NCBI GenBank assembly: GCA_020161265.1
Contig: JAIUOC010000002.1
Span: 186,001-250,000, forward strand
Source of the DNA: Chloroflexota bacterium
Lineage (GTDB): Bacteria; Chloroflexota; Chloroflexia; Chloroflexales; Herpetosiphonaceae
Length of the DNA: 64,000 bases
Reading direction: 5' to 3'
In this document: positions 1 to 64,000 of the stretch, one piece after another
Numbering within the stretch: position 1 is the first letter of the stretch
Layout of the letters: each line of letters opens with the position of its first letter
Program-made: the position numbers and the translations under genes
The notes under the pieces: model-generated
The model's database searches: none
The model's input: the letters and a program-made list of their open reading frames with translations, nothing else
Told to the model about the DNA's origin: nothing

Positions 1-910
1 GACATTGAACCGGTAATTTACCACCAGTCACGATCCCAACATCGATGCGCGAATGGCTTAATCGTGGTATTTGACCGCGCCATACCAACTGATCATTGAC
101 AAAAAAGTGATGCTCTTGGCCTAATACTACCATTGATAATGTATTAGGTTGGCGAATTTTGATTGCTGGATGAAAACTACGGTCATAATACACCGCCCAA
201 TGATCTCCGCCGTTGCGTGTTTCACAAATTGAAAACATACCCACATCATCACGAATTCGAAACATCCCATGGCTTAGATCGCACAATTCCTCAAAGAAAA
301 TACAATAACCGTCTTCTTCATTATTAGCAGGTGTTAAACGTTCAGCTATCAGCGAAACGTAATAATGTTCAGGTGTAAAACAAGGTGAATCGCCACCCAA
401 ATACACATTCGTATGAAAATGACTATAGGCAGTCAGTTGATAGGTTTGATCAACAAATTCCCGCTCCAAGCGACAAACTCCATCATCACGCCAACCAAGT
501 CCCCAATGATGCCCATTCTGCACAAAATCATCATAAAAATAAGGTTGCCATGTTGCCTTTATCCTGCGCAAATCGATCGATCGTGCTTTAACGGCTGCTG
601 AAGGAACAACATGTTCCCAAACTTTGTTCAGTTCAAATTCTTGAATGGCACTAACTGGAGTTTGATAACGCACCCATGCAGGGTTGATACAGTAAAACAA
701 CACATCAGCTTCAAAGGCCGTTAAATAGAGCTCGGCGGCAATTTTCTCAATTTGCCGAATATACCGTGGGCGAAATTTCCCGGTAAACCAATTATTCATG
801 GTGGTCAGTGAGACCCCAACCTGCTCAGCGAGGCGTGCTTGGGTAAGCGTTTCATCACCATGCAAGATAAAAAAAGCTCGCAACAACTCGGCAAACGAAT
901 GGCGCGACAT
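1..910 (-). CDS. Helix-turn-helix regulator with C-terminal lectin-like domain (partial, 3' end outside window)
   Basis: The frame is open from an ATG at 910 to the left edge, with AAAGG about 9 nt upstream. Residues 1-60 form an XRE-like helix-turn-helix (TQARLAEQVGVSLTTMNNW followed by FTGKFRPRY). Residues 200-300 alternate beta-strand-like stretches with HHFFVNDQLVWRGQ and IDVGIVTGG, the pattern of LamG or DUF1080-type concanavalin folds, where such a phrase forms the core strands. I infer a DNA-binding protein with a sugar- or surface-sensing domain. It diverges from the small GerE regulator at 1060, and two palindromes lie between them. The C-terminus is missing, so the domain assignment is tentative. 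Confidence 0.75.
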   Translation of the reverse strand, partial: MSRHSFAELLRAFFILHGDETLTQARLAEQVGVSLTTMNNWFTGKFRPRYIRQIEKIAAELYLTAFEADVLFYCINPAWVRYQTPVSAIQEFELNKVWEHVVPSAAVKARSIDLRRIKATWQPYFYDDFVQNGHHWGLGWRDDGVCRLEREFVDQTYQLTAYSHFHTNVYLGGDSPCFTPEHYYVSLIAERLTPANNEEDGYCIFFEELCDLSHGMFRIRDDVGMFSICETRNGGDHWAVYYDRSFHPAIKIRQPNTLSMVVLGQEHHFFVNDQLVWRGQIPRLSHSRIDVGIVTGGKLPVQC

Positions 911-951
911 TTGTACGACCTTTCATTGACTTTGAAAAATACACAAGTGGC

Positions 952-1007
952 AGCATTAGATCAATGCTACAGTTTCCAACGAGCTCAATTCACCGATAGA
1001 TCTATCG
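952..1007. promoter_or_regulatory. Two dyad elements between divergent regulators
   Basis: AGCATT-agatc-AATGCT occupies 952-968, and a perfect 14-bp palindrome, CGATAGATCTATCG, occupies 994-1007. Both lie in the 149-bp gap between the two divergent regulator genes, where an autoregulatory operator would be expected. No protein can be assigned to either site from sequence alone. Confidence 0.4.
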
Positions 1008-1059
1008 AATTTCACTTAGTTGGTATTGATTAGCTAACAATGTATTGGAGTACCTTGTC

Positions 1060-1290
1060 ATGAACCAATTAACCAAACGTGAATTCGAGGTTGCCGAGTT
1101 ATTGAACCAAGGGTTGTTAAATCGTGAAATTGCAGCCCAGCTCTGTGTCAGTGAAGTAGCCATTGAGCAGCATTTGACTAGGATTTATCGCAAGTTGGCT
1201 GTTCGCAATCGGGTCGAAGCAGTTCTAAAATTACGCGGAATGCAGCAAGAATGTATGGCTTCCCATAGTATACAAGATCTTTCGCACTAG
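1060..1290 (+). CDS. Small LuxR/GerE-type DNA-binding protein
   Basis: A 76-residue protein made almost entirely of a GerE-type helix-turn-helix: LTKREFEVAELLNQGLLNRE, then IAAQLCVSEVAIEQHLTRIY and a K-L-x-V-x-N-R-x-E-A tail. This is the C-terminal half of NarL/FixJ-type regulators without a receiver domain. The ATG at 1060 is preceded by TTGGAG nine bases upstream, so I prefer it to the TTG at 1045. Stand-alone GerE proteins usually act as transcription activators or anti-activators. It diverges from the regulator at 910 and lies 77 bp before the carbohydrate-binding protein, which may be a target. Confidence 0.8.
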   Translation: MNQLTKREFEVAELLNQGLLNREIAAQLCVSEVAIEQHLTRIYRKLAVRNRVEAVLKLRGMQQECMASHSIQDLSH

Positions 1291-1367
1291 CTACACTAAA
1301 CCCATCGCAGCATTACCACCACATTACAGCCACAGCTACTTTTTTCAGTGTTTTGGAGGATCACTGT

Positions 1368-2930
1368 ATGGATGTTGGAGCAAGAGCGTTCGGCGTTTTG
1401 GGATTGATGAGCTTACTGTTGAACTTAATCAGCATGCCCTTCGAATCAGGGGCAATTCAGCCCAACCTGCATTATTCAGTGCCAAGCGGAGACCACACCA
1501 AGAGCGAAAGCTTAAACACAACATCGCAAATAGCTCTCGCCAACCCTTCATTTGAAAATGGCTTCGAAAACTGGTTTCGCAATGGGCCATGCAATACCGT
1601 TACCTATTCAGGCTCGGCCCTGCATGGCAATTGGTATCTAGCGAGTAATCGCAACGGCACTGAAGCCTGTAGCTCGATCTATCAAGATAAGACCTATTCA
1701 GTTCAGAATTCCGAACACTACCGTTTGGCAGTTTGGGTGCGTTCAGCAAATGGTACACCACTCTATGGCACGGTTGCGTTGTGGGGGCTTGGTCAAAACC
1801 CAAATCAGAATGCAAAAACCCATTTCAACACTGCTGGCACCGGCTGGCAATGTGTCGAGACTATATTCAAGCCAGAAGAAAATCATACATCGTTGCGAGC
1901 TGAGTTCTATGTGCGCTCACTGAATGGTGAGTACCATTTTGATAATGTCATGCTAAGCAAAGAATCATGGAGCGATGAGCCAACATCACTTTGCCCCAAC
2001 ATTCCGCTACAAAATCCATCGTTTGAACAAGGGACGCAAGGCTGGTCGGCATCCGCACCATGTTATATCGGTACAGCCTCTGACTATATGACTGAAGGTA
2101 CATATTATCTTGTGGCCAATCGCAATGGTTCGGAAAGCTGCTACTCAGTTTCACAAGATACAAGCTATCCTATCAAAGCTGGGCGAATTTATCGGGTTGC
2201 AACATGGGTTCGTTCGCCAAGTGGCGTACCACTAAATGGTACAATTGCTTTGTGGGGGCTTGGTCAAAACCCAAATGAAAATGGCTCTGCAAATTTCACC
2301 GTTTCAGGCATAGGTTGGCAATGTGTCGAAGCGGTTTTCCGCCCAAATAATAATCATTCAACCTTTCGAACTGAGTTTTATCTCAAATCAATGGGCGGTG
2401 ATTATCATTTTGATGACGTTATCGTCAGGGAGCAAGCAACATCACTTTGCCCGACGATTCCACTGCGCAACCCATCGTTTGAGCAAGGGATTGAAGGCTG
2501 GTCAGCATCTGCTCCTTGTTATCTCAATCGCGGCACAAACGCAGCCTTTGATGGAACTGGCTATCTCGTAGCTAATCGCAATGGTTCAGAAAGTTGCTAC
2601 TCAGTTTCCCAAGATACGCGAGACATTCAAACCATGCACTATGGGGTTGGAGGCAATCATACGTATCGTCTAGCAGCATGGGTTCGTTCACCAAGTGGTG
2701 CAGCATTGAATGGAACTCTCGCTTTGTGGGGGCTTGGATGGAATCCCAATGAGAATGCATCCACAAATTTCATCACTACCGGCACAGGCTGGCAATGCGT
2801 TGAGGTGATTTTCCGACCAGTCTATGATCATCTGGACTTTCGGGCCGAGATTTACCTCAAATCGATGAATGGCGATTATCATTTCGATGGAATAACGATT
2901 CGCGAACAAGCAACTCCGCTTTGCCCTTAA
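1368..2930 (+). CDS. Secreted protein with three tandem carbohydrate-binding-like modules
   Basis: 520 residues starting at the ATG at 1368, eight bases after GGAGG. An N-terminal hydrophobic segment (GVLGLMSLLLNL) looks like a signal peptide. Three repeats of about 155 residues follow, each opening with NPSFE-x-G-x-x-x-W, with central Y-R-L/V-A-x-W-V-R-S and LWGLGQNPN, and closing with YHFD(D/N/G) and a Leu-Cys-Pro. The beta-sandwich style and NPSFE-W opening match CBM4/9-like carbohydrate-binding modules, with paired Cys in each repeat. No catalytic domain is present. I infer an extracellular glycan- or cell-wall-binding protein. Repeats 2 and 3 are the most alike, pointing to recent internal duplication. 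Confidence 0.75.
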   Translation: MDVGARAFGVLGLMSLLLNLISMPFESGAIQPNLHYSVPSGDHTKSESLNTTSQIALANPSFENGFENWFRNGPCNTVTYSGSALHGNWYLASNRNGTEACSSIYQDKTYSVQNSEHYRLAVWVRSANGTPLYGTVALWGLGQNPNQNAKTHFNTAGTGWQCVETIFKPEENHTSLRAEFYVRSLNGEYHFDNVMLSKESWSDEPTSLCPNIPLQNPSFEQGTQGWSASAPCYIGTASDYMTEGTYYLVANRNGSESCYSVSQDTSYPIKAGRIYRVATWVRSPSGVPLNGTIALWGLGQNPNENGSANFTVSGIGWQCVEAVFRPNNNHSTFRTEFYLKSMGGDYHFDDVIVREQATSLCPTIPLRNPSFEQGIEGWSASAPCYLNRGTNAAFDGTGYLVANRNGSESCYSVSQDTRDIQTMHYGVGGNHTYRLAAWVRSPSGAALNGTLALWGLGWNPNENASTNFITTGTGWQCVEVIFRPVYDHLDFRAEIYLKSMNGDYHFDGITIREQATPLCP

Positions 2931-2959
2931 ATTCTACACCCTAGTCATCATCAATCCTT

Positions 2960-2993
2960 ACGAGCGTAGTTGAAATATACTACGCTCGTTTTG
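2960..2993 (+). terminator. Rho-independent terminator
   Basis: An 11-bp perfect stem (ACGAGCGTAGT at 2960-2970 with ACTACGCTCGT at 2979-2989) and an 8-nt loop are followed by TTTT, 30 bp after the carbohydrate-binding protein stop. Confidence 0.75.
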
Positions 2994-3062
2994 TGGCTAG
3001 CCAAAGCCTCAACCAGCAGCTATACTAGCGCCAAGCGTCTGGATTGAACGGAGGTTGCAACG

Positions 3063-3863
3063 ATGGCCTTAACCTTTCAAACCGCCCCACGCATTTCGCA
3101 AGCAGAGTTTCGGCGCGTGCTCGAACGTGGCACAGAGCTTGGTCGCTCGCCCGTCGCCCCTTTTGCCGATGAGTGCTACCAAATTATTGTTGGCTATGGC
3201 TTAGATCCAGCGGTGGCGCTCGGTTTTTTCGCCCACGAATCGCAATTTGGCCTCGATGGTGTTTCAACCAAAAGCCTCAATTGGGGCAATGTTCGCACGC
3301 CTTACGATCCCAAACGCGCTGCCGGAACGGTGCAAAGCGCTAGCGGCCATGGCGAATTTGTCTGTTTTCGTTCGTGGCAGGATGGGTTACGCGATTGGTG
3401 TGAGCGGATTCTCAATCGTTATATCAAAGAACGTGGCCTAACCACGGTCGATGCGGCGATTCCGGTCTATGCTCCTTCATCCGATGGCAACAACGAAAAA
3501 GCCTATATCCAGCATGTTGAACGATTGGTAACTCGTTGGCAGGCGGAAGATCCCCAGCCTGTGGTAGTTTCAACAGGAGGTCCAAGCGTGGCTGAATTAC
3601 AAGATGCCTTGATGGTCGCAGCGTTCGAGGCGGTTGGCGCAACCTATCATCCCGAGTGGGCTTTTCATCAATATGCCATGAACGAGGCCAAGGCTGGGCG
3701 GTTTCTTGGCTCGCCACTCGGCGAAAGCAAACGGATCACGGTTGGCGGCCAGCAATTTTCGGTGCAAGTCTTTGCGCTCGATACACTCTACACGCCGATT
3801 GGCAACCCTGAGAGCAGCACCAACTGGAGCGATATTCGGCGGCTCAGTGCTTTGCTCAAGTAA
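3063..3863 (+). CDS. Glucosaminidase-domain protein
   Basis: 266 residues starting at the ATG after CGGAGG. Residues 40-160 carry the Mnd-glycosidase/glucosaminidase fold: a helix ending FFAHESQFG with the likely catalytic Glu, then SLNWGNVRTP, a FVCFRSWQDGLRDW segment and a YAPSSDGN motif, as in peptidoglycan-cleaving N-acetylglucosaminidases. Residues 185-266 form a second small domain (WAFHQYAMNEAKAGRFLGSP) of unknown role. No signal peptide is visible, which is odd for a wall hydrolase; it may leave by lysis or another route. Its stop codon nearly abuts that of the convergent HAD gene. Confidence 0.8.
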   Translation: MALTFQTAPRISQAEFRRVLERGTELGRSPVAPFADECYQIIVGYGLDPAVALGFFAHESQFGLDGVSTKSLNWGNVRTPYDPKRAAGTVQSASGHGEFVCFRSWQDGLRDWCERILNRYIKERGLTTVDAAIPVYAPSSDGNNEKAYIQHVERLVTRWQAEDPQPVVVSTGGPSVAELQDALMVAAFEAVGATYHPEWAFHQYAMNEAKAGRFLGSPLGESKRITVGGQQFSVQVFALDTLYTPIGNPESSTNWSDIRRLSALLK

Positions 3864-3864
3864 G

Positions 3865-4572
3865 CTAGAAGTTCGCAATCAAATGCAGCGCAAACCGCAT
3901 GAGATCAGGCACAATCAAATCGGGAGTATGCTGCGAGGCTTCGGTGGTGGCTTGCGGGCGTTTGACCAAGGCCGCCCGTAAGCCTGCCAACTGCGCACCT
4001 TGCACATCACGAAACAGATTATCGCCAATATACCAAGGATGGTTGGCCGGAGTTTCGACTTGGGCTAAGGCATGAGCAAATAAACGCGGGTCGGGCTTAC
4101 GATAGGCATAATCTGAAGAAATCACGATTGGGTCGAAATAGTCCAGAATTTCTAATTCAGCTAATTCAGCCAGGGCAATCACTCGCTGCGCATCAGAAAC
4201 AATGCCCAAGCGATAGTGCCGATGTAATATTCGCAAGGCTTCTTTGGTATCAGGGAAAAGCTGGAGATGCTTGATGCTCAACACGCGTAATAATTGGGTG
4301 ATACTGACCGCCTCAGTCGGATCAAGCCCAAATTCATCAAGCAACGCAGCCCAAATTGCCTCAGTTTGCCATTCGGGGTAAGCTTCGTGGGCTGGCAAAT
4401 TGGCTTGCATCGCCGCAAAATAGCGCTTATGTAAACTATCGGCGCTACAAGCCACACCACGATAGCGCAACCACTGCGCTAAGTGCTGCCACAACGCTGG
4501 CTGATGCTCGTCGGTATGCACATCAACCAGCGTGCCATAAATATCAAACAATACTAGCGGACTACCAGGCAT
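3865..4572 (-). CDS. HAD-superfamily hydrolase
   Basis: 235 residues. Motif I, FDIYGTLVD near residue 9, has the nucleophile Asp and the D-x-Y-G-T form typical of haloacid-dehalogenase subfamily IA. Motif II is IVSDAQR near residue 135, and the Lys and Asp motifs are SDYAYRKPDPRLF and YIGDNLFRDVQGA. Cap helices occupy residues 20-100. The family hydrolyses small phosphate esters; the substrate cannot be told here. GGAGG lies seven bases before the ATG, inside the upstream phosphotransferase gene, which it overlaps by 19 bp. The two genes are translationally coupled and probably handle related phosphorylated metabolites. Confidence 0.88.
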   Translation of the reverse strand: MPGSPLVLFDIYGTLVDVHTDEHQPALWQHLAQWLRYRGVACSADSLHKRYFAAMQANLPAHEAYPEWQTEAIWAALLDEFGLDPTEAVSITQLLRVLSIKHLQLFPDTKEALRILHRHYRLGIVSDAQRVIALAELAELEILDYFDPIVISSDYAYRKPDPRLFAHALAQVETPANHPWYIGDNLFRDVQGAQLAGLRAALVKRPQATTEASQHTPDLIVPDLMRFALHLIANF

Positions 4573-5564
4573 GCCTGTGCCTCCGCAACCAACCGTTGAC
4601 GATATTCCCAGCTAAACCATTCGTTGCGAGCAATCCGCAACAAATAGCAGCCCATATAAAATTGGCCACGTTGGGTAAAGGCGGCAAATTCCTCTTGATC
4701 AAAATCGCTCAACAAACCATAGCGATCATAAACCCGACGAATTAACCACTCAGCAGCGGTTGGATCGCCGGTGGCATTGAAGAAGGCATGCTTCAATTCA
4801 GCCACCATACAGCCAATATCAATCGCTGGATCATCGTGGCGGGATCGCTCCCAATCGATTAATGCAAGCTCTTCCGGAGCAGTAAAGAGCATATTGGCCG
4901 GAGTTGCATCGCCATGAATCATCGAACGTAGGCCTTGATGCAGCATACCGCCGGCTTCCCAATGCACTTGGAGCATGCGTAAATTGGCCAACGCTGTATG
5001 ATTGAGCAATTCTTGTTCGCGCAATTGGCGCAACAATTTTTCCCAATATTCCCAAGCATTGGTCACATCAATTTTATCGGTGGTGGCAGTTCGACGGTGC
5101 AAGGTGGCCAACCAACCAGTAATCGTATTGACATAGGCCATCAATGGGCCAAGGTTGCGGGTTTGCAGGGTGGTTTCGAGAATTGTGCCCCAACTTTGGC
5201 CTGGCAACCATTCAGTGATCAACAGCAGGCGCTCAGGGTCGGTGGCCAATGGGCGCGGCACCAAATAGGGGGCTTGGGCAAAACCCAGCGCGTGCAATTG
5301 CGCCAGCGTCGTGGCTTCGCGGTTCAACAATGTGCGTGAGTAGGTGGGCAAAAACCGTCGGCCATCTAAGCCAGTTTTATGCTCAAACGACTTAATGACC
5401 ACGTGTACTCCGCTATGGGCTTCATGCACCCGTTGCACGCTGGGAGTATTCATAATTGGTTCGACATTGAACGTTGGATGTAACGTGAAAATCCCTAAAC
5501 TTGGCAGGGCTTGATCACGTAGCGCAGGAAATGCGCGATGATCTGAGAGCAGCATGATCGTCAT
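4554..5564 (-). CDS. Aminoglycoside-phosphotransferase-family kinase
   Basis: 336 residues starting at the ATG after AAGGAG. The APH/choline-kinase fold is shown by a VVIKSFE lysine strand near residue 55, a hinge ITEWLPGQSW near 115, the Brenner motif MIHGDATPANML near 215 with catalytic Asp and Asn, and LALIDWERS with the Mg-binding Asp. The first 40 residues before the kinase core are not conserved by eye. The family phosphorylates hydroxyls on sugars, amines or antibiotics. With the overlapping HAD phosphatase this suggests a small metabolite phosphorylation/repair unit rather than antibiotic resistance, but that is inference. Confidence 0.85.
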   Translation of the reverse strand: MTIMLLSDHRAFPALRDQALPSLGIFTLHPTFNVEPIMNTPSVQRVHEAHSGVHVVIKSFEHKTGLDGRRFLPTYSRTLLNREATTLAQLHALGFAQAPYLVPRPLATDPERLLLITEWLPGQSWGTILETTLQTRNLGPLMAYVNTITGWLATLHRRTATTDKIDVTNAWEYWEKLLRQLREQELLNHTALANLRMLQVHWEAGGMLHQGLRSMIHGDATPANMLFTAPEELALIDWERSRHDDPAIDIGCMVAELKHAFFNATGDPTAAEWLIRRVYDRYGLLSDFDQEEFAAFTQRGQFYMGCYLLRIARNEWFSWEYRQRLVAEAQACLVVR

Positions 5565-5749
5565 CGTTCGCCCGCTCCTTCCTTTATACGAGTTCCACCA
5601 CCATCGGTTGGGCGGCTCACATTGCCGCTAGTGGGGAATGGCTAGAATGTGCAGAACCTAGCTAAATTCAAGTTTTGCAAATATTCACCTATTCAGCAAT
5701 GGTTGAATAGTCCTTGCTTCCTCACAGATAGTTAGGCCTTTTTAATTTG

Positions 5750-5763
5750 TGTAAACGTTTACA
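5750..5763. promoter_or_regulatory. LacI-family-type operator palindrome
   Basis: TGTAAACGTTTACA is a perfect 14-bp palindrome with a central CG, the form bound by many LacI/GalR-family repressors. It sits 186 bp upstream of the phosphotransferase start. No LacI-type gene is in the window. Confidence 0.45.
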
Positions 5764-5788
5764 AATACTAACATAGCTAGCTAGCATT

Positions 5789-5895
5789 GTTAATCACAGT
5801 CAAGGGAGTAGAAATAGGTGATTCGTTATCCTATGTTAAGGTGATTAACGATCCCCTGTAGGAGTTATTAATCACCTCACTTGACCACAGTTAAC
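5789..5895 (-). other. Candidate structured RNA (nested dyads) downstream of the reverse transcriptase gene
   Basis: The outer arms GTTAA (5789-5793) and GTCAAG (5799-5804) pair with CTTGAC (5880-5885) and TTAAC (5891-5895), leaving a symmetrical 5-nt internal loop. Inside are ATAGG/CCTAT (5814-5818, 5830-5834) and a 10-bp helix AGGTGATTAA/TTAATCACCT (5839-5848, 5868-5877). Together they give a branched fold of about 107 nt. It begins about 65 bp past the RT stop on the RT strand. It could be an RNA partner, a 3' regulatory element or a set of protein-binding sites. Confidence 0.35.
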
Positions 5896-5960
5896 ATTAA
5901 CAAAAACTAACTATTAGACCACGATTGGCAGTTTAAATTTGATTTCTCTCGCGAGGCAGT

Positions 5961-8321
5961 TTATTCGACCGCGCCGTGCAATTTATGAGCTGATTTACGC
6001 GCAATCAGTTGTAATGGCACGAGTTCTGTAAAGAGAAAACGAAAACTTCCGCAGCGTTCGAGCATTTGGGGGCCGTAGAGTGCCAATACCCAGCGCCAAT
6101 AGGCCGATAAGCCATGTTGCTCGCCATTACGCACTTCGCCACCTCGCGCAATAAAATCATCGGTCAATGATGTCAATACACTGTTGGCTTCTGGCTCGCT
6201 TGCCGCAAGTTTTTGCAACCAATGGCGATAAAACTTGCGCCATGGATTATCGTTTTGTTGCCACCATGCCAAGCGTTCGCTTGGCACGTTTGGTGCTGTA
6301 GCTTCTTGCCACGCTTGCTGGTAACTATGAGCAATAATCAACGGTTGTTGAATACCCAAGCCGCCAGCAGTGATTGGCCAATGAAACCAACCTTCGGGCA
6401 AACTAACGCTGTTGTTCAAACGCTGGTGAATCAAATCGCCAACATAGGCGACCATGCTGCCTTGCTGAATGATCTGTTGACCATAGCGCCATAAGGTTGT
6501 ACGCACTTGCTCACGATGACTGGCTCCAAGGTTGACCCGCAGACCAATCGCTTGGCATAGGTAGGTACAAGCGCCATTATACACCTCAATTTTATTAAGA
6601 ATTGCAGGTGTATTGGTGATCGTCTGGGCAGTTTGGTTAATATATTCGCCAATCAGACTATGATCAAGTTGCCATGTGCCTTGAGCATCAAGCGTCAAAA
6701 AGAGCCAATGTGGCGCTTGTTGTGGTAATTCGCTGGGTAATTGGCCATTAATTGCCATTGCACCAGTTTTTTGCTCATTCAGATTCAGGCCACAGCTAGC
6801 ACACCAGGTTTGCAGTGCTTGCCATGCTTTGCGCATTTCATCAGGATCGGTGGCGATAATTGTTAGATCATCGACAAAGCGCACGATTTGCACATGGGCA
6901 TGCAACTCAAGATATTGCTCCATTAATCGCAACACTAACTCGCCTAAAATGTCTGAAATTGGACGATGATTGGGGATGCCAACCCGCTGCTGGGTTGCTT
7001 GCTGATTGACCTGCAACGGCACTGCCATATATTCAGCAAAAAAGCCAATTTGCTGCTCGCTCAAGCCCATGCGCTGCAACACATCGAGCACAAATTGTTG
7101 ATTGAGCGACGGATAGTAGTCGCGGAAATCAGTTTTGAGCACATAGATGGCTTGGTCGGGTGTGGCATGCAGGCCAAGCTGAATTTCGGCATTAATCAAG
7201 CGTAATGCAACTTCGAGATTATGCTCATAATTGCTATCATACTCGGCCAATTGGCTCCATTGCTGCAAGCGAGTAATTTCAGAAGCTCGACTGGCAAAAA
7301 TCGAATGCGGATTGCCATACAATTCAAGCTGTTCAGCAGCATCAATTGCGAGCGGGCGGCGCAGGGTGTGCCACAAATTAACGCTTTTGGAAACTGCATA
7401 GCTTTCGGCAATCAGCTTATTCAAATCGCGATCATAGCCACGCTCTTGGGCGATGCGCTTGAGTTTTTTCAAGGGCAATGTGCTGTTAACCCGACAGAAT
7501 TTGGCAAAATACTCTTGCCAATGCTCAGCAACGACGTGATGCAAACAGGCAGTCAGCAAATCTTCTTGCAAAAATAAGCGCCATTTAGTTCGCGCAAATT
7601 GGGCAACCGCCGTAACTCCGGCCTTGGGCCAGCGCCAATCGGCCAACTGGGCACGCACAATCATCAAGGCATCGGCCAATTCTTTGCGCATAATCGGATC
7701 GCCCAAAATCTGACGAGCCTCAGACCGAGTAGCGGTGCTGTAAAAACTATCTTTAGCAATCCGCCGCAAAATCGCGCAGAGTGTATCGCTATCAATTTCA
7801 TCAGGCTCAGCCTGTAGCGCTTTGCTCAATTCGCTGCGAGTTTCAAGATCAAATTGATCATGAAAGATGGCATCAAGCACCGCCCCATGCTGGGTCGCCA
7901 TGCTTGGCTGATTAATTTGGGCAACGAGGCTTTGGGCCTGCTCCGGGTAGCTCACCGCCACTTCAGCATGATCAAGCCATTCTTGAAATAGTGCGCCGAA
8001 AATCGAGACTAATTCGGCTCGTAGTTGGCCGCTGGCCAGTTCGCGCTCTAACTCAGCCGACCACCAAGCGGTTAATTCGCTGCTCGCAGGCGTAGCCGGA
8101 TCGCTCAATAAACGCATATTGGTGATGCTTGGGTGCAGCGGCTGTTTGGCAAAGGTTAATTGCTGGAGCTGCTCGTGAAGCAGGTTAATCCGAGCATGGG
8201 GTTCTTCAATTGTGGCTAAATGTTGGCTAATTTCGGAATAGGTTGCAAGGGCTTGCTCACGTTGCAAGCCCAGCTCGCGCAATTTAATCGCAGTTACCAA
8301 TTGTTCACTTGCAGTTAACAT
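5961..8321 (-). CDS. Cellular (RVT-like) reverse transcriptase
   Basis: 786 residues. Palm motifs: A, LKTDFRDYYPSL near 395-406 with catalytic Asp; B, VGIPNHRPISDIL near 447-459; C, VRFVDDLTIIA near 480-490 with the Asp pair; D, GLNLNEQKTG near 511-520. A long helical N-terminus of about 350 residues, possibly coiled coil at 5-60, precedes the fingers. About 250 residues follow the palm, including TAGGLGIQQPL. There is no maturase, endonuclease, integrase or protease domain, and no retron-like RNA space upstream. This architecture fits RVT, the non-mobile RT-related cellular genes of fungi and other eukaryotes; I recall a Herpetosiphon member. A defence-type RT is the alternative. It starts 28 bp after hisG, so the two are probably cotranscribed. 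Confidence 0.8.
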   Translation of the reverse strand: MLTASEQLVTAIKLRELGLQREQALATYSEISQHLATIEEPHARINLLHEQLQQLTFAKQPLHPSITNMRLLSDPATPASSELTAWWSAELERELASGQLRAELVSIFGALFQEWLDHAEVAVSYPEQAQSLVAQINQPSMATQHGAVLDAIFHDQFDLETRSELSKALQAEPDEIDSDTLCAILRRIAKDSFYSTATRSEARQILGDPIMRKELADALMIVRAQLADWRWPKAGVTAVAQFARTKWRLFLQEDLLTACLHHVVAEHWQEYFAKFCRVNSTLPLKKLKRIAQERGYDRDLNKLIAESYAVSKSVNLWHTLRRPLAIDAAEQLELYGNPHSIFASRASEITRLQQWSQLAEYDSNYEHNLEVALRLINAEIQLGLHATPDQAIYVLKTDFRDYYPSLNQQFVLDVLQRMGLSEQQIGFFAEYMAVPLQVNQQATQQRVGIPNHRPISDILGELVLRLMEQYLELHAHVQIVRFVDDLTIIATDPDEMRKAWQALQTWCASCGLNLNEQKTGAMAINGQLPSELPQQAPHWLFLTLDAQGTWQLDHSLIGEYINQTAQTITNTPAILNKIEVYNGACTYLCQAIGLRVNLGASHREQVRTTLWRYGQQIIQQGSMVAYVGDLIHQRLNNSVSLPEGWFHWPITAGGLGIQQPLIIAHSYQQAWQEATAPNVPSERLAWWQQNDNPWRKFYRHWLQKLAASEPEANSVLTSLTDDFIARGGEVRNGEQHGLSAYWRWVLALYGPQMLERCGSFRFLFTELVPLQLIARKSAHKLHGAVE

Positions 8322-8349
8322 CAGTGCCTCCAGCGTGGAGCACCTTCTG

Positions 8350-9351
8350 CTAGCTTTTGTGCATCAACTCGCTCAATGCGGCAAAACTTTGGGAACGTTC
8401 GGCAAAAACATAGTGGACTGGCAAAACCGTAATGCCTGTTGAGCCAATCGAACGCAAATGATCGATCGCTGGCAAAATGTTGGCGCTATCGACGACCAAC
8501 GACACCGCGTACCAGCCTTCACCACCATCGCGACTCCAAACTGGCGAAACAGTTGGGCCTTGCAATCCTGCCAAGGCGGCATGGGCTACCACTCTGGCCC
8601 CAACATCGGCGACATCGGAACCTGGCACGTTGGCAATCAACGAAACATAGGTTTTAGCGCGATGGCGAGCTTCGATCAACTCTAAAATCGATTGGACAAC
8701 CCGTTGTTTTTGCGAACTTTCCCGTAGCGACCGTCGGTTGGCGATTAATGCAGCTTGCGCTTGCAGAATCGTGCCTCCTTGAATCATTTTGAGATGATTA
8801 TCGCGTAGGGTTGTCCCAGTGGCTGTCAAATCAGCGATGATATCGGCATATCCTAACGAAGGCGCGGCCTCGGTTGCCCCTTGCGAGTCGATCAGCGCAA
8901 AAACATTGATGCCTTGCTGATGACACCATTGGCGTACCAAATTGGGAAACTTGGTGGCGATCCGCAATTGGCGGCCAGCCCGGGCATACTCCGCCGCTAA
9001 ATCGGCCACATCACGCCATGAGGTTACGTCAATCCAATGATCGGGCACGGCCAGCACTAAATCGCAGTAGCCAAAGCCCAAATCTTTATAGACCACCACT
9101 AGATCATCGCTCTCGCCGCCTAGCTCCTCGACCAAATCATAGCCACTTACGCCCAAATCAATCGAGCCATCGGCGACTTTCTCGACAATATCAGGAGCGC
9201 GATGCAGCAACACTTCAACTTCGGGCAGCGTTTTGATCGAAGCTGTGTAGCGGCGCGGATTGGGCCGCGAAACTTTCAGGCCACAGCTTTCAAAAAAGCG
9301 AAACGTATCATCAGCAAGAGCACCTTTGGAAGGCACAGCAAAACGTAGCAT
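8350..9351 (-). CDS. hisG: ATP phosphoribosyltransferase (histidine biosynthesis, first step)
   Basis: 333 residues from the ATG at 9351, which overlaps the copCD stop as TAATG and gives the family-typical start MLRFAVPSKGAL. HisG joins ATP and PRPP to open histidine synthesis. Diagnostic segments are RPNPRRY, a DLGVSGYDLVEELGG loop, YADIIADLTATGTTLRDN and IANRRSL, followed by a C-terminal regulatory ACT-like domain from about residue 225. Length fits the long, feedback-regulated form that needs no HisZ. No other his gene is in the window. Coupling to a copper-transport gene upstream and an RT downstream is unusual. Confidence 0.93.
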   Translation of the reverse strand: MLRFAVPSKGALADDTFRFFESCGLKVSRPNPRRYTASIKTLPEVEVLLHRAPDIVEKVADGSIDLGVSGYDLVEELGGESDDLVVVYKDLGFGYCDLVLAVPDHWIDVTSWRDVADLAAEYARAGRQLRIATKFPNLVRQWCHQQGINVFALIDSQGATEAAPSLGYADIIADLTATGTTLRDNHLKMIQGGTILQAQAALIANRRSLRESSQKQRVVQSILELIEARHRAKTYVSLIANVPGSDVADVGARVVAHAALAGLQGPTVSPVWSRDGGEGWYAVSLVVDSANILPAIDHLRSIGSTGITVLPVHYVFAERSQSFAALSELMHKS

Positions 9352-11066
9352 TAGCGCGTTATCTCCACAGTCCATTCAGCAGTTACGTCGGGCAAATTCA
9401 AACGACGCACCTGCATTTCGATCTTCCAGCGCCCAACCAAGCTTAACGCTCCTGAGGTCGCGGTAAAACGTCCATCAGCAGCAGGTTCAAGAATTGCCAC
9501 TTGTTGGCCAGCTTCGAGATCAAGCGATTCAAAGCGTAAGCGTACTCGATCTGGGCGAATTACGCCATTCGCATCGCGGACGGTTGCACTAAATTGGCGC
9601 TCACCTGGCCGATTATCATCAGTATCGAGGGTCATGGTTAAATCTTCGCGCTGCGCTGTTAGATAGAGCGGCTGGGCGACCCGTGGGGTTGGCGTTGGCA
9701 AGGTTGGCAAGGCTGTGCCGCCAGCACTAGGAGCAGCTTTGACTGGATGCGGCGTTTGGGTCAAAGCACTAGCAACCAGAATCACCCCAATCGCCAAAGC
9801 ACTTTCCAAGCCTAGGGTCAGGCCAATTTTGACCACAGTTGTTTGATCTTTGGCAGCTTGCAAGCGGGGATTGAGCTTGCGCCAATGCCAAAAACCGAGC
9901 AACAAAGCCGCCAGCATCACCGCCAACTTGATCAACAAGGTCTGGCCGTAGCGCGATTCCCACAAGCCTGCCAAGGTTGGCAATTGATCAAAGGTACGCA
10001 TCGTGCCAGTCAACACAACCATCGCAATGCTAAACAAGGCCAACGGACTGAATCGGGCAATTAGCCAAGCCAAAGCACTGTTGCGTAGCGCCACCTCAGT
10101 TTTACGAAGCACCCAAGCACTCAAAGCCATCCCAATCAAACCACCAAACCAAACCGCCGCCGTCAGCATATGCATCCAATCTGAGGCCACCGGCGTGATT
10201 GGGTCGTCGATGTTGGCCGCCGCATGACCGCTCATACTAAATGTTAACAGGCTTAAACTCGCCAAAGCCAAAGCAGTATAGCCCATTGGTTTTTGGTAAG
10301 CAGCCAAGAACGTCAGCGGAATTAACAGTGTAATCGCAACCAAGCGAATCAAAGCCAACACGCCCCAACGGCTAATCGCCATCGAAGAAAGCACATCGGC
10401 ATATTGAATTGAGGCTAAACTACCATCACCAAAATCGCTGGCCCGTACCACAAATTCCCAAACCGAGCCAATCAATAACAAAACCAAACTCAACTGGGTC
10501 AACCAAATCGTTGGGCGAACCAGCAAAGGCAAACGCGATTCAGGATTATGTTGAATTGCAGGCAATAATAAAATCAACAACCACGCCAAACCGCCAATCG
10601 CGCCTAAGCCGCCAGTTAAGGCGATTGAGCGCCCGCTGACTACACCCCAATTCAAGCTAGCGTTGGCGGTTGCGCTAACTTCAACCGAGGGCGCAGTGGG
10701 AGCAACCCCAGTGCCAATGCTAAACAGCAACGAGCCAGCCGAACGATGGCCATCGGCGGTCGAAAGCACTTTGTAAATTAAGGTATATTCGCCAGGCCGC
10801 AGCTCAGCAGGCAAGGCCACCTGCATACTATCGGCAGCAGGAAACTGGGTTTGCGGTAGGCCAATTGGCTGCGATTGCTCATTGTAGAGCGTCAGCGAGC
10901 TATAACTACGATCAAGCGGCTCGCTAAATCGCAACACAACCTCAGCAGGTGCAACATCGAGCACCGCCCCATCAACAATGCTGCTTTCGATAACCAAGGC
11001 ATGAGCTGCCGCCACGCTTGGCCATAAACACAGCACAAAGAGAGCTACAATTAAAATCCGCTTCAT
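9351..11066 (-). CDS. CopC-CopD fusion copper protein
   Basis: 571 residues. A signal peptide (MKRILIVALFVLCLWPSVAAA) is followed at once by His, the mature N-terminus typical of CopC copper ligands. The CopC beta-barrel (residues 22-120) includes VVLRFSEPLDRSYSSLTLY and TADGHRSAGSLLFSIG. Residues 145-430 hold about eight membrane segments of the CopD family with GHAAANIDD and SDWMHMLTAAVWFGGLIG. A C-terminal extracytoplasmic beta domain covers 455-571. Family members bind copper outside the membrane and move it inward or to oxidase assembly factors. AAGGAA lies before the ATG. The stop overlaps hisG by one base. Confidence 0.9.
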   Translation of the reverse strand: MKRILIVALFVLCLWPSVAAAHALVIESSIVDGAVLDVAPAEVVLRFSEPLDRSYSSLTLYNEQSQPIGLPQTQFPAADSMQVALPAELRPGEYTLIYKVLSTADGHRSAGSLLFSIGTGVAPTAPSVEVSATANASLNWGVVSGRSIALTGGLGAIGGLAWLLILLLPAIQHNPESRLPLLVRPTIWLTQLSLVLLLIGSVWEFVVRASDFGDGSLASIQYADVLSSMAISRWGVLALIRLVAITLLIPLTFLAAYQKPMGYTALALASLSLLTFSMSGHAAANIDDPITPVASDWMHMLTAAVWFGGLIGMALSAWVLRKTEVALRNSALAWLIARFSPLALFSIAMVVLTGTMRTFDQLPTLAGLWESRYGQTLLIKLAVMLAALLLGFWHWRKLNPRLQAAKDQTTVVKIGLTLGLESALAIGVILVASALTQTPHPVKAAPSAGGTALPTLPTPTPRVAQPLYLTAQREDLTMTLDTDDNRPGERQFSATVRDANGVIRPDRVRLRFESLDLEAGQQVAILEPAADGRFTATSGALSLVGRWKIEMQVRRLNLPDVTAEWTVEITR

Positions 11067-11089
11067 AGCTATTGTTCCTTAAATCTAGT

Positions 11090-11265
11090 AGGGGTCGGGG
11101 GTCAGGGGCTGGGGATCAGTATCCTGTACAATTCCAACACCCAATCCCCAATTCCCAAAAGCCAATAGCCGCAGTTTGATTGGTGGTCAGGGGCTGGGGA
11201 TCGGTTACTTGTTCATTCCCTAGAGTTTTAGCCAAGCCCCAACAACCGATCCCCACTCCTCTATA
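11090..11265. repeat. Degenerate G/C-skewed intergenic repeat (heptad type)
   Basis: Copies of ggtcaggggctggggatc occur at about 11100 and 11188, and aacaaccgatccccactcc follows near 11240. The heptad-like CCCCAAT/CCCCGAT wording recurs at 29888, 41012 and 59350. No gene or promoter was recognised inside. Confidence 0.6.
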
Positions 11266-11266
11266 G

Positions 11267-11300
11267 CAAAAAAGCGTGCTAGGCCGCAACCTAGCACGCT
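11267..11300 (-). terminator. Rho-independent terminator of the copper/cytochrome operon
   Basis: An 11-bp stem AGCGTGCTAGG/CCTAGCACGCT (11273-11283, 11290-11300) has a 6-nt loop. On the minus strand it is followed by five U residues, 20 bp after the CopC-like gene stop. Confidence 0.85.
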
Positions 11301-11320
11301 TAATCGCTCAAACTACAGGC

Positions 11321-11842
11321 TTAGGCACGAACTGAGCGGCGGCGCAAAGCCACGCCAGCAACCATAAAGATAATGATTGCAGCCACGAGCATGCCAAGAT
11401 TGAAGCCATTGCTGCCAGTTGCTGGCAAGCCTGGGGTATGATGATCTGGCTCGGCGGGGGTTGGCACAGCAGCATCGCCCACAGCAAAGCCAATTGAACC
11501 TGTTACTTCGTGACCATCGCTACCAACCACCGACCAACTAACGGTATAGCTGCCAGTGCCCAAGCCCGATTTCAACGAAACGCGCATGGTTTTGCGCTCA
11601 AGATCAGCCAAATCGACCCGACCATCGCCGGTATCAACCACCGTGCCATTGGCATCGGTAACGCTTAATTTCAAGCCTTCGGATTCCAATTCGTCGTTGA
11701 AGGTCAGCACGACTTCGCTTGGAGCAGCGGCCAACTTCGAGCCATCGGCAGGCGTTGAGCTAGCCAATTTGGAGTGCGCTGAGCCAACGCTAGGCTGAGC
11801 AAAAATAATAACTAAGGCCAATAATGCAATTAAACGTTTCAT
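11321..11842 (-). CDS. CopC-domain protein with C-terminal LPATG sorting-type tail
   Basis: 173 residues from the ATG at 11842, eight bases after AAGGA. A signal peptide ends at GSAHS, giving a mature His N-terminus as in CopC. The domain (residues 22-120) carries DGSKLAAAPSEVVLTFNDEL and VVGSDGHEVTGSIGFAVG. A short Pro/His-containing spacer leads to LPATG, a hydrophobic segment (LGMLVAAIIIFMVAGVAL) and RRRSVRA, the layout of sortase substrates. I infer a copper-binding protein at the cell surface, membrane-anchored or sortase-linked. It is the last gene of the run beginning with the FixH-like gene. Confidence 0.88.
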   Translation of the reverse strand: MKRLIALLALVIIFAQPSVGSAHSKLASSTPADGSKLAAAPSEVVLTFNDELESEGLKLSVTDANGTVVDTGDGRVDLADLERKTMRVSLKSGLGTGSYTVSWSVVGSDGHEVTGSIGFAVGDAAVPTPAEPDHHTPGLPATGSNGFNLGMLVAAIIIFMVAGVALRRRSVRA

Positions 11843-11914
11843 TCTGTAAATCCTTGATTGCAGCAGATCACAACGATCTACCAAAGAATGCCAAAACCGA
11901 TCAAACGAATGAGA

Positions 11915-12316
11915 TTAAGCATTACAACCAAGGTAACGTGGTGGTGGGGCAAGTGGACGCTCGATCCATGAACGCCCAATATAGCCGAATTCGCGGTAGA
12001 TCCAACGGGCAATTCGGATTGAGCCAAGCAAAATCAACAAGGTTGCTAAAGCCAATGGCACTTCATGGCCTCGCTCTAGCACGCCTGAGGTAAACGGCGC
12101 AGGTTGGAGATGTTGAAAATCATCAATCACAACCGGAATTTGCATTTGGTGATGATGATGCCCGTGATGGGCGATTAATGGATTATCAGCTTGAATCACG
12201 GCACAATAGACAATACAAGCCAGCGCAATCCCATGGGTGAGGATCAAGCCACATAGGCTGCCAGCGATCGGCAGCCATGCCTGTTTGTTGGTTAATTTGT
12301 GCCAGTACTGCTTCAT
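11915..12316 (-). CDS. Small membrane protein with His-rich loop
   Basis: 133 residues with two membrane segments: GSLCGLILTHGIALACIVYC near 19-38 and PLALATLLILLGSIRIARWI near 85-105. Between them lies an extracytoplasmic loop with HHGHHHHQMQ, a likely metal-binding patch. I do not recognise a named family. Its place between a cytochrome c lipoprotein and a CopC protein, with gaps of 4 bp upstream and about 70 bp downstream, suggests copper binding or transfer. The tail IERPLAPPPRYLGCNA is cytoplasmic if the topology is N-in. Confidence 0.75.
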   Translation of the reverse strand: MKQYWHKLTNKQAWLPIAGSLCGLILTHGIALACIVYCAVIQADNPLIAHHGHHHHQMQIPVVIDDFQHLQPAPFTSGVLERGHEVPLALATLLILLGSIRIARWIYREFGYIGRSWIERPLAPPPRYLGCNA

Positions 12317-12320
12317 GAAT

Positions 12321-12779
12321 TTATTGCATCAAGGTCGGAGTTGGCCCCGGCGAGATCAAACATAATTGGCGTTGCTCGGATAGTTTACCCGGCCCCCACC
12401 ATGCTTTCACTCGGGCGATGATCGTAATTATTTCTTCTTCGCTGAGCTGCGAGCCAAAGGCCGGCATTGAATTTTTGCCATCACGAATCAGCGAAATTAA
12501 TTCCCAATCGGGGTGCGAATAAGCATGCATGCCATCGTTGAGCGCAGGAAACGGCCCCATACCCTCGCCACCTTGGCCATGACAATTGGCACAATATTGG
12601 CCAAATAAGGCCTGACCACTGGCTAGTTTTTCGCCAAATGCTGGCTCGATATAGGGCACGGCTGGCTCGCCTAGGGTAAGTGTTGCTTGCTGAACCGCCT
12701 CACCACAAGCAATTAAACTAGGAATTCCTAATGTTAACAACAGGGCAATTAGCCGCCACCGATTGAGTTTATGTTGCAT
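12321..12779 (-). CDS. Cytochrome c lipoprotein
   Basis: 152 residues from the ATG at 12779, ten bases after GGAG; an ATG two codons upstream is also possible. The signal ends in a lipobox, SLIACGE. A single class I heme site CANCH lies near residue 67 in GQALFGQYCANCHGQGGEG, with GPFPALNDG and a distal Met candidate in GKNSMPAFGSQLSEEE. It should be a membrane-anchored, extracytoplasmic electron carrier with one heme c. The gene overlaps the FixH-like gene by 11 bp and sits 4 bp before the His-rich membrane protein, so it belongs to the copper cassette. Confidence 0.9.
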   Translation of the reverse strand: MQHKLNRWRLIALLLTLGIPSLIACGEAVQQATLTLGEPAVPYIEPAFGEKLASGQALFGQYCANCHGQGGEGMGPFPALNDGMHAYSHPDWELISLIRDGKNSMPAFGSQLSEEEIITIIARVKAWWGPGKLSEQRQLCLISPGPTPTLMQ

Positions 12780-13317
12780 GGGCATCCGACTCCATCGCCG
12801 CCTGGCGCAGCATACGATTGCGCAGCGCTGCCAAGGTAATTAAGATAGCTAGCACAATAATAGGTGCCATGTAGAGAATTACGTTGAGCCAGCGCATAAT
12901 GCCACCAGCAACATTGACGGTTGTGCGAAATTCTTGGGTTTGGCCAGCCTCGCTGAAACTCATCAGAAATTGCCAATCGCCGCTGCTCGAAAAATCGAGG
13001 TCATGCGAACCATAAATTGCATCTTCTGGGCGACTTTCGGGCGCAGGCGTGTAGCGAAATTCTTGACCATCAGGGTCAATCAACACCAATGAAATCGCTT
13101 CAACAGGCAATGCGGCATAATCGCTGCTGTTACGCACCGCAATACTGGCATCGCCACGGCCAACGCTCATTGGCGCAGGAGCCAACGAAACGACCACAAA
13201 ATATTGATTTCGCGTCTCATTGATGATGTAATTGCCGCCATGAGCTGCTGCTAGATCTGTCCACCACAAACTAGCTAGCACCACCCAACCAACGAGGAAA
13301 CATAGGCGTTTCAGCAT
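12769..13317 (-). CDS. FixH/YtkA-like extracytoplasmic protein with C-terminal membrane anchor
   Basis: 182 residues. A signal peptide (MLKRLCFLVGWVVLASLW) ends near AAAHGGNY. A beta-rich domain follows (residues 25-130) with YFVVVSLAPAPMSVGRGDAS and DWQFLMSFSEAGQTQEFRTT, then a membrane segment (ILYMAPIIVLAILITLAAL) and a short charged tail. The layout resembles YtkA/FixH-like domains, which occur with copper and cytochrome oxidase assembly genes; the match is by eye only. A GTG at 13329 is an alternative start. Its His after the signal cleavage site is compatible with copper binding. Confidence 0.75.
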   Translation of the reverse strand: MLKRLCFLVGWVVLASLWWTDLAAAHGGNYIINETRNQYFVVVSLAPAPMSVGRGDASIAVRNSSDYAALPVEAISLVLIDPDGQEFRYTPAPESRPEDAIYGSHDLDFSSSGDWQFLMSFSEAGQTQEFRTTVNVAGGIMRWLNVILYMAPIIVLAILITLAALRNRMLRQAAMESDAHAT

Positions 13318-13358
13318 AGAGTGTATCACAATCTTTGGCCGGATAGTGTGGTAGTTTC

Positions 13359-16300
13359 TTAACCAACTGTCTCAACAATTCGCACTGCCCCACCATCATC
13401 GACCAACTGATCAAGGCGAATCGACAACACTTTGGAAGCCCCATCAGGATTCATCGTAACGCCATACAAGGTCGAAGCCGCTTCCACAGTACCACGGTTA
13501 TGCGTCACCAAGACAAACTGGGTCTGTTGACTCATCTCGATTAATTGTTCACGAAGTCGCACAACATTGGCTTCGTCCAAGGCTGCGTCAACTTCGTCCA
13601 TCACACAAAACGGCGTAGGATTAACTTTCAACAAGGCCACCAACAGCGCCACGGCGGTCAAGGAACGTTCGCCCCCAGAGAGCAAGGAGAGCGGTTGGCG
13701 GCGCTTGCCTGGTGGTTGGGCAATAATATCAATGCCACTTTCGCTGCTATTGGGGTCGTTCAAAACAAGCTGAGCCGTACCACCACCAAATAAACGGGTA
13801 AATGCTAAGCTAAATTCCTCAGCCACGGCGCTAAATGTTTGGGCAAAACGGCTATTCATGGCCGTTTCAAGCTCGTTAATCAACTCACGCAAGCCATCAG
13901 CCGCTTGGCGAATATCGCTGACTTGACCTGTTAAGAATTGATTGCGTTCGCCAAGCTCAGCATATTCTTGCGGCGCAAGTGGGTTAATCGTGCCCATTCG
14001 CCGCAGTTTATTGCGCAACTGATCAATTTGCTCATTCAAGGCTTGGGCCGATAATTCAGCCTGCTCAGCCTCAGGCGTTTGGCTCAAATCCAATTGCTCA
14101 ATATCAATGTTCTCTTCGGCGCAACGTTCCCACACATGGTCGCGGCGGGTATTGGCCGTTGCCAATTGGCTTTCAGCTCGACTAAGGCTGGTTTGCGCTT
14201 GAACAAAGGCCTGCGAGGCTGCCCGTTCTTGCAATTCGGCGTGTTGTAGCGCCAAATTTGCCTGATTCAAGCGTTCGAGCAGCGGGGCTTGCTCGGCATA
14301 AACGGCCTCACGTTGCAGCTGGGCTTGCTGACGGCGTTCGGCTACAAGCACGCTTTGGGCTTCAGCCAAGGCCAATTGTTCAACCAACTCGTGCTGGCGT
14401 TGTTGATCCTCACGGCTACGCCGCACCAAGCCATCAATCACCTGTTGCTGATCGCGTTGGGCACGCTGAGTCGCCTGCAAGGTTGCATCGCTGGAGACAA
14501 TCGCCGCCCGTGCTGCCGCAACTCGCTCCTCGCTCGCCCGGCTGGCCGCCGCAGCAGTTTCGGCTTGCTCGCGGGCGGCAACAACCAAACGTTCATGCTC
14601 AGCAACATAGTTTTGCGCCTGCTCAATTGCGGTTTGGCTGGCGGCAAGTTGCTCGGCAAGGCTGGCTTGCTCTTGTTGAACATTATTGCTGCGCAGCTGT
14701 TGCCATTGTTGCTCTTGCTCAATTTGCTGAAGGCCACGTTGACGTTGGGCCAAACTATCACGAGCTTTTTCCATGGTGGTGCGATGGCTGCGGCGGGCCT
14801 GATCGGCCTCGCGAACTGCTTTTTCAGCATTGCCAATTGCAGCAATCACCTGCTTGAGCTGTTGTTCATGCTCGGCGAGTTGTTGTTGGGCAGTTTCAAG
14901 TTGGGCGGGCAATTCGCGCAATTCGCGTTCGCGGCGCAAGGTACCAGCCTCACGAGTTCTAGCGCCACCAGTCATCGCCCCCGATGAGCCAACCTGTTCG
15001 CCACCAAGCGTCACAATCGTCCAAGCGCCATCAAGTTCGGCCAAAATACGCCGTGCCGTAGCTAAATCTTCAACCACAATTGTGCGCCCAAGCAGATGTT
15101 GCACTGCTCGTTCATAGGCCTCGGCATAGTTCACCAACTCGCTGGCAAGCCCTAAAACCCCTTTAGATTGGGGAATGCGGCTTGGGCGCGGCGTGCGCAG
15201 CGTATCGAGTGGCAAAAAGGTGGCGCGGCCCGCATCAGTGCGTTTAAGTTCAGCAATCGCGGCTTCGGCAGCTTCCCAATTGGGCACGATAATATTTTGC
15301 AAGCGAGCACCCAACGCCACTTCCAAGGCCGTTTCTAACTCGGCAGGCACTTCAATCACGCTGGCAACCACGGCAAATTGCTGGTGCTGCTTTTCGGCCC
15401 ATTGCAAAGCCGCCCGAACGCCAGTAAACATGCCAGCTCCGGCAGCGGCAGTGCGGCGCAAGGCATCCAAGCGACTATGCAAGGCATCGGCTTCACGGCG
15501 GGCATAGGCCACAGCTTCTTCCTGCTCACGACGCAGATTACGGGCTTCCAACAAGCTTTTTTGAGCAGCCTCTTCATTGGCTTGGGCTTGGTTAAACTCA
15601 GCTTCGGCCTGTTGATACAGCTGTTGGGCTTGTTCAAGGTTAGTTTGGGCTTGCTGAATGCGTGTTTGGCTAGCGGCAAGCTGCTGTTGGTTGGTGGTTA
15701 ATTCATTGGCCAACGCTTGCCAACGCTCTTGCTGCAATTTGGCTCGTTGCTGAGCTTCGTTCAGGCTTCTGGTTGCTTGTAAAGCAGCTTCTTGGGCTTG
15801 TTTAAGGGCTTGGTCAGCCTCGCGGCGGGCGGCAATTGTGGCCTGTTCGCCAGCCTCAATCGTAGTTAAGGCTTGGCGCTGCGCAATCAACGCAGCTTGG
15901 GCTTGGGCAGCCTGTTCAGCTAACTCAACCGCCCGCGCTTGGGCTTGGGTTTGCTCTTGTTCTAGGCTTTGCTGACGCTCGTGGGACTCAGCGCGACGAG
16001 TGATCAGCGCTTGTTGACGCTCGGTCAGCACCGCCCATTCACGCTCCACGGCTTCCCATTCACGCTCAAATTGGGCTAATTGCTGGTGTTGTTGCTCAAC
16101 CAATTGCTGCTGCTGATCGCGCTGCTGGCGTAATGCACCAAGCTGTTGCTCAGCTTGAGCCTGGCCAACGTGAGCGCGAGCTAGAACGTTCTCGGCCTCA
16201 GCAAAAGCAATTTCGGCTTGAGCAACCAAGCTTTGGGCGGCCTGCCACTGGCGACGATAGGCAATCAGCAGGGCTTGCTGCAAGGCGGTTTCAATTTCAT

Positions 16301-16937
16301 GAACCTGCTCAGCCTCACGCGCTTGGCGGCGCAGCACCTTCAAACGTGGCTCGATCTCAGCCAAGGTATCCAAAATGCGGCCCAAATTGTCTTCGGTTTG
16401 TTTAAGGCGACGCTCAGCCTCGGCGCGTTTACTGACCGAAAGGCTAATCGCGGCGGCATCTTCGAATAAGCTACGACGCTCTTCGGGACGCAAGGTCAAG
16501 GCAGCATCAACCAAACCTTGATTGATCAGGGTATAACTTGAAGCCAAGGGCGATGTGGCTTCTTGAATATCGCGCAACCGCACTTTATTTTTATTCAAGA
16601 AATATTCATTCTCGCCAGAGCGAAACGAGCGGCGCGTGATTGTGACTTCGTTGAAATCGAGCGGCAACGTGCGATCGGTATTATCGATCGTCAGAGCAAC
16701 TTCGGCCATACCTTGGGCGGCACGTTTGCCACCGCCGCTATAAATCAGATCTTCGGTGCGGCGACAGCGCAAAGCCGAGAAACTTTGTTCGCCCAGCACC
16801 CAGCGAATCGCATCGGTAACGTTGGATTTGCCCGAGCCATTTGGCCCAACAATTGCCGTCACGCCTAGCGGAAACTCAATCACTGTGCGATTGGCAAAGG
16901 TTTTAAATCCCTGAATTTCAAGTCGTTTGAGATACAT
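13359..16937 (-). CDS. smc: Chromosome segregation protein SMC
   Basis: 1192 residues, normal bacterial length. Walker A is GPNGSGKSN at 31-39. Two very long Gln/Ala/Glu-rich coiled-coil arms flank a hinge near 500-650 containing GVRAALQWAEK and a GTRPRPSR-like loop. The signature LSGGERS starts near 1086 and Walker B VMDEVDAALDE near 1110. SMC works as a dimer with ScpA and ScpB to organise and separate chromosomes; scpAB are not in the window. It starts 13 bp after the GNAT stop. The high Gln/Ala content creates many spurious frames on the opposite strand. Confidence 0.97.
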   Translation of the reverse strand: MYLKRLEIQGFKTFANRTVIEFPLGVTAIVGPNGSGKSNVTDAIRWVLGEQSFSALRCRRTEDLIYSGGGKRAAQGMAEVALTIDNTDRTLPLDFNEVTITRRSFRSGENEYFLNKNKVRLRDIQEATSPLASSYTLINQGLVDAALTLRPEERRSLFEDAAAISLSVSKRAEAERRLKQTEDNLGRILDTLAEIEPRLKVLRRQAREAEQVHEIETALQQALLIAYRRQWQAAQSLVAQAEIAFAEAENVLARAHVGQAQAEQQLGALRQQRDQQQQLVEQQHQQLAQFEREWEAVEREWAVLTERQQALITRRAESHERQQSLEQEQTQAQARAVELAEQAAQAQAALIAQRQALTTIEAGEQATIAARREADQALKQAQEAALQATRSLNEAQQRAKLQQERWQALANELTTNQQQLAASQTRIQQAQTNLEQAQQLYQQAEAEFNQAQANEEAAQKSLLEARNLRREQEEAVAYARREADALHSRLDALRRTAAAGAGMFTGVRAALQWAEKQHQQFAVVASVIEVPAELETALEVALGARLQNIIVPNWEAAEAAIAELKRTDAGRATFLPLDTLRTPRPSRIPQSKGVLGLASELVNYAEAYERAVQHLLGRTIVVEDLATARRILAELDGAWTIVTLGGEQVGSSGAMTGGARTREAGTLRRERELRELPAQLETAQQQLAEHEQQLKQVIAAIGNAEKAVREADQARRSHRTTMEKARDSLAQRQRGLQQIEQEQQWQQLRSNNVQQEQASLAEQLAASQTAIEQAQNYVAEHERLVVAAREQAETAAAASRASEERVAAARAAIVSSDATLQATQRAQRDQQQVIDGLVRRSREDQQRQHELVEQLALAEAQSVLVAERRQQAQLQREAVYAEQAPLLERLNQANLALQHAELQERAASQAFVQAQTSLSRAESQLATANTRRDHVWERCAEENIDIEQLDLSQTPEAEQAELSAQALNEQIDQLRNKLRRMGTINPLAPQEYAELGERNQFLTGQVSDIRQAADGLRELINELETAMNSRFAQTFSAVAEEFSLAFTRLFGGGTAQLVLNDPNSSESGIDIIAQPPGKRRQPLSLLSGGERSLTAVALLVALLKVNPTPFCVMDEVDAALDEANVVRLREQLIEMSQQTQFVLVTHNRGTVEAASTLYGVTMNPDGASKVLSIRLDQLVDDGGAVRIVETVG

Positions 16938-16950
16938 TCAAAGCCCTACT

Positions 16951-17430
16951 TTATGCTGCGGTGGTGCGCAATTGATGCTGCATGGTCACATAGGTTGGCG
17001 CAGGATAGCCTTGATGGCTGTGGTATTCAGTAATGGTATAGCCCAATTGTTGATACATGGCGATCAAATGCGGTAAGGCTAGGCGCACACCAATCGTAAT
17101 AATCTGACGCTGTTCGGCTTGGGCAATTGCTTCAACCGCAAGAATAAGCTTTTTGGCCAAACCACGGCCACGATAGGCGGGCAACACCGACAAGCGCCCC
17201 AAATAGAGCGTATCGCTGCCACGCCGCTCGTACAGCACACAGGCTATTAATTGATTGTGCGATTCGACGACCAACACCCCGCCATCACCCATACGCGTGC
17301 GAAAACTCTCAACTGTTTCCCAGCCAACACTAGAGGGCGGATCGAGGATCGCTTCATATTCAACAAAGGCTTGGCGAATGATCTCCAAGGCTTGGCTATG
17401 TTCATCAACAGTTGCTTCACGAATCTGCAT
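16951..17430 (-). CDS. GNAT-family N-acetyltransferase
   Basis: 159 residues. The acetyl-CoA-binding motif A is LGRLSVLPAYRGRGLAKKLI near residues 77-96 (R/Q-x-x-G-x-G/A). It is preceded by strands ACVLYERRGSDTL and followed by IGVRLALPHLIAMYQQLGYT. An N-terminal REATVDEHSQALEII matches the usual first strand and helix. The acceptor substrate cannot be predicted. GGGAG precedes the ATG. The gene leads the smc transcript with a 13-bp gap. A TATAAT-like element at 17475-17480 (minus strand) may be its -10 region. Confidence 0.88.
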   Translation of the reverse strand: MQIREATVDEHSQALEIIRQAFVEYEAILDPPSSVGWETVESFRTRMGDGGVLVVESHNQLIACVLYERRGSDTLYLGRLSVLPAYRGRGLAKKLILAVEAIAQAEQRQIITIGVRLALPHLIAMYQQLGYTITEYHSHQGYPAPTYVTMQHQLRTTAA

Positions 17431-17512
17431 CGAACTCCCTCAACACAACGGACTGGTGGTCGCGACTGGCGCATATTATACCTGTATCGGACAGCTTGAA
17501 TACAGCGCTAAA

Positions 17513-17542
17513 ACAAAAAACTCAAGGGTTGAGCCTTGAGTT
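17513..17542 (-). terminator. Terminator of the tRNA-Ala pair
   Basis: A 9-bp stem AACTCAAGG/CCTTGAGTT (17519-17527, 17534-17542) with loop gttgag is followed on the minus strand by TTTTTTGTTT. It lies 4 bp past the CCA end of the second tRNA. Confidence 0.9.
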
Positions 17543-17546
17543 GATT

Positions 17547-17622
17547 TGGTGGAGGTGAGGGGGATCGAACCCCTTACCTTCGCAATGCCATTGCGACGCT
17601 CTACCAAGTGAGCTACACCCCC
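17547..17622 (-). tRNA. tRNA-Ala (anticodon GGC)
   Basis: A full cloverleaf on the minus strand. Acceptor GGGGGTG pairs with CACCTCC through one G-U. The D arm starts TAGCTC and ends GAGCG. Anticodon stem TCGCA/TGCGA encloses loop ATGGCAT, so the anticodon is GGC. The T arm is AGGGG-TTCGATC-CCCCT. Discriminator A and an encoded CCA follow. Confidence 0.96.
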
Positions 17623-17649
17623 ATATCGATTTAGTTACACCAAGCAAGT

Positions 17650-17725
17650 TGGTGGAGGCGAGGGGACTCGAACCCCTTACCTCGACAGTGCGATTGTCGC
17701 GCTCTACCAGGTGAGCTACGCCCCC
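17650..17725 (-). tRNA. tRNA-Ala (anticodon CGC)
   Basis: Acceptor GGGGGCG pairs with CGCCTCC. Anticodon stem CGACA/TGTCG encloses loop ATCGCAC, giving anticodon CGC. The T loop is TTCGAGT and CCA is encoded. It is transcribed first, 27 bp before the GGC isoacceptor, and shares nearly the same D and T arms, so the two arose by duplication. Confidence 0.96.
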
Positions 17726-17762
17726 GCTTGTCGGTGTTGTGTGTTTGTTCACAACGCGGGCG

Positions 17763-17791
17763 ATTATAGCATAGGCGGCATGGGCTGTCAA
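17763..17791 (-). promoter_or_regulatory. Perfect consensus sigma-70 promoter of the tRNA-Ala pair
   Basis: On the minus strand, TTGACA (17791-17786) and TATAAT (17768-17763) are 17 bp apart, an exact match to the housekeeping consensus. The expected start is near 17756, about 30 nt before the first tRNA. Confidence 0.9.
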
Positions 17792-17845
17792 ATTTGGCGA
17801 ACATAGCGATTGAAATCACTAAGGAGTAATGCTCTTTTTCTTTTT

Positions 17846-17910
17846 AACCACGAAGAGCACGAAGGGCACAAAGTTGCTTTAGCCACGAATTGCACAAATT
17901 CCACGAATTA
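17846..17910. repeat. Intergenic ccacgaag-type repeat
   Basis: aaccacgaagagcacgaagg is followed by ttagccacgaattgcacaaa and ccacgaatt. The same two-part element (ccacgaagg-NACACGAAG block, then a ttagccacgaat or ttagccacagatt block) recurs near 29731, 35866, 41052 and 59263. Confidence 0.75.
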
Positions 17911-18016
17911 GTTTCATCCCACATCCTATAGCAGAGAACCTCACACGATAATTGTGCTATAAAAACAGTTTGTTTATGATTATAATTAACCACCTACTTA
18001 TGCAAGAAAGCACCAT

Positions 18017-18703
18017 ATGGATAGTTTTGAGCCATTACGCGCAGCTGGATTGGATGTAACATTCCATGTATGGGACGAGGAAGAAGTCGCAGCCGCGATC
18101 CGCTATGCTCAGCAACGTCGAAGCCAAGGACTTCCATCTCAAGTACCCTATTTTTGGTATGCCAACGTATCCAAGCCCGCCGATCACCCAACCTATAATC
18201 TGTCGCAGGATGGTACACAGGAAAAAATACCAAGGCCACTCGATAGTCTTGTATCAAGCATTGCATTGCAGATTGAAAACCGCCAAGCCTGCAATTGGAA
18301 AATCTGGGATTACATTCCAGGCCCAGTTCATCACGAATTTTTCTGTCATTACGAATCACTTGATATGCTGATACCCAATCTTATCAACTATTACTGTGGA
18401 GAGTCTACAATAATTGATGATTGGGTTGTTCCATTAAATCGGCATCCTGAATTGAATCCTAGGCGAGTAGCAACAATTATCGCACGGGCAAGGCCTACAA
18501 CTTTCACTAAACTTGAGAATCATCAATCCAACCAATCTCAACGAGACCAGATGCAATGGAATCGTGAACGTCGCACACGCCATGCCTTCCTACGCCAATA
18601 CATCATCATCAAGCATAATAGTGATTCGACGAGCCAACTTTATCTGCGGCGTGATTGCCGAGCTGCTTGGATTATTCCGCGTAGCAACGAAATCTCGGCT
18701 TGA
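18017..18703 (+). CDS. Hypothetical protein, possibly degenerate
   Basis: A 228-residue frame with no recognisable family. The first 50 residues (LRAAGLDVTFHVWDEEEVAA, AIRYAQQR) look like real soluble protein. The middle, with GPVHHEFFCHYESL and NLINYYCGESTIIDDWVVPL, is also plausible. The last 60 residues (NQSQRDQMQWNRERR, DSTSQLYLRRDC) are low quality, and another frame at about 18513-18700 reads equally well. No good ribosome-binding site precedes the ATG. It may be an old gene broken by frameshifts, isolated between a repeat and the cellulase terminator. Confidence 0.35.
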   Translation: MDSFEPLRAAGLDVTFHVWDEEEVAAAIRYAQQRRSQGLPSQVPYFWYANVSKPADHPTYNLSQDGTQEKIPRPLDSLVSSIALQIENRQACNWKIWDYIPGPVHHEFFCHYESLDMLIPNLINYYCGESTIIDDWVVPLNRHPELNPRRVATIIARARPTTFTKLENHQSNQSQRDQMQWNRERRTRHAFLRQYIIIKHNSDSTSQLYLRRDCRAAWIIPRSNEISA

Positions 18704-18810
18704 TAACCATGGGAACAATATGGTAAATCTCAACTACTTTTACTTATTGCACCTTCGTATTAGAGATTCAACAAGGCAGCAAAAGAATATGTTTCGTTCT
18801 TAAGTTTGGC

Positions 18811-18847
18811 AAAAAACAACCACCAAGTAACAAACTACTTGGTGGTT
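18811..18847 (-). terminator. Terminator of the cellulase gene
   Basis: A 12-bp stem AACCACCAAGTA/TACTTGGTGGTT (18818-18829, 18836-18847) with a 6-nt loop is followed on the minus strand by G and six U residues. It lies 27 bp past the GH9 stop. Confidence 0.9.
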
Positions 18848-18874
18848 ATAAGAATAATCAGTTAGCCCGACAAC

Positions 18875-21313
18875 TTACGGCGTAACGCTACAGGCAACAC
18901 CATTCAAGCTGAAAGCAGTTGGTTTGGCGTTCGTACCACTGAAGCTCGCTTGCATACCAAAGCTTGCAGTTGCCCCAGTGCCTAAGTAGCCATTCCAATT
19001 GACGTTAGTCACATTGACCGCTTGGCCAACTTGGCTCACATTGCCATTCCACAAATTACTAATAAATTGATTACCTGCGTAAGTCCAAGCAAGGTTCCAG
19101 CCATTGATCGCCGCACCGTTGTTTTTGATCACAACATCGGCGGTGAAGCCGGTTGGCCATTGGTTGGAAATGGTGTAGGTCACTTGGCAACTTGAGTTCG
19201 TTTGGGTTGGCACAACTGGCGTGTTGGTTGGCACAGGAGTTGCCGTCGCTGGCCGTGGCGTAGCGGTTGGCACGATTGGCGTAGCCGTCGCGGTTGGGCC
19301 AATCGGGGTTGCCGTCGCCGGAATTGGCGTAGCTGTGGCTGGGCGTGGCGTGGCGGTCGCCGGAATTGGAGTCGCAGTTGGCGGAATTGGCGTAGCCGTC
19401 GGTGGGGTTACCGAGCCAGCTTTTTCATCCAAATAGGCCGCGACCCAAGCTAATGGTGCATTCCAGTTGATGGTAATTTCGTTGGTTGACCACGATTCTA
19501 TATGATCAACGAAACATTTTTGGGCTTTACAGCCAGGTAAACCAATGCTTTGAGCATAGGGATCTTGCAATGCCGAGTTAGGGCCGCCCGAAACTGCCCC
19601 GGCTGGTGGGCGAGGAAAGCCACTATTCGCTTGGAAGGCCCAGAAACGGTGATGCGGGTTTTGCAAGGGGTTTTCGCCATAACCCGTCACATACGATTTA
19701 TCCATCGCATTGCGACCCAGCAAATAATCCATACCTTGGCTCATTGCATTGAGATAGCTCACGTTGCCAGTGAAATCATGGGCCAAGCCCAAAATAATCC
19801 CATTATTCAAGACAAACGAGTTGGAACCCCATGGATAACCAGTGCTGGTTGAATTAAATGGTGTGCCATAGCCTTGGCCAGTGGTGTTATTGGCAAACAC
19901 AGTGGCTGCGCTAATCACTGCATTGCGCACGCCCGCCAGTTCGCTACTGTTGAAGCCGCTGGGTACAACCGCCAATGAAATTGTGCCTAGCGCCTCGGTT
20001 GTGCCCCACGTCATGGCTGGTTCGCGGCTGCTGTAATCGCTTGGTACATCTTGGTAGTAGCTTGAGCTTTGCAAATAGCTCTTGTATTCGGCTTTGCCAG
20101 TCGTGATGTAGAGTTCGCTGGCGGCCCAATAAAATTCATCGCCAACTTGTGGATCGCCATACGAACCACCGCCTGTTCCATCACTATCTAAGGCAATCAC
20201 GTTAGGGTTAGCCCGCGCCGCTGCCCAAGCAGTTTCGGCAGCGCTCAACAAACGTGATGAATACGCTGGATCAATGAAACGCCAGATCCGTGAACCTTGG
20301 GCCGCAGTTGCCGCCAAGTTCAAGGTTGCAGCAGTGCTTGGTGGGCGCAATACCCGATCCTGTGAGTCTTGATCGGGGCGCAGTGGAATACCAGTCCAGT
20401 TGGCATCGTGCATTTTGTGGTGCACCATGCCAGCCCGTGGTTGACCAGCAGGCACTTGCATGCGCAACATAAAATCCAATTCCCAACGCGCCTCGTCGAG
20501 CAAATCGGCTACGCCATTGCTATTTTCAGGAATACTCATGCGGCCATCGCCAAAATCGGCTGCCGACGCACCTAAATATTGGTTGCGCTCATATTGATTA
20601 AGCAATGTCCAGACCGAAATCCCACCATTGACCACATATTTGCCATGGTCGCCAGCATCGTACCAGCCGCCAACTACATTCAGTGAATAGCTACAGCCAG
20701 TGCCAGGCGCACAGGGCACATTGGTATCGCCACGGTTGGGAGCGATGCCAACATGGCCAGCAGGTCGAGTCAGATCATTGCGCCCAGCATAGGGCATGGT
20801 GATCCCAATTCCGCTGCGATTATGGTAGAAGTAGGCGAGAGCATCGTATTTTAATTGGCGATAGACCGTCGCGCTAATATCAAATTGATGGCTCACATTG
20901 CCAGCTGCTGCCAAGGTAAAGCTGCTGCCAGTGCCAGTGTAGCCCGAAAAATCGATGATATGAATCGTATCGCCAGAGCTAGCATCATAGCCAAAAACCG
21001 TAGTATTGCCTGAAAACACGGTTGAGCCGGAGCTATTGCGCAGTTGCCAAGCCACAGGCGAGTTACTGCTATTGACCAAGCTTGCACGTTTAATCGCATT
21101 GGGCAAATAGCCATGCTGGTTGACCCGAATCAGCGAGGAAGCTGCCACAGCAGCAGCGGGGAGATTAGCCGGAGTTGTATTGCGGGATTCGTGTTGGATA
21201 ACCCCAAACACCGAGGAGATGTTCCCAAAAGCCACACTTGCCGTCAGCGCAACCGTACTACAGGCTGCGATCAGCGTGCGTGATCGTTTCCGCCGTTGGA
21301 AATGAACAGTCAT
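18875..21313 (-). CDS. Secreted GH9 endoglucanase with CBM2
   Basis: 812 residues starting at the ATG after AAAGGA. A basic, hydrophobic signal region occupies about 1-30. An Ig-like CelD_N domain (60-150) starts IRVNQHGYLPN. The GH9 (alpha/alpha)6 domain (150-635) has GGWYDAGDHGKYV near 215 with the nucleophile-activating Asp pair, GYGENPLQNPHHR with the conserved His and Arg, and SWSTNEITINWNAPL with the proton-donor Glu. A Pro/Thr/Ala linker covers about 640-705, and a CBM2 cellulose-binding module (NQWPTGFTADVVIKN, then NLAWTY) ends the protein. It cleaves internal beta-1,4 bonds of cellulose outside the cell. It is divergent from the LPMO gene, with operator-like palindromes between. Confidence 0.95.
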   Translation of the reverse strand: MTVHFQRRKRSRTLIAACSTVALTASVAFGNISSVFGVIQHESRNTTPANLPAAAVAASSLIRVNQHGYLPNAIKRASLVNSSNSPVAWQLRNSSGSTVFSGNTTVFGYDASSGDTIHIIDFSGYTGTGSSFTLAAAGNVSHQFDISATVYRQLKYDALAYFYHNRSGIGITMPYAGRNDLTRPAGHVGIAPNRGDTNVPCAPGTGCSYSLNVVGGWYDAGDHGKYVVNGGISVWTLLNQYERNQYLGASAADFGDGRMSIPENSNGVADLLDEARWELDFMLRMQVPAGQPRAGMVHHKMHDANWTGIPLRPDQDSQDRVLRPPSTAATLNLAATAAQGSRIWRFIDPAYSSRLLSAAETAWAAARANPNVIALDSDGTGGGSYGDPQVGDEFYWAASELYITTGKAEYKSYLQSSSYYQDVPSDYSSREPAMTWGTTEALGTISLAVVPSGFNSSELAGVRNAVISAATVFANNTTGQGYGTPFNSTSTGYPWGSNSFVLNNGIILGLAHDFTGNVSYLNAMSQGMDYLLGRNAMDKSYVTGYGENPLQNPHHRFWAFQANSGFPRPPAGAVSGGPNSALQDPYAQSIGLPGCKAQKCFVDHIESWSTNEITINWNAPLAWVAAYLDEKAGSVTPPTATPIPPTATPIPATATPRPATATPIPATATPIGPTATATPIVPTATPRPATATPVPTNTPVVPTQTNSSCQVTYTISNQWPTGFTADVVIKNNGAAINGWNLAWTYAGNQFISNLWNGNVSQVGQAVNVTNVNWNGYLGTGATASFGMQASFSGTNAKPTAFSLNGVACSVTP

Positions 21314-21387
21314 TGGTCGATCCTTTTTGGGCTATTGCAACAGGAAAATTATCTGCTGCAATAGTTCAACATAATTAAATAGAGCAG

Positions 21388-21485
21388 CATTTGGGATCGG
21401 TTTCAATCTAGGATGGAGATTGCTCAGCCAGTTTTTGCGTCATAAGGGTTTCAATTGCAATAACTATTTGAGATCGTTCCCAAAT
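21388..21485. promoter_or_regulatory. Pair of operator-like palindromes upstream of the cellulase
   Basis: Site 2, ATTTGAGATCGTTCCCAAAT at 21466-21485, is palindromic at 7 of 8 outer positions. Site 1, ATTTGGGATCGGTTTCAAT at 21389-21407, matches the reverse complement of site 2 at most positions. The shared form TTTGGGA-WCGR-TYTCAAA resembles LacI/CelR/CebR-type cellulose-utilisation operators (TGGGAGCGCTCCCA). Site 1 would overlap a possible cellulase -35 TTGAAA on the minus strand. Confidence 0.5.
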
Positions 21486-21631
21486 TATTGAGGCAAATAT
21501 TAAATGATTTTTACAACTCTGTCAATGCTCTAGCACTATAATAGTTAAATCATGCTATGCCCAATTGTGGTATGGATTGTTAAACCAAGGTGATCGATTA
21601 GGGGCTTTTGCAACATATTTCTTAAAAATCA

Positions 21632-21678
21632 TTGACTTTTGCTTAAGGAATCTTTATAATTCCAGTGAAATTATAAAG
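21632..21678 (+). promoter_or_regulatory. LPMO promoter with overlapping inverted repeat
   Basis: TTGACT (21632-21637) and TATAAT (21655-21660) are separated by 17 bp. A perfect 10-bp inverted repeat CTTTATAATT-ccagtga-AATTATAAAG (21652-21678) covers the -10 and the expected start, where a bound repressor would block transcription. The leader that follows has a GGAGC/GCTCC hairpin (21762-21777) just before the ribosome-binding site. Confidence 0.65.
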
Positions 21679-21803
21679 AGCGTATTAACTGTTACTGCGA
21701 TCAAGCCTTTACGCTTTTGTCCGCCATCGTTGGTCGTGTTGAACTGGAAAACCCATAACGCGGAGCCACGCCGCTCCTAACCTAGTACGAGGGGGACAAT
21801 CCA

Positions 21804-22727
21804 ATGGTACAACGCCGTATCTTTAGTTTAACCGTCGGTTGTTGGTCGGCATTATTACTAGTTTTGGCGATTAGCAGCCAAGTTAATGCTCACGGAGCGA
21901 TGCAAACGCCAGTCAGTCGGACGTATGCATGTTTTCTCGAAGGCCCAGAAACTCCTGATACCGCCGCTTGTCGCGCAGCAATTGATATCGGGGGCACGCA
22001 GCCGCTCTACGATTGGAATGAAGTTAATATTGGTAATGCTGCGGGTCAGCATCGTTCGTTAATTCCCGATGGCAAATTGTGTAGTGCAGGCCGCGCCAAG
22101 TATGCCGGCTTTGATCTACCACGCGCCGATTGGCCCGCCACGCCCTTAACTTCGGGCAGTTCAATGAGTTTTCTCTATCGGGCGACCGCACCGCACCCAG
22201 GTTCATTCGAGTTTTACATTACCCGCGATGGCTATAGCCCGACCCAAGCCCTCAAATGGTCGGATCTTGAGGCCACGCCCTTTTTGAAGGTCACCAATCC
22301 GCAATTAGTTAATGGCTCATATGTGATCAATGCCCGCATTCCCAGTAACAAAACTGGCCGCCATTTGATCTATTCAATTTGGCAGCGCTCGGATAGTGCT
22401 GAGGCCTTTTACACCTGCTCGGATGTGACCTTTGGCGGCACCAACCCAACCAGTGTGCCAACCGCCACGCCACGGCCAAGCGCTGTGCCCACTGCAACCG
22501 TGCCACCAACAGGCACACCAATTGCGACCGCTACACCGCGCCCAACCAGCGTGCCAACTGCTACGCCAACCAACCCAACTACCCAAGCTTGGCAACCCTA
22601 CACCAGCTATGCCACTGGCGCAGGAGTGACCTACGCAGGCAGCACCTATATCTGCCGCCAAGGCCATACCTCGCTGCCAGGCTGGGAACCCTCAGCAGTG
22701 CCAGCGTTATGGCAATTGATTAATTAA
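21804..22727 (+). CDS. Secreted AA10 lytic polysaccharide monooxygenase with CBM5/12-like module
   Basis: 307 residues starting at the ATG after GAGGGGGA. The signal peptide ends at SQVNA, leaving His as residue 1 of the mature protein, the first ligand of the copper histidine brace. HGAMQTPVSRTY is the classic AA10 (CBM33) start. The second brace His is likely in ATAPHPGSFEFYITRDGYSP, and the Phe/Tyr axial region is HLIYSIWQRSDSAEAFYTC. A Pro/Thr linker (about 215-255) leads to a CBM5/12-like module (WQPYTSYATGAGVTYAGSTY, then GWEPSAVPALWQ). It oxidises crystalline cellulose or chitin, needs copper, and pairs naturally with the divergent GH9 enzyme. Confidence 0.93.
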   Translation: MVQRRIFSLTVGCWSALLLVLAISSQVNAHGAMQTPVSRTYACFLEGPETPDTAACRAAIDIGGTQPLYDWNEVNIGNAAGQHRSLIPDGKLCSAGRAKYAGFDLPRADWPATPLTSGSSMSFLYRATAPHPGSFEFYITRDGYSPTQALKWSDLEATPFLKVTNPQLVNGSYVINARIPSNKTGRHLIYSIWQRSDSAEAFYTCSDVTFGGTNPTSVPTATPRPSAVPTATVPPTGTPIATATPRPTSVPTATPTNPTTQAWQPYTSYATGAGVTYAGSTYICRQGHTSLPGWEPSAVPALWQLIN

Positions 22728-22734
22728 ATGGATC

Positions 22735-22770
22735 AAAGCCCCGCAGATCTGGCTGAAGCTGCGGGGCTTT
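22735..22770. terminator. Bidirectional terminator
   Basis: A 12-bp perfect stem AAAGCCCCGCAG/CTGCGGGGCTTT (22735-22746, 22759-22770) lies between the convergent LPMO and SMP-30-like genes. Confidence 0.85.
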
Positions 22771-22774
22771 GGAT

Positions 22775-23767
22775 TTAGTTAGCTAGCGGCCATAACGCCA
22801 CTTGGTTAGTCATAATCAGCGGCATCAATAGAACTCCACGTTGACGGTCAAGATTAATATCAGCAGGAGCGCCTGTTGTCCCATGGTACATGATGCGTTC
22901 GCTGCCATCAGCCATTAATTGATGAATATTGGCGGTTTGCCACGATGAAACCAACAAACTTTGATCAGCTAACACCACCAAGCCATCATGTTGGCTAGCG
23001 CTAGCCTTGCGATAAGGCTGCAATGTGCCATCAACAGTCAGTTCAAAAATCTCAACCGCAGTATCGTAGCGGCAAACCAACAGCGTGCCATCAGCAGTTA
23101 TAACCAAGCCATTGGGGTTACCATCGGCAAGTTTGACCATCAGCGAAACATTGCCCGCTGGATCAATTTGATAGATCGCCGCCGTACCAGTGCTCGAAAA
23201 ATCCTCTTTTACTCCCATATCGCTAACAAACACCATTCCATCATCACGCGCCACAAGATCATTTAAGAAGCTGCTACCGCTAATTGCAATTGTGCCTTTG
23301 ACCTCGCCCGAAACTGCGTCAAACAAGCGCACGCTATCCAGATCAGCCACATACAGGGTATTATTGGCAATCGCCATGCCTTTGGGCGCGTTTAATTCGA
23401 CCTCTGCACTCGCGCCATCAATCCATTTGGCTTGATTAAGTGTGCCATCGGGGTTAATTTGCGCAATATAGCCGTTATCATCGCGGCCAAATGGTGTACC
23501 ATTAATATTTGAAACCAGATACAGATCGCTGAGCTGATTGTGCAGCATGCCTTCTGGTTGGGCAAAACCTTCGCTCAAGGTGATTGGTGTGGTAATTGCG
23601 GCAATTGGGGCGATTGTTGGCTCAAGCGTTGGGGCAACAGTGGCCGTTACTTCAGCTTGGCTAACGCTAGTTGCGATTGGCGCAATGGTTGCAGTCGGGG
23701 CGACGCTGCTCCCACAACTCGTTAAACTCACACCGATAATTAGTATTAATAGATAGATCCGAGCCAT
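22775..23767 (-). CDS. SMP-30/NHL-like beta-propeller lipoprotein
   Basis: 330 residues from the ATG at 23767 after AAAGGA. A lipoprotein signal ends in the lipobox SLTSCGSS. A Thr/Pro/Ala-rich stretch of about 45 residues follows, then propeller-like repeats: EGFAQPEGMLHNQLSDLYLV, APKGMAIANNTLYVADLD, DLVARDDGMVFVSDMG, NGLVITADGTLLVCRYD and HDGLVVLADQSLLVSSW. The pattern matches SMP-30/gluconolactonase-like or NHL sensor propellers. Role unknown; an extracytoplasmic binding or lactonase function is possible. It diverges from the MmyB-type regulator with 80 bp between starts, so it is a likely target of that regulator. Confidence 0.8.
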   Translation of the reverse strand: MARIYLLILIIGVSLTSCGSSVAPTATIAPIATSVSQAEVTATVAPTLEPTIAPIAAITTPITLSEGFAQPEGMLHNQLSDLYLVSNINGTPFGRDDNGYIAQINPDGTLNQAKWIDGASAEVELNAPKGMAIANNTLYVADLDSVRLFDAVSGEVKGTIAISGSSFLNDLVARDDGMVFVSDMGVKEDFSSTGTAAIYQIDPAGNVSLMVKLADGNPNGLVITADGTLLVCRYDTAVEIFELTVDGTLQPYRKASASQHDGLVVLADQSLLVSSWQTANIHQLMADGSERIMYHGTTGAPADINLDRQRGVLLMPLIMTNQVALWPLAN

Positions 23768-23847
23768 TGGAGCATTCCTTTCTGAATAATGTTCATAGCA
23801 GAATGCTACCAAGCCACGGCTTCGCTAGTAAGACATGGAAATATCCT

Positions 23848-24714
23848 ATGATAAAAACTCCTAGCCTCGCGCCAACCAAGCCAAATCAGATTCAGCGCCG
23901 CCGTTTGCTGACCGATTTTCTGCGTGCTCGGCGTGCTCGCATTTCGCCGGAAAGTGTTGGTTTACCTAATGGCCAACGCCGCCGCACCCCAGGCTTACGT
24001 CGCGAAGAGGTGGCTTTATTGGCGGGAGTCAGCGTTAGTTGGTATACCTGGTTTGAGCAAGGCCGCGAAATTCAAGTTTCTAGCGCGGTTTTGGATAGTT
24101 TGGTGCGGGTGTTGCAACTTGATGGCTATGAACGTGAGCATTTGTATGTTTTAGCCCGTGATAGTGTTAATCCCTTGCCTTGGCTATGTCATGAAATTGA
24201 TTCAGGCACCCAATTGATGCTCGACATGCTCGATCCGGCTCCGGCCTATGTCATTAGCCCATGTTGCACGGTGGTGGCGTGGAACCAAGCAGCCCAGCTC
24301 GTTTTTGGCGATTGGCAAGCCAAAAGTATGCGCGAACGCAACTTGCTTTGGATGACGTTTAGCCAGCCTGGCGCTCGTTTATTTTTTGCTGATTGGGTTG
24401 GCGAAACTCAGCGCGTGCTGGCATTTTTTCGCGCCAACAGCACCAAATATATTGGTCACCCAATTTTGCAAGAGCTAATTGCAGATTTGATGGCAATTAG
24501 CCCTGAATTTTGTCAATTATGGGCGCAACACGACGTTGGCGGCATCACGATCGAGCGCAAAGAACTCCGCCATTGGGATTTAGGCAGCTTGGTGTTTCAC
24601 CCCAAAGTTCTGCAAATTCACAATAGCGATCAGCAACAACTGGTGGTCTATCTGCCCTTAGCCGAGGCACAAACCCGCGAGAAACTTGAACAAGCCTTAA
24701 CCACGACGATCTAA
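23848..24714 (+). CDS. XRE-family regulator with MmyB-like ligand domain
   Basis: 288 residues from the ATG at 23848. Residues 10-90 form a helix-turn-helix with LTDFLRARRARISPESVGLP, RRTPGLRREEVALLAGVSVS and WYTWFEQGRE, the standard opening of this family. Residues 115-285 are the MmyB-type PAS-like domain (MLDPAPAYVISPCCTVVAWN, RNLLWMTF, IGHPILQELIADL, FHPKVLQI), which binds fatty-acid-like ligands in a studied member. It probably regulates the divergent SMP-30-like lipoprotein and itself. The ribosome-binding site is weak (GGAA). Confidence 0.9.
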   Translation: MIKTPSLAPTKPNQIQRRRLLTDFLRARRARISPESVGLPNGQRRRTPGLRREEVALLAGVSVSWYTWFEQGREIQVSSAVLDSLVRVLQLDGYEREHLYVLARDSVNPLPWLCHEIDSGTQLMLDMLDPAPAYVISPCCTVVAWNQAAQLVFGDWQAKSMRERNLLWMTFSQPGARLFFADWVGETQRVLAFFRANSTKYIGHPILQELIADLMAISPEFCQLWAQHDVGGITIERKELRHWDLGSLVFHPKVLQIHNSDQQQLVVYLPLAEAQTREKLEQALTTTI

Positions 24715-24784
24715 CATTCTGCTAACATGGCAGCAGCGAAAAGTAGCGCATAATACTACTACGTTGTTGTATCGAGATAGCCAC

Positions 24785-25759
24785 ATGTTTGAACCAATCA
24801 CCACTGATCTCTATCGGGTGCCAATTCCTGTGCCGTTGCCACTCAAATATGTCAATTGCTACTTGCTCAAAGCTGATCATGGCTGGGTCGTGATCGATAC
24901 GGGCATGCGCTATGCTCAAGCTGAGCAAACATGGCAAGCAACCTTTGAGCAATTGGGGATTGCATGGTCACAGATTAAGAAAATTATCGTGACCCACTAT
25001 CACCCTGACCATTATGGTATGGCGGGCTGGATGGCCGAGCGCAGTGGAGCCAGCGTTTGGATGTCACCAATTGAAATTCAAAGCGTGCAACGTGCGTGGT
25101 ATCAACCATTGCCCGATGCGGCTGATCATTTGGCCGATTTTTTCGAACTGCACGGCATGCCCGATGATCTCAATCGCCAAATTTGGCAACACACCATGGA
25201 TGCAAGCCAATATGTTGATCCCAAGCCGCTGCTTCAACCACTCGATATGAGGCAACCGTTGCAGCTTGGGCAACGCTCGTGGCAACTCTTGCACGCACCA
25301 GGCCACGCCGATGGGCAGCTCTGTTTATACGATGCCGCCGATCAGCTATTAATTGTGGCTGACCATGTGTTGGCCGATATTACACCCAACATCAGCCTTT
25401 GGCCCGAAGCCAAACGCGACCCATTGGCCGATTATTTGGCATCATTAAACGAATTTGCAGCACTCGATGTACGCTTGGCCTTAGCTGGGCATCGCAAGCC
25501 AATTATGGCCTTTCGTGAACGTTGCCACGAAATCGCGCAGCATCATGATCAGCGGCTTGATTTGATGCACCAATACGCTAGCACAGGCAAAACCGCCTTT
25601 GAAGTCTGCGAATTTGCCTTTGGTGTAACCACGCTTTCAGCCCATCAACTACGCTTCGCAATCACCGAAACCTTGGCCCATCTGGTTTATTTAGAGGGTC
25701 AAGGGCGTTTGCAGCGCGAACAACGGGCTAGACAGATTATCTTTCTTGATCAACACTAA
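24785..25759 (+). CDS. Metallo-beta-lactamase-fold hydrolase
   Basis: 324 residues from the ATG at 24785. Metal ligands: THYHPDHYGMAGW near residue 77 (H-x-H-x-D-H), HAPGHADGQLCLY near 175 and VADHVLADI with the bridging Asp, then AGHRKPI with the last His near 238. A C-terminal winged-helix-like tail (TAFEVCEFAFG, HQLRFAITETLAHLVYLEGQ) is typical of MBL-fold proteins related to LACTB2. The family hydrolyses thioesters, lactones or RNA; the substrate is unclear. It runs 55 bp after the MmyB gene end and 30 bp before the lipoprotein gene. Confidence 0.9.
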   Translation: MFEPITTDLYRVPIPVPLPLKYVNCYLLKADHGWVVIDTGMRYAQAEQTWQATFEQLGIAWSQIKKIIVTHYHPDHYGMAGWMAERSGASVWMSPIEIQSVQRAWYQPLPDAADHLADFFELHGMPDDLNRQIWQHTMDASQYVDPKPLLQPLDMRQPLQLGQRSWQLLHAPGHADGQLCLYDAADQLLIVADHVLADITPNISLWPEAKRDPLADYLASLNEFAALDVRLALAGHRKPIMAFRERCHEIAQHHDQRLDLMHQYASTGKTAFEVCEFAFGVTTLSAHQLRFAITETLAHLVYLEGQGRLQREQRARQIIFLDQH

Positions 25760-25789
25760 CGCCGATTCGCAACGTTTTTTGGAGGGTGT

Positions 25790-26476
25790 ATGCGCTGGTG
25801 GAAAAAACTTGGCTTATTGGTGGTAGCAATGGCCTTGGTGGCCTGTGGCAACGCCGATGTCGATGCAGCAAAAGTGGCGAGCGAAGGTGCAACCGCCTTT
25901 GAAAGCGTCAACAATTTTCACTTTAAATTGACGGTCAGCGAAGGCGAAGCCGCACCTTTGGGCGATATTATCATCATCGATGCTGATGGCGATAGCATTC
26001 GCCCTGATAAAATTCAGGCTAAAATCAAGGCCAAATTGGCAGGCGCACCAATCGCCGTCAATATCAACGGCATCATCATCGGAGCCGATGCCTGGATCAC
26101 GCCGAATCCGTTCAACCCAACCGCCTTCGAAAAATTGGAAGATACTGGCGGGCTTGAAACATTTTCGCCAGCCAAAGGTATTAGTGATGTGCTGCGCGGC
26201 CTCAAAAACCCAACGTTTGTCGAAGAGGCAGAAATCGACGGCACGGCAACCTATCATATCAGCGGCGAAGTTGATGCTCAAAGCGTCTCAGCGCTGACTG
26301 GCGGAGTGGCCGAGGCTGGTACAATTAAGCTCGATCTGTGGATTGGCAAAGACGACAAATTATTACGGCAATTGGTCGCAGTTGGCCGCTTGGTCAGCAC
26401 CGAAAAAGAAACCATCAAGCGCACCTTGGTTGTTTCGAAATTCAACCAAACGCTCACAATCGAGCCACCACAATAG
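25790..26476 (+). CDS. LppX/LprAFG-type lipoprotein
   Basis: 228 residues starting at the ATG after TTGGAGGG. A lipoprotein signal has the lipobox ALVACGN. The remainder is a beta-rich half-barrel-like domain with VNNFHFKLTVSEG, a repeated DGTATYHISGEVDAQSVSAL and LDLWIGKDDKLLRQL, typical of the LppX_LprAFG family. Those proteins carry lipids or lipoglycans across the cell wall in mycobacteria; in Chloroflexi the cargo is unknown. It may be cotranscribed with the MBL-fold gene (30-bp gap). Confidence 0.8.
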   Translation: MRWWKKLGLLVVAMALVACGNADVDAAKVASEGATAFESVNNFHFKLTVSEGEAAPLGDIIIIDADGDSIRPDKIQAKIKAKLAGAPIAVNINGIIIGADAWITPNPFNPTAFEKLEDTGGLETFSPAKGISDVLRGLKNPTFVEEAEIDGTATYHISGEVDAQSVSALTGGVAEAGTIKLDLWIGKDDKLLRQLVAVGRLVSTEKETIKRTLVVSKFNQTLTIEPPQ

Positions 26477-26554
26477 TTTTCCGTAGGCTGGTTCGTTATG
26501 TCGAACCACGATGCTATGGATAGACCAAACACTGTAATCGCGAGGTATCCAAAC

Positions 26555-27046
26555 ATGCTTGATCAACCATTAAACGATATATTTACAGGGTGGGCTGCTA
26601 TGACTGAACACAATAGCGATCTAGTGGCTGATCGTTTTGGCATGCCACGCGCTGAACTCGACGAATTAGTCCATGGCTCGGTGGCACATTTGGCACAAAC
26701 CCATTACTATCATTATTTAGCGCGGCCAAAGCCTCAGTTTGATGATGATAGCGACGAAAACACCGCTGCTCAAAGCAAACCCCGCCATGTGGTGCTGTTT
26801 CGCACGCCCGATGATGCTCTATCGTTCGCCCAACGCATTCGCATTGGCGAAACACCACGAGTACGCCAAATTAGCCGTGAGAATATGATTTGGCATATGC
26901 TCAACGATGAAGCGATTGTGCGGGTGATTTTCTTTGAGCAACCACTCGAAGAATTGCCAACTGGCCTAAATTTGCAAACTTTGGCCGATTTACCTGGGGC
27001 AATCGCCATCGAACGCAACGATGTTTTGACCTCGCGCCAAATTTGA
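26555..27046 (+). CDS. Hypothetical soluble protein
   Basis: 163 residues from the ATG at 26555, nine bases after GAGG; an ATG at 26600 after AGGGTGGG is also possible. Two parts are seen. One is helical (residues 1-50, with DELVHGSVAHLAQTHYYHYL). After an acidic linker (DDDSDEN) comes an alpha/beta part (PRHVVLFRTPDDALSFAQRI, VRVIFFEQPLEELPTG). I recognise no family or motif. It lies alone between the lipoprotein and the aroF promoter, and its stop overlaps the -35 box of aroF. Confidence 0.65.
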   Translation: MLDQPLNDIFTGWAAMTEHNSDLVADRFGMPRAELDELVHGSVAHLAQTHYYHYLARPKPQFDDDSDENTAAQSKPRHVVLFRTPDDALSFAQRIRIGETPRVRQISRENMIWHMLNDEAIVRVIFFEQPLEELPTGLNLQTLADLPGAIAIERNDVLTSRQI

Positions 27047-27071
27047 CCCTTACCTATCTGGGTGTTAGAAT
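27043..27071 (+). promoter_or_regulatory. aroF promoter
   Basis: TTGACC (27043-27048) and TAGAAT (27066-27071) are 17 bp apart, each one base off consensus. The expected start is near 27078, giving a 92-nt leader. Confidence 0.65.
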
Positions 27072-27108
27072 CCCGATAGGCGGAATATTAACTAGTAATG
27101 CTGATACC

Positions 27109-27135
27109 AAGAGCTACGAATTTATCGTAGCTCTT
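27109..27135 (+). promoter_or_regulatory. Hairpin in the aroF leader
   Basis: An 11-bp perfect stem AAGAGCTACGA/TCGTAGCTCTT with loop attta is followed by TATCT. The U-run is weak, so it may be an inefficient attenuator, an mRNA stabiliser, or the terminator of the upstream gene. Confidence 0.5.
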
Positions 27136-27169
27136 TATCTATGTCATGCATTACCCAATGCGAGGTTGT

Positions 27170-28213
27170 ATGTTAGTTGTCATGGACGCACACGCTACAC
27201 CTGAGGATATTCAAGCTGTTTGTACAGTGATCGAGGACATGGGTTTGCAGGCCAACACCATGCCCGGCCCAACCCGCACAGCAATCGGGATTACCGGCAA
27301 TAAAGGGGCAATTGCCGAAGCTGCGCGGCTTAAATTGATGCCTGGCGTGCGCGATGTGATTCGCGTCACCGCACCCTATAAATTGGTCAGCCGTGAGTAT
27401 CGCGAAGCAGACACGATTATTGAAATTAATGGTGTGCAAATTGGTGGGCCTGCACTGGTGGTGATGGCTGGACCATGCTCGGTCGAAGGCCGCGAGCAAT
27501 TGCTCAGCACTGCCGAGGCGGTCAAAGCTGCGGGAGCCACAATTTTGCGTGGTGGCGCTTTCAAGCCACGCACCTCGCCCTACAGCTTCCAAGGCATGGG
27601 CGAAGATGGGCTGAAACTATTAGCCGAAGCGCGTGAACTCACCGGCATGCCGGTGATCACCGAAGTGATGGATACCGAGCAAGTTGATTTGGTCGCCGAA
27701 TACGCCGATATTTTGCAGCTTGGCGCACGCAATATGCAAAATTTTGCCTTGCTCAAGCGGGTTGGCCGCACTCGTCGCCCAGTCATGCTCAAGCGCGGGC
27801 TTTCTTCAACCGTCAAAGATTGGCTGCTTTCGGCTGAATACATCATGGCCGAAGGCAACCAAGCGGTCATTCTGTGCGAACGCGGCATCCGCACCTTCGA
27901 CGACCACTCACGCGGCACGTTCGATTTGAGCGTGGTTCCGGTGTTGCGCGAATTGACCCACTTGCCGATTATCGTCGATCCCAGCCATGCAACTGGCCGC
28001 TGGCAGAGTATTTTGCCAATGGCTCGTGCTGGCATCGCATCGGGTGCTGATGGCTTGATGATCGAAGTGCATCCTAACCCCGCCGAAGCATGGTCAGATG
28101 GCGAGCAATCGCTCTTGCCCGAACGCTTCGTCGAATTGATGGATCAAGTCGAACGGATTGCCGATGCCATGGATCGACCAATTCAAGGCCGTACCAAAGC
28201 AGCCACAGTTTAG
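27170..28213 (+). CDS. aroF: 3-deoxy-7-phosphoheptulonate (DAHP) synthase
   Basis: 347 residues from the ATG at 27170, which gives the family start [17 protein letters not shown]. It condenses phosphoenolpyruvate and erythrose 4-phosphate to start aromatic amino acid synthesis. An N-terminal ferredoxin-like regulatory domain (1-75) precedes the barrel: [15 protein letters not shown] near 100, [59 protein letters not shown] and [11 protein letters not shown]. These are the PEP, sugar and metal sites of the beta-subclass (Thermotoga/Bacillus AroA type). GAGG is only four bases before the ATG. The first aromatic-pathway enzyme stands alone here. Confidence 0.95.
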
Positions 28214-28220
28214 ATCCCTC

Positions 28221-28311
28221 GCCCTCAACCCCTCTCACTGCGGTGGAAGAGGGGAGCCACAGAACTAAAAGCCCCTCTCCTGTTGGACGGGAGAGGGGTT
28301 GGGGTGAGGGC
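28221..28311. repeat. Palindromic C/G-skewed repeat between convergent genes
   Basis: GCCCTCAACCCCTCTC (28221-28236) pairs with GAGAGGGGTTGGGGTGAGGGC (28291-28311), and an inner CCCCTCTCC/GGGAGAGGGG hairpin (28272-28280, 28289-28298) lies within. Such CCCTCACCCCAACCCCTCTC elements are scattered in many bacterial genomes. Here it can end transcription from both aroF and the SDR gene. Confidence 0.7.
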
Positions 28312-28312
28312 A

Positions 28313-29038
28313 TTACCGCCCATAGCGCATCAAACGATCGGCCACGCTTGGCACAAAGCGCTGTAATTGAATCAGTAATTTGACTTTACCAATTGCCAAT
28401 TGATACTTATCGCGGCTAAAACCCCGCCAAAACTCCTCAACCAAAGCTTCGGGGCTAATTTTGCCCTTACCACGGCCAGCAGTCATCGCGGTATCGACCA
28501 ATGGCGGAATGATCTCAAACACCCGTACCCGCGTTTGCTCTAGTTGCCAGCGCAGCGCCTTGGTAAAAATATGGATTCCAGCTTTAGTAGCGCAATAAAT
28601 CGGTGCTTGTTGCTTGGGAACCAAGGCCAAACCCGATGAAACATTGATGATCGCCGCTGCTGGTTGCTGTTGCAGCGTGGGCAAAAAGCGCTGAATCAAA
28701 TCAATTGGTGCAGTTAAATTAATCGCAATTTCTTGATCGCGCTCAACGTGGGCATATTGCTGCTCGATCAAATCGCCATGATATTGCACCCCAGCATTGT
28801 TAATTAAAATTGAGATACTTGGAACTTGCTCGGCCAAGCGTTGACGCTCACTTGCTTGGGCTAAATCAGCTTGAATTGTGGTGATCGCTGGCTGAGTTGC
28901 CTTGAGTTCAGCCAATTTTTGGGCATCGCGACCAACCGCAATCACGTGGTTGCCTGCTTGGGCAAAACGCAAAGCTAAGGCTCGGCCAATCCCGGCTGCA
29001 CCGCCCGTAATTAAGACTGTATGACCTGTGGTTTGCAT
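28313..29038 (-). CDS. Short-chain dehydrogenase/reductase
   Basis: 241 residues from the ATG at 29038, nine bases after GAGG. The NAD(P)-binding TGGAAGIGRALALRFAQAG lies near residue 11, ISILINNAGVQYHG near 80, catalytic Ser in INVSSGLALVP near 130, and Tyr-x-x-x-Lys as YCATKAG near 150. VFEIIPPLVDTAM is the usual substrate-loop start. This is a classical DltE-like SDR; the substrate is unknown. It follows the Crp-type gene by 72 bp in the same direction and is its likely target. The C-terminus ends at the palindromic repeat. Confidence 0.9.
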   Translation of the reverse strand: MQTTGHTVLITGGAAGIGRALALRFAQAGNHVIAVGRDAQKLAELKATQPAITTIQADLAQASERQRLAEQVPSISILINNAGVQYHGDLIEQQYAHVERDQEIAINLTAPIDLIQRFLPTLQQQPAAAIINVSSGLALVPKQQAPIYCATKAGIHIFTKALRWQLEQTRVRVFEIIPPLVDTAMTAGRGKGKISPEALVEEFWRGFSRDKYQLAIGKVKLLIQLQRFVPSVADRLMRYGR

Positions 29039-29110
29039 TGAAGGTACCTCACTAGATAAATTTCCTGCGCTTACTCTAGCGGGTTCAAGGTCGTAACGCA
29101 TTATCATAGG

Positions 29111-29701
29111 TTAATCGTCACGCAATTGGCGACGAATGCGGCTCAAACTAACCGGGGTAATTCCTAAATACGAAGCTATGTGATATTGCTTGATCACACC
29201 TGCCACACCTGCGAAATCAGCCAAGAAGCGTTGATAGCGGGTAGTCGCATCATCAAGCAACAGGCTACTTTCGCGCTGTTCTTTTTTGATAAACAAGCCT
29301 TCAGCCACCCGCCGCAACAAGCGATCCCAGCAGGGGTGCTGGGCGGTCAGGGCAGCAAAATCAGTATAATTGGCAACTAAATAATGGCTTGGCAACAGGG
29401 TTTCAATCGTAAATTGACATGGTTCGTTCAGCAATAAAGCCCGATAACCACCAATTAAATCGCCAGGCAGACAAAACGATTTCGTCCAGTCCTCGCCGTC
29501 GACAGTTAAGTAGTAGAAGCGCAGCAAGCCATCGGCCAAAAATCCCACTTCATGGGTTGTCTCACCAGCATGCAGCCAAATCTGCTCAGCATCAAGAAAA
29601 CGCGGCTTGAACAAACTTAAGCAAGCCTGCATTTGCTCAGGCGGAATTGGCGCAAGCTGCTGAAAATTGCGCTGCATTAATCCATATCCATCGATTGGCA
29701 T
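29111..29701 (-). CDS. Crp/Fnr-type transcription regulator
   Basis: 196 residues. Two adjacent ATGs exist (29704 and 29701); the second has the better spacing to AGGAG. The N-terminal cyclic-nucleotide-binding-like fold includes QIWLHAGETTHEVGFLADGL, YYLTVDGEDWTKSFCLPGD and FTIETLLPSHYLVANYTDF. The C-terminal part (YHIASYLGITPVSLSRIRRQ) is a helix-turn-helix. There is no Fnr-type cysteine cluster, and the phosphate-binding RxS pair of true cAMP receptors is not obvious, so the signal is unknown. It probably controls the SDR gene that follows. Confidence 0.88.
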   Translation of the reverse strand: MPIDGYGLMQRNFQQLAPIPPEQMQACLSLFKPRFLDAEQIWLHAGETTHEVGFLADGLLRFYYLTVDGEDWTKSFCLPGDLIGGYRALLLNEPCQFTIETLLPSHYLVANYTDFAALTAQHPCWDRLLRRVAEGLFIKKEQRESSLLLDDATTRYQRFLADFAGVAGVIKQYHIASYLGITPVSLSRIRRQLRDD

Positions 29702-29730
29702 CATTCAACTCCTAGAGATTTTTGCTTTTT

Positions 29731-29970
29731 AACCACGAAGGACACGAAGAACACGAAGCTAGGAACTATTTTAGCCACGAATTTCACGAATTTCACGAAT
29801 GATGTTTATGATACCAAACCGTATTTCATTCCACATACTTTATCTCTCATCCTTCTGTTCTCTACGACTCTGCGTTAAATATCGATCCTCGATTCCCCAA
29901 CAACCGATCCCCAACCCCTGAACCCTAGCACCTGAACCCTGATCCCTAATCCCTGAATCCTGACCCCTCA
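29731..29970. repeat. Intergenic repeats: ccacgaag element plus C-rich heptads
   Basis: 29731-29800 holds aaccacgaaggacacgaaga and ttagccacgaatttcacgaa. 29888-29970 holds heptad-like units (CCCTGAT, CCCTAAT, CCCTGAA, TCCTGAC) preceded by aacaaccgatccccaacccc. The heptads resemble the short tandemly repeated repetitive sequences of filamentous cyanobacteria. No gene is seen between the Crp gene and mfd. Confidence 0.7.
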
Positions 29971-30037
29971 ATATGTTTGATTTAAGCTAATTAAGGTACA
30001 ATAGCAATATTTGAATTGTTTAAAGCGGTGGCGCACA

Positions 30038-33000
30038 ATGACAGATCATGTTGATACTTTGCTAGCCGATATTCAGGCGCTCTTTGCCAGCGAGCCGCAG
30101 CTTAAAGCAGCCTTGGCAACAGCCCAACCCAATACAACCCGCACAATCACGCCTGTACCAAGTGCAGCACGCCGCATCGTCGCAGCCATCGCGACCCTGC
30201 AACATCGTAGCAGTTTGTTGATTGCGGCCACACCTGATGCCGCAGTACGCATGCACGCCGACCTAACTGCATGGCTCGGCGAGAACGTCATGCTCTTTCC
30301 ACCGACCGATACGCTGCCCTACGAGCATATGTCGGCGGATATTGGGATTGTAGCGCAACGTTTGGCAGTGCTAGGGCGCTTGCATGCTAGCGAACCGATC
30401 TGCGTGGTTGCTTCGGTCAAAGCCTTGATGCAGCCCACCATGACTCCTGAAGAGTTTCAGTTTGCTACGCGCTTGTTGCGCCAAGGCGACCAGCATGATC
30501 CACGCAAGTTGCTCGCCCACTGGGTCAGTTTGGGCTATCGGGTTGGGCCAACAGCCGAGCAACCAGGTGATCTCAGTCAGCGCGGCGGCATTATCGATAT
30601 TTTTCCGCCAACCAGCGAGCGCCCAATTCGGCTCGAATTTTGGGATGATCAACTTGAAAGTTTGCGCATTTACGACCCGATTTCGCAGCGCTCAGATAAA
30701 CGGGTGCGCCAGATTCAAATCAGCCCAGCTCATGAAATTCCCTTTTGGCGACGAACCGAGGCGATCAAACGGATCGAGCAGTTGCAAATTGCCAGCTTGC
30801 GCCGCGAAGTGCAACATGAATGGGCCACCGCCCGCGAACACCTTGAAACTGGCCAGCGCTTCGAAGGTCGAGCCTTTTATGCCCCATTCTTTCGCACGCC
30901 CCACGAAGCGGTCGAGGCTGGGCTATGGCAGCATTTGCCAGCCTCGGCGATCATCTTGCTTTCCGAAGAGCATGAATTGAATGCCCAAGGCATTGAATTG
31001 CAAAGCCATGCCGATTTGGTGCGCAACACGCAAATTGAAAATAATGAATTACCGCCTGATTTTCCGTTCCCATTAATCGCCTGGACCTTTATTCGGCGGT
31101 CGATTCAACGCTGGAGTTGCCTCAACCTCAGCAATCAGCCAATCGCCGATGATCAAAACGATGGCTTTGTGCATGAAATTAATACATTTAGCCAAGCTGC
31201 GTCGTATGGCGGCCAAACTGATCGGCTGTTTGAGGATCTGCGCGAACGCTTGGTTGGCGGCGAACGAGTGGTGTTGATTTCACCACAGGCTAGTCGGCTG
31301 CGCGAATTGGCCAGCCAACACAATTTAGCCCTAATTGGCGAAGAAGATGGCCCTGATGTTGACGATCCGCCATTTCAAAGCGGCACGATCATTATTCGCC
31401 ATGGCAATTTATCAGGTGGGTTTAGCAGCGATCCATTGCGCTTAACGATTTTAAGCGATAGTGAGATTTTTGGCTGGCAGCAACGCCGAGCACTCTCAAC
31501 CCGTGCCCGCAAACAGCGCACCGAAAGCGATCGCACGGCATTTTTACAATCGCTCAAAGTTGGCGATTATGTGGTGCATATCGAGCATGGCATCGCTCAA
31601 TACGAGGGTTTATCACGGATCGAGGCTAGCGGCGCTGAACGCGAGTTTTTGGTGTTGCGCTACGCTTCGGGCGATAAATTGTATGTGCCAGTCGATCAGG
31701 TCGATCGGGTATCACGCTATATCGGCGCAGGCGAAGGCAAGCCAACCCTCACCCGTTTGGGAACCTCAGATTGGGAACGCGCCAAACGCAAAGTACGTGC
31801 CGATGTTGAAGAACTTGCGACTGAATTGCTCGATTTATACGCAGCTCGTCAGTTAGTCGAGGGCTTTGCCTACAGCAGCGATAGCTCGTGGCAACGCGAA
31901 CTCGAAGATAGTTTTCCCTATACCGAGACCGACGATCAACTTCGGGCAATCGAAGAAGTCAAAAGCGACATGGAAAATACTCGCCCAATGGATCGGCTGA
32001 TCTGTGGCGATGTCGGCTTTGGCAAAACCGAAGTTGCGCTACGTGCTGCCTTCAAAGCGGTGCAAGATGGCCGCCAAGTTGCGGTGCTTGTGCCGACCAC
32101 CGTGCTAGCCCAACAACATTTCGAAACTTTCTCGCGGCGCATGCAAATGTTTCCTGTGCGGATCGAAATGCTCTCACGCTTTCGCTCAGCATCACAGCAA
32201 AAATCAATCACCGAACGCATCGCCAAGGGTGAAATTGATATTGTGGTCGGCACGCATCGGATTTTATCAAGCGATATCCATTTTAAGCAGCTTGGCTTGG
32301 TGATTATCGACGAAGAACAACGCTTTGGAGTTAAAGATAAAGAGCGGCTTAAAAAATTGCGCCATGAAATTGATGTACTGACATTAACTGCCACGCCGAT
32401 TCCGCGCACCATGCACATGGCCTTGTCGGGTATTCGCGATTTGAGCGTGATCGATACACCGCCCGACGATCGCATGCCAATTAAAACCTATGTGCAACCC
32501 TACAACGAAATGTTGGTGCGCGATGCGATTTTGCGCGAATTAGGGCGCAATGGCCAAGCCTATTTTGTGCATAACCGGGTGCAATCAATTTATACGGTCG
32601 CCAATCGGATTCAAAAATTAGTGCCCGAAGCCCGAATTGGGGTTGGCCATGGCCAAATGCCCGAAAAAGCGCTCGAAAAGGTTATTCTGCAATTTTTCGA
32701 AGGCTTGTTTGATGTCTTTGTGTGTACGACGATTATCGAAAGCGGCATCGACGTGCCCAGCGCCAACACCATGATTATTGATGATGCGACGACGTATGGC
32801 CTAGCCCAACTCTATCAATTGCGTGGGCGAGTTGGCCGCTCAACCCAGCGCGGCTATGCCTATATGTTCTACAACCCCACCAAAGCCATGGGCGAAGAAG
32901 CGCAAAAACGGCTTGAGGCAATTCAAGAGGCTACCGAATTGGGCGCTGGCTTCCGCATCGCCATGCGCGACCTAGAAATTCGCGGCACTGGCAATCTGCT

Positions 33001-33661
33001 TGGGGCTGAACAATCGGGCAATATCACCACGATTGGTTTTGATCTCTACTCGCGCTTGCTTTCGCAGGCTGTCGAGCGCGTGCGCGAAGAACGCAAACGC
33101 GGCCAACAGCAAAAAACTGGCGAACAAAAAGCCCAACGCGCTCGTGCAGTCGAAGCCCTACGCCGAGCAGCGGTAGTTTCAGCCCGCAGCAGTTTTAGCG
33201 GCGATGTCGATGATCCAGTCTTGCCCGATGCGATGGTCAGCATTGATCTGCCGATTAATGCCTACTTGCCGCAAAATTATGTTGATGATGAACCGCTGCG
33301 TTTGCGCGTCTATCAACATATTGCCGAGGCTCGCTCCACCCGCGATATTCGTATGTTACGCCAAGAATTAGAAGATCGCTTTGGACCTGTGCCTGAGCCA
33401 GCCGCCCGCCTGCTCGATTTGCTGACAATCAAAGTTTTGGCCTTACAAGCAGGTGTAATTTCGATTATTTCTGATGATAATGAAATAACTGTGCGCTTGC
33501 CCAAGAGCGTCTATCTTGATCGCGAACAACTTCAGCGCGAATCACCACGCGGCGTAGTAATCGGCCCGCAGTTGGCGCGGCTTGATCGGCGGGTGTTGCG
33601 CGATGATTGGGAAGTTGTCTTGCGGCAATTACTCGAAGCACTCAACAAAATTGGCAATTAA
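30038..33661 (+). CDS. mfd: Transcription-repair coupling factor Mfd
   Basis: 1207 residues from the ATG at 30038. Mfd removes RNA polymerase stalled at DNA damage and recruits UvrA. The UvrB-like N-terminal module shows PPTDTLPYEHMS and RGGIIDIFPPTSERPIRLEFW. The polymerase-interaction domain has VVHIEHGIAQYEGL near 511. The RecG-like motor has Walker A GDVGFGKTE near 656, DEEQ near 757, LTATPIPRTMHMALSG, and motif VI GRVGRSTQRGYAY. A TRG-type region and the C-terminal autoinhibitory D7 domain (PINAYLPQNYVDDEPLRLRVY) complete it. Length is normal. The ribosome-binding site is poor. It stands alone. Confidence 0.97.
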   Translation: MTDHVDTLLADIQALFASEPQLKAALATAQPNTTRTITPVPSAARRIVAAIATLQHRSSLLIAATPDAAVRMHADLTAWLGENVMLFPPTDTLPYEHMSADIGIVAQRLAVLGRLHASEPICVVASVKALMQPTMTPEEFQFATRLLRQGDQHDPRKLLAHWVSLGYRVGPTAEQPGDLSQRGGIIDIFPPTSERPIRLEFWDDQLESLRIYDPISQRSDKRVRQIQISPAHEIPFWRRTEAIKRIEQLQIASLRREVQHEWATAREHLETGQRFEGRAFYAPFFRTPHEAVEAGLWQHLPASAIILLSEEHELNAQGIELQSHADLVRNTQIENNELPPDFPFPLIAWTFIRRSIQRWSCLNLSNQPIADDQNDGFVHEINTFSQAASYGGQTDRLFEDLRERLVGGERVVLISPQASRLRELASQHNLALIGEEDGPDVDDPPFQSGTIIIRHGNLSGGFSSDPLRLTILSDSEIFGWQQRRALSTRARKQRTESDRTAFLQSLKVGDYVVHIEHGIAQYEGLSRIEASGAEREFLVLRYASGDKLYVPVDQVDRVSRYIGAGEGKPTLTRLGTSDWERAKRKVRADVEELATELLDLYAARQLVEGFAYSSDSSWQRELEDSFPYTETDDQLRAIEEVKSDMENTRPMDRLICGDVGFGKTEVALRAAFKAVQDGRQVAVLVPTTVLAQQHFETFSRRMQMFPVRIEMLSRFRSASQQKSITERIAKGEIDIVVGTHRILSSDIHFKQLGLVIIDEEQRFGVKDKERLKKLRHEIDVLTLTATPIPRTMHMALSGIRDLSVIDTPPDDRMPIKTYVQPYNEMLVRDAILRELGRNGQAYFVHNRVQSIYTVANRIQKLVPEARIGVGHGQMPEKALEKVILQFFEGLFDVFVCTTIIESGIDVPSANTMIIDDATTYGLAQLYQLRGRVGRSTQRGYAYMFYNPTKAMGEEAQKRLEAIQEATELGAGFRIAMRDLEIRGTGNLLGAEQSGNITTIGFDLYSRLLSQAVERVREERKRGQQQKTGEQKAQRARAVEALRRAAVVSARSSFSGDVDDPVLPDAMVSIDLPINAYLPQNYVDDEPLRLRVYQHIAEARSTRDIRMLRQELEDRFGPVPEPAARLLDLLTIKVLALQAGVISIISDDNEITVRLPKSVYLDREQLQRESPRGVVIGPQLARLDRRVLRDDWEVVLRQLLEALNKIGN

Positions 33662-33680
33662 TCGGATTATGTACGATCAA

Positions 33681-33705
33681 TATGCTTAATCAAGCATACT
33701 TTTTA
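33681..33705 (+). terminator. mfd terminator
   Basis: TATGCTT-aatc-AAGCATA (33681-33698) forms a 7-bp hairpin followed by CTTTTTAA, 19 bp after the mfd stop. Confidence 0.65.
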
Positions 33706-33752
33706 ATCAAATTTTGAGCTTTATTGGCATAAATATCACAGAAACCGCATAT

Positions 33753-33781
33753 TTGCATAAAACTATGAGATCTGCTATAGT
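33753..33781 (+). promoter_or_regulatory. Promoter of the oligopeptide-binding lipoprotein
   Basis: TTGCAT (33753-33758) and TATAGT (33776-33781) are 17 bp apart. The expected start is near 33788, giving a leader of about 180 nt. Confidence 0.6.
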
Positions 33782-33824
33782 TTTGGGGAATGCACCGTCT
33801 TGAGCTTGCACAACCAACGTGCAT

Positions 33825-33926
33825 TCACGGCGAGGTAGCAATACCCAGCCACAACAAAACAGGCCACAGCGAAAAAAAGCGAGGCGTGCGTTCCGGGAAG
33901 ACGCAGGCGCAGCTTTTTTCGTTTTT
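33825..33926 (+). promoter_or_regulatory. Structured leader with terminator-like hairpin
   Basis: A small hairpin GGCGAGGT-agcaat-ACCCAGCC (33828-33849, with two central mismatches) is followed by a longer one. In the longer one CGAAAAAAAGC (33870-33880) pairs with GCTTTTTTCG (33912-33921) around an inner TGCGT/ACGCA helix (33887-33905), and the run ends TTTTTTCGTTTTT. The ATG follows about 40 nt later. A terminator inside a long leader suggests attenuation or a ligand-sensing RNA. I could not match it to a known riboswitch class. Confidence 0.45.
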
Positions 33927-33966
33927 AGTTGGCAGATTTTTGGATACAGGAAAGAGGAATCCAGTC

Positions 33967-35820
33967 ATGTTCGAACGAAGCAAACGCTTAGCCGCCATCG
34001 TGCTTACTAGCGCGATTTTGGCAGCATGCGGTAGCGGCACCAGCACCACACAACCAACTACTGGCAGCAGCGAGGCAACCGCCGTCGTTGAACCAGGTAC
34101 TGATACTGGGTCGCAACCCAGCAGCGATGGCATTGTAATCATTGGGATGAGCCAATCGCCAGATACCTTATTTGGGATGGAATCGCAATCGAGTGCTACC
34201 ACCCAAGTGTTAAACTCAGTGCAACCAGCCTGCGTAACCACCCTCAGCTACGATTATCAGCCAGTCTGTTTCGCTGAATTGCCCACCTTTGAAAATGGCG
34301 GCGCAGTCGAAGAAATGGTAACAGTTGATCAAAGCTACACTGGCCCATTCGTGATCGAGAATGAACTGATCACTGATACCAGCGTTTTGACTGGGCCAAT
34401 CGAATTGCCCCAAGTTAAAGTTACTTGGAAGTTGATCGATGGCATTACTTGGGAAGATGGCACGCCAGTAACCGCCGATGACTTTTTGTTTGCCGCTGAG
34501 TTGTATGCCAACCCAGGCACCAAAGTTGCCAGCCGCTTCACCATCGAGCACACCGCCAAATACGAAAAAGTTGATAATCAAACTTTCTCATGGTATGGCG
34601 TGCCAGGCTATCAAGATTCAACCTATTTCTTGAACTACGCTGGTGGCGCACTTGGCCCTGAACCCAAACATGTACTCGGCAGTGTCGATGCAGCAACCAT
34701 TGGTGGTAGCGATTACGCCAGCAAGCCCTTGGCCTATGGCCCTTACAAAATCGACGAATATGTGCCCCAAGAACGGGTCACGCTGAGCGCTAATCCAAAT
34801 TATTGGAGAGCAAAACAAGGCCTGCCCAAAATTAGCAACGTAATCTATAAATTCGTCACCAGCGAAGATCAAATTTTGCAACAATTACAATCAGGCGAAA
34901 TTGATGTCGTTGGCCAAATTGGCTTATCGTTAGGTCAAGCTCCATCACTTGATGAATTGCAAGCAGGCGCTGAATTCGATATCCAATATGTACCCGCCAC
35001 GGTTTGGGAACATATTGACTTTGCGGTTGAGCGCGGCGATGGCGTTGCTACTCCATTTGCCGATGCCAAAGTGCGGCAAGCAGTCGCTTATGCAATCAAC
35101 CGCCAAGAAATCATCGATCAAGTGTTGTTTGGCAAAACCGTTGCCATGAATAGTTTCATGCCTGATGATCACTGGGCCTACCCCAGCGATACCAGCGTGA
35201 TCAACCCTTATGCCTTTGATCCCAGCAAAGCGATTCAATTGCTCAATGAAGCTGGCTGGGTTGCAGGCGATGACGGCATTTTGGTCAAAGATGGTCAACC
35301 ATTCACGATCGAATTCTTCACCACCGAAGGCAACGCGACGCGTCAATCAGTCGCCCAATTGGTCCAAGAATACTTGCGCGATGTTGGGATTAATGCTGAA
35401 TTGAAGTTTGTGCCTGGCACCGATGCCTTGTTCAAAAATGGCGAAGAAGGCATCTTGGCTGGTCGCCGCTACGATATGGCGTTGTATGCCTGGGTCAGTG
35501 GCCCTGAGCCATCAACTCCATTGTATTTGTGCAGCCAAGTGCCAACCGCAGCCAATGGGTATGCTGGTCAAAACAACACTGGCTACTGTAACCCCGATTA
35601 CGATAAAGTAGCGCTCGAAAGCCAAAGCATTATCGAGCGGGCTGGCCGCTTGCCATTGCTCAGCCAAGCCCAACAAATCTTCAACCGCGATTTACCAACC
35701 TTGCCGTTATATCAACGGATCAACGTCGGGGCTGCTCGCAAAACGATCAGCGGCTTCAAGCTCGACCCAACCAGCCAACAAGATTTCTACAACATCGAAA
35801 CCTGGGAATTAGCCCAATAA
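33967..35820 (+). CDS. Oligopeptide/nickel-type ABC transporter substrate-binding lipoprotein
   Basis: 617 residues from the ATG at 33967 after AAAGAGGAA. A lipoprotein signal has the lipobox ILAACGS. After a Thr/Ser-rich spacer comes the SBP_bac_5 fold: TWKLIDGITWEDGTPVTADD, then YGPYKIDEYVPQERVTLSANPNYW in two parts, VRQAVAYAINRQEII near 400, a LLNEAGWV motif and RRYDMALYAWVSGPEPSTPL. Members deliver peptides or other solutes to a dipeptide-type permease. No permease or ATPase genes are nearby, so it is an orphan binding protein. The frame is open upstream to an ATG at 33790, but that stretch has no ribosome-binding site and covers the leader structure. Confidence 0.92.
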   Translation: MFERSKRLAAIVLTSAILAACGSGTSTTQPTTGSSEATAVVEPGTDTGSQPSSDGIVIIGMSQSPDTLFGMESQSSATTQVLNSVQPACVTTLSYDYQPVCFAELPTFENGGAVEEMVTVDQSYTGPFVIENELITDTSVLTGPIELPQVKVTWKLIDGITWEDGTPVTADDFLFAAELYANPGTKVASRFTIEHTAKYEKVDNQTFSWYGVPGYQDSTYFLNYAGGALGPEPKHVLGSVDAATIGGSDYASKPLAYGPYKIDEYVPQERVTLSANPNYWRAKQGLPKISNVIYKFVTSEDQILQQLQSGEIDVVGQIGLSLGQAPSLDELQAGAEFDIQYVPATVWEHIDFAVERGDGVATPFADAKVRQAVAYAINRQEIIDQVLFGKTVAMNSFMPDDHWAYPSDTSVINPYAFDPSKAIQLLNEAGWVAGDDGILVKDGQPFTIEFFTTEGNATRQSVAQLVQEYLRDVGINAELKFVPGTDALFKNGEEGILAGRRYDMALYAWVSGPEPSTPLYLCSQVPTAANGYAGQNNTGYCNPDYDKVALESQSIIERAGRLPLLSQAQQIFNRDLPTLPLYQRINVGAARKTISGFKLDPTSQQDFYNIETWELAQ

Positions 35821-35865
35821 GCAATGGCTATAGGCTATTGGCTATTGGCTCTAGTTAAATATTGA

Positions 35866-36066
35866 TCCACGAAGAGCACGAAGGATTATCTTTCGTGCTC
35901 TTTACGATTAATGATCCACGAAGGACATGAAGAGCACAAAGGCTTTAATTGTTTAGCCACAGATTCCCACAGATGTGAATGATTCGTATGTTCTATGCTC
36001 TATGTTCTTTGTTCTACAACGCCTGACCCCTCTGTACTTTTGCCTTTTGCCTTCTGCCTTTTGCCT
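35866..36066. repeat. Intergenic repeats downstream of the binding-protein gene
   Basis: Two ccacgaag copies (35866-35882, 35914-35940) and a ttagccacagattcccacag block (to about 35974) are followed by gttctatgctctatgttc-like and ttgccttttgccttctgcc tandem words (to 36066). AAGAGCACGAA/TTCGTGCTCTT (35872-35882, 35892-35902) forms an 11-bp hairpin within the repeat and may serve as the terminator. No gene was seen from 35821 to 36166. Confidence 0.7.
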
Positions 36067-36166
36067 TGTTAACAATTGCTCATCAAATGCTTACACCATG
36101 TTTGCAATTTCTTTAACCAATTCAAGGTAGCCTAAAGCTATCGATCACATGAGGAGAACCATCGGC

Positions 36167-37423
36167 ATGGTGCAAGCAAGCAAACAAGCAATTAATCCTT
36201 GGGCAAAACGTCTATATCAGACTGGTCGCTGGGCCAGCAACGTCGTTATTTGGCTGGTACTATGGATCAGTTGTGTAGCAATCATCTTTTTGATGATTCG
36301 CTATTTCAGCGGCGCAGAATGGCTAAGCAACCTACAAGGCTCGGCCCATTTTGTCGCCGAATTTGGCATGCGTCTGTTGATGGCAGCGCCATTTACGCTC
36401 TGGCTGTTGTTGATGTTGCGACCAATTCGCACCCGTCGCTGGGTCGTCAGCCACATTCTCAAATTGGCTCAACGCTTGCGCCGCCAGCCTAAGCTCCAGC
36501 CTACGCCAGCCGTTGATCAGCCAGATCGAGAAGTTCAACCTATAACTAGCCCAACTATGAGCGCAAAACCGCTCAGCCGCCGTCGATTTTTGGTCGAATC
36601 AGGGCTAGTTGGCGGTGTGGTCGGTTATGCGATGTTGATTGAGCCATATCAGATTCAGGTGCGTGAAGTTAATTTGCCAATCGCCAATTTGCCCGAACGT
36701 TTTCGCGGCATGCGCATCGCCCAAATGAGCGATTTGCATATCAATGCCTACACCACCAGCGCCGATTTGGCCCGTGCTGTGGCCCAAATCAACCAACTTA
36801 ATCCCGATATGGTGCTGCTCACTGGCGATTTTGTTGATTGGGATGCGCGATTTGCTGATGCCGCCACCGAGCCATTCCGCCAGCTGCGTGCACCTGAAGG
36901 CATTTATTCGGTGCTCGGCAACCACGATTACTACAGCGGCAAGATCGATACAATCAAACAAGCCATTCAACGCCACGATTTAGGCCTGTTGGTCAATCAG
37001 CATACAGTTCTACGCCGTGGCGCTGATCAATTGGTCTTGGTAGGCTTTGATGATCCACGGCATAATCGTAGCGGCGGGCCACGGCTCAGCCCTGAGAGCA
37101 TCAATCCTGAAGCGGCCTTGAAAGGTACACCAAAAAATGTTGCCCGCCTGGCGATGGTACATAATCCGGTGATTGTGCCGCATTTTGTCGCCAACTACCA
37201 ACTTGATGTGATCCTATCGGGGCATACCCATGGCGGCCAATTCCAAGTGCCGATTCTCACCGATCAGTTGGTTGGCAATGCTGAATACTTTGTGCGCGGC
37301 CATTATGATTTGGGCAAATCACAGGTTTATGTCAATAGCGGTTTTGGCTTTACCGGGCCGCCGCTGCGGTTTCGTTCGGCTCCAGAAATTACATTAATCA
37401 ATTTAGTTGATGCCAAAGCCTAG
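36167..37423 (+). CDS. Membrane-anchored metallophosphoesterase (YkuE/YaeI-like)
   Basis: 418 residues from the ATG at 36167, nine bases after AGGAGA. Two membrane segments (VVIWLVLWISCVAIIFLMI and LLMAAPFTLWLLLMLRP) lie in the first 90 residues. SRRRFLVESGLVGGVVGYAM follows, a Tat-like twin-arginine stretch here placed internally. The phosphoesterase core has MSDLHIN near 188, LLTGDFVDWD, LGNHDYYSG, MVHNPVIVP and LSGHTHGGQFQ, giving all the metal ligands. Relatives cleave lipid or UDP-linked phosphates at the membrane. Substrate unknown. It is a single gene with repeats on the upstream side. Confidence 0.92.
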   Translation: MVQASKQAINPWAKRLYQTGRWASNVVIWLVLWISCVAIIFLMIRYFSGAEWLSNLQGSAHFVAEFGMRLLMAAPFTLWLLLMLRPIRTRRWVVSHILKLAQRLRRQPKLQPTPAVDQPDREVQPITSPTMSAKPLSRRRFLVESGLVGGVVGYAMLIEPYQIQVREVNLPIANLPERFRGMRIAQMSDLHINAYTTSADLARAVAQINQLNPDMVLLTGDFVDWDARFADAATEPFRQLRAPEGIYSVLGNHDYYSGKIDTIKQAIQRHDLGLLVNQHTVLRRGADQLVLVGFDDPRHNRSGGPRLSPESINPEAALKGTPKNVARLAMVHNPVIVPHFVANYQLDVILSGHTHGGQFQVPILTDQLVGNAEYFVRGHYDLGKSQVYVNSGFGFTGPPLRFRSAPEITLINLVDAKA

Positions 37424-37483
37424 CCCGACTCAGGGCTGAGGCCGCGCAGGGCCAACGACTGAGCGCAATCTACGTTTTTGCTG

Positions 37484-37489
37484 TATAAT
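37484..37489 (+). promoter_or_regulatory. Probable -10 element of rpsU
   Basis: TATAAT, preceded directly by TG, stands 60 bp before the rpsU start. No convincing -35 box is seen 16-18 bp upstream. Confidence 0.45.
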
Positions 37490-37548
37490 AGTTATTACGT
37501 GTCAATTTTATGGTTGTACGAAACGCCAAATAAAGGGGGTGAATTCTA

Positions 37549-37746
37549 GTGGCAAGCATTTCGGTAGATTCAAATGAATCAATCGACAAAGCACTGCGCC
37601 GTTTTAACAAGGCCGTGCAAGCTGACGGCATTTTGACGGAAGCCCGTCGCCGTGAGCATTATGAAAAGCCTAGCGTTAAACGCAAGCGCAAGGAAGCTGC
37701 TCGTCTGCGTAAGTTGCAAAAGATGGCTCGTGAAGCCAACAACTAA
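37549..37746 (+). CDS. rpsU: Ribosomal protein S21
   Basis: 65 residues starting with GTG at 37549, seven bases after AGGGGGT. The sequence shows the S21 pattern: an opening strand [20 protein letters not shown], a helix with [20 protein letters not shown] and a basic tail. S21 is a small-subunit protein that helps mRNA pairing with the anti-Shine-Dalgarno end of 16S rRNA. It leads the block rpsU-yqeY-pgpH-ybeY-dgkA, an arrangement common in many bacteria, although a terminator separates it from yqeY here. Confidence 0.95.
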
Positions 37747-37767
37747 GCAATTCGCATGACGCACCCC

Positions 37768-37808
37768 AAATCGCCGCAGCTTGTGGATACCCCACACTGT
37801 GGCGATTT
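37768..37808 (+). terminator. Terminator after rpsU
   Basis: AAATCGCC (37768-37775) pairs with GGCGATTT (37801-37808) around an inner TGTGG/CCACA helix. TT and ATG-free sequence follow, 22 bp after the stop. It would allow only part of transcription to reach yqeY. Confidence 0.65.
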
Positions 37809-37854
37809 TTATGTATCATGAGAGTTGCAGATTTATTAAAGAAGAGGTTTAACT

Positions 37855-38301
37855 ATGTCGATTCAACAACAATTGCAAGAAGATATGAAAAATGCCATGC
37901 GCAATAAAGAGCAACAACGGCTCGATACAATTCGCATGATGCTCGCATCGCTCAAAAACGCGCAGATTGACCTTCGGCGCGAGCTTGATGAAGTTGAAGC
38001 AGTTGGGGTAATTCAAAAAGAAGCCAAGCGTCGCCGCGATGCCATGGCCGAATATACCAAAGCTAATCGCCCCGACCTTGCTGCTAGTGAAGAAGTCGAA
38101 TTGGTGATGATTGAAGCCTATTTGCCAACCATGCTCAGTGCCGATCAATTGCGCCCTGAAATTGCCGCAATTATTGCCGAGCTTGGTGCGACCAGCATCG
38201 CCGATCTTTCCAAAGTAATGCCTGCAGCCATGCAACGCTTCAAAGGCAAAGCTGAAGGCCGGGTGATTAACGAGGTTGTGCGCTCATTACTTAGTGCCTA
38301 A
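37855..38301 (+). CDS. GatB/YqeY-family protein
   Basis: 148 residues starting at the ATG after AGAGG. YqeY fold: an N-terminal helical pair (IQQQLQEDMKNAMRNKEQQR, LDTIRMMLASLKNAQIDL), then VIQKEAKRRRDAMAEYTKAN, EVELVMIEAYLPTMLSADQL and a C-terminal SKVMPAAMQRFKGKAEGRVI region. The C-terminal part is like the tRNA-binding tail of GatB amidotransferase subunits. A precise function is not settled; the family is usually next to rpsU and DNA primase or, as here, pgpH. Confidence 0.92.
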   Translation: MSIQQQLQEDMKNAMRNKEQQRLDTIRMMLASLKNAQIDLRRELDEVEAVGVIQKEAKRRRDAMAEYTKANRPDLAASEEVELVMIEAYLPTMLSADQLRPEIAAIIAELGATSIADLSKVMPAAMQRFKGKAEGRVINEVVRSLLSA

Positions 38302-38304
38302 GCC

Positions 38305-40458
38305 ATGATAGTTCGTTCATATCGCTTAAAAACCTTGTTACGTTCGTTCATCGAGCATCACCACCATTTGGTGTTGGTGCTCTTTGGGGCCGTGCTCACC
38401 CTAATTTTGACCTTGATTTTTACGTGGCGCTCGGCGATCAACCAAGATATTATGGTTGGTCGCCCCAGCCCACGCACCATCAACGCCGACCGCGATTTGA
38501 CCTTTGAAAGCCCTTTGCTAACTGAAGCCAAACGCCGTGAAGCCGCCAACGATCCGCGCAACTTGGTCTATAACGAAGATACCCAAATTCATGGCCAGCA
38601 GCGTGAACAGCTGCAAGCAACCTACAGCGTGATTAACTCAGTTCGCGAAAATCCCAGCCTCAACCTTGATCAACAACGCGGTCAACTGACTGAATTACCT
38701 TCGCTGCCACTCTCCGATACCCTCGCCATCACCATTCTTGAAGCTGATGACGATACCTGGCAACGCATCAAAGATCAAACCAATGCCTTATATGACCGAA
38801 CTCTGCGCGAAAATAATTATTCAATTGATGAAACCACCCTCGCCGAAATTAAAGTGCGCTATTTGCCTTACAACTTGCCAAGCAGTTTAAAGCCAGATCA
38901 ACGGGCGGTTGTGCTGTATTTGGTCGAACAAACCCTGCATGTTAATCGCACGCTGAATCAAGAGGAAACTGAGCGTCGCCAACAAACAGCCCGCAATGCC
39001 GTCCAATCGGTCTCAAAAGATGTTATCAATGGCCAAAATATTGTGCGCCAAGGCGATACGGTATCAGCTGAACAATATGAAACCCTCGTCAAAATGGGTT
39101 TGATCACGCCTGAATTAGGGCTTGATGGCTTTATGGGGCGCTTATTGCTGGCGCTCTTGGTCACCTTAGCCTTATGTACAGCGCTTTATATCGATCAGCA
39201 TAATCTTTTGACATGGCCTCGTGCATTGCTGGTAATCTTAATTTTGATGGTTATTCCGATTTTGTTTGGGCGAATTTTCCTCAACACATGGTTGAATTTC
39301 CCTGAAACGTTTGCTTTGGCGGTGATTGCGATTCCATTGGCGGCGCTGTTTAACAACAATTTAGCTTTAGTTATTTCAGCTTTAGTCTCGATTGTGATGA
39401 TGTTTTTGGGCGAAGGCGCACTGCAAGTTGGCATGATCAGCTTTGCCGGAGCTTTGTGTGGCATCTACGCAATTCGTCGCGCCGATCGGGCAATGGCCTT
39501 TATTATGGCTGGCGTTTGGATTGCACTCGGCGTATTCGCCACTGCCATGATTTGGCGTTTGATTCAGCCCCAAGGCGTAACTTGGCAACAAACCATGTTC
39601 ACCTTGATTTTTAGCATGCTCAATGGTGGCATCACGGCCATGATGTCGTTGACCTTGCATAACGTGCTTGGGCGGATCGCTGGCATCGTTACGCCAATGC
39701 AATTATTGGAGTTGGCCCACCCCAACCAGCCGCTGCTGCGCCGCTTGATGCAAGAAGCTCCCGGCACTTATCATCACTCGGTCGTTGTCAGTAATTTAGC
39801 TGAACAAGCCGCTGAACGGATCGGCGCTGATACTTTGCTAACTCGTGTGGGAGCCTACTATCACGATATTGGCAAAATGCTGCGGCCATTCTTCTTCACC
39901 GATAATCAATATGATCGCTCAAATGTGCACGATAACCTTGATCCGCAAACCAGCGCCAAATTAATCGCTGATCACGTCATCGAGGGTGCTAAGATAGCGC
40001 GGCAGCATAAGCTGCCTGAGCAAATTGTTAATTTTATCGTTGAGCATCACGGCACCGATGTGATTCGCTATTTCTATCAGCAAGCCTTACAAGCCCAAGA
40101 TAGTGTTGATATCAACGATTATCGCTACCCTGGGCCCAAGCCACAATCCAAAGAAACAGCGATTTTGATGTTGGCCGATGGGGTTGAGGCCACCGTGCGC
40201 TCCAAAGAGCAAGCGGGCATGCTCGTGGCTGAGCGTCACGATGACGATGATCAACAAGCGCCCAAAGGTTGCCAAAGCATTGCTCAAGTGGTCAACCAAA
40301 GCATCGATATGCGCCTTGCCAGCGGCCAGCTTGATCAATGCCCGCTCACCCAAAAAGATCTCAACACGATTCGCCAATCGTTTGTCAAAACGCTCCAAGG
40401 GATCTATCATCCACGGGTTGAGTATCCCAAATTGATGCGGGAACCTCAAAGTAAATAA
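38305..40458 (+). CDS. pgpH: 7TM-HD phosphodiesterase, PgpH-type (cyclic di-AMP)
   Basis: 717 residues, starting 3 bp after yqeY. One N-terminal membrane segment (LVLVLFGAVLTLILTLIF), an extracytoplasmic 7TMR-HDED domain (about 50-270, with SPRTINADRDLTFESPLL and VSKDVINGQNIVRQGDTVS) and seven further membrane segments (275-465) lead to the cytoplasmic HD domain. There YHHSVVVSNLAEQAAE near 487 and YYHDIGKM near 517 supply metal ligands, and EHHGTDVIRYFY follows. PgpH hydrolyses c-di-AMP in Gram-positive bacteria. The neighbours yqeY, ybeY and dgkA match the conserved PgpH locus, supporting the assignment. Confidence 0.92.
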   Translation: MIVRSYRLKTLLRSFIEHHHHLVLVLFGAVLTLILTLIFTWRSAINQDIMVGRPSPRTINADRDLTFESPLLTEAKRREAANDPRNLVYNEDTQIHGQQREQLQATYSVINSVRENPSLNLDQQRGQLTELPSLPLSDTLAITILEADDDTWQRIKDQTNALYDRTLRENNYSIDETTLAEIKVRYLPYNLPSSLKPDQRAVVLYLVEQTLHVNRTLNQEETERRQQTARNAVQSVSKDVINGQNIVRQGDTVSAEQYETLVKMGLITPELGLDGFMGRLLLALLVTLALCTALYIDQHNLLTWPRALLVILILMVIPILFGRIFLNTWLNFPETFALAVIAIPLAALFNNNLALVISALVSIVMMFLGEGALQVGMISFAGALCGIYAIRRADRAMAFIMAGVWIALGVFATAMIWRLIQPQGVTWQQTMFTLIFSMLNGGITAMMSLTLHNVLGRIAGIVTPMQLLELAHPNQPLLRRLMQEAPGTYHHSVVVSNLAEQAAERIGADTLLTRVGAYYHDIGKMLRPFFFTDNQYDRSNVHDNLDPQTSAKLIADHVIEGAKIARQHKLPEQIVNFIVEHHGTDVIRYFYQQALQAQDSVDINDYRYPGPKPQSKETAILMLADGVEATVRSKEQAGMLVAERHDDDDQQAPKGCQSIAQVVNQSIDMRLASGQLDQCPLTQKDLNTIRQSFVKTLQGIYHPRVEYPKLMREPQSK

Positions 40459-40486
40459 CCATCTACCAACAAGGAATTTGCGCGGT

Positions 40487-41011
40487 ATGTTAGAACTAAC
40501 AGCCCATATTGAAGTTGTGCCCACCGATCTTGCGCTTGATACCAGTTTATTAGAGCAAGTCGTGGCCCAAGTGCTCGCCGATGAAGGCCAAACTGGCACA
40601 TGGGAAATTGGCATTCGCATCACCAACGATCAAGAATTGCATGAACTCAATCGCCAATATCGTGGCGTTGATCGGCCAACCGATGTGCTTTCGTTTGGCG
40701 AATATGAAGATGATGACGATGATTTTATCGTGCCCGACGGCGTGTACGATGATGATGAATTCGATGACCCTGAGGCTGATGAAGCGGCCTATCTTGGTGA
40801 TTTAGCAATTTCGTATGAGCGGGTGCTGGCTCAAGCCCAAGAATATGCTCATTCAAGCCGCCGCGAATTATGCTATTTAGTAGCTCACGGTACATTGCAC
40901 TTGCTCGGCTACGATCACGAAACCGACGAGGAGCGCGAAGATATGCGCCAGCGCGAAGAAAAAGCCCTCAGCACGCTTGGCATCACCCGCGAAGCCGAGC
41001 CGTTTGTTTAG
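40487..41011 (+). CDS. ybeY: Endoribonuclease YbeY (rRNA maturation)
   Basis: 174 residues from the ATG at 40487, eleven bases after AAGGA. The zinc motif HGTLHLLGYDHETDEE near 138 has the three conserved His. IRITNDQELHELNRQYRGVD and RPTDVLSFG are standard. Between DVLSFG and LGDLAISYERV lies an acidic insert of about 28 residues (EYEDDDDDFIVPDG, YDDDEFDDPEADE), longer than in most homologues. YbeY acts in 16S rRNA end maturation and ribosome quality control. It lies 28 bp after pgpH and about 220 bp before dgkA, the gap being filled with repeats. Confidence 0.95.
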   Translation: MLELTAHIEVVPTDLALDTSLLEQVVAQVLADEGQTGTWEIGIRITNDQELHELNRQYRGVDRPTDVLSFGEYEDDDDDFIVPDGVYDDDEFDDPEADEAAYLGDLAISYERVLAQAQEYAHSSRRELCYLVAHGTLHLLGYDHETDEEREDMRQREEKALSTLGITREAEPFV

Positions 41012-41215
41012 TTTAAGGGCGAGGGGTTAGGGGTCAAGGGCTAGGAATTGCTCCACGAAGGGCAGGGAGATCGAAACCGCGAAGCACACGAAGATCGCGA
41101 AGGTTAAGTTTTTAGCCACAGATTCCACAGATTTATGTGATTATCCTGCTATGCCCAATGCCTGACCCCTAGCCCCTGATCCCCAGTCCCTATGTTCTAT
41201 GCTCTATGTTCTACC
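41012..41215. repeat. Intergenic repeats between ybeY and dgkA
   Basis: gggcgaggggttaggggtca opens the stretch. Then come ccacgaagggcagggaga, ccgcgaagcacacgaagatc and ttagccacagattccacaga, and last cctgacccctagcccctgat with gttctatgctctatgttct. Both repeat families are therefore present, splitting what is elsewhere a tight operon. Confidence 0.7.
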
Positions 41216-41231
41216 TTTGGGAATTTATGGA

Positions 41232-41606
41232 ATGCTTCAGGCGCTTTGGAAATTTATTTGTGGCTTTGGCTATGCCTTTCGCGGCATTTGGCTATTAATT
41301 CGCAGCCAACGCAACGCCCAAGTTCATTGTTTAGCCATCGTAGTGGTGCTTTTTTTTGGCTGGCTATTGGATATCAACGCCAACGAATGGCTAGCGGTAA
41401 GCTTAATTAGCGTGGTGGTCTTGGCATTAGAAGCCGTGAATACCGCCATCGAAAGCGTTGTCGATTTGGTTTCGCCAGAATATCACCCGCTAGCTGGCCG
41501 CGCCAAGGATGTAGCAGCCGGCGCAGTGTTGATCGCAGCAATCGGGGCATTAATTATTGCCGCGATCATCGTTTGGCCACGCTTAGCGCACTTGATAGCT
41601 GGTTGA
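41232..41606 (+). CDS. dgkA: Diacylglycerol/undecaprenol kinase
   Basis: 124 residues from the ATG at 41232, which opens with the family-typical MLQALWKFICGFGYAFRGI. DgkA motifs: ALEAVNTAIESVVDLVSPEY with catalytic Glu and Asn, and AGRAKDVAAGAVLIAAIGAL. Three membrane segments are visible. Gram-positive-type DgkA phosphorylates undecaprenol or diacylglycerol for envelope lipid recycling. Its 3' end overlaps the convergent M14-like peptidase gene by 24 bp. A longer start at 41199 is less likely. Confidence 0.93.
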   Translation: MLQALWKFICGFGYAFRGIWLLIRSQRNAQVHCLAIVVVLFFGWLLDINANEWLAVSLISVVVLALEAVNTAIESVVDLVSPEYHPLAGRAKDVAAGAVLIAAIGALIIAAIIVWPRLAHLIAG

Positions 41607-42680
41607 ACGTTGATCGAGCAAATAGGCTTGCCAAAGCGCCAAACCACCCTCGCCACGCAACGCAGACTGCATACGATCAGCCCCATCAGGCACTAAACTC
41701 AAATACTGCTCGGCAAAAAAGACGGTTGGCCGACCCTGATACTCAACCACAGGCGAAATTGGCAGACCGAAAATATCGGGGCCACCATGGGCACGCCAAT
41801 AGCGCCATAATAAGGTTGGCATGGTGATGCTGGTCGTTGCTTCCACCGTCGTCGTTACCAATGGCAACAACTCCTCGGAACGCGCCATGACTGATTGCAC
41901 CGCCCGCAAATTCTCAGCAAAATCAGGCAATTCGCCCGTCGATAATTCGGGCGTAATCGAGGCAATGCCAAGCGCTCCCGCCCAATCGTGCATGCCACCA
42001 GTAATCATATAGTTGCGCCAATAACGATCGTAGCGATAGCCGCTAGCTTCAGCATAAACTTGGGCTAAGGCGATTGATGGCCCATGTTCACAAAAAGCCG
42101 GAAACACATCGCCACCATCGCTATGTACCCAAACCACCGCTGAGGCATCAAGCACCAAATCCCGCACTAATTGGCTTTCCAACTCCGATTCAACGAATGC
42201 CCCGCCCGTATCTGAAACGATGCCATACGCTCCTTCAACGGTTTGATTCCAGTCGTTTTCGGGGCAAGCATCGAAATTGGTATCCATATTGCGGTTGAGA
42301 TCAACGCTGCGACTATTGAAACGCGTGCCAATCGCCAAGCCATCGGGATTGACCGTCGGAATAATGTAGAGGCTCACATCAGCAGGCACTTGTTGTGGGT
42401 TTTGGCGAAAATGCTCAAGCAAAGCAAGTGCCAGTTGATAGGTATTGGCTTCGGGTCCGCCATGGGTATTTGATACAATGAATAATTTGCGTGGGCCATT
42501 GCCAAAGCGAGTACCCGTAATCGCCCGCCCTTGCAACGAAGTTCCAAAGGTCAAATCGACAACTGGCACAGCGCTGGGGCTAGGCGTTGGCGCAATGGTT
42601 GGGGTTTGAGCAACAAGCGTGGTCGCTGGAATGCCAAGCAATCCAGCGACCATTATTAGCATAAGCAGATATTTTTTCAT
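41583..42680 (-). CDS. Secreted M14-like zinc carboxypeptidase
   Basis: 365 residues. A signal peptide (MKKYLLMLIMVAGLLGIPAT) and short Pro/Thr spacer precede the M14 domain: first zinc ligands in THGGPEANTYQLA (H-x-x-E) near 73, TVNPDGLAIGTRFNSRSVDL with DLNRN near 110, the third His in VVWVHSDGG near 185 and catalytic Glu in ITPELSTGE near 245. The last 90 residues (GGPDIFGLPISPVVEYQGRP, VFFAEQYLSLV) form an extra domain. It removes C-terminal or peptidoglycan-type amino acids outside the cell. Its start overlaps the VanW gene stop by one base (TAATG), so the two are coupled. Confidence 0.88.
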   Translation of the reverse strand: MKKYLLMLIMVAGLLGIPATTLVAQTPTIAPTPSPSAVPVVDLTFGTSLQGRAITGTRFGNGPRKLFIVSNTHGGPEANTYQLALALLEHFRQNPQQVPADVSLYIIPTVNPDGLAIGTRFNSRSVDLNRNMDTNFDACPENDWNQTVEGAYGIVSDTGGAFVESELESQLVRDLVLDASAVVWVHSDGGDVFPAFCEHGPSIALAQVYAEASGYRYDRYWRNYMITGGMHDWAGALGIASITPELSTGELPDFAENLRAVQSVMARSEELLPLVTTTVEATTSITMPTLLWRYWRAHGGPDIFGLPISPVVEYQGRPTVFFAEQYLSLVPDGADRMQSALRGEGGLALWQAYLLDQRSTSYQVR

Positions 42681-44740
42681 TAGGGATTTGGCGTTGGTAC
42701 TACAATCTCGCCACCTGGCGTTGGCTCTGGTTGTGGCTCAGGCGTTGGCTCAGGCTGTTGCGGCGGCTGTGGTTCTGGCGTTGGCGTTGCTGGATTAGCA
42801 CATGGATCGGTTGGTTTACAACCCTTTGGTGGCAACGGAGTTGCCGGATTATGCACATAAATATCAGGCCATGGCTTGAAATGGGTATTGAATGGCTCGC
42901 GCAAAATCACTTGGCCATTTTGGCGGATAATGCGATAAACGATGATATCCATGCCATCGCGGGCGGTGTCGGTTTGATGAAAGACCCCAACTGGCTCTTT
43001 AGGATCAGCTATAAAGGTTGGCTCGGTTGGCTTGGGATACTCTTTGGTCACATAAGGGCCATCGAGGATCACTTCGCGCTGGGGAGCCGTACCATACAAG
43101 GCATAGGTTACAGTTGCCGTCGAATCATCAACATAGGTATTGAGCAACAGCCACTTGCCCGTATCGTTGACAAAGCGGAAATCCAAGGCTCCGGTGAAAA
43201 TCGCTGCATCCATGCCATAGGGTTCATAGACTTCGTACCACGAAATGCGGAACGAGTGGGTATGACGCTCAGTGATCGGCAAGCCAGCGTGGAACGCCGC
43301 TCGAAACAGCGTGGTTGAATCTTGGCAAATCCCGCCGCCCCATTCTTCTTGGGTGCGATTGCCAACAATTGCATAGCCCTTAACAAAGCCATTGGATTCG
43401 TCGATTGAGCCAACCGCATTGTTGAACGAAAACTCCTCGCCTGGCTTGATCAAAATCCCATCAAGCAAGCGTGAGCCAGCTTTGATATTGGTCACACGAT
43501 AGGATGCTGAACCTTTGTAGGAGCTTTTGCCAACCCCAACTGCTTCAACAATTCCCAGGCTATGAATATTTTCAGCGGTAACATCGGGCTGCACTTCGCG
43601 AATAACCAATTCGATCGTGCGGGTTTCGCCAATCGTGGCTTGCTCGATAATGCGGCGGGCCGAGGCTTCTTCATCGAGACGCAAACCGGTGCGGCCTTCG
43701 CGCACAATCGTGAGTGCCCCACCATCCCAGGCCACGCGCGGGTTGACTGAGCCACGCCCAATTTCATCGGCAAAGGTTGCAACCCGTTGACGAATCATTT
43801 GATCGTTCAACGAAGCCACCATTTTCGTTTTGCCATTGGCATCAGTGTGGGTGTCAAGTCGAATCAAAGCACGCAGATCATCGGTGCTGAGTTCCCATTG
43901 CAAATCGCCAGCAATCAAGGTTAATGGCGATTGCAACACTGCATCGATGGTTTGTTTAGCCTCAAACACCCCATCATCAAGCACGGTTGGCATCACCATT
44001 TCGGTGCGTAAGACAACTTGAGCAGGTGAGAGTGTTTGCAATTGGGTCAAAATATCTTGGGCAGTTTCATCGATCAGAATCAGCCGACCTTCACGAGCCG
44101 GCGTCATTGTGGCAGTGTTGCCAGCAACGATCAAATTAGCATTGACTGGCGCGGTGATCAAATCGTTGGTTGAAGTCATCAGATACTCACTCAGTTGCGC
44201 TTGATCAACGGTTACTGCCAACGGAATATCATAACCATTTTGCCAAATGCCCGAAACCGCCTGCAAGGTATTGATGATGTTGCCACCCCGCCCAAGGCTG
44301 TAAGCTTCATCAACCGATTGCTCAATTGAAAGGCTGATACCTGCTTGATCGGCGGTTGGCTCCCAAGTTTGGCCATTGAAACTTAGGCCAACTGGGCGCT
44401 TGAGCAAATCGGCATATTGTTCGGTGAGCAAAGCCTTGGCTTCTTCAGGGGTTTTCTGGCTCATATCGATGCCCTGAATCGCCACATTTGGGTAAATTCG
44501 ACCTTCAAAAGTCCGATTGAGATACCACAAACCGATGCCAAACAACAAGCCAACCAAGCCGAGCGTAATGCCAGCGCCCCACATAAAAGTACGTAGGCGA
44601 CTGCGTTTACGCTTTGGCGGCGCAGCGGATCGAACGGGGAGATCGTCGGCCAAGGGAGCAGTTGCATCAAACTGTTGCACATCGCCATTTTGGCGACGAC
44701 GCTCGATTGGGCCATATTTCTGATAAAATTCATCTGCCAT
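42680..44740 (-). CDS. VanW-family membrane protein with peptidoglycan-binding-like domains
   Basis: 686 residues starting at the ATG after TAGGAG. A cytoplasmic basic N-terminus is followed by one membrane segment (GAGITLGLVGLLFGIGLWYL, 53-72). Two PG_binding_4-like domains follow (about 90-400; VGLSFNGQTWEPTADQAGIS, LTLIAGDLQWELSTDDLRAL), then the VanW domain (about 415-540; IKPGEEFSFNNAVG, EEWGGGICQDSTTLFRAAF, GLPITERHTHSFRISWY). A G5-like segment and a Pro/Glu/Gln-rich tail end it. The family is common in walls of Gram-positive bacteria and Chloroflexi, with no proven reaction. The coupled carboxypeptidase suggests a wall-modifying unit. Confidence 0.9.
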   Translation of the reverse strand: MADEFYQKYGPIERRRQNGDVQQFDATAPLADDLPVRSAAPPKRKRSRLRTFMWGAGITLGLVGLLFGIGLWYLNRTFEGRIYPNVAIQGIDMSQKTPEEAKALLTEQYADLLKRPVGLSFNGQTWEPTADQAGISLSIEQSVDEAYSLGRGGNIINTLQAVSGIWQNGYDIPLAVTVDQAQLSEYLMTSTNDLITAPVNANLIVAGNTATMTPAREGRLILIDETAQDILTQLQTLSPAQVVLRTEMVMPTVLDDGVFEAKQTIDAVLQSPLTLIAGDLQWELSTDDLRALIRLDTHTDANGKTKMVASLNDQMIRQRVATFADEIGRGSVNPRVAWDGGALTIVREGRTGLRLDEEASARRIIEQATIGETRTIELVIREVQPDVTAENIHSLGIVEAVGVGKSSYKGSASYRVTNIKAGSRLLDGILIKPGEEFSFNNAVGSIDESNGFVKGYAIVGNRTQEEWGGGICQDSTTLFRAAFHAGLPITERHTHSFRISWYEVYEPYGMDAAIFTGALDFRFVNDTGKWLLLNTYVDDSTATVTYALYGTAPQREVILDGPYVTKEYPKPTEPTFIADPKEPVGVFHQTDTARDGMDIIVYRIIRQNGQVILREPFNTHFKPWPDIYVHNPATPLPPKGCKPTDPCANPATPTPEPQPPQQPEPTPEPQPEPTPGGEIVVPTPNP

Positions 44741-44819
44741 GCCAAGCGCTCCTAGCGACCAAACACCAAATATCTTCTCAGGCTAACAAACATAGCGTCG
44801 ATATGCAATGATAGATTGC

Positions 44820-44921
44820 TTATACGCCAATAAAAATGCTAGCGACTAACGAAAGCACCAAAAGTACCACCAAAACAATCGAAACAATTCGATAGATTTG
44901 TTTAAGCTGCTGATTATTCAC
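44820..44921 (-). CDS. 33-residue single-pass membrane microprotein
   Basis: GTG at 44921 follows AGGAG by eight bases. The product starts MNNQQLKQIYRIVSIVLVV and continues with LLVLSLVASIFIGV to a TAA at 44820. A short polar N-terminus and a 24-residue hydrophobic helix make a clear single-pass membrane peptide. No family is recognised. It lies in a gap of about 245 bp between the VanW and PAP2 genes, all on the minus strand. Good ribosome-binding site, clean hydrophobic character and position support it being real; conservation would settle it. Confidence 0.6.
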   Translation of the reverse strand: MNNQQLKQIYRIVSIVLVVLLVLSLVASIFIGV

Positions 44922-44985
44922 CGTGGACTCTCCTACTTAAACAATGTGGCTATTATACCATTGCTCTGAGGTTATGTCGTTCAGA

Positions 44986-45594
44986 TTAAAGCTGATGTAC
45001 GGGTGATAAATCAGCGAAGAGTTTGCCAGCAACCAAACGAGCAAGCCCAATGCCACCAAGTACATCCCAAAGATGGTGTTGTTTGGTGGTGAGGGTGCTG
45101 ATGATGATCGCCATCGCCCAAGCACTGACCAGCCAGCGCCATGGTGAGCGCACCCGCCAATGGGCCTCGGCCAAAACCACTGCATAGGCAGTATGCAAAC
45201 TTGGCAAAGCATTATAGGGTGGGTCAACCCGCCAAAGCCAATTCAGCAGCCGACTCTTGGTTGATTGAGGGCGTGGAACGGTAGTTCGAACACTACAAAA
45301 TACAATCGAACCAAGGCTATTCAGCAGGGTGATTGCCTGAAACACCCGGCGGGCTTGCCTGGGTTTTGGCCAAAAATAGGCAGCATTCAAGCCCAAAAAG
45401 GGGTATAACGAAAGATAAGGCAACACACTAGTGGGCATGAGTGGAATTGCCCGATCAAGCGCGGTGGCAGGCACGACATAGGCAGGCTGATCGGGGACAT
45501 GGCTTGCAGCAAAGTAACCAACAAATGAGCACAATGCGAGCGCAAAATCGGCGCTTGGCTGCGATGAAGTTGATTGTTGCTGCAAGCCCAGCAT
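44986..45594 (-). CDS. PAP2-superfamily membrane phosphatase
   Basis: 202 residues with about five membrane segments. The active-site motifs are LPSLHTAYAVVLAEA near 130 (C2 motif with the proton-donor His) and TTKQHHLWDVLGGIGLA near 170 (C3 motif with nucleophile His and Asp). The C1 region is reduced to FCSVRTTVPRPQ, with the Arg of the R-T-x-x-P form seen in sphingomyelin-synthase/inositolphosphotransferase-like members. It should act on a lipid phosphate outside the membrane. The start lies 2 bp after the tdk stop, so the two are cotranscribed. Confidence 0.85.
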   Translation of the reverse strand: MLGLQQQSTSSQPSADFALALCSFVGYFAASHVPDQPAYVVPATALDRAIPLMPTSVLPYLSLYPFLGLNAAYFWPKPRQARRVFQAITLLNSLGSIVFCSVRTTVPRPQSTKSRLLNWLWRVDPPYNALPSLHTAYAVVLAEAHWRVRSPWRWLVSAWAMAIIISTLTTKQHHLWDVLGGIGLARLVAGKLFADLSPVHQL

Positions 45595-45596
45595 CG

Positions 45597-46205
45597 TTAG
45601 CTATTGACTGCGGTTTCTTTGGCATGATTGCCGTTGCGATAGGTGCGTGGCACTTCATGGCAGCGGCGGCAACGAGCTTCGTAGGCTTCTTGCGCTCCAA
45701 CCAAAATAATTGGGTCATCATAAGAGGCTGGCATACCGTTGATCAAGCGTTGGGTGCGCGAAGCAGCCTGACCGCAAATCACACAAATCGCTTGTAGTTT
45801 GGTCACCTCTTCGGCTTTGGCCAGCAAGATTGGCAATGGGCCAAATGGCTCACCACGAAAATCTTGATCGAGGCCAGCGACAATCACGCGCACGCCACGA
45901 TGCGCCAACAAATCGCATAAATCGATCACAGCTGGGTCAAAAAACTGCACTTCATCAATTGCCACAACGGTTGTTTCAAGCGCAATTGCGGCGGCAATAT
46001 CGGCAGCAGTTTGCACTGGCGTTGCCAACACGCGAACGCCATTATGTGAAGCTACTTCTTCATCAGAATAGCGGGTATCGATCGCTGGCTTAAACACCTG
46101 AATTTTTTGCCGGGCAATTTGGGCACGCTTGACGCGGCGAATCAATTCCTCGGTTTTGCCGCTAAACATACTGCCGCAAACAACTTCAATCCCACCACGT
46201 TGCAT
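45597..46205 (-). CDS. tdk: Thymidine kinase (type II, zinc-binding)
   Basis: 202 residues. P-loop [14 protein letters not shown] near 11, [27 protein letters not shown] near 88 with catalytic Glu, and the lasso region [19 protein letters not shown]. The zinc ribbon has Cys pairs in ICVICGQA and ARCRRCHEV. Length and order match TK1-type enzymes that phosphorylate thymidine for salvage. A terminator at about 46253-46292 separates it from the upstream ribosomal operon. The start has AAGGAG about 6 nt upstream. Confidence 0.96.
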
Positions 46206-46248
46206 GACAACTCCTTATAGCATTTTAGAGGAACGAGGGTCGCGAGGC

Positions 46249-46292
46249 AACAAAAGAGCCACGCGACACCACAAGGAATCGCGTGGCTCTTT
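46249..46292 (-). terminator. Terminator of the rplU-rpmA-rpmE operon
   Basis: A 14-bp perfect stem AAAGAGCCACGCGA/TCGCGTGGCTCTTT (46253-46266, 46279-46292) is followed on the minus strand by TTTTGTTG. It lies 26 bp after the rpmE stop. Confidence 0.9.
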
Positions 46293-46317
46293 CGAATATC
46301 AGAACAACGATGAAACC

Positions 46318-46635
46318 TTATTCTTCGGTTGAAGCTGATTCTTCGCCGTAGACTTCATCGTAGAGGCTGCGCTTTTTGGGGGCTTGTTGAGCGCGAGCTT
46401 CGCGGCGGCGTTGGGCATCTGATTGCTTTTCTTGGCTTGATTGCAAGCGCTTCATAAAGCGATCAACTTGGCCAGCGGTATCCAGAATGCGTTGTTCGCC
46501 GGTGTAGAAGGGGTGGTTGCCTGACCAAACGTCCAAGCGCAATTCAGGCTTGGTTGAGCCAGTAATCAAGACTTCTTCGCCGTTCACCACAATTTTGGCA
46601 TTTGGATAATATTTTGGGTGAATGTTCTTCTTCAT
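46318..46635 (-). CDS. rpmE: Ribosomal protein L31
   Basis: 105 residues. The L31 core is MKKNIHPKYYPNAKIVVNGE, then KPELRLDVWSGNHPFYTGEQ and DTAGQVDRFMKRL. The zinc-binding cysteines of the C+ form are absent, so this is the zinc-independent type. About 35 extra C-terminal residues (charged, Gln/Arg/Glu-rich) extend beyond the usual 70. It is the third gene after rplU and rpmA. Confidence 0.94.
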   Translation of the reverse strand: MKKNIHPKYYPNAKIVVNGEEVLITGSTKPELRLDVWSGNHPFYTGEQRILDTAGQVDRFMKRLQSSQEKQSDAQRRREARAQQAPKKRSLYDEVYGEESASTEE

Positions 46636-46661
46636 GATAACTCCTCGATGGTGATGCTGGT

Positions 46662-46928
46662 TTAGGCTTCAGCTTCAGCAGGTACAACGCTCACCATTTT
46701 TTGGGTGCGGCTGTAATCTTCGAATTTGACATGACCATCAATCATCGAGTAGATGGTGTAATCGCGGCCAAGGCCAACATTTGCGCCTGGGCGCACTTTG
46801 GTGCCACATTGGCGAACGATGATTGAACCAGGCTGCACCAACTCACCACCAAAGCGTTTGATTCCACGCATTTGCGGCTTGCTGTCGCGCCCGTTTCGCG
46901 AGCTACCTACACCTTTTTTATGTGCCAT
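46662..46928 (-). CDS. rpmA: Ribosomal protein L27
   Basis: 88 residues with [20 protein letters not shown], then [20 protein letters not shown] and [21 protein letters not shown]27 sits at the peptidyl-transferase centre, where its N-terminal tail touches tRNA. No Firmicutes-type cleaved extension is present. It follows rplU by about 40 bp, the universal order. Confidence 0.97.
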
Positions 46929-46969
46929 TTGCAGGCTCCTTTCAGACGCGGGCCAACCGCGCGGTCATA

Positions 46970-47287
46970 TTACTTGCTGGGAACTACGATATCGTTGATG
47001 GTGATTTCAGTGTATTTTTGGCGATGGCCGGTGCGGCGGCGATAGCGTGCCTTTGCTTTGTAGCGGAACACGATAATCTTTTCGCCCTTCACAACTTCGC
47101 CAACGGTTGCTTTCACAACTGCGCCACTGATCAATGGGGAGCCGACAAGGGTGTCGCTGCCACCAACCATCAAGACTTCATTAAATTCGATAGTGCTTCC
47201 ATCTTCAGCGTCGGTCAAGGCAATTTGCAATGTTTGGCCTGGCTCAACGCGATACTGTTGGCCACGGTCTCGAATAATGGCGTACAC
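46970..47287 (-). CDS. rplU: Ribosomal protein L21
   Basis: 105 residues starting with GTG at 47287, eight bases after AAGGAG, which gives [20 protein letters not shown], close to the usual 103-residue length. [20 protein letters not shown] and [20 protein letters not shown] are typical L21 rRNA-contact segments. It is the first gene of the operon and has a structured leader with an attenuator-like hairpin, suggesting control of the three ribosomal genes. Confidence 0.96.
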
Positions 47288-47298
47288 GATGCCGCTCC

Positions 47299-47355
47299 TT
47301 CTGGCGGTTTGGTCCGCCGCCGATAAAAAAGAGAGGGGCATCTGCCCGCCCTCTT
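47299..47355 (-). promoter_or_regulatory. Attenuator-like leader of rplU
   Basis: On the minus strand AAGAGGGCGGGCA and TGCCCCTCTC form a hairpin (47331-47355, with a small bulge), followed directly by UUUUUU (47330-47325). A second hairpin GGCGG-accaaa-CCGCC (about 47303-47318) lies just before the ribosome-binding site. Both sit between the promoter and the rplU start. The layout fits ribosomal-protein leader autoregulation. Confidence 0.6.
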
Positions 47356-47386
47356 ATAACATTTTTTCTTTACAACACGGCATCGG

Positions 47387-47415
47387 ATTATAGCAGAGAG
47401 CCTTGATGCTGTCAA
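47387..47415 (-). promoter_or_regulatory. Perfect consensus sigma-70 promoter of rplU operon
   Basis: TTGACA (47415-47410) and TATAAT (47392-47387) are 17 bp apart on the minus strand. The expected start is near 47380, giving a 93-nt leader. Confidence 0.9.
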
Positions 47416-47714
47416 CCACGCCGATTTGAATTTTTAGCCCTCATCCATGGCTCAAATAATCGCTCAATTGTCGCCATTTTAGCAATGTTTATAGCTACCA
47501 GCATGCTTGATTTCGCATGATTAACTTACTCTGCTTACCCCTAAATCCCCCTTTGGAGCTAGCTCAATCGTCATTTTTAGACCCCACAAATATAACTAGC
47601 CTTTGACCCTGTTTTAATAAATTATTAAGTATGGTATTCTATAGTACCAAACTAGGAACAAAGAATAACGAAACGCCACATCAGATCAGCAATTCCATTC
47701 TGAAAGGAAGTTAC
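47416..47714. other. AT-rich intergenic region
   Basis: No gene is supported in these 299 bp. A GGTATTCTATAGTACC near-palindrome at 47632-47647 may be an operator for the nuclease gene. No clear promoter boxes are assigned. Confidence 0.4.
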
Positions 47715-49127
47715 ATGAAGGATCGTCGGCTGATTACCCTGCTCGCGTTGTTCGTCCTTGGGTTTGTTGGGGCTAGCTTGGTGCAACCAACGCATGCCAA
47801 AACCGTCAGTAGCGATAATTTGGTCTTGGGCAATCCCAGCGGGGCTGTCGCCAGCAGCAGCTATCCTACCAATTATTTAATTCAACGCAACCAATACGCG
47901 CTCTCGTATCACCGCGATAATGGGATTGCCAATTGGGTCAGTTGGCACCTCGATAGCGGCGATATTGGCAGCGTTTCGCGCAGCGATTTCCAAACCGACA
48001 CCAGCTTACCTAGTGGTTGGTATCGCGTTGCCACCAGCGATTACAGCGGCAGCGGCTACGATCGCGGCCATATGACTCCCTCAGGCGATCGCACCGCCAC
48101 CACCGCCGATAACCAAGCCACCTTCTACATGACCAACATTATTCCCCAAGCACCCGATAACAACCAAGGCCCATGGGTTGACCTCGAAACCTATGCTCGC
48201 GAGTTGGTCAGCGCTGGCAATGAGTTGTATATCATCAGTGGCGGGGCTGGCTCACGGGGCACAATCGCCAGCGGCAAGGTGCGAATTCCAAATTCAACTT
48301 GGAAAATCATCGTGGTGCTGAGCCAAGGTAGCAACGACCTGAGCCGCGTCAGCAACAGCACCCGCGTCATCGCAATTAATATGCCGAATGTGCAAGGTAT
48401 TCGCGATAACGATTGGCGCGATTATCTGACCACGGTCGATGCCCTCGAAAGCCTGACTGGCTATAACTTCCTTTCAAATGTCTCAACCAGCATCCAAGGC
48501 GTAATCGAAGCCCGCATTGATGGCTCAACCACGCCAATTCCCACAGCTGTGCCAACCTCGGTAACCAACCCAACCGCTACTCCAGTGCGCACGGCTACCC
48601 CAACTCCAAGCACTGGCTGTACATCGAGCCGCTTGTTCTTCTCAGAATATGTTGAAGGCAGCAGCAACAACAAAGCTTTGGAGCTTTACAATAATACTGG
48701 AGCCAGCGTCAGCCTCAGTGGCTACAGCATTCAGTTGTATGCCAACGGCTCGACCAGCGTCAGCAGTAGCGTAAATTTGAGTGGTTCGGTCGCCAATGGC
48801 GCAACCTATGTGATTGCCAATGCCTCGGCCTCAAGTAGTGTGCAAAATCTCGCTAACATCACCAGCAGCGTGGCCAACTTTAATGGCAATGATGCACTTG
48901 TGCTGACCTACAATGGCACGGTGGTTGATAGCTTTGGCCAAGTTGGCAACGATCCAGGCAGCAGCGGTTGGGGTGGCACGACCACCGATCGCACGCTGCG
49001 CCGCAAAGCCACGATCAGCGCAGGCGATACCAATCGCAGCGATACATTCACACCAAGCAGCACATGGGATAGCTATAGCCTTGATACATTCAGTGGCTTG
49101 GGCAACCACAGTGTCAGTTGCCCATAA
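47715..49127 (+). CDS. Secreted DNA/RNA non-specific endonuclease with lamin-tail domain
   Basis: 470 residues from the ATG at 47715 after AAAGGAAG. The signal peptide ends near THAKT. Residues 40-275 are the NUC1/NucA beta-beta-alpha-metal nuclease: YDRGHMTPSGDRTATTADNQ with catalytic His, then TFYMTNIIPQAPDNNQGPW with the metal-binding Asn. A Pro/Thr linker (about 280-300) leads to a lamin-tail (LTD) domain (305-470; FFSEYVEGSSNNKALELYNN, VDSFGQVGNDPGSSGWGG). It degrades extracellular nucleic acid. LTD domains often accompany secreted nucleases and may tether the enzyme to DNA or surfaces. A strong terminator follows. Confidence 0.93.
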   Translation: MKDRRLITLLALFVLGFVGASLVQPTHAKTVSSDNLVLGNPSGAVASSSYPTNYLIQRNQYALSYHRDNGIANWVSWHLDSGDIGSVSRSDFQTDTSLPSGWYRVATSDYSGSGYDRGHMTPSGDRTATTADNQATFYMTNIIPQAPDNNQGPWVDLETYARELVSAGNELYIISGGAGSRGTIASGKVRIPNSTWKIIVVLSQGSNDLSRVSNSTRVIAINMPNVQGIRDNDWRDYLTTVDALESLTGYNFLSNVSTSIQGVIEARIDGSTTPIPTAVPTSVTNPTATPVRTATPTPSTGCTSSRLFFSEYVEGSSNNKALELYNNTGASVSLSGYSIQLYANGSTSVSSSVNLSGSVANGATYVIANASASSSVQNLANITSSVANFNGNDALVLTYNGTVVDSFGQVGNDPGSSGWGGTTTDRTLRRKATISAGDTNRSDTFTPSSTWDSYSLDTFSGLGNHSVSCP

Positions 49128-49157
49128 GCTATAAATCGTGCTGAATTGAATATCTGC

Positions 49158-49198
49158 AATGGGCTGCTAGAGGAAGATCTAGCAGCCCATTCATTCTT
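49158..49198 (+). terminator. Terminator of the nuclease gene
   Basis: A 14-bp perfect stem AATGGGCTGCTAGA/TCTAGCAGCCCATT (49158-49171, 49178-49191) with loop ggaaga is followed by CATTCTT. Confidence 0.8.
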
Positions 49199-49301
49199 AA
49201 GGACGAGGGCGGTTCGCTCTCGAATACCTGTTTAACGATCGGTCAGCCATGGTATGCTTAGGCAGTGGGTAGGCTCCTAGCCTACAGGAGGAAACGATTG
49301 C

Positions 49302-50204
49302 ATGGCAATGTTAAATATTGTTGATGTTAAAAAATCTTTTGCCGGAACTGAAGCAGTTCGTGGAGTAAGTTTTAACGTCGAACCTGGCGAATTGTTTGGG
49401 GTACTTGGCCCCAATGGTGCGGGTAAAACCACCACTATCCGCATGATTTTGGATATTTTGCGCCCCGACAGTGGCTCGATTGAGGTGCTGGGCGGTGCAA
49501 TGGATGAAGCCAAAAAGAACCGTATCGGCTACCTGCCCGAAGAACGCGGTCTGTATCGCAACCTTAAAGTTTTAGATTGTATGGTCTATTTGGCCACACT
49601 CAAAGGCCTTGAGCGCAATGAGGCTCGCAAACGTGCCAGCGCCTATCTCGAACGAGTCGAGCTTGGTCATGTTGCCCAAAAAAAGGTCAGCGAGCTAAGT
49701 AAAGGTATGCAGCAAAAAGTGCAATTTGGCACAACTATTTTGCACGAACCCGATATTGTAATTATCGACGAACCATTTGAAGCGCTTGACCCCGTGAACA
49801 CGCGCATGGTCAAAGATCTGCTCTTTGATATTCGGCGTGAAGGTCGGGCAGTGCTGATGTGTACCCACCAAATGCACTTAATCGAAGAAATGTGCGACCG
49901 AATTGTGATGTTCAATCGTGGCGAGATTGTTTTGAATGGGACATTACGTGATGTGCGTCGCCGTTTTGCCCCCAATGCAGTGTGGGTCGAAGGTCATGGC
50001 TCATTCGATAATTTGCCAGGCATTGAGAGCGTCCAAGCTGAAAACGGCCAAGTGCAGCTCAATTTGCAAGCTGGTACCAGCCCTCAAAGTGTTTTCCAAG
50101 CCTTGGCCAGCCGCAGCGACACCACCGTTGATCGCTTTGAAGTGGCGATTCCCTCACTCGACGATATTTTTGTGCGAGTGGTTAATGGGGAGCGTGGCCA
50201 ATGA
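49302..50204 (+). CDS. ABC transporter ATPase, NatA-type
   Basis: 300 residues starting at the ATG ten bases after AGGAGG. Walker A is GPNGAGKTTTIRMIL near 38, the signature LSKGMQQKVQFG near 133, and Walker B IVIIDEPFEALDPVNTRM, with switch His in MCTHQMH. A C-terminal DUF4162-like domain (225-300; VWVEGHGSFDNLPGI) is typical of NatA and drug or sodium exporters. It powers export with the two permease genes that follow, overlapping the first by 4 bp (ATGA). A GTAGGCT/AGCCTAC hairpin lies directly before the ribosome-binding site. Confidence 0.94.
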   Translation: MAMLNIVDVKKSFAGTEAVRGVSFNVEPGELFGVLGPNGAGKTTTIRMILDILRPDSGSIEVLGGAMDEAKKNRIGYLPEERGLYRNLKVLDCMVYLATLKGLERNEARKRASAYLERVELGHVAQKKVSELSKGMQQKVQFGTTILHEPDIVIIDEPFEALDPVNTRMVKDLLFDIRREGRAVLMCTHQMHLIEEMCDRIVMFNRGEIVLNGTLRDVRRRFAPNAVWVEGHGSFDNLPGIESVQAENGQVQLNLQAGTSPQSVFQALASRSDTTVDRFEVAIPSLDDIFVRVVNGERGQ

Positions 50205-51439
50205 ACAAGGCAAAATGGTGGACGATCGCTGCTCATGAATACGCTGTCCATGCCAAACGCAAAGGCTTTTTGATCGCCACTTTTGGCACACCACTGTTGC
50301 TAGCAGCAATCTTTGCGGCGATTTTTGCTTTTATCGTCTTTGGCGATCAGAGCAATAGCTTGGGGGTAGTTGATCAAGCTGGCATCACCAACCAACTACC
50401 AGCTACAGTCACAATCACCGATACATTGCGCAAAGATGTAGCAATCATTCGGTTTGATGATGAAAATTTAGCCAAAACTGCGCTCAGCAATCAAGAAATT
50501 GATGGCTATTTGGTTGTTCCCAGCGATTATTTGCAAACTGGCGCATTGCGTGGAGTTGCCGATGAGGGCAATTTGAGCAGCGATGCCCAAGGCCGCTTCA
50601 AAGATTACCTACAAAAAGCCTTGATCAGCCATCAAGCACCACTGGATGGCAAACGGGTATTGGAACCAATCGATCAGGTTTATAACCGCAAGCCTAATAG
50701 CGATGTTGAAATCAGCGAAGGCCAAGGTATTTTGCTGTTTTTCACGCCCTACATCTTTGGCATCTTCTTCTTCATCACCGTCTTTAGCTCAAGCGCTTAT
50801 CTGATGACCGCCTTGGTCGAGGAAAAAGAATCGCGGGTAATGGAGATTTTAGCCACCTCAATGCGCCCATTCGAGCTGATGATGGGCAAAATTGTCGGGC
50901 TAGGCTTGGTTGGCTTAACTCAAATTAGCATCTGGGTTGGCACTGCCCTGCTCGGCTTTACGATTGCCCGCGCCAATATCGAAGGCATGGCCAATTTAAC
51001 TTTACCAACCAATGTGTTGCTGATTGGCGTGGTGATGTTCATCCCAGCCTATTTGATGGTTGCAGGTGCACTCGGCGCAATCGGGGCTGGCGTTTCGGCA
51101 GTTCAAGAAGGCCAACAATTCTCAGGGATTATCTCGCTGCTGATGATTTCGCCAGTCTGGTTTATCACCTTGATTATTGAAAGCCCCAATGGCCCATTAG
51201 CGCTGTTCCTGAGCCTATTCCCCTTCACCTCGCCAATTGTGATGATGCAACGGGTGGCTTTAGTTAGCGTTCCAGCCTGGCAAATTGGCCTCTCGGTCTT
51301 GTTGCTGATTGGCATGGCGATCTTTATGATTTGGCTTTCAGCGCGGATCGTGCGGGTTGGTATGTTGCGCTATGGCAAACGACTTTCGTGGGCCGATGTA
51401 CGGCGTGCCTTGAGCTTGGGAGGTCAGCATGGCGAATAA
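50201..51439 (+). CDS. ABC-2 permease, NatB-type (first copy)
   Basis: 412 residues. An N-terminal membrane segment (FGTPLLLAAIFAAIFAFIVF) is followed by an extracytoplasmic domain of about 130 residues and five more membrane segments in the C-terminal half (YIFGIFFFITVFSSSAYLMT, IVGLGLVGLTQISIWVGTAL). VEEKESRVMEILATSMRPFE is the coupling-helix motif of the ABC2_membrane_3 family. It probably pairs with the second permease as a heterodimer. Substrate unknown; sodium, peptide or drug export is typical. It overlaps the next gene by 11 bp. Confidence 0.9.
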   Translation: MNKAKWWTIAAHEYAVHAKRKGFLIATFGTPLLLAAIFAAIFAFIVFGDQSNSLGVVDQAGITNQLPATVTITDTLRKDVAIIRFDDENLAKTALSNQEIDGYLVVPSDYLQTGALRGVADEGNLSSDAQGRFKDYLQKALISHQAPLDGKRVLEPIDQVYNRKPNSDVEISEGQGILLFFTPYIFGIFFFITVFSSSAYLMTALVEEKESRVMEILATSMRPFELMMGKIVGLGLVGLTQISIWVGTALLGFTIARANIEGMANLTLPTNVLLIGVVMFIPAYLMVAGALGAIGAGVSAVQEGQQFSGIISLLMISPVWFITLIIESPNGPLALFLSLFPFTSPIVMMQRVALVSVPAWQIGLSVLLLIGMAIFMIWLSARIVRVGMLRYGKRLSWADVRRALSLGGQHGE

Positions 51440-52715
51440 AATGTTCAGCGTCGCCCAAAATGAATTTATCAAACATATTCGCAAGCCGACCTTTTGGTTG
51501 GCTGTGTTTGGTATGCCTTTGATGATTGCGGTGATTAGCTTTTTGGGTCGCTCGGATGCCAATAGCAATCGCGATGGTTTTGCGGTGCCAGGTTTAGGCG
51601 ACCCCGCCAAAATCAGCGAAGATATTTTGGCGGGCAAACTCAAAATCGGCTTTGTCGATCAAAGTGGCGTGATCAAGGGCATTCCGAGCAGCTTTGATCC
51701 ACAAACTGCCTCATTATATCTGCAATACCCTGATATCGACCAAGGTTTAGCGGCCTTGGAAAAAGCCGATATTCCAGCCTTGTATGTTATTCCTAGTGAT
51801 TATGTGGCAACTGGCAAGGTGCAACGCTATAGCAACCAAGTCAATCCATTTGGCGATTCGCTCCAATCGTCGCTGCTTGAATTGCTCCTGAGCACCAGTT
51901 TATATCCCGATACTGGTAGCAGCTATGCCTTTTTAACCCAACAGCCAACCGCTCAGCTTAAAGTCGAAGGGCCAGACGGTCCAATCAACAAAGCTGCCAA
52001 TGAAGGCGAACGTATGCAATCGGCCTTTATTTTGGGCATGGGCTTGGCATTGCTGTTGTATATCTCAATCTTCTCATCGGCCAACTTATTGTTGCAATCG
52101 CTGATCGAAGAAAAAGAAAATCGTGTGATTGAAGTGATGCTTTCGTCGCTCCGGCCACGCAGTTTGTTACAAGGCAAAATTCTTGGTTTAGGCTTATTGG
52201 GCTTAATTCAAGTCAGCATCTGGATCACGATTGGTGCGGTTGTAACTGGTCAGGGTGCGTCATTGAGCAGCATGCTGGCCAACGTTGAGATTCCACTTGG
52301 GGCGTGGTTTTTGGCTTTGATTAGCTTCTTGCTAGGCTATGCTATGTATGCCTCGCTGATGGCTGGAATTGGTGCGGTTGCCAATACCATGCGTGAAAGC
52401 TCGCAGCTAACCGTGATTGTTGGCTTGCCAATTATCATTCCGTTGATCTTTCTGAGCATCATTATTGATCAACCAAATGGTGGCTTTACCACAGCGCTCA
52501 GCATGTTCCCATTGACTGCGCCGGTTGTGCTGACAATTCGCAGCGTTTTAACCAACGTGCCATTTTGGCAAGTAGCGGTTTCGGTGGTCTTGATGACCCT
52601 GACCGTCTTGGGCTTGCAATTTGTTACGGCTCGTATGTTTCGGGCTAGCACCTTGTTGCGTGGTAGCAAAGCCTCGTTTGGGGCAATGTGGCAGGCCTTA
52701 CGGCAACCAGAGTAA
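51429..52715 (+). CDS. ABC-2 permease, NatB-type (second copy)
   Basis: 428 residues and the same fold as the preceding gene: an N-terminal membrane segment, then an extracytoplasmic domain (about 45-200), then a helix bundle with LLYISIFSSANLLLQSLIEE, EKENRVIEVMLSSLRPRSLL and a LGLLGLIQVSIWI segment. The two permeases share the EEKE-x-RV motif and are probably old duplicates. The gene ends before a 15-bp terminator-like hairpin, closing a three-gene exporter operon. Confidence 0.9.
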   Translation: MANKMFSVAQNEFIKHIRKPTFWLAVFGMPLMIAVISFLGRSDANSNRDGFAVPGLGDPAKISEDILAGKLKIGFVDQSGVIKGIPSSFDPQTASLYLQYPDIDQGLAALEKADIPALYVIPSDYVATGKVQRYSNQVNPFGDSLQSSLLELLLSTSLYPDTGSSYAFLTQQPTAQLKVEGPDGPINKAANEGERMQSAFILGMGLALLLYISIFSSANLLLQSLIEEKENRVIEVMLSSLRPRSLLQGKILGLGLLGLIQVSIWITIGAVVTGQGASLSSMLANVEIPLGAWFLALISFLLGYAMYASLMAGIGAVANTMRESSQLTVIVGLPIIIPLIFLSIIIDQPNGGFTTALSMFPLTAPVVLTIRSVLTNVPFWQVAVSVVLMTLTVLGLQFVTARMFRASTLLRGSKASFGAMWQALRQPE

Positions 52716-52724
52716 TGCAACAAA

Positions 52725-52763
52725 CCAACGATTGCTAGCGTACATTCTGCTAGCAATCGTTGG
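52725..52763 (+). terminator. Terminator-like hairpin after ABC operon
   Basis: A 15-bp perfect stem CCAACGATTGCTAGC/GCTAGCAATCGTTGG (52725-52739, 52749-52763) with a 9-nt loop. A U-run (TTTTTT) comes only about 18 nt later, so termination may be imperfect. Confidence 0.65.
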
Positions 52764-52875
52764 CAAAATTGCTCTCGTTTTTTAGCAGCAAATCTGCTAA
52801 AGTAGACCTTAGTTGGAAATGTTCGCATGTTGGGCTTTGTGTGGAAGAGCTTTGCTCTAGGAGGAAACAAGCGTT

Positions 52876-55251
52876 ATGCGACGACGCATCAGCTTATTGC
52901 TGGCTTTGTTGGCGATCTTGTTTACGACAATGCCTGCCTCGGCAGAAATTGTCAATGTACCCTACTTTGAAGAACCTGAGTTGCTGCTTGACGAAGACGA
53001 GTTGCTTAAACTCGCGCAACTGCAAGACAACACCTATCCCCGCGTTGGCACCACGATCAGCCCCGATGATACAACCGTGGTGATTGGCAACTACCGTTAT
53101 AGCGATACTGGTTCAGCTTTCTTAAATGTTGTTGATGGCTCGATTGTACCAATTCAGCCATTGCAACTACCCGAAGATAGCGATTTCTTCCCTTTGGCAG
53201 CCACCGAAATGGTTTGGCTTGACAATGACAATATTGGTCAAGTCTTATACGACCTGTTTATGGGTGGGATGGTGCTGTCAATTAATCGCTATAGTGGCCA
53301 AATTAGCTTGTATCCAGTTGATTTGCCATTCTTGCCGTTATCGATTGCACCTAACGGCTCACGCCTGTTGGTGGTAACCTTCGATCAACTTGATCTTGAA
53401 GCAATGCGCCAATCACCTGATTCGGTGAAGTTGCCCTTCAATATCGAAGCTCCTAAAACCACCATGGAGCGGGTTCAACCCAAGGATCGGATTGCCTACT
53501 ATAGCCATACCGATTCACGCCGCCACATGAGCGAAGAAACCCTCGATTTGGCAATCTTCGATCTGACGACTGGCGAATTAACCCCACTTTACAGCGTGCC
53601 TGATCATACCTTGCTCTACGATTATGCTTGGTCAAAAGATGGCAGCAAATTTGCCTTGATTCGCGATACGGTGATTTTGGGCGAAGGTTTTGGCGAAAAG
53701 CGCTTGGTTGATATCATGACCCAAGATGCGCTTGGTGGTTTGTCGCCCAAAGATAACCCACTCTTCACCGAAAATGTGCTCGATATCTTCGATCTGACGA
53801 CTGGCAACTTCCAGCCAGAAGCATGGCGAGCCGTTGATGGCGATGGTCGGGTGGTACGCGACATCGAATGGAGCACCGACGGCCAACGCTATATTGTGCG
53901 TTTGGAACGCCCAGCCCAAATCGCTGGTCGCCCACACCCAACCTATATCTTCCCAGATATGGCGAGTTTCCAATTCCGTAGCGTTGATGGCACGTTGCAA
54001 CGTGAATTATACGCGCCCGAATTGCAAACCCCAGAAGCCTCGGGCTTCTTCTATCTCTCACCAGATGAAGTCTTGTTCAATGCGGTCAATGGCACCAATC
54101 AAGGCTTGTACTACTTCAACCAAGGCTCAGGTGAGTTCCGCAAAGTATCAAGCATGGATGGCACCTATTTTGGGGTGATTACCACCAACATGAGCCGCCA
54201 GTTGATCTTTAGCTACATGTCATTCAACCAACCAGCCGATGTCTATCGTTTGAACTGGGATGGCCAAGCGCTCAGTCGCTTGACTTGGGCTAACGCCGAG
54301 CTGGAAAAGATCAATAATATTCGGGTTGATAACGTTTCGTTTACCGTCAGCAGTGGCGCACAACGCAATGGCTTCTTAATTCAACCTGCTGGCGCTGAGT
54401 TCCCACCAAAAGATGTGCCAATCGTGATGTGGCAAGAAGGTGGCCCACGCGCCACCATGACCCAAATCTTTGCCTCAAACACCGAAAACCCTTACAACCT
54501 GTTGCCAAACTTTGGCATCGCCGTGTTGTATGTGCCACTGCCAGGCCGCTTGGGCTTCGGGCCAGAATTCTTGAACGCCTTGGCTGATAACGATAACTTC
54601 GGCAAGATCGACATCGACGAAGGCGCTGAAATTATTGGTCAAGCCATCTCACGTGGTTGGACTTCGCAAGGCAAAGTTGGGGTTACCGGTTGTTCATACG
54701 GCGGCTATTTCAGCGCCCAAAGTATCACCCGCCATCCAACTCGCTACGCTGCCGCCAACCCACAATGTACCTTGCTCAACAATGCTAATGAATTCCACTT
54801 TGGCTTGGGACCATTAATTGCCTACCTCGAAGGTGGCACACCAATGGATAAGCCCGCTGAATATGCCGCCGATTCGCCATTGAATCGCGCTGATCGCGTG
54901 CGCACCCCAACCCTGTTGTTCCATGGCGAATACGACTTCTTGCCAGTCAAGTATGCCGTTGACTTCCATGACCAAATCGAAATTCAAAAGCACCGCGTCA
55001 AGTTGGTGACGTTTGAACTCGAAGGCCACGGTTTGGGCGATCCAGCGAACCAATATCGCGCCGCTCAAGAACAAATCTTGTGGTTCCGCCAATATTTGAG
55101 CGGTAGCCCAAGTGTCGCCGCCGAGCCAGTCGTGACCGATGCCGCAACCATGACGGTACCTGAAACCACTGATGTCATCGTGTTTGCAGAAACCGCTACG
55201 TTTGCAGCACCAAGCTTGCAATTCGGCAAGAATCTGATTACTGCTGAATAA
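52876..55251 (+). CDS. Secreted S9-family (prolyl-oligopeptidase-like) peptidase
   Basis: 791 residues starting at the ATG eleven bases after AGGAGG. The signal peptide ends near PASAE. A propeller-like region (about 30-480) precedes the alpha/beta hydrolase domain: nucleophile Ser in VGVTGCSYGGYFSAQSITRH near 610, Asp in LLFHGEYDFLPVKYAVDFHD near 685, and His in FELEGHGLGDPANQYRAA near 715. IVMWQEGGPRATMT and the oxyanion region are in the usual place. It cleaves short peptides after particular residues outside the cell or at its surface. The last 50 residues are an Ala/Thr/Val-rich tail. An AGAGC/GCTCT hairpin lies just before the ribosome-binding site. Confidence 0.9.
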   Translation: MRRRISLLLALLAILFTTMPASAEIVNVPYFEEPELLLDEDELLKLAQLQDNTYPRVGTTISPDDTTVVIGNYRYSDTGSAFLNVVDGSIVPIQPLQLPEDSDFFPLAATEMVWLDNDNIGQVLYDLFMGGMVLSINRYSGQISLYPVDLPFLPLSIAPNGSRLLVVTFDQLDLEAMRQSPDSVKLPFNIEAPKTTMERVQPKDRIAYYSHTDSRRHMSEETLDLAIFDLTTGELTPLYSVPDHTLLYDYAWSKDGSKFALIRDTVILGEGFGEKRLVDIMTQDALGGLSPKDNPLFTENVLDIFDLTTGNFQPEAWRAVDGDGRVVRDIEWSTDGQRYIVRLERPAQIAGRPHPTYIFPDMASFQFRSVDGTLQRELYAPELQTPEASGFFYLSPDEVLFNAVNGTNQGLYYFNQGSGEFRKVSSMDGTYFGVITTNMSRQLIFSYMSFNQPADVYRLNWDGQALSRLTWANAELEKINNIRVDNVSFTVSSGAQRNGFLIQPAGAEFPPKDVPIVMWQEGGPRATMTQIFASNTENPYNLLPNFGIAVLYVPLPGRLGFGPEFLNALADNDNFGKIDIDEGAEIIGQAISRGWTSQGKVGVTGCSYGGYFSAQSITRHPTRYAAANPQCTLLNNANEFHFGLGPLIAYLEGGTPMDKPAEYAADSPLNRADRVRTPTLLFHGEYDFLPVKYAVDFHDQIEIQKHRVKLVTFELEGHGLGDPANQYRAAQEQILWFRQYLSGSPSVAAEPVVTDAATMTVPETTDVIVFAETATFAAPSLQFGKNLITAE

Positions 55252-55261
55252 CTAATTTCGG

Positions 55262-55302
55262 AATGAAACAGGCGGGGCAATAGTTGCTCCGCCTGTTTCA
55301 TT
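55262..55302. terminator. Bidirectional terminator
   Basis: AATGAAACAGGCGGGGCAA (55262-55280) pairs with TTGCTCCGCCTGTTTCATT (55284-55302) apart from one mismatch. It lies between the convergent S9 peptidase and thiamine pyrophosphokinase genes. Confidence 0.85.
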
Positions 55303-55955
55303 TAAGCCAAGTAGCCCGACTGTAGCTCGCGTTCGATCATCGCCAACAACAGCCCTGAGCGAATGCTAACTTGCGCCGATTCTGTTGCAAATTCGTTGCT
55401 AACGCCTCGCGCTGGACCAATCGGCAAATCTTCGTCGCGCAATGGGTAGCGTAAACCTTCAGTCCGTACGCCTTGCACATCACCCAAGGGCAACAGCGAA
55501 ACCCGCAAACCAAGTTTGCCGTGCAGCTGCAATTGATCACGAATCAAGCGCACTTCCCAGTTGGCATCAAGCAGCGCCACATCACGCCCAATTAAGGCTG
55601 GATGGGTCAGCAAGAGTTGGTTGGCCATATGCATATCGGGTCGACCACCAAGCGCCGCCAAAATCCGAATCTGATCTGCGCCGCGTTCAACCGCTAACAA
55701 CAACGCCAACTCCAGATCGGTTTCGTTTTTGGCCGCCGGAAAGCGCTGAATCTCAACCTTGCGGGCTTGCATAATCTCCAAGGTTGCAGGCTGAATCGAA
55801 TCTAAATCGCCGATAATCACATGCGGCGTTACGCCATGATTCAAGGCATGACGTGCCCCGCCATCAGCAGCAATCAATAAATCGGTACTGCTCAATAAAG
55901 GCAAAGCCGCCCGAATATCGGCTTGCGGCGCGTCGGCAATAATAACTGCTAGCAT
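55302..55955 (-). CDS. Thiamine pyrophosphokinase
   Basis: 217 residues. The enzyme transfers pyrophosphate from ATP to thiamine. Motifs: LLIAADGGARHALNHGVTPH near 27, VIIGDLDSIQP near 47, FPAAKNETDLELALLLAVER near 72 and ILAALGGRPDMHMANQLLL near 98, all typical TPK active-site segments, with a C-terminal beta-barrel. Length is normal for bacterial TPK. Its start overlaps the upstream HAD gene stop by one base (TAATG). The HAD enzyme might act on a thiamine phosphate, but that is only context. Confidence 0.93.
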   Translation of the reverse strand: MLAVIIADAPQADIRAALPLLSSTDLLIAADGGARHALNHGVTPHVIIGDLDSIQPATLEIMQARKVEIQRFPAAKNETDLELALLLAVERGADQIRILAALGGRPDMHMANQLLLTHPALIGRDVALLDANWEVRLIRDQLQLHGKLGLRVSLLPLGDVQGVRTEGLRYPLRDEDLPIGPARGVSNEFATESAQVSIRSGLLLAMIERELQSGYLA

Positions 55956-56623
55956 TAGGCTCCTTGGCTCAGTGGCGCTAAATCTAATAATTCAGTCAGC
56001 GAGTTAATTACATAATCGGTTTGCACAGCCCGAACTTTGGCTTCAGGCCGCTGGAGCAGTACAGTGGTCATACCAAATTTGGCTGCGCCAGCATGCTCTT
56101 GGGTGTCGCCATCGCCAACATAGACCACCTCACGCGAATCAACTCCCAAGGCATTAAGCGCATGTTGATAAATGCCAGGCTCAGGCTTGGCCGAACGCAC
56201 ATCGCAGGAGTAGGCAATTGCATCAAACAAATTCAGCAAGCCCAGCGGCTCCATCATCGGAATCGTTTCAGCTGAGCAGTTGGTAACCAAGGCAATTTGG
56301 TGGCCGCGTGCTCGCAAGGCTTGCAAGGTTGGAATCGAATCGGGATAAACGCGAAGCGTGCTGAAAAACTCCAAGCGTTGTTTGGTCAGCGTGGCATGCA
56401 CTTCAGGCGTAACCGTAATGCCCAAATAGCCCAAGGTTTGATCAACAATCTCTTCGGCCAAGCGATAGGTGCCAACCATCCGCGCTTGATATGAACGCCC
56501 AGCCGCAGCATGAAAGGCATGCTGTTCGATGCCCAACAATGGGGCCGCCAAACTGGCCCAGTTGTAGGCTGGATCTGGTTCAATCAAGGTAAAGTACAAA
56601 TCGATAAACACAGGTCGTGGCAT
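55955..56623 (-). CDS. HAD-superfamily hydrolase
   Basis: 222 residues from the ATG at 56623, five bases after GGAG. Motif I is FIDLYFTLIEP near residue 6: the nucleophile Asp is present, but the usual D-x-D/Y-G-T reads D-L-Y-F-T, with Phe replacing the conserved Gly. Motif II is ALVTNCSAE near 113, the Lys motif SAKPEPGIYQHAL near 145 and the final acidic motif YVGDGDTQEHAGA near 168. A phosphatase of subfamily IA is likely. It is translationally coupled to thiamine pyrophosphokinase and diverges from the glycosyltransferase gene. Confidence 0.88.
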   Translation of the reverse strand: MPRPVFIDLYFTLIEPDPAYNWASLAAPLLGIEQHAFHAAAGRSYQARMVGTYRLAEEIVDQTLGYLGITVTPEVHATLTKQRLEFFSTLRVYPDSIPTLQALRARGHQIALVTNCSAETIPMMEPLGLLNLFDAIAYSCDVRSAKPEPGIYQHALNALGVDSREVVYVGDGDTQEHAGAAKFGMTTVLLQRPEAKVRAVQTDYVINSLTELLDLAPLSQGA

Positions 56624-56724
56624 AAACACTCCGTCGCAAAATATTCTTGCAGCTATTGTATGCAGATTGGCGTTTTATGGTACGATGCTGGCTGATTGTG
56701 GCCTGTAATTCCGAAGGGTTGTGC

Positions 56725-59250
56725 ATGGATCGGCCCAGCGTTTCGATCATTGTGATCAATTTCAATGGTAAAAAACACCTTGTTGATTGTTTAAATTCGT
56801 TGTTTGCTCAGCGCTACCCAAGCAATGCGCTTGAAATAATCGTTGTCGATAATGCCTCGCACGATGGCTCTTGCGATCTGATTCGCCAGCAATTTCCCAA
56901 GGTTCGCTTAATTGAAAATCGTGAGAATCTGGGCTTTGCTCCAGCCGTCAATCAGGCTGTACGGCTCAGTCAAGCCCAATATGTGGCCTTGATCAATAAC
57001 GATGCCAAAGCCGACCCTAACTGGATCGAGCATTTAGTTGCCGATATCGAAGCTCATCAAGCTGAAAAGGTGCTTGCGGTTGGCGCAAAAATGCTCAATT
57101 GGGAAGGCCAGCAGATTGATTTTATTCAAGCGGCGCTGAATATTTTTGGCCATGGCAATCAGCCTTTTACCCGTATGCCAACTGCCAGTGTTGCCGGCCA
57201 AGCTGGCCCACAACTGTTTGCTTGTGGTGGAGCCATGCTGGCCGATCGGGCGGCGTTTTTGGCCATTGGTGGCTTCGACGAAAGCTACTTTGCCTATTTT
57301 GAAGATGTCGATTTTGGCTGGCGAGCATGGTTGTTGGGCTACCAAATTCGCTTTAATCCAGCAGCAGTCGTCTATCACCGCCAACATGCCACCGCCAACA
57401 CCATGGGCGGGCATCAAATTCGCACATTGCTTGAGCGCAACGCCCTGCGCACCATCATCAAACATTATGCCGATGAGCAATTGTGGCGCATTCTGCCAGC
57501 CGCCCTGTTATTGATTATTCAGCGCAGTTTGCTTGATGGCAGTGGTGGCTTTGATCGCAAAGAATTTGATTTACGTTTGCGTAAACAGGGCGATCAAACC
57601 AGCACCATGCAAGTCCCCAAAATTATGTTGAGCTATATCGCAGCCTTGGGCGATGTGCTTGATGGGTGGGAGAGCTTGTGGGCTGAACGCCAACGCCTAC
57701 AAAAGCTTCGCCAACGTAGCGATGCTGAATTGTTTAATTTATTTGAACAACCATTCGGCCTGATCGATATTGATATTCAATTGCATATGCAACAAGAACA
57801 ATTGATTGATAGCTTTAAATTGCGAGAACTTATGCCCAACCCTACCACAAATGTGTTGATTGTCAGCATTGATCCGTTACACGAGGCTTTGGCTGGTCCG
57901 GCAATTCGTAGCGTGCAAATCGCCAAGCAACTAAGCCAATCGTGCAACGTGGTATTAGCAGCGCCGGATCGATCAGATCTGGTTATTCCTAATGTCCAAA
58001 CTATCGCCTTCCCTAGCAACGATGGCACAAGTTTGGGCGAGCTGGCGCTGAATGCTGAAGTGCTGATTGTCCAAGGCTATAGCTTGCAAAAGTATCCCCA
58101 ATTGGTCAATGCTGAACGCATTTTGGTTGTCGATCTCTACGATCCATTTCATTTTGAGGCGCTCGAACTAGCCGAAAGACGCGGATTAAGCCTCGAACGC
58201 GCGATTGAGCTCAACGATTCAAGTGTGGCAGCCTTGACTGAACAGCTAGCGCTTGGCGATTTCTTCATCTGTGCTAGTGAACGCCAGCGCGATTTGTGGC
58301 TGGGAGCCTTGACCGTTAGCAAGCGCCTGACTCCAGAGCACTATCGCAATGATCCAACCTTGCGCAAACTGATCGACATCGTGCCATTTGGCTTGCCCAG
58401 TGAGCCACCCCAAGCAACCCAGCCGGTCATGCGTGGCGTAATTGAGGGCATTAATCACGCCGATGTGATTGCGTTATGGGGCGGCGGTATCTGGGAATGG
58501 CTTGATCCATTGACAATCATTCGCGCCATGGCCGAATTGCAGCAGAGCTACCCCCAATTAAAGTTGGTATTTATGGGCGGGCAACACCCGAATGCCCAAG
58601 ATGTTGGGGTGATGCAGCGGTATGGCGAGGCTGTTGAACTAGCAAAACAGCTAGGTTTATATGCTAAAACGGTCTTTTTCAATCAAACCTGGGTCGCCTA
58701 TGATCAACGGGTCAACTATTTGCTTGAGGCAGATCTTGGGGTTAGCGCTCATCATAATCATACTGAAACCCGCTTTGCTTTTCGCACGCGCTTGCTCGAT
58801 TACCTCTGGGCCAGTTTGCCAATGATCGTTTCGGCGGGCGATAGTTTGGCCGATTTGGTGCAGCAACAACAGCTTGGCCAGGTTGTCGCAATCGAAGATG
58901 TTCAGGGTTGGGTTAAGGCGTTGGTGCATGCTGCCGAACAACCAGCCGATCGTCAGCAACGCCAAGCCCAATTTGCCCAAATCCAACAGGCTTATACGTG
59001 GGAACAAGCTTGTGCGCCGTTGGTCGAGTTTTGTCGCCAACCACACTATGCTGCCGATAAACGCCGCACCGTCAAAGCCCAAAGCAAGCAACAAGGCCAC
59101 ACCAGCATGCGCTACCGCATGGATGAGCTTGATCGGGTGGTTGCTGAAAAAAACGACCATATCGCTCAGCTTGAGCAGCACATCAAAGGCCTCGAAAATG
59201 GCAAAGTGATGCGCTTGTTAAAGTGGGTCAATCGGTTGCGAAAAAGTTAA
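56725..59250 (+). CDS. Two-domain glycosyltransferase (GT2-GT4 fusion) with C-terminal coiled coil
   Basis: 841 residues from the ATG at 56725, seven bases after GAAGGG. Residues 1-265 are a GT2 (rhamnosyl-like) domain: VSIIVINFNGKKHLVDCLNS, ENLGFAPAVNQAVR, ALINNDAKADPNW with the DxD-like site, and GGFDESYFAYFEDVDFGWRA. Residues 365-770 form a GT4-like B-fold (VLIVSIDPLHEALAGPAIRS, IALWGGGIWEWLDPLTIIRA, GVSAHHNHTETRFAFRTRLL). The tail (about 800-840) is a heptad-like helix (VVAEKNDHIAQLEQHIKGLE). It should add two sugars of one surface glycan. It opens the envelope cluster that runs to selB. Confidence 0.9.
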   Translation: MDRPSVSIIVINFNGKKHLVDCLNSLFAQRYPSNALEIIVVDNASHDGSCDLIRQQFPKVRLIENRENLGFAPAVNQAVRLSQAQYVALINNDAKADPNWIEHLVADIEAHQAEKVLAVGAKMLNWEGQQIDFIQAALNIFGHGNQPFTRMPTASVAGQAGPQLFACGGAMLADRAAFLAIGGFDESYFAYFEDVDFGWRAWLLGYQIRFNPAAVVYHRQHATANTMGGHQIRTLLERNALRTIIKHYADEQLWRILPAALLLIIQRSLLDGSGGFDRKEFDLRLRKQGDQTSTMQVPKIMLSYIAALGDVLDGWESLWAERQRLQKLRQRSDAELFNLFEQPFGLIDIDIQLHMQQEQLIDSFKLRELMPNPTTNVLIVSIDPLHEALAGPAIRSVQIAKQLSQSCNVVLAAPDRSDLVIPNVQTIAFPSNDGTSLGELALNAEVLIVQGYSLQKYPQLVNAERILVVDLYDPFHFEALELAERRGLSLERAIELNDSSVAALTEQLALGDFFICASERQRDLWLGALTVSKRLTPEHYRNDPTLRKLIDIVPFGLPSEPPQATQPVMRGVIEGINHADVIALWGGGIWEWLDPLTIIRAMAELQQSYPQLKLVFMGGQHPNAQDVGVMQRYGEAVELAKQLGLYAKTVFFNQTWVAYDQRVNYLLEADLGVSAHHNHTETRFAFRTRLLDYLWASLPMIVSAGDSLADLVQQQQLGQVVAIEDVQGWVKALVHAAEQPADRQQRQAQFAQIQQAYTWEQACAPLVEFCRQPHYAADKRRTVKAQSKQQGHTSMRYRMDELDRVVAEKNDHIAQLEQHIKGLENGKVMRLLKWVNRLRKS

Positions 59251-59259
59251 GGGGCAGAG

Positions 59260-59390
59260 CATTTAACCACGAAGGACACGAAGAGCACGAAGAACGACAT
59301 AAACACTCCTTCATGTAGCTGCGTGCCTTCGTGTCCTTTGTGAATCGAATCCCCGATCCCCAACAACCAGTCCCCGATCCCCATTCTATA
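59260..59390. repeat. Intergenic repeats between glycosyltransferase genes
   Basis: aaccacgaaggacacgaaga and its partial inverse (ccttcgtgtcctttgtg, 59324-59340) give a fold-back element. gaatccccgatccccaacaa and cagtccccgatccccattc follow. A TATAAT at 59398-59403 is the likely -10 of the next gene. Confidence 0.7.
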
Positions 59391-59438
59391 GATAAGGTAT
59401 AATGAGCCACGTTTAACTAGTATGGCTGGACTTTTCCC

Positions 59439-60599
59439 ATGAAAATATTATCTGCCTTGACCTACTACGCGCCACACTGGACGGGCTTGACAATGCATGC
59501 CCAACGGGTGGCTGAAGGACTCGCAGCTCGTGGACACCACGTCACCGTCTTAACAATCCAGCATGAGCCAACGCTGCCAACCGAAGAAATCTTGAATGGG
59601 GTGCATGTATTGCGGCTTAAGCCTGCGGCTCAAATTAGCCGTGGCATGCTCGCACTCAATTTCCCATTTGTCGCCGCTAAACTGATTCGTAGCCACGATG
59701 TGGTGCATGTGCATACGCCTCAACTTGAGGCCTTGCTGCTCTCAGGCTTATGCCGCGCAATGAATAAACCATTGTTGATGAGCCATCACGGCGATTTGGT
59801 CATGCCAACTGGCTTGATCAATCGGGCGATCGAGAAGGTGATGATTGGGCAAATGGTTTTAGCAGGCAAATTGGCGCGGCGGGTTAGTGCCTATAGTCGC
59901 GATTACGCCGCAAACTCCAGCTTTTTGCAAAAATTCACCAATAAATTGACCTATATTTACCCACCAGTTGATTTACCAACCCCCAATCCAAGCCAAGTTG
60001 CCGCTTGGAAGGCTGAACTTGGAATCAGCGATAAGCCAATTGTTGGCTTTGCAGGGCGCTTCGTTGAAGAAAAAGGCTTTGATTTCTTGCTCAAAGCTAT
60101 GCCAATGATCGCCGAAGTCTTTCCTGAGGTGCGCTTTGTGTTTGCTGGCGAGCACAAAATGGTTTATGAAGATTTTTATTCCACCTGTTTGCCAATGATC
60201 GAGCAAAACCGCGAACGAATTGTGTTCCTCGGTTTGTTGCGCGATGCGCAAAAACTTGCCAATTTTTATGCAATGTGCGACTTGTTTACCTTGCCCAGCC
60301 GCACCGATTGTTTGGCAATGGTGCAGATCGAGGCTTTACTAGCGGGCACGCCGTTGGTCACCAGCGATATTCCAGGCGCACGGGTTGTCGTGCAGGAAAC
60401 CGGCTTTGGGCGCTTGGTGCAAACTCAAAACCCTCGCGCCTTAGCCGATGGCATTATTGAAGTGCTTAAAAACCCTGAAACCTATAAAGTGCAGCCAGCC
60501 AAAGTTGAACAAGTCTTTTCAGTCAAAACCATTCTCGATAGCTACGAGCGGACGATGGCCGAAATGTGTGGTCAGCCCGTTTCTGCATCGGTTGTATAA
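59439..60599 (+). CDS. GT4-family glycosyltransferase
   Basis: 386 residues. A GT-B retaining enzyme: N-terminal acceptor domain with LTYYAPHWTGLTMHAQRVAE and VVHVHTPQLEALLLS, then the donor-binding half with PIVGFAGRFVEEKGFDFLLK near 200, RFVFAGEH, the FYAMCDLFTLPSRTDCLAMV E-x7-E-like region near 280, and GTPLVTSDIPGARVVV. Donor and acceptor are unknown. It runs 9 bp ahead of the methyltransferase gene, in the same direction as the fused glycosyltransferase, and belongs to a surface-glycan pathway. Confidence 0.93.
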   Translation: MKILSALTYYAPHWTGLTMHAQRVAEGLAARGHHVTVLTIQHEPTLPTEEILNGVHVLRLKPAAQISRGMLALNFPFVAAKLIRSHDVVHVHTPQLEALLLSGLCRAMNKPLLMSHHGDLVMPTGLINRAIEKVMIGQMVLAGKLARRVSAYSRDYAANSSFLQKFTNKLTYIYPPVDLPTPNPSQVAAWKAELGISDKPIVGFAGRFVEEKGFDFLLKAMPMIAEVFPEVRFVFAGEHKMVYEDFYSTCLPMIEQNRERIVFLGLLRDAQKLANFYAMCDLFTLPSRTDCLAMVQIEALLAGTPLVTSDIPGARVVVQETGFGRLVQTQNPRALADGIIEVLKNPETYKVQPAKVEQVFSVKTILDSYERTMAEMCGQPVSASVV

Positions 60600-60608
60600 G
60601 GAAGAGCG

Positions 60609-61490
60609 ATGAACATGACCGAACAACCCTATGCCCCACTAGCCCCACACGATGCAGCCCTGATGGATACAATGCTGCGCAACGAGGCCGACCCTGCCTA
60701 TAGCCGCCGCGCCCGCCGCTTGATGCAATATCTTGATTTGCAAGCTGGCGATACGGTGCTGGATTGTGGCTGTGGCTATGGCTTCTATACCCAGATGATC
60801 GATAAGCTGCGTGATTTGCATGTTGTGGGCTTTGATGAAGCCTTTGATCGACTCTTGGTTGGTCAAGAACATGCCAATCGCGCGACCTTTGTACGCGGCG
60901 ATGGCCAAGGCATGCCCTTTGCCGATAATAGCTTCGATAAAATTCTGCTCTCAGAAGTACTCGAACATATTCCCGACCAACAGGCAGCCTTGCACGAATT
61001 GCGCCGCATCATTAAGCCTGGTGGCATCTTGGCAATTTCAGTGCCGCATGCCAATTATCCGCTGTGGTGGGACCCCGCCAGCTGGATCTGGACGCGGCTT
61101 GGTGGCAAACCCTTCACCCATACCAAATTTGGCAGCATTTGGGAAAACCATGTGCGCTTGTATGAGCCAGCCGAATTGGTACGTCAAGTGCGGATGGCCG
61201 ATTTCGAGGTTGAATGCTGCGAAGAAGCTACTCACTACGCTATTCCGATGACTCCTTATGTGGTATATGGCATTGGCAAGCCTTTAATTGAATCGGGTAT
61301 CTTGCCTGAAAGCTGGATGAAAAGCGCCGACCGCATGCGTGGCGACCAAAACCAAGGCAGCAAATTGAATCCACTCAACCTTGCACGCGGCATTATCAAT
61401 TATGTTGACCAACTCAATGAACGCCCAGAAACTTTAGATAAACGCAGCTTTGTGAATGTCTTTGTTAAAGCCCGCAAGCCCTTGAGTTAA
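60609..61490 (+). CDS. SAM-dependent methyltransferase (class I)
   Basis: 293 residues starting at the ATG after GGAAGAG. SAM motif I is VLDCGCGYGFYTQMI near 48, motif II VVGFDEAFDRLLVG, motif III FVRGDGQGMPFADNSFDKIL and post-motif LHELRRIIKPGGILAISVPH, the order of the Methyltransf_11 family. An unusual C-terminal extension of about 110 residues (WWDPASWIWTRLGGKPFTHT) is not explained by the core. It likely methylates a sugar or glycolipid made by the adjacent transferases. Confidence 0.92.
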   Translation: MNMTEQPYAPLAPHDAALMDTMLRNEADPAYSRRARRLMQYLDLQAGDTVLDCGCGYGFYTQMIDKLRDLHVVGFDEAFDRLLVGQEHANRATFVRGDGQGMPFADNSFDKILLSEVLEHIPDQQAALHELRRIIKPGGILAISVPHANYPLWWDPASWIWTRLGGKPFTHTKFGSIWENHVRLYEPAELVRQVRMADFEVECCEEATHYAIPMTPYVVYGIGKPLIESGILPESWMKSADRMRGDQNQGSKLNPLNLARGIINYVDQLNERPETLDKRSFVNVFVKARKPLS

Positions 61491-61511
61491 GTCTGTCAGG
61501 AGATCGTGTCC

Positions 61512-63554
61512 ATGCTACGAGGTGTCTTCCCAAGCCAGCGTCTAGGCTGGCTTTGGCTTTTAGGCTTGCTTGGAACAGCCCTAGCGCTCATGCTCAAGGT
61601 GCAAGCTCAACTTGAATTCCGCCATTTCAATGGGGCAGTTTTGCTTGGGGCAGCGGTTGCGCTCGGCATTTGGTGGTGGCTGATCAAGCGCCAACCGCCA
61701 CAAGCTGATAGCTTGCCTGAACTCAATGATCAGCCGTTAGATCACCTAACCTTGCGGCTTGGCATAAGTGCAGTTGCTTTGCTCAGCGGTTTCGTCGCAT
61801 GGAATAATCTCTTTGGCAATGAATTCAACCCACTCTCGACGTGGACATGGCTGCTTGCGATTGGCTTATGGCTGTTGGCATGGATGCCCTGGCATCGCCC
61901 ACGCTTGCCCAAAGCTGATCGGGCCGAAACCCAACGGGCATGGCTGACCTTCGGCTGTTTGCTGATTGTCACTGCTTTTGGCTTATGGATTCGGCTATAT
62001 CGGCTCGATCAAATGCCGTATGACATGACGGTTGACCATGGCTGGAAGATGGAAGATGTTTACACCATTTTGCAGGGTGGTCGCCCATTATTTTTGCCCA
62101 ATAACACAGGCCGCGAGCCAGGCCAATTCTATTACATCGCCATGTTGATTCGCTTTTTTGGTGTGCCGTTTGGCTTTATCGCGCTCAAACTTGGCAATGT
62201 GATTATCGGCACCCTGACGATTCCGTTTATCTATTTGTTTGCGCGTGAGCTGGGCGGGCGCAAGTTGGGCATTTTGAGTGCCGCCTTGTATGCGCTGGGC
62301 AAATGGCCGCTCGAAACCACCCGCATGGGGTTGCGCTTTCCTTACGCCACCTTGCCCGCTGCGCTGGTGTTGTGGTCGCTCTGGCGCTATGTGCGCTTGG
62401 GCAAACGCAGCGATGCCTTGTTGGTCGGGTTATGGATGGGCATGGGTTTATATGGCTATATCGGCGTGCGAGCAGTACCCTTCGTCATTGCCGCCGTATT
62501 TGGCCTGATGCTGTTTGAGCGACGACGACGCAATCCCAAAGGCTGGCTCAAATTGCTCGGCCATGGCAGCTTGACGTTAATTACAACCGCCTTGATTTTC
62601 TTGCCACTAGGCCATTTCATGCTCGATTACCCCGATGTCTTTTGGTTTCGCGTCAGCACCCGTACCAGCAACCATACCGATGATATTAGCCGCGAATTTT
62701 GCCAAACTACGAGCAGCGAACGTGAATGCGATATTAAAAAATTCGTTGCCAATAATGTTAATTTAGCAGTCGCTTTTAACTGGCGTGGCGATCGTAACGA
62801 AGTTAATAATGTCCGTTTCGATCCATTGCTTGATATTGTCAGTGCGGCTTTGCTCTTGTTGAGTTTGCCAATCGTCGTATGGAGGTTGGTGGTTGAGCGT
62901 TCATGGCGTTGGTGGATGCTCGTCGTCGCATTGCCATTACTTGGTTTAGCCACAACGTTGAGCTTAGCCTACCCAATCGAGAACCCCAGCGCGGCGCGAA
63001 CTGGCGTGCTGATGCCAGTGATTTTTACTATGGCCGCTGCACCGCTAGCCTTGGCGCTTGAATGGCTAACCAAAGCCAAGCCGTTTGAGCAATGGTGGCG
63101 CGGCAAATCAGCCGTGAGTGGATTGCTGAGCATTGGCTTAACCATCTGGCTGCTGGCATGGGCTGGGCGCGAAAATTTCCAGCGCTACTTTGTTGATATG
63201 GCCCGCCAATACACAGGCTTTATCCCGAATAACCGTGAGGTTGCCGATGCAATTCGCTACTATCGCGATGCCCAAGGCGTGCCCTACGAAAATGCCTATC
63301 TCATGCTCAACAGCTATTTCTGGAAGGAATCGCGCAATATCAGCGTGCATCTGAATGATATGCAATGGTATGTCAACAACACGATTAAACCCGAAATGGC
63401 GCTGGTCGTACCAGGCAATCGGCCATTAATTTACATTCTCAATCCCGACGATCAAGCGCATATTGATCAATTGCAACAGGAATATCCCGAAGGCGAGTTG
63501 CGCCGCATTAGCAGCGCCGTTGGCAAGGATTTTCTGGTGTTTCATTTACGCTAA
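61512..63554 (+). CDS. GT39/ArnT-like polytopic membrane glycosyltransferase
   Basis: 680 residues from the ATG at 61512, ten bases after AGGAG. There are about eleven or twelve membrane segments (LGWLWLLGLLGTALALML, GAAVALGIWWWLI and others). The first extracytoplasmic loop holds DQMPYDMTVDHGWKMEDVYT, comparable with the acidic catalytic loop of PMT/ArnT glycosyltransferases, and is followed by NNTGREPGQFYYIAMLIRFF. A C-terminal extracytoplasmic domain (about 570-680; RYFVDMARQYTGFIPNNREV) ends the protein. It probably transfers a lipid-linked sugar outside the membrane. Its stop overlaps the selB start (TAATG). Confidence 0.87.
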   Translation: MLRGVFPSQRLGWLWLLGLLGTALALMLKVQAQLEFRHFNGAVLLGAAVALGIWWWLIKRQPPQADSLPELNDQPLDHLTLRLGISAVALLSGFVAWNNLFGNEFNPLSTWTWLLAIGLWLLAWMPWHRPRLPKADRAETQRAWLTFGCLLIVTAFGLWIRLYRLDQMPYDMTVDHGWKMEDVYTILQGGRPLFLPNNTGREPGQFYYIAMLIRFFGVPFGFIALKLGNVIIGTLTIPFIYLFARELGGRKLGILSAALYALGKWPLETTRMGLRFPYATLPAALVLWSLWRYVRLGKRSDALLVGLWMGMGLYGYIGVRAVPFVIAAVFGLMLFERRRRNPKGWLKLLGHGSLTLITTALIFLPLGHFMLDYPDVFWFRVSTRTSNHTDDISREFCQTTSSERECDIKKFVANNVNLAVAFNWRGDRNEVNNVRFDPLLDIVSAALLLLSLPIVVWRLVVERSWRWWMLVVALPLLGLATTLSLAYPIENPSAARTGVLMPVIFTMAAAPLALALEWLTKAKPFEQWWRGKSAVSGLLSIGLTIWLLAWAGRENFQRYFVDMARQYTGFIPNNREVADAIRYYRDAQGVPYENAYLMLNSYFWKESRNISVHLNDMQWYVNNTIKPEMALVVPGNRPLIYILNPDDQAHIDQLQQEYPEGELRRISSAVGKDFLVFHLR

Positions 63555-64000
63555 TGGGAATTACGCTCGGCACTGCTGGCCATGTTGATCATGGCAAATC
63601 AAGCCTTGTTCAAGCCCTGACAGGCATCAACCCCGATCGCTGGGCAGAAGAACAGCGCCGCCAAATGACGCTTGATCTGGGCTTTGCCTGGTTCAGCACA
63701 CCCGCTGGTCATTCGGTCAATCTGGTTGATGTGCCGGGCCATGAACGGCTAATCAAAAATATGTTGGCTGGGGCAACTGGTTTTGATGGGGTGCTGTTCG
63801 TCGTTGCCGCCGATGAAGGCATGCAGCCCCAAAGCCATGAACATTTACAAATTCTCAATCAATTGGGCATTGAGCATGGGTTGATCATCATTAGCAAAAT
63901 AGATCTGGTTGATGCTGAATGGCTTGAATTTATCAGCAGCGACATTCAGGCGCAATTTGCCGCTACCAGCCTTGCCAATGCGCCAATCGTGCCAGTTTCG
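63554..64000 (+). CDS. selB: Selenocysteine-specific elongation factor SelB (partial, 3' end outside window)
   Basis: 149 codons are visible. The GTPase domain shows G1 [19 protein letters not shown], the G2 region [21 protein letters not shown]3 [16 protein letters not shown] and G4 IISKIDLVD. The opening [17 protein letters not shown] and the R-x-x-E-E-x-x-R-x-M-T-L-D-L-G-F phrase mark SelB rather than EF-Tu, which has KARGITI. SelB brings Sec-tRNA to UGA codons at SECIS sites, so the organism should make selenoproteins. The start overlaps the membrane glycosyltransferase stop by one base. Confidence 0.93.

Follow-up and report, generated by a model that had tools for sequence, protein, structure and literature searches.

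The window, the 64,000-nucleotide stretch of DNA analysed here, carries an intact, stand-alone, single-copy and non-mobile reverse transcriptase (RT) gene (Table 1). As the initial annotation had it, the open reading frame lies intact 28 bp behind hisG; the reading frame, its ATG, the GGAGG and the gap to hisG are all present, and the ATG is kept in all six Herpetosiphon genomes. GC and GC3 of the RT gene are close to the values of its neighbours. In all six species the gene sits between hisG and the APH and HAD genes, with CopCD, a cytochrome gene and an SMC-like gene farther upstream. The other side of the HAD gene is less uniform. Positions 1045–2930 of the window, between the 656-aa and HAD genes, form a variable interval with conserved flanks (seen also at loci L037–L040 and L048), in which CBM_4_9-type and other genes differ among Herpetosiphon species. 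A glucosaminidase-like (lysozyme-like) gene at 3063–3863 encodes a protein that is 100% identical in three species while its DNA is 95–97% identical, and hence appears strongly constrained; it is missing at this place in the other Herpetosiphon clade.

Table 1. Features of the reverse transcriptase locus, in window coordinates.
Feature	Position	Strand	Basis
Reverse transcriptase gene, very probably rvt / RT_UG37; 786 aa	5961..8321	-	ORF, Pfam and PADLOC profile matches
Ribosome-binding site GGAGG, 5 nt before the RT ATG	8327..8331	-	Sequence; identical in 6/6 Herpetosiphon
hisG (PF01634 and PF08029), 28 bp upstream of RT, same strand	8350..9375	-	Pfam; adjoins RT in 6/6 Herpetosiphon
N-terminal amphipathic helical segment (aa 1–75), candidate coiled coil, many invariant residues	8097..8321	-	Alignment, heptad patterning
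Invariant KWR (aa 246–248) and F250, candidate RT motif 2 (fingers)	7572..7586	-	Alignment; assignment inferred by eye
Variable, gap-rich region (aa 251–392), candidate RVT 'loop 2a' insertion	7145..7571	-	Spacing from motif 2 to motif A
RT motif A/3 YVLKTDFRDYYPSL, residues 393–406, catalytic D398	7104..7145	-	Profiles and homologue alignment
RT motif B/4 equivalent GIPNHRPISDILGE, residues 448–461, without PQG	6939..6980	-	Profile comparison and homologue alignment
RT motif C/5 VRFVDDL, residues 480–486, catalytic D484 and D485	6864..6884	-	Profile comparison and homologue alignment
C-terminal signature YWRWVLALYGPQMLERCGSFRFLFTELVP, invariant Y741 and Y749	6015..6101	-	Homologue alignment
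Conserved intergenic block of ~160 nt downstream of RT, probable promoter/operator of the APH-HAD genes	5723..5881	-	Conservation, folding, covariation
LacI-type palindrome TTTGTAAACGTTTACAC inside the conserved block	5749..5765	.	Sequence
APH-type phosphotransferase gene and HAD hydrolase gene, neighbours on the downstream side of RT in 6/6 species	3865..5564	-	Synteny, Pfam

Pfam recognizes a single domain in the protein, RVT_1, at residues 386–523 (51.5 bits; cut-off 29.6). The family's conserved residues were defined from a 12-row homologue set made up of six syntenic Herpetosiphon orthologues and six divergent full-length homologues. D398, D484 and D485 are invariant in all 12, at identities down to 32%, and the earlier description of a complete set of palm motifs with intact catalytic aspartates is a fair one. 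The motif B equivalent follows the pattern G-x-P then x-x-[RH]-x-x-[SG]-[DN], the PQG of group II RTs being missing. Searches of the RT protein with Pfam, PADLOC and NCBIfam profiles detected no endonuclease, maturase, integrase or RNase H domain, in keeping with the claim that it lacks mobility domains.

Outside the palm the protein departs from familiar RTs. Profile–profile comparison (hhalign) with group II RTs aligns the palm alone, motifs 3–7, and in this comparison the fingers motifs (1–2) are not recognizable. Because only the palm aligns, motif 2 was assigned by eye, to the invariant KWR with its nearby phenylalanine. In the literature, RVTs form a very long branch of domesticated RT genes in which a large insertion, loop 2a, separates motif 2 from motif 3; no other RT group, on that account, has members in both bacteria and eukaryotes (PMC5718144). 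From the arginine of KWR, our candidate motif 2, to the motif A aspartate there are 146–166 aa in all 12 homologues; in the group II alignment the corresponding invariant residues, R121 and D186, are 65 apart. Such spacing would leave room for an insertion of ~85 aa, a candidate loop 2a, between the candidate motif 2 and motif A.

Both long terminal regions of the RT are conserved throughout its own family. The N-terminus is amphipathic with heptad contrast, and forms helices in a low-confidence AlphaFold2 model built from five close orthologues (pLDDT 37). Of the long helical N-terminus initially annotated, the amphipathic patterning therefore stands, and the helices are only suggested, since they come from this pattern and from a model of pLDDT 37. 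An N-terminal coiled coil reportedly drives multimerization in the bacterial RVT that Yushenova and Arkhipova studied in 2018, whose C-terminal domain is likewise said to hold conserved tyrosines for priming. In the window protein the C-terminal signature, with the pattern YWRW ... YG ... G[ST]FRFL ... LVP, is the strongest outside the palm, and Y698, upstream of it, is as invariant in the 12 homologues as the two tyrosines within it. A PDB search found no RVT structure.

The RT is the only RVT_1-bearing gene of its genome, and each of the six Herpetosiphon genomes has one copy, 83–96% identical, at one fixed place. Among these orthologues dN/dS is 0.07–0.15 for the whole gene, the palm (at 0.09) and the C-terminal signature (at 0.11) having the lowest values; the gene is under purifying selection. 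Its neighbours are housekeeping genes, and no relatives were present in the plasmid, phage and IMG/VR collections searched. The view of a single-copy, non-mobile gene in ordinary chromosome is upheld by these observations, and the multiple scattered copies that would speak for a mobile element were not seen. The same data bear on the idea that we are dealing with a group II intron or some other retroelement, either mobile or as a remnant, an idea that draws on the palm alignment to group II RTs and on a match to the NCBIfam group II model TIGR04416 (58.1 bits against a cut-off of 300). We regard it as extremely improbable: maturase and endonuclease domains are absent, the single copy is syntenic and selectively maintained in six of six species, and the long termini are conserved across the RT's own family. 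A group II intron RT proper was rejected on the sub-cut-off TIGR04416 score and on the lack of a maturase or endonuclease domain and of a ribozyme, an Rfam search of window positions 3000–11000 giving none beyond sub-threshold noise.

Among the genomes examined, only those of Herpetosiphon have the RT behind hisG, a place that has been stable since the ancestor of the genus. The sister genus (G073) has SMC, u186, cytochrome, CopC, CopCD and hisG in the same order with no RT behind hisG, where there is instead a convergent ORF, methyltransferase-like as read from its sequence; its own RT homologue, 40% identical, is on another contig. Since G073 keeps the CopCD–hisG cluster without the RT, linkage to hisG counts as one evolutionary event. 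In a sample of 400 Chloroflexota genomes, of which about 394 are from outside Herpetosiphon, six of the latter contain full-length homologues (G073, G302, G196, G307, G124 and G340). In two others (G328 and G265) the gene is truncated or broken, and G228 has one more remnant, which came from the UG37 profile and a protein search and was missed at a stricter cut-off. Decayed remnants of the RT gene in another Chloroflexota class lie at L047 (8854 onward), L049 (105–623) and L050 (3400–3855), each in its own genome; one of the three has a large internal deletion. A scan of genome contigs with patterns from this one protein gave matches in Herpetosiphon alone. Rarity outside that genus makes the gene look accessory. 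The homologue in G302, a member of the window's own order, is nearest to those of G196 (46%) and G307 (43%), from another class, and 38% identical to that of Herpetosiphon, which suggests horizontal transfer, in a tree whose deep forks are weakly supported. The six distant loci have no neighbouring genes in common, nor a recurrent defence partner; in G196 a gene with TIR and beta-helix domains stands directly upstream of the RT homologue.

The best profile match is to PADLOC RT_UG37, which aligns residues 1–779 to positions 1–774 of a 778-position model with 1,222.8 bits; RT_UG4 comes next (60.7 bits, palm only), and AbiP2 gives 46.4 bits. PADLOC lists RT_UG37 among defence RTs (DRT). The initial annotation had proposed an RVT and set against that reading a best match to a UG/DRT or group II profile; the former is what was found, over the full length of RT_UG37, and the latter fell below its cut-off. 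Even so, UG37 looks like a second name for the bacterial RVT family, and not like a separate clade with a proven role in defence. HaRVT, the bacterial RVT of Yushenova and Arkhipova's 2018 study, is presumably from H. aurantiacus. We therefore took an inventory of RVT_1-bearing genes in H. aurantiacus DSM 785 (G001), where this gene is accompanied by others that can all be assigned. Group II RTs occur at four places, with group_II_RT_mat the top model at L076/L082, L086 and L088 (just below cut-off in L088). A retron-type RT (L090; contig C2, 1267–3090) matches PADLOC RT-Toprim_I-C over its length with 542 bits, on a contig that is probably a plasmid. The RT at 3.04 Mb stands immediately before Cas1 and is a CRISPR RT.

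With every other H. aurantiacus RT being of group II, retron or CRISPR type, HaRVT must be the H. aurantiacus orthologue of the window RT, at CP000875.1 3377927–3380284, and very probably is, given an HaRVT that RVT_1 detects and that comes from H. aurantiacus, as we take it to. The RVT identity claimed at the outset thus gains indirect support from elimination in H. aurantiacus, from spacing that accommodates ~85 additional residues and from the invariant C-terminal tyrosines. We conclude with high confidence that the gene is the bacterial RVT of Herpetosiphon. As a separate observation, the H. aurantiacus CRISPR RT (L094, 7878–10258) has an insertion of ~120 aa within its RT domain, between RVT_1 positions 107 and 115, found also in G004. 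A cyanobacterial 'rvt' annotation (PMC3610870) was discounted, because it concerns an RT:HNH protein that looks group II-like.

Between the RT and APH genes lies the conserved block, single copy and at this place in every Herpetosiphon species. The two Herpetosiphon clades share 90% identity in this block, compared with 59–65% in flanking intergenic sequence, and it folds better than shuffled sequence (z −2.76). DRT2, DRT9 and DRT10 use a dedicated non-coding RNA as template, and the strong conservation, folding and single copy of the block would suit such a role for it, or for a neighbouring RNA, in the window. We consider a template RNA very unlikely, however. Covariation in the block is essentially nil (−0.17), the block is missing near the distant RT homologues, and Rfam returned nothing above threshold near the RT gene or in the distant loci. 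RVTs, moreover, are described as untemplated (PMC10680173). The block also contains a LacI-type palindrome, TTTGTAAACGTTTACAC, with one other near-match in the genome (L115; G000 C1:487475–487491), upstream of an ORF that reads as xylose isomerase. Because the palindrome is common to both regions, the block is probably a promoter/operator for the APH-HAD genes and not a template RNA, and the candidate was set aside on these grounds. The two occurrences of the palindrome suggest a sugar-responsive regulator of the APH-HAD genes. Between the block and the APH gene, G004 alone has a repeat-like insertion of ~177 bp (CCCCTCACCCCCTGACCCCCTCTCCC..., L048, about 8465–8645).

The main rival to a domesticated cellular role is antiphage defence, in which infection would trigger untemplated, protein-linked DNA synthesis by a UG37 DRT and so halt the phage, as for AbiK, Abi-P2 and DRT1. 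It takes this place because UG37, the best library match, is filed with the DRTs, and because UG/Abi RTs of Class 1 and Class 3 are known to polymerize without a template and with protein priming (PMC13275509). The patchy spread of the RT, its decayed remnants outside Herpetosiphon and the TIR-domain gene in G196 point the same way. Against this, the gene occupies one fixed chromosomal site beside housekeeping genes throughout the six Herpetosiphon genomes, and not a variable defence island; the distant loci yielded no recurrent defence partner, and the collections of plasmids, phages and IMG/VR contigs no relatives. To our knowledge, the validated DRT types 1–9 all correspond to UG groups other than UG37, and no experiment on UG37 appeared in the literature searched. 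Defence accordingly strikes us as unlikely, though a serious competitor. Less probable still is a history in which, bacterial RVT and UG37 being one lineage, the only RT family described from both bacteria and eukaryotes would be an untemplated polymerase with an antiviral RT as its starting point or with antiviral action as a second role. Were it true, fungi and rotifers would owe their RVT stress role to an immune or translation-shutdown response that they have kept.

For the RVT reading, a function has been outlined elsewhere. A 2023 meeting report describes rvt as single-copy, under purifying selection and capable of non-templated polymerization, and as a gene that, by way of its catalytic residues, eases starvation for amino acids and stress from antibiotics, to the benefit of bacteria, fungi and rotifers (PMC10680173). 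The initial statement that the cellular function is unknown is in this respect slightly out of date. The RVT of N. crassa acts as a terminal transferase, and inhibition of protein synthesis induces it strongly (PMC3520738). By its title, as cited in PMC12632851 and PMC11014452, the 2018 paper of Yushenova and Arkhipova deals with multimerization, protein priming and nucleotide preference of a bacterial RVT.

On the model of that work, the window RVT would multimerize through its N-terminal helices and add nucleotides without a copied template. To initiate, it would probably use either a tyrosine of its C-terminal domain (protein priming) or free 3′ ends (terminal transferase). By analogy with studied RVTs, we think template-independent, protein-primed chemistry reasonably likely. 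The gene is on the same strand as hisG and 28 bp from it; the two are therefore likely to be co-transcribed, which would make expression follow the demand for histidine, so that rvt may be made when histidine biosynthesis is needed. The products of rvt, or nucleotide-linked multimers, could then help the cell to withstand a shortage of amino acids or inhibition of translation. Whether the role is one in stress rather than in phage defence is evenly balanced in our judgement; linkage to hisG fits a stress role, though as a single evolutionary event. Taken as a whole, a domesticated Herpetosiphon rvt (equivalent to RT_UG37) that adds nucleotides without a template and acts under stress is the account we favour, by a modest degree.

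The protein family was already known; the cross-naming of RVT and UG37 and the fixed linkage to hisG are useful additions to it. Two literatures apparently give one bacterial protein different names, and this locus joins them. The biological role of RVT is still being worked out, and a fixed, same-strand place behind hisG raises the question of whether rvt is tied to histidine or amino-acid starvation.

Comparison with known systems places the window RT as follows. It is stand-alone, like the Class 1 and Class 3 UG/Abi RTs (AbiK, Abi-P2 and DRT1), and would be expected to have their template-free, protein-primed mode (PMC13275509); relatedness to them is detectable in the palm only, the N- and C-terminal regions not being held in common, and neither a nitrilase nor another effector domain was found in the window RT. 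The match to PADLOC RT_UG37 is full length and its label implies defence, yet no defence island surrounds the gene in the window. Eukaryotic RVTs such as that of Neurospora crassa, compared by description only, resemble the window RT in being single copy and under purifying selection, with long termini and an apparent insertion between motifs 2 and 3 (PMC5718144, PMC3520738). Closest of all is the H. aurantiacus orthologue, in our reading HaRVT itself, which is 96% identical to the window RT over 786 aa and lies at the same locus, with no difference found between the two.
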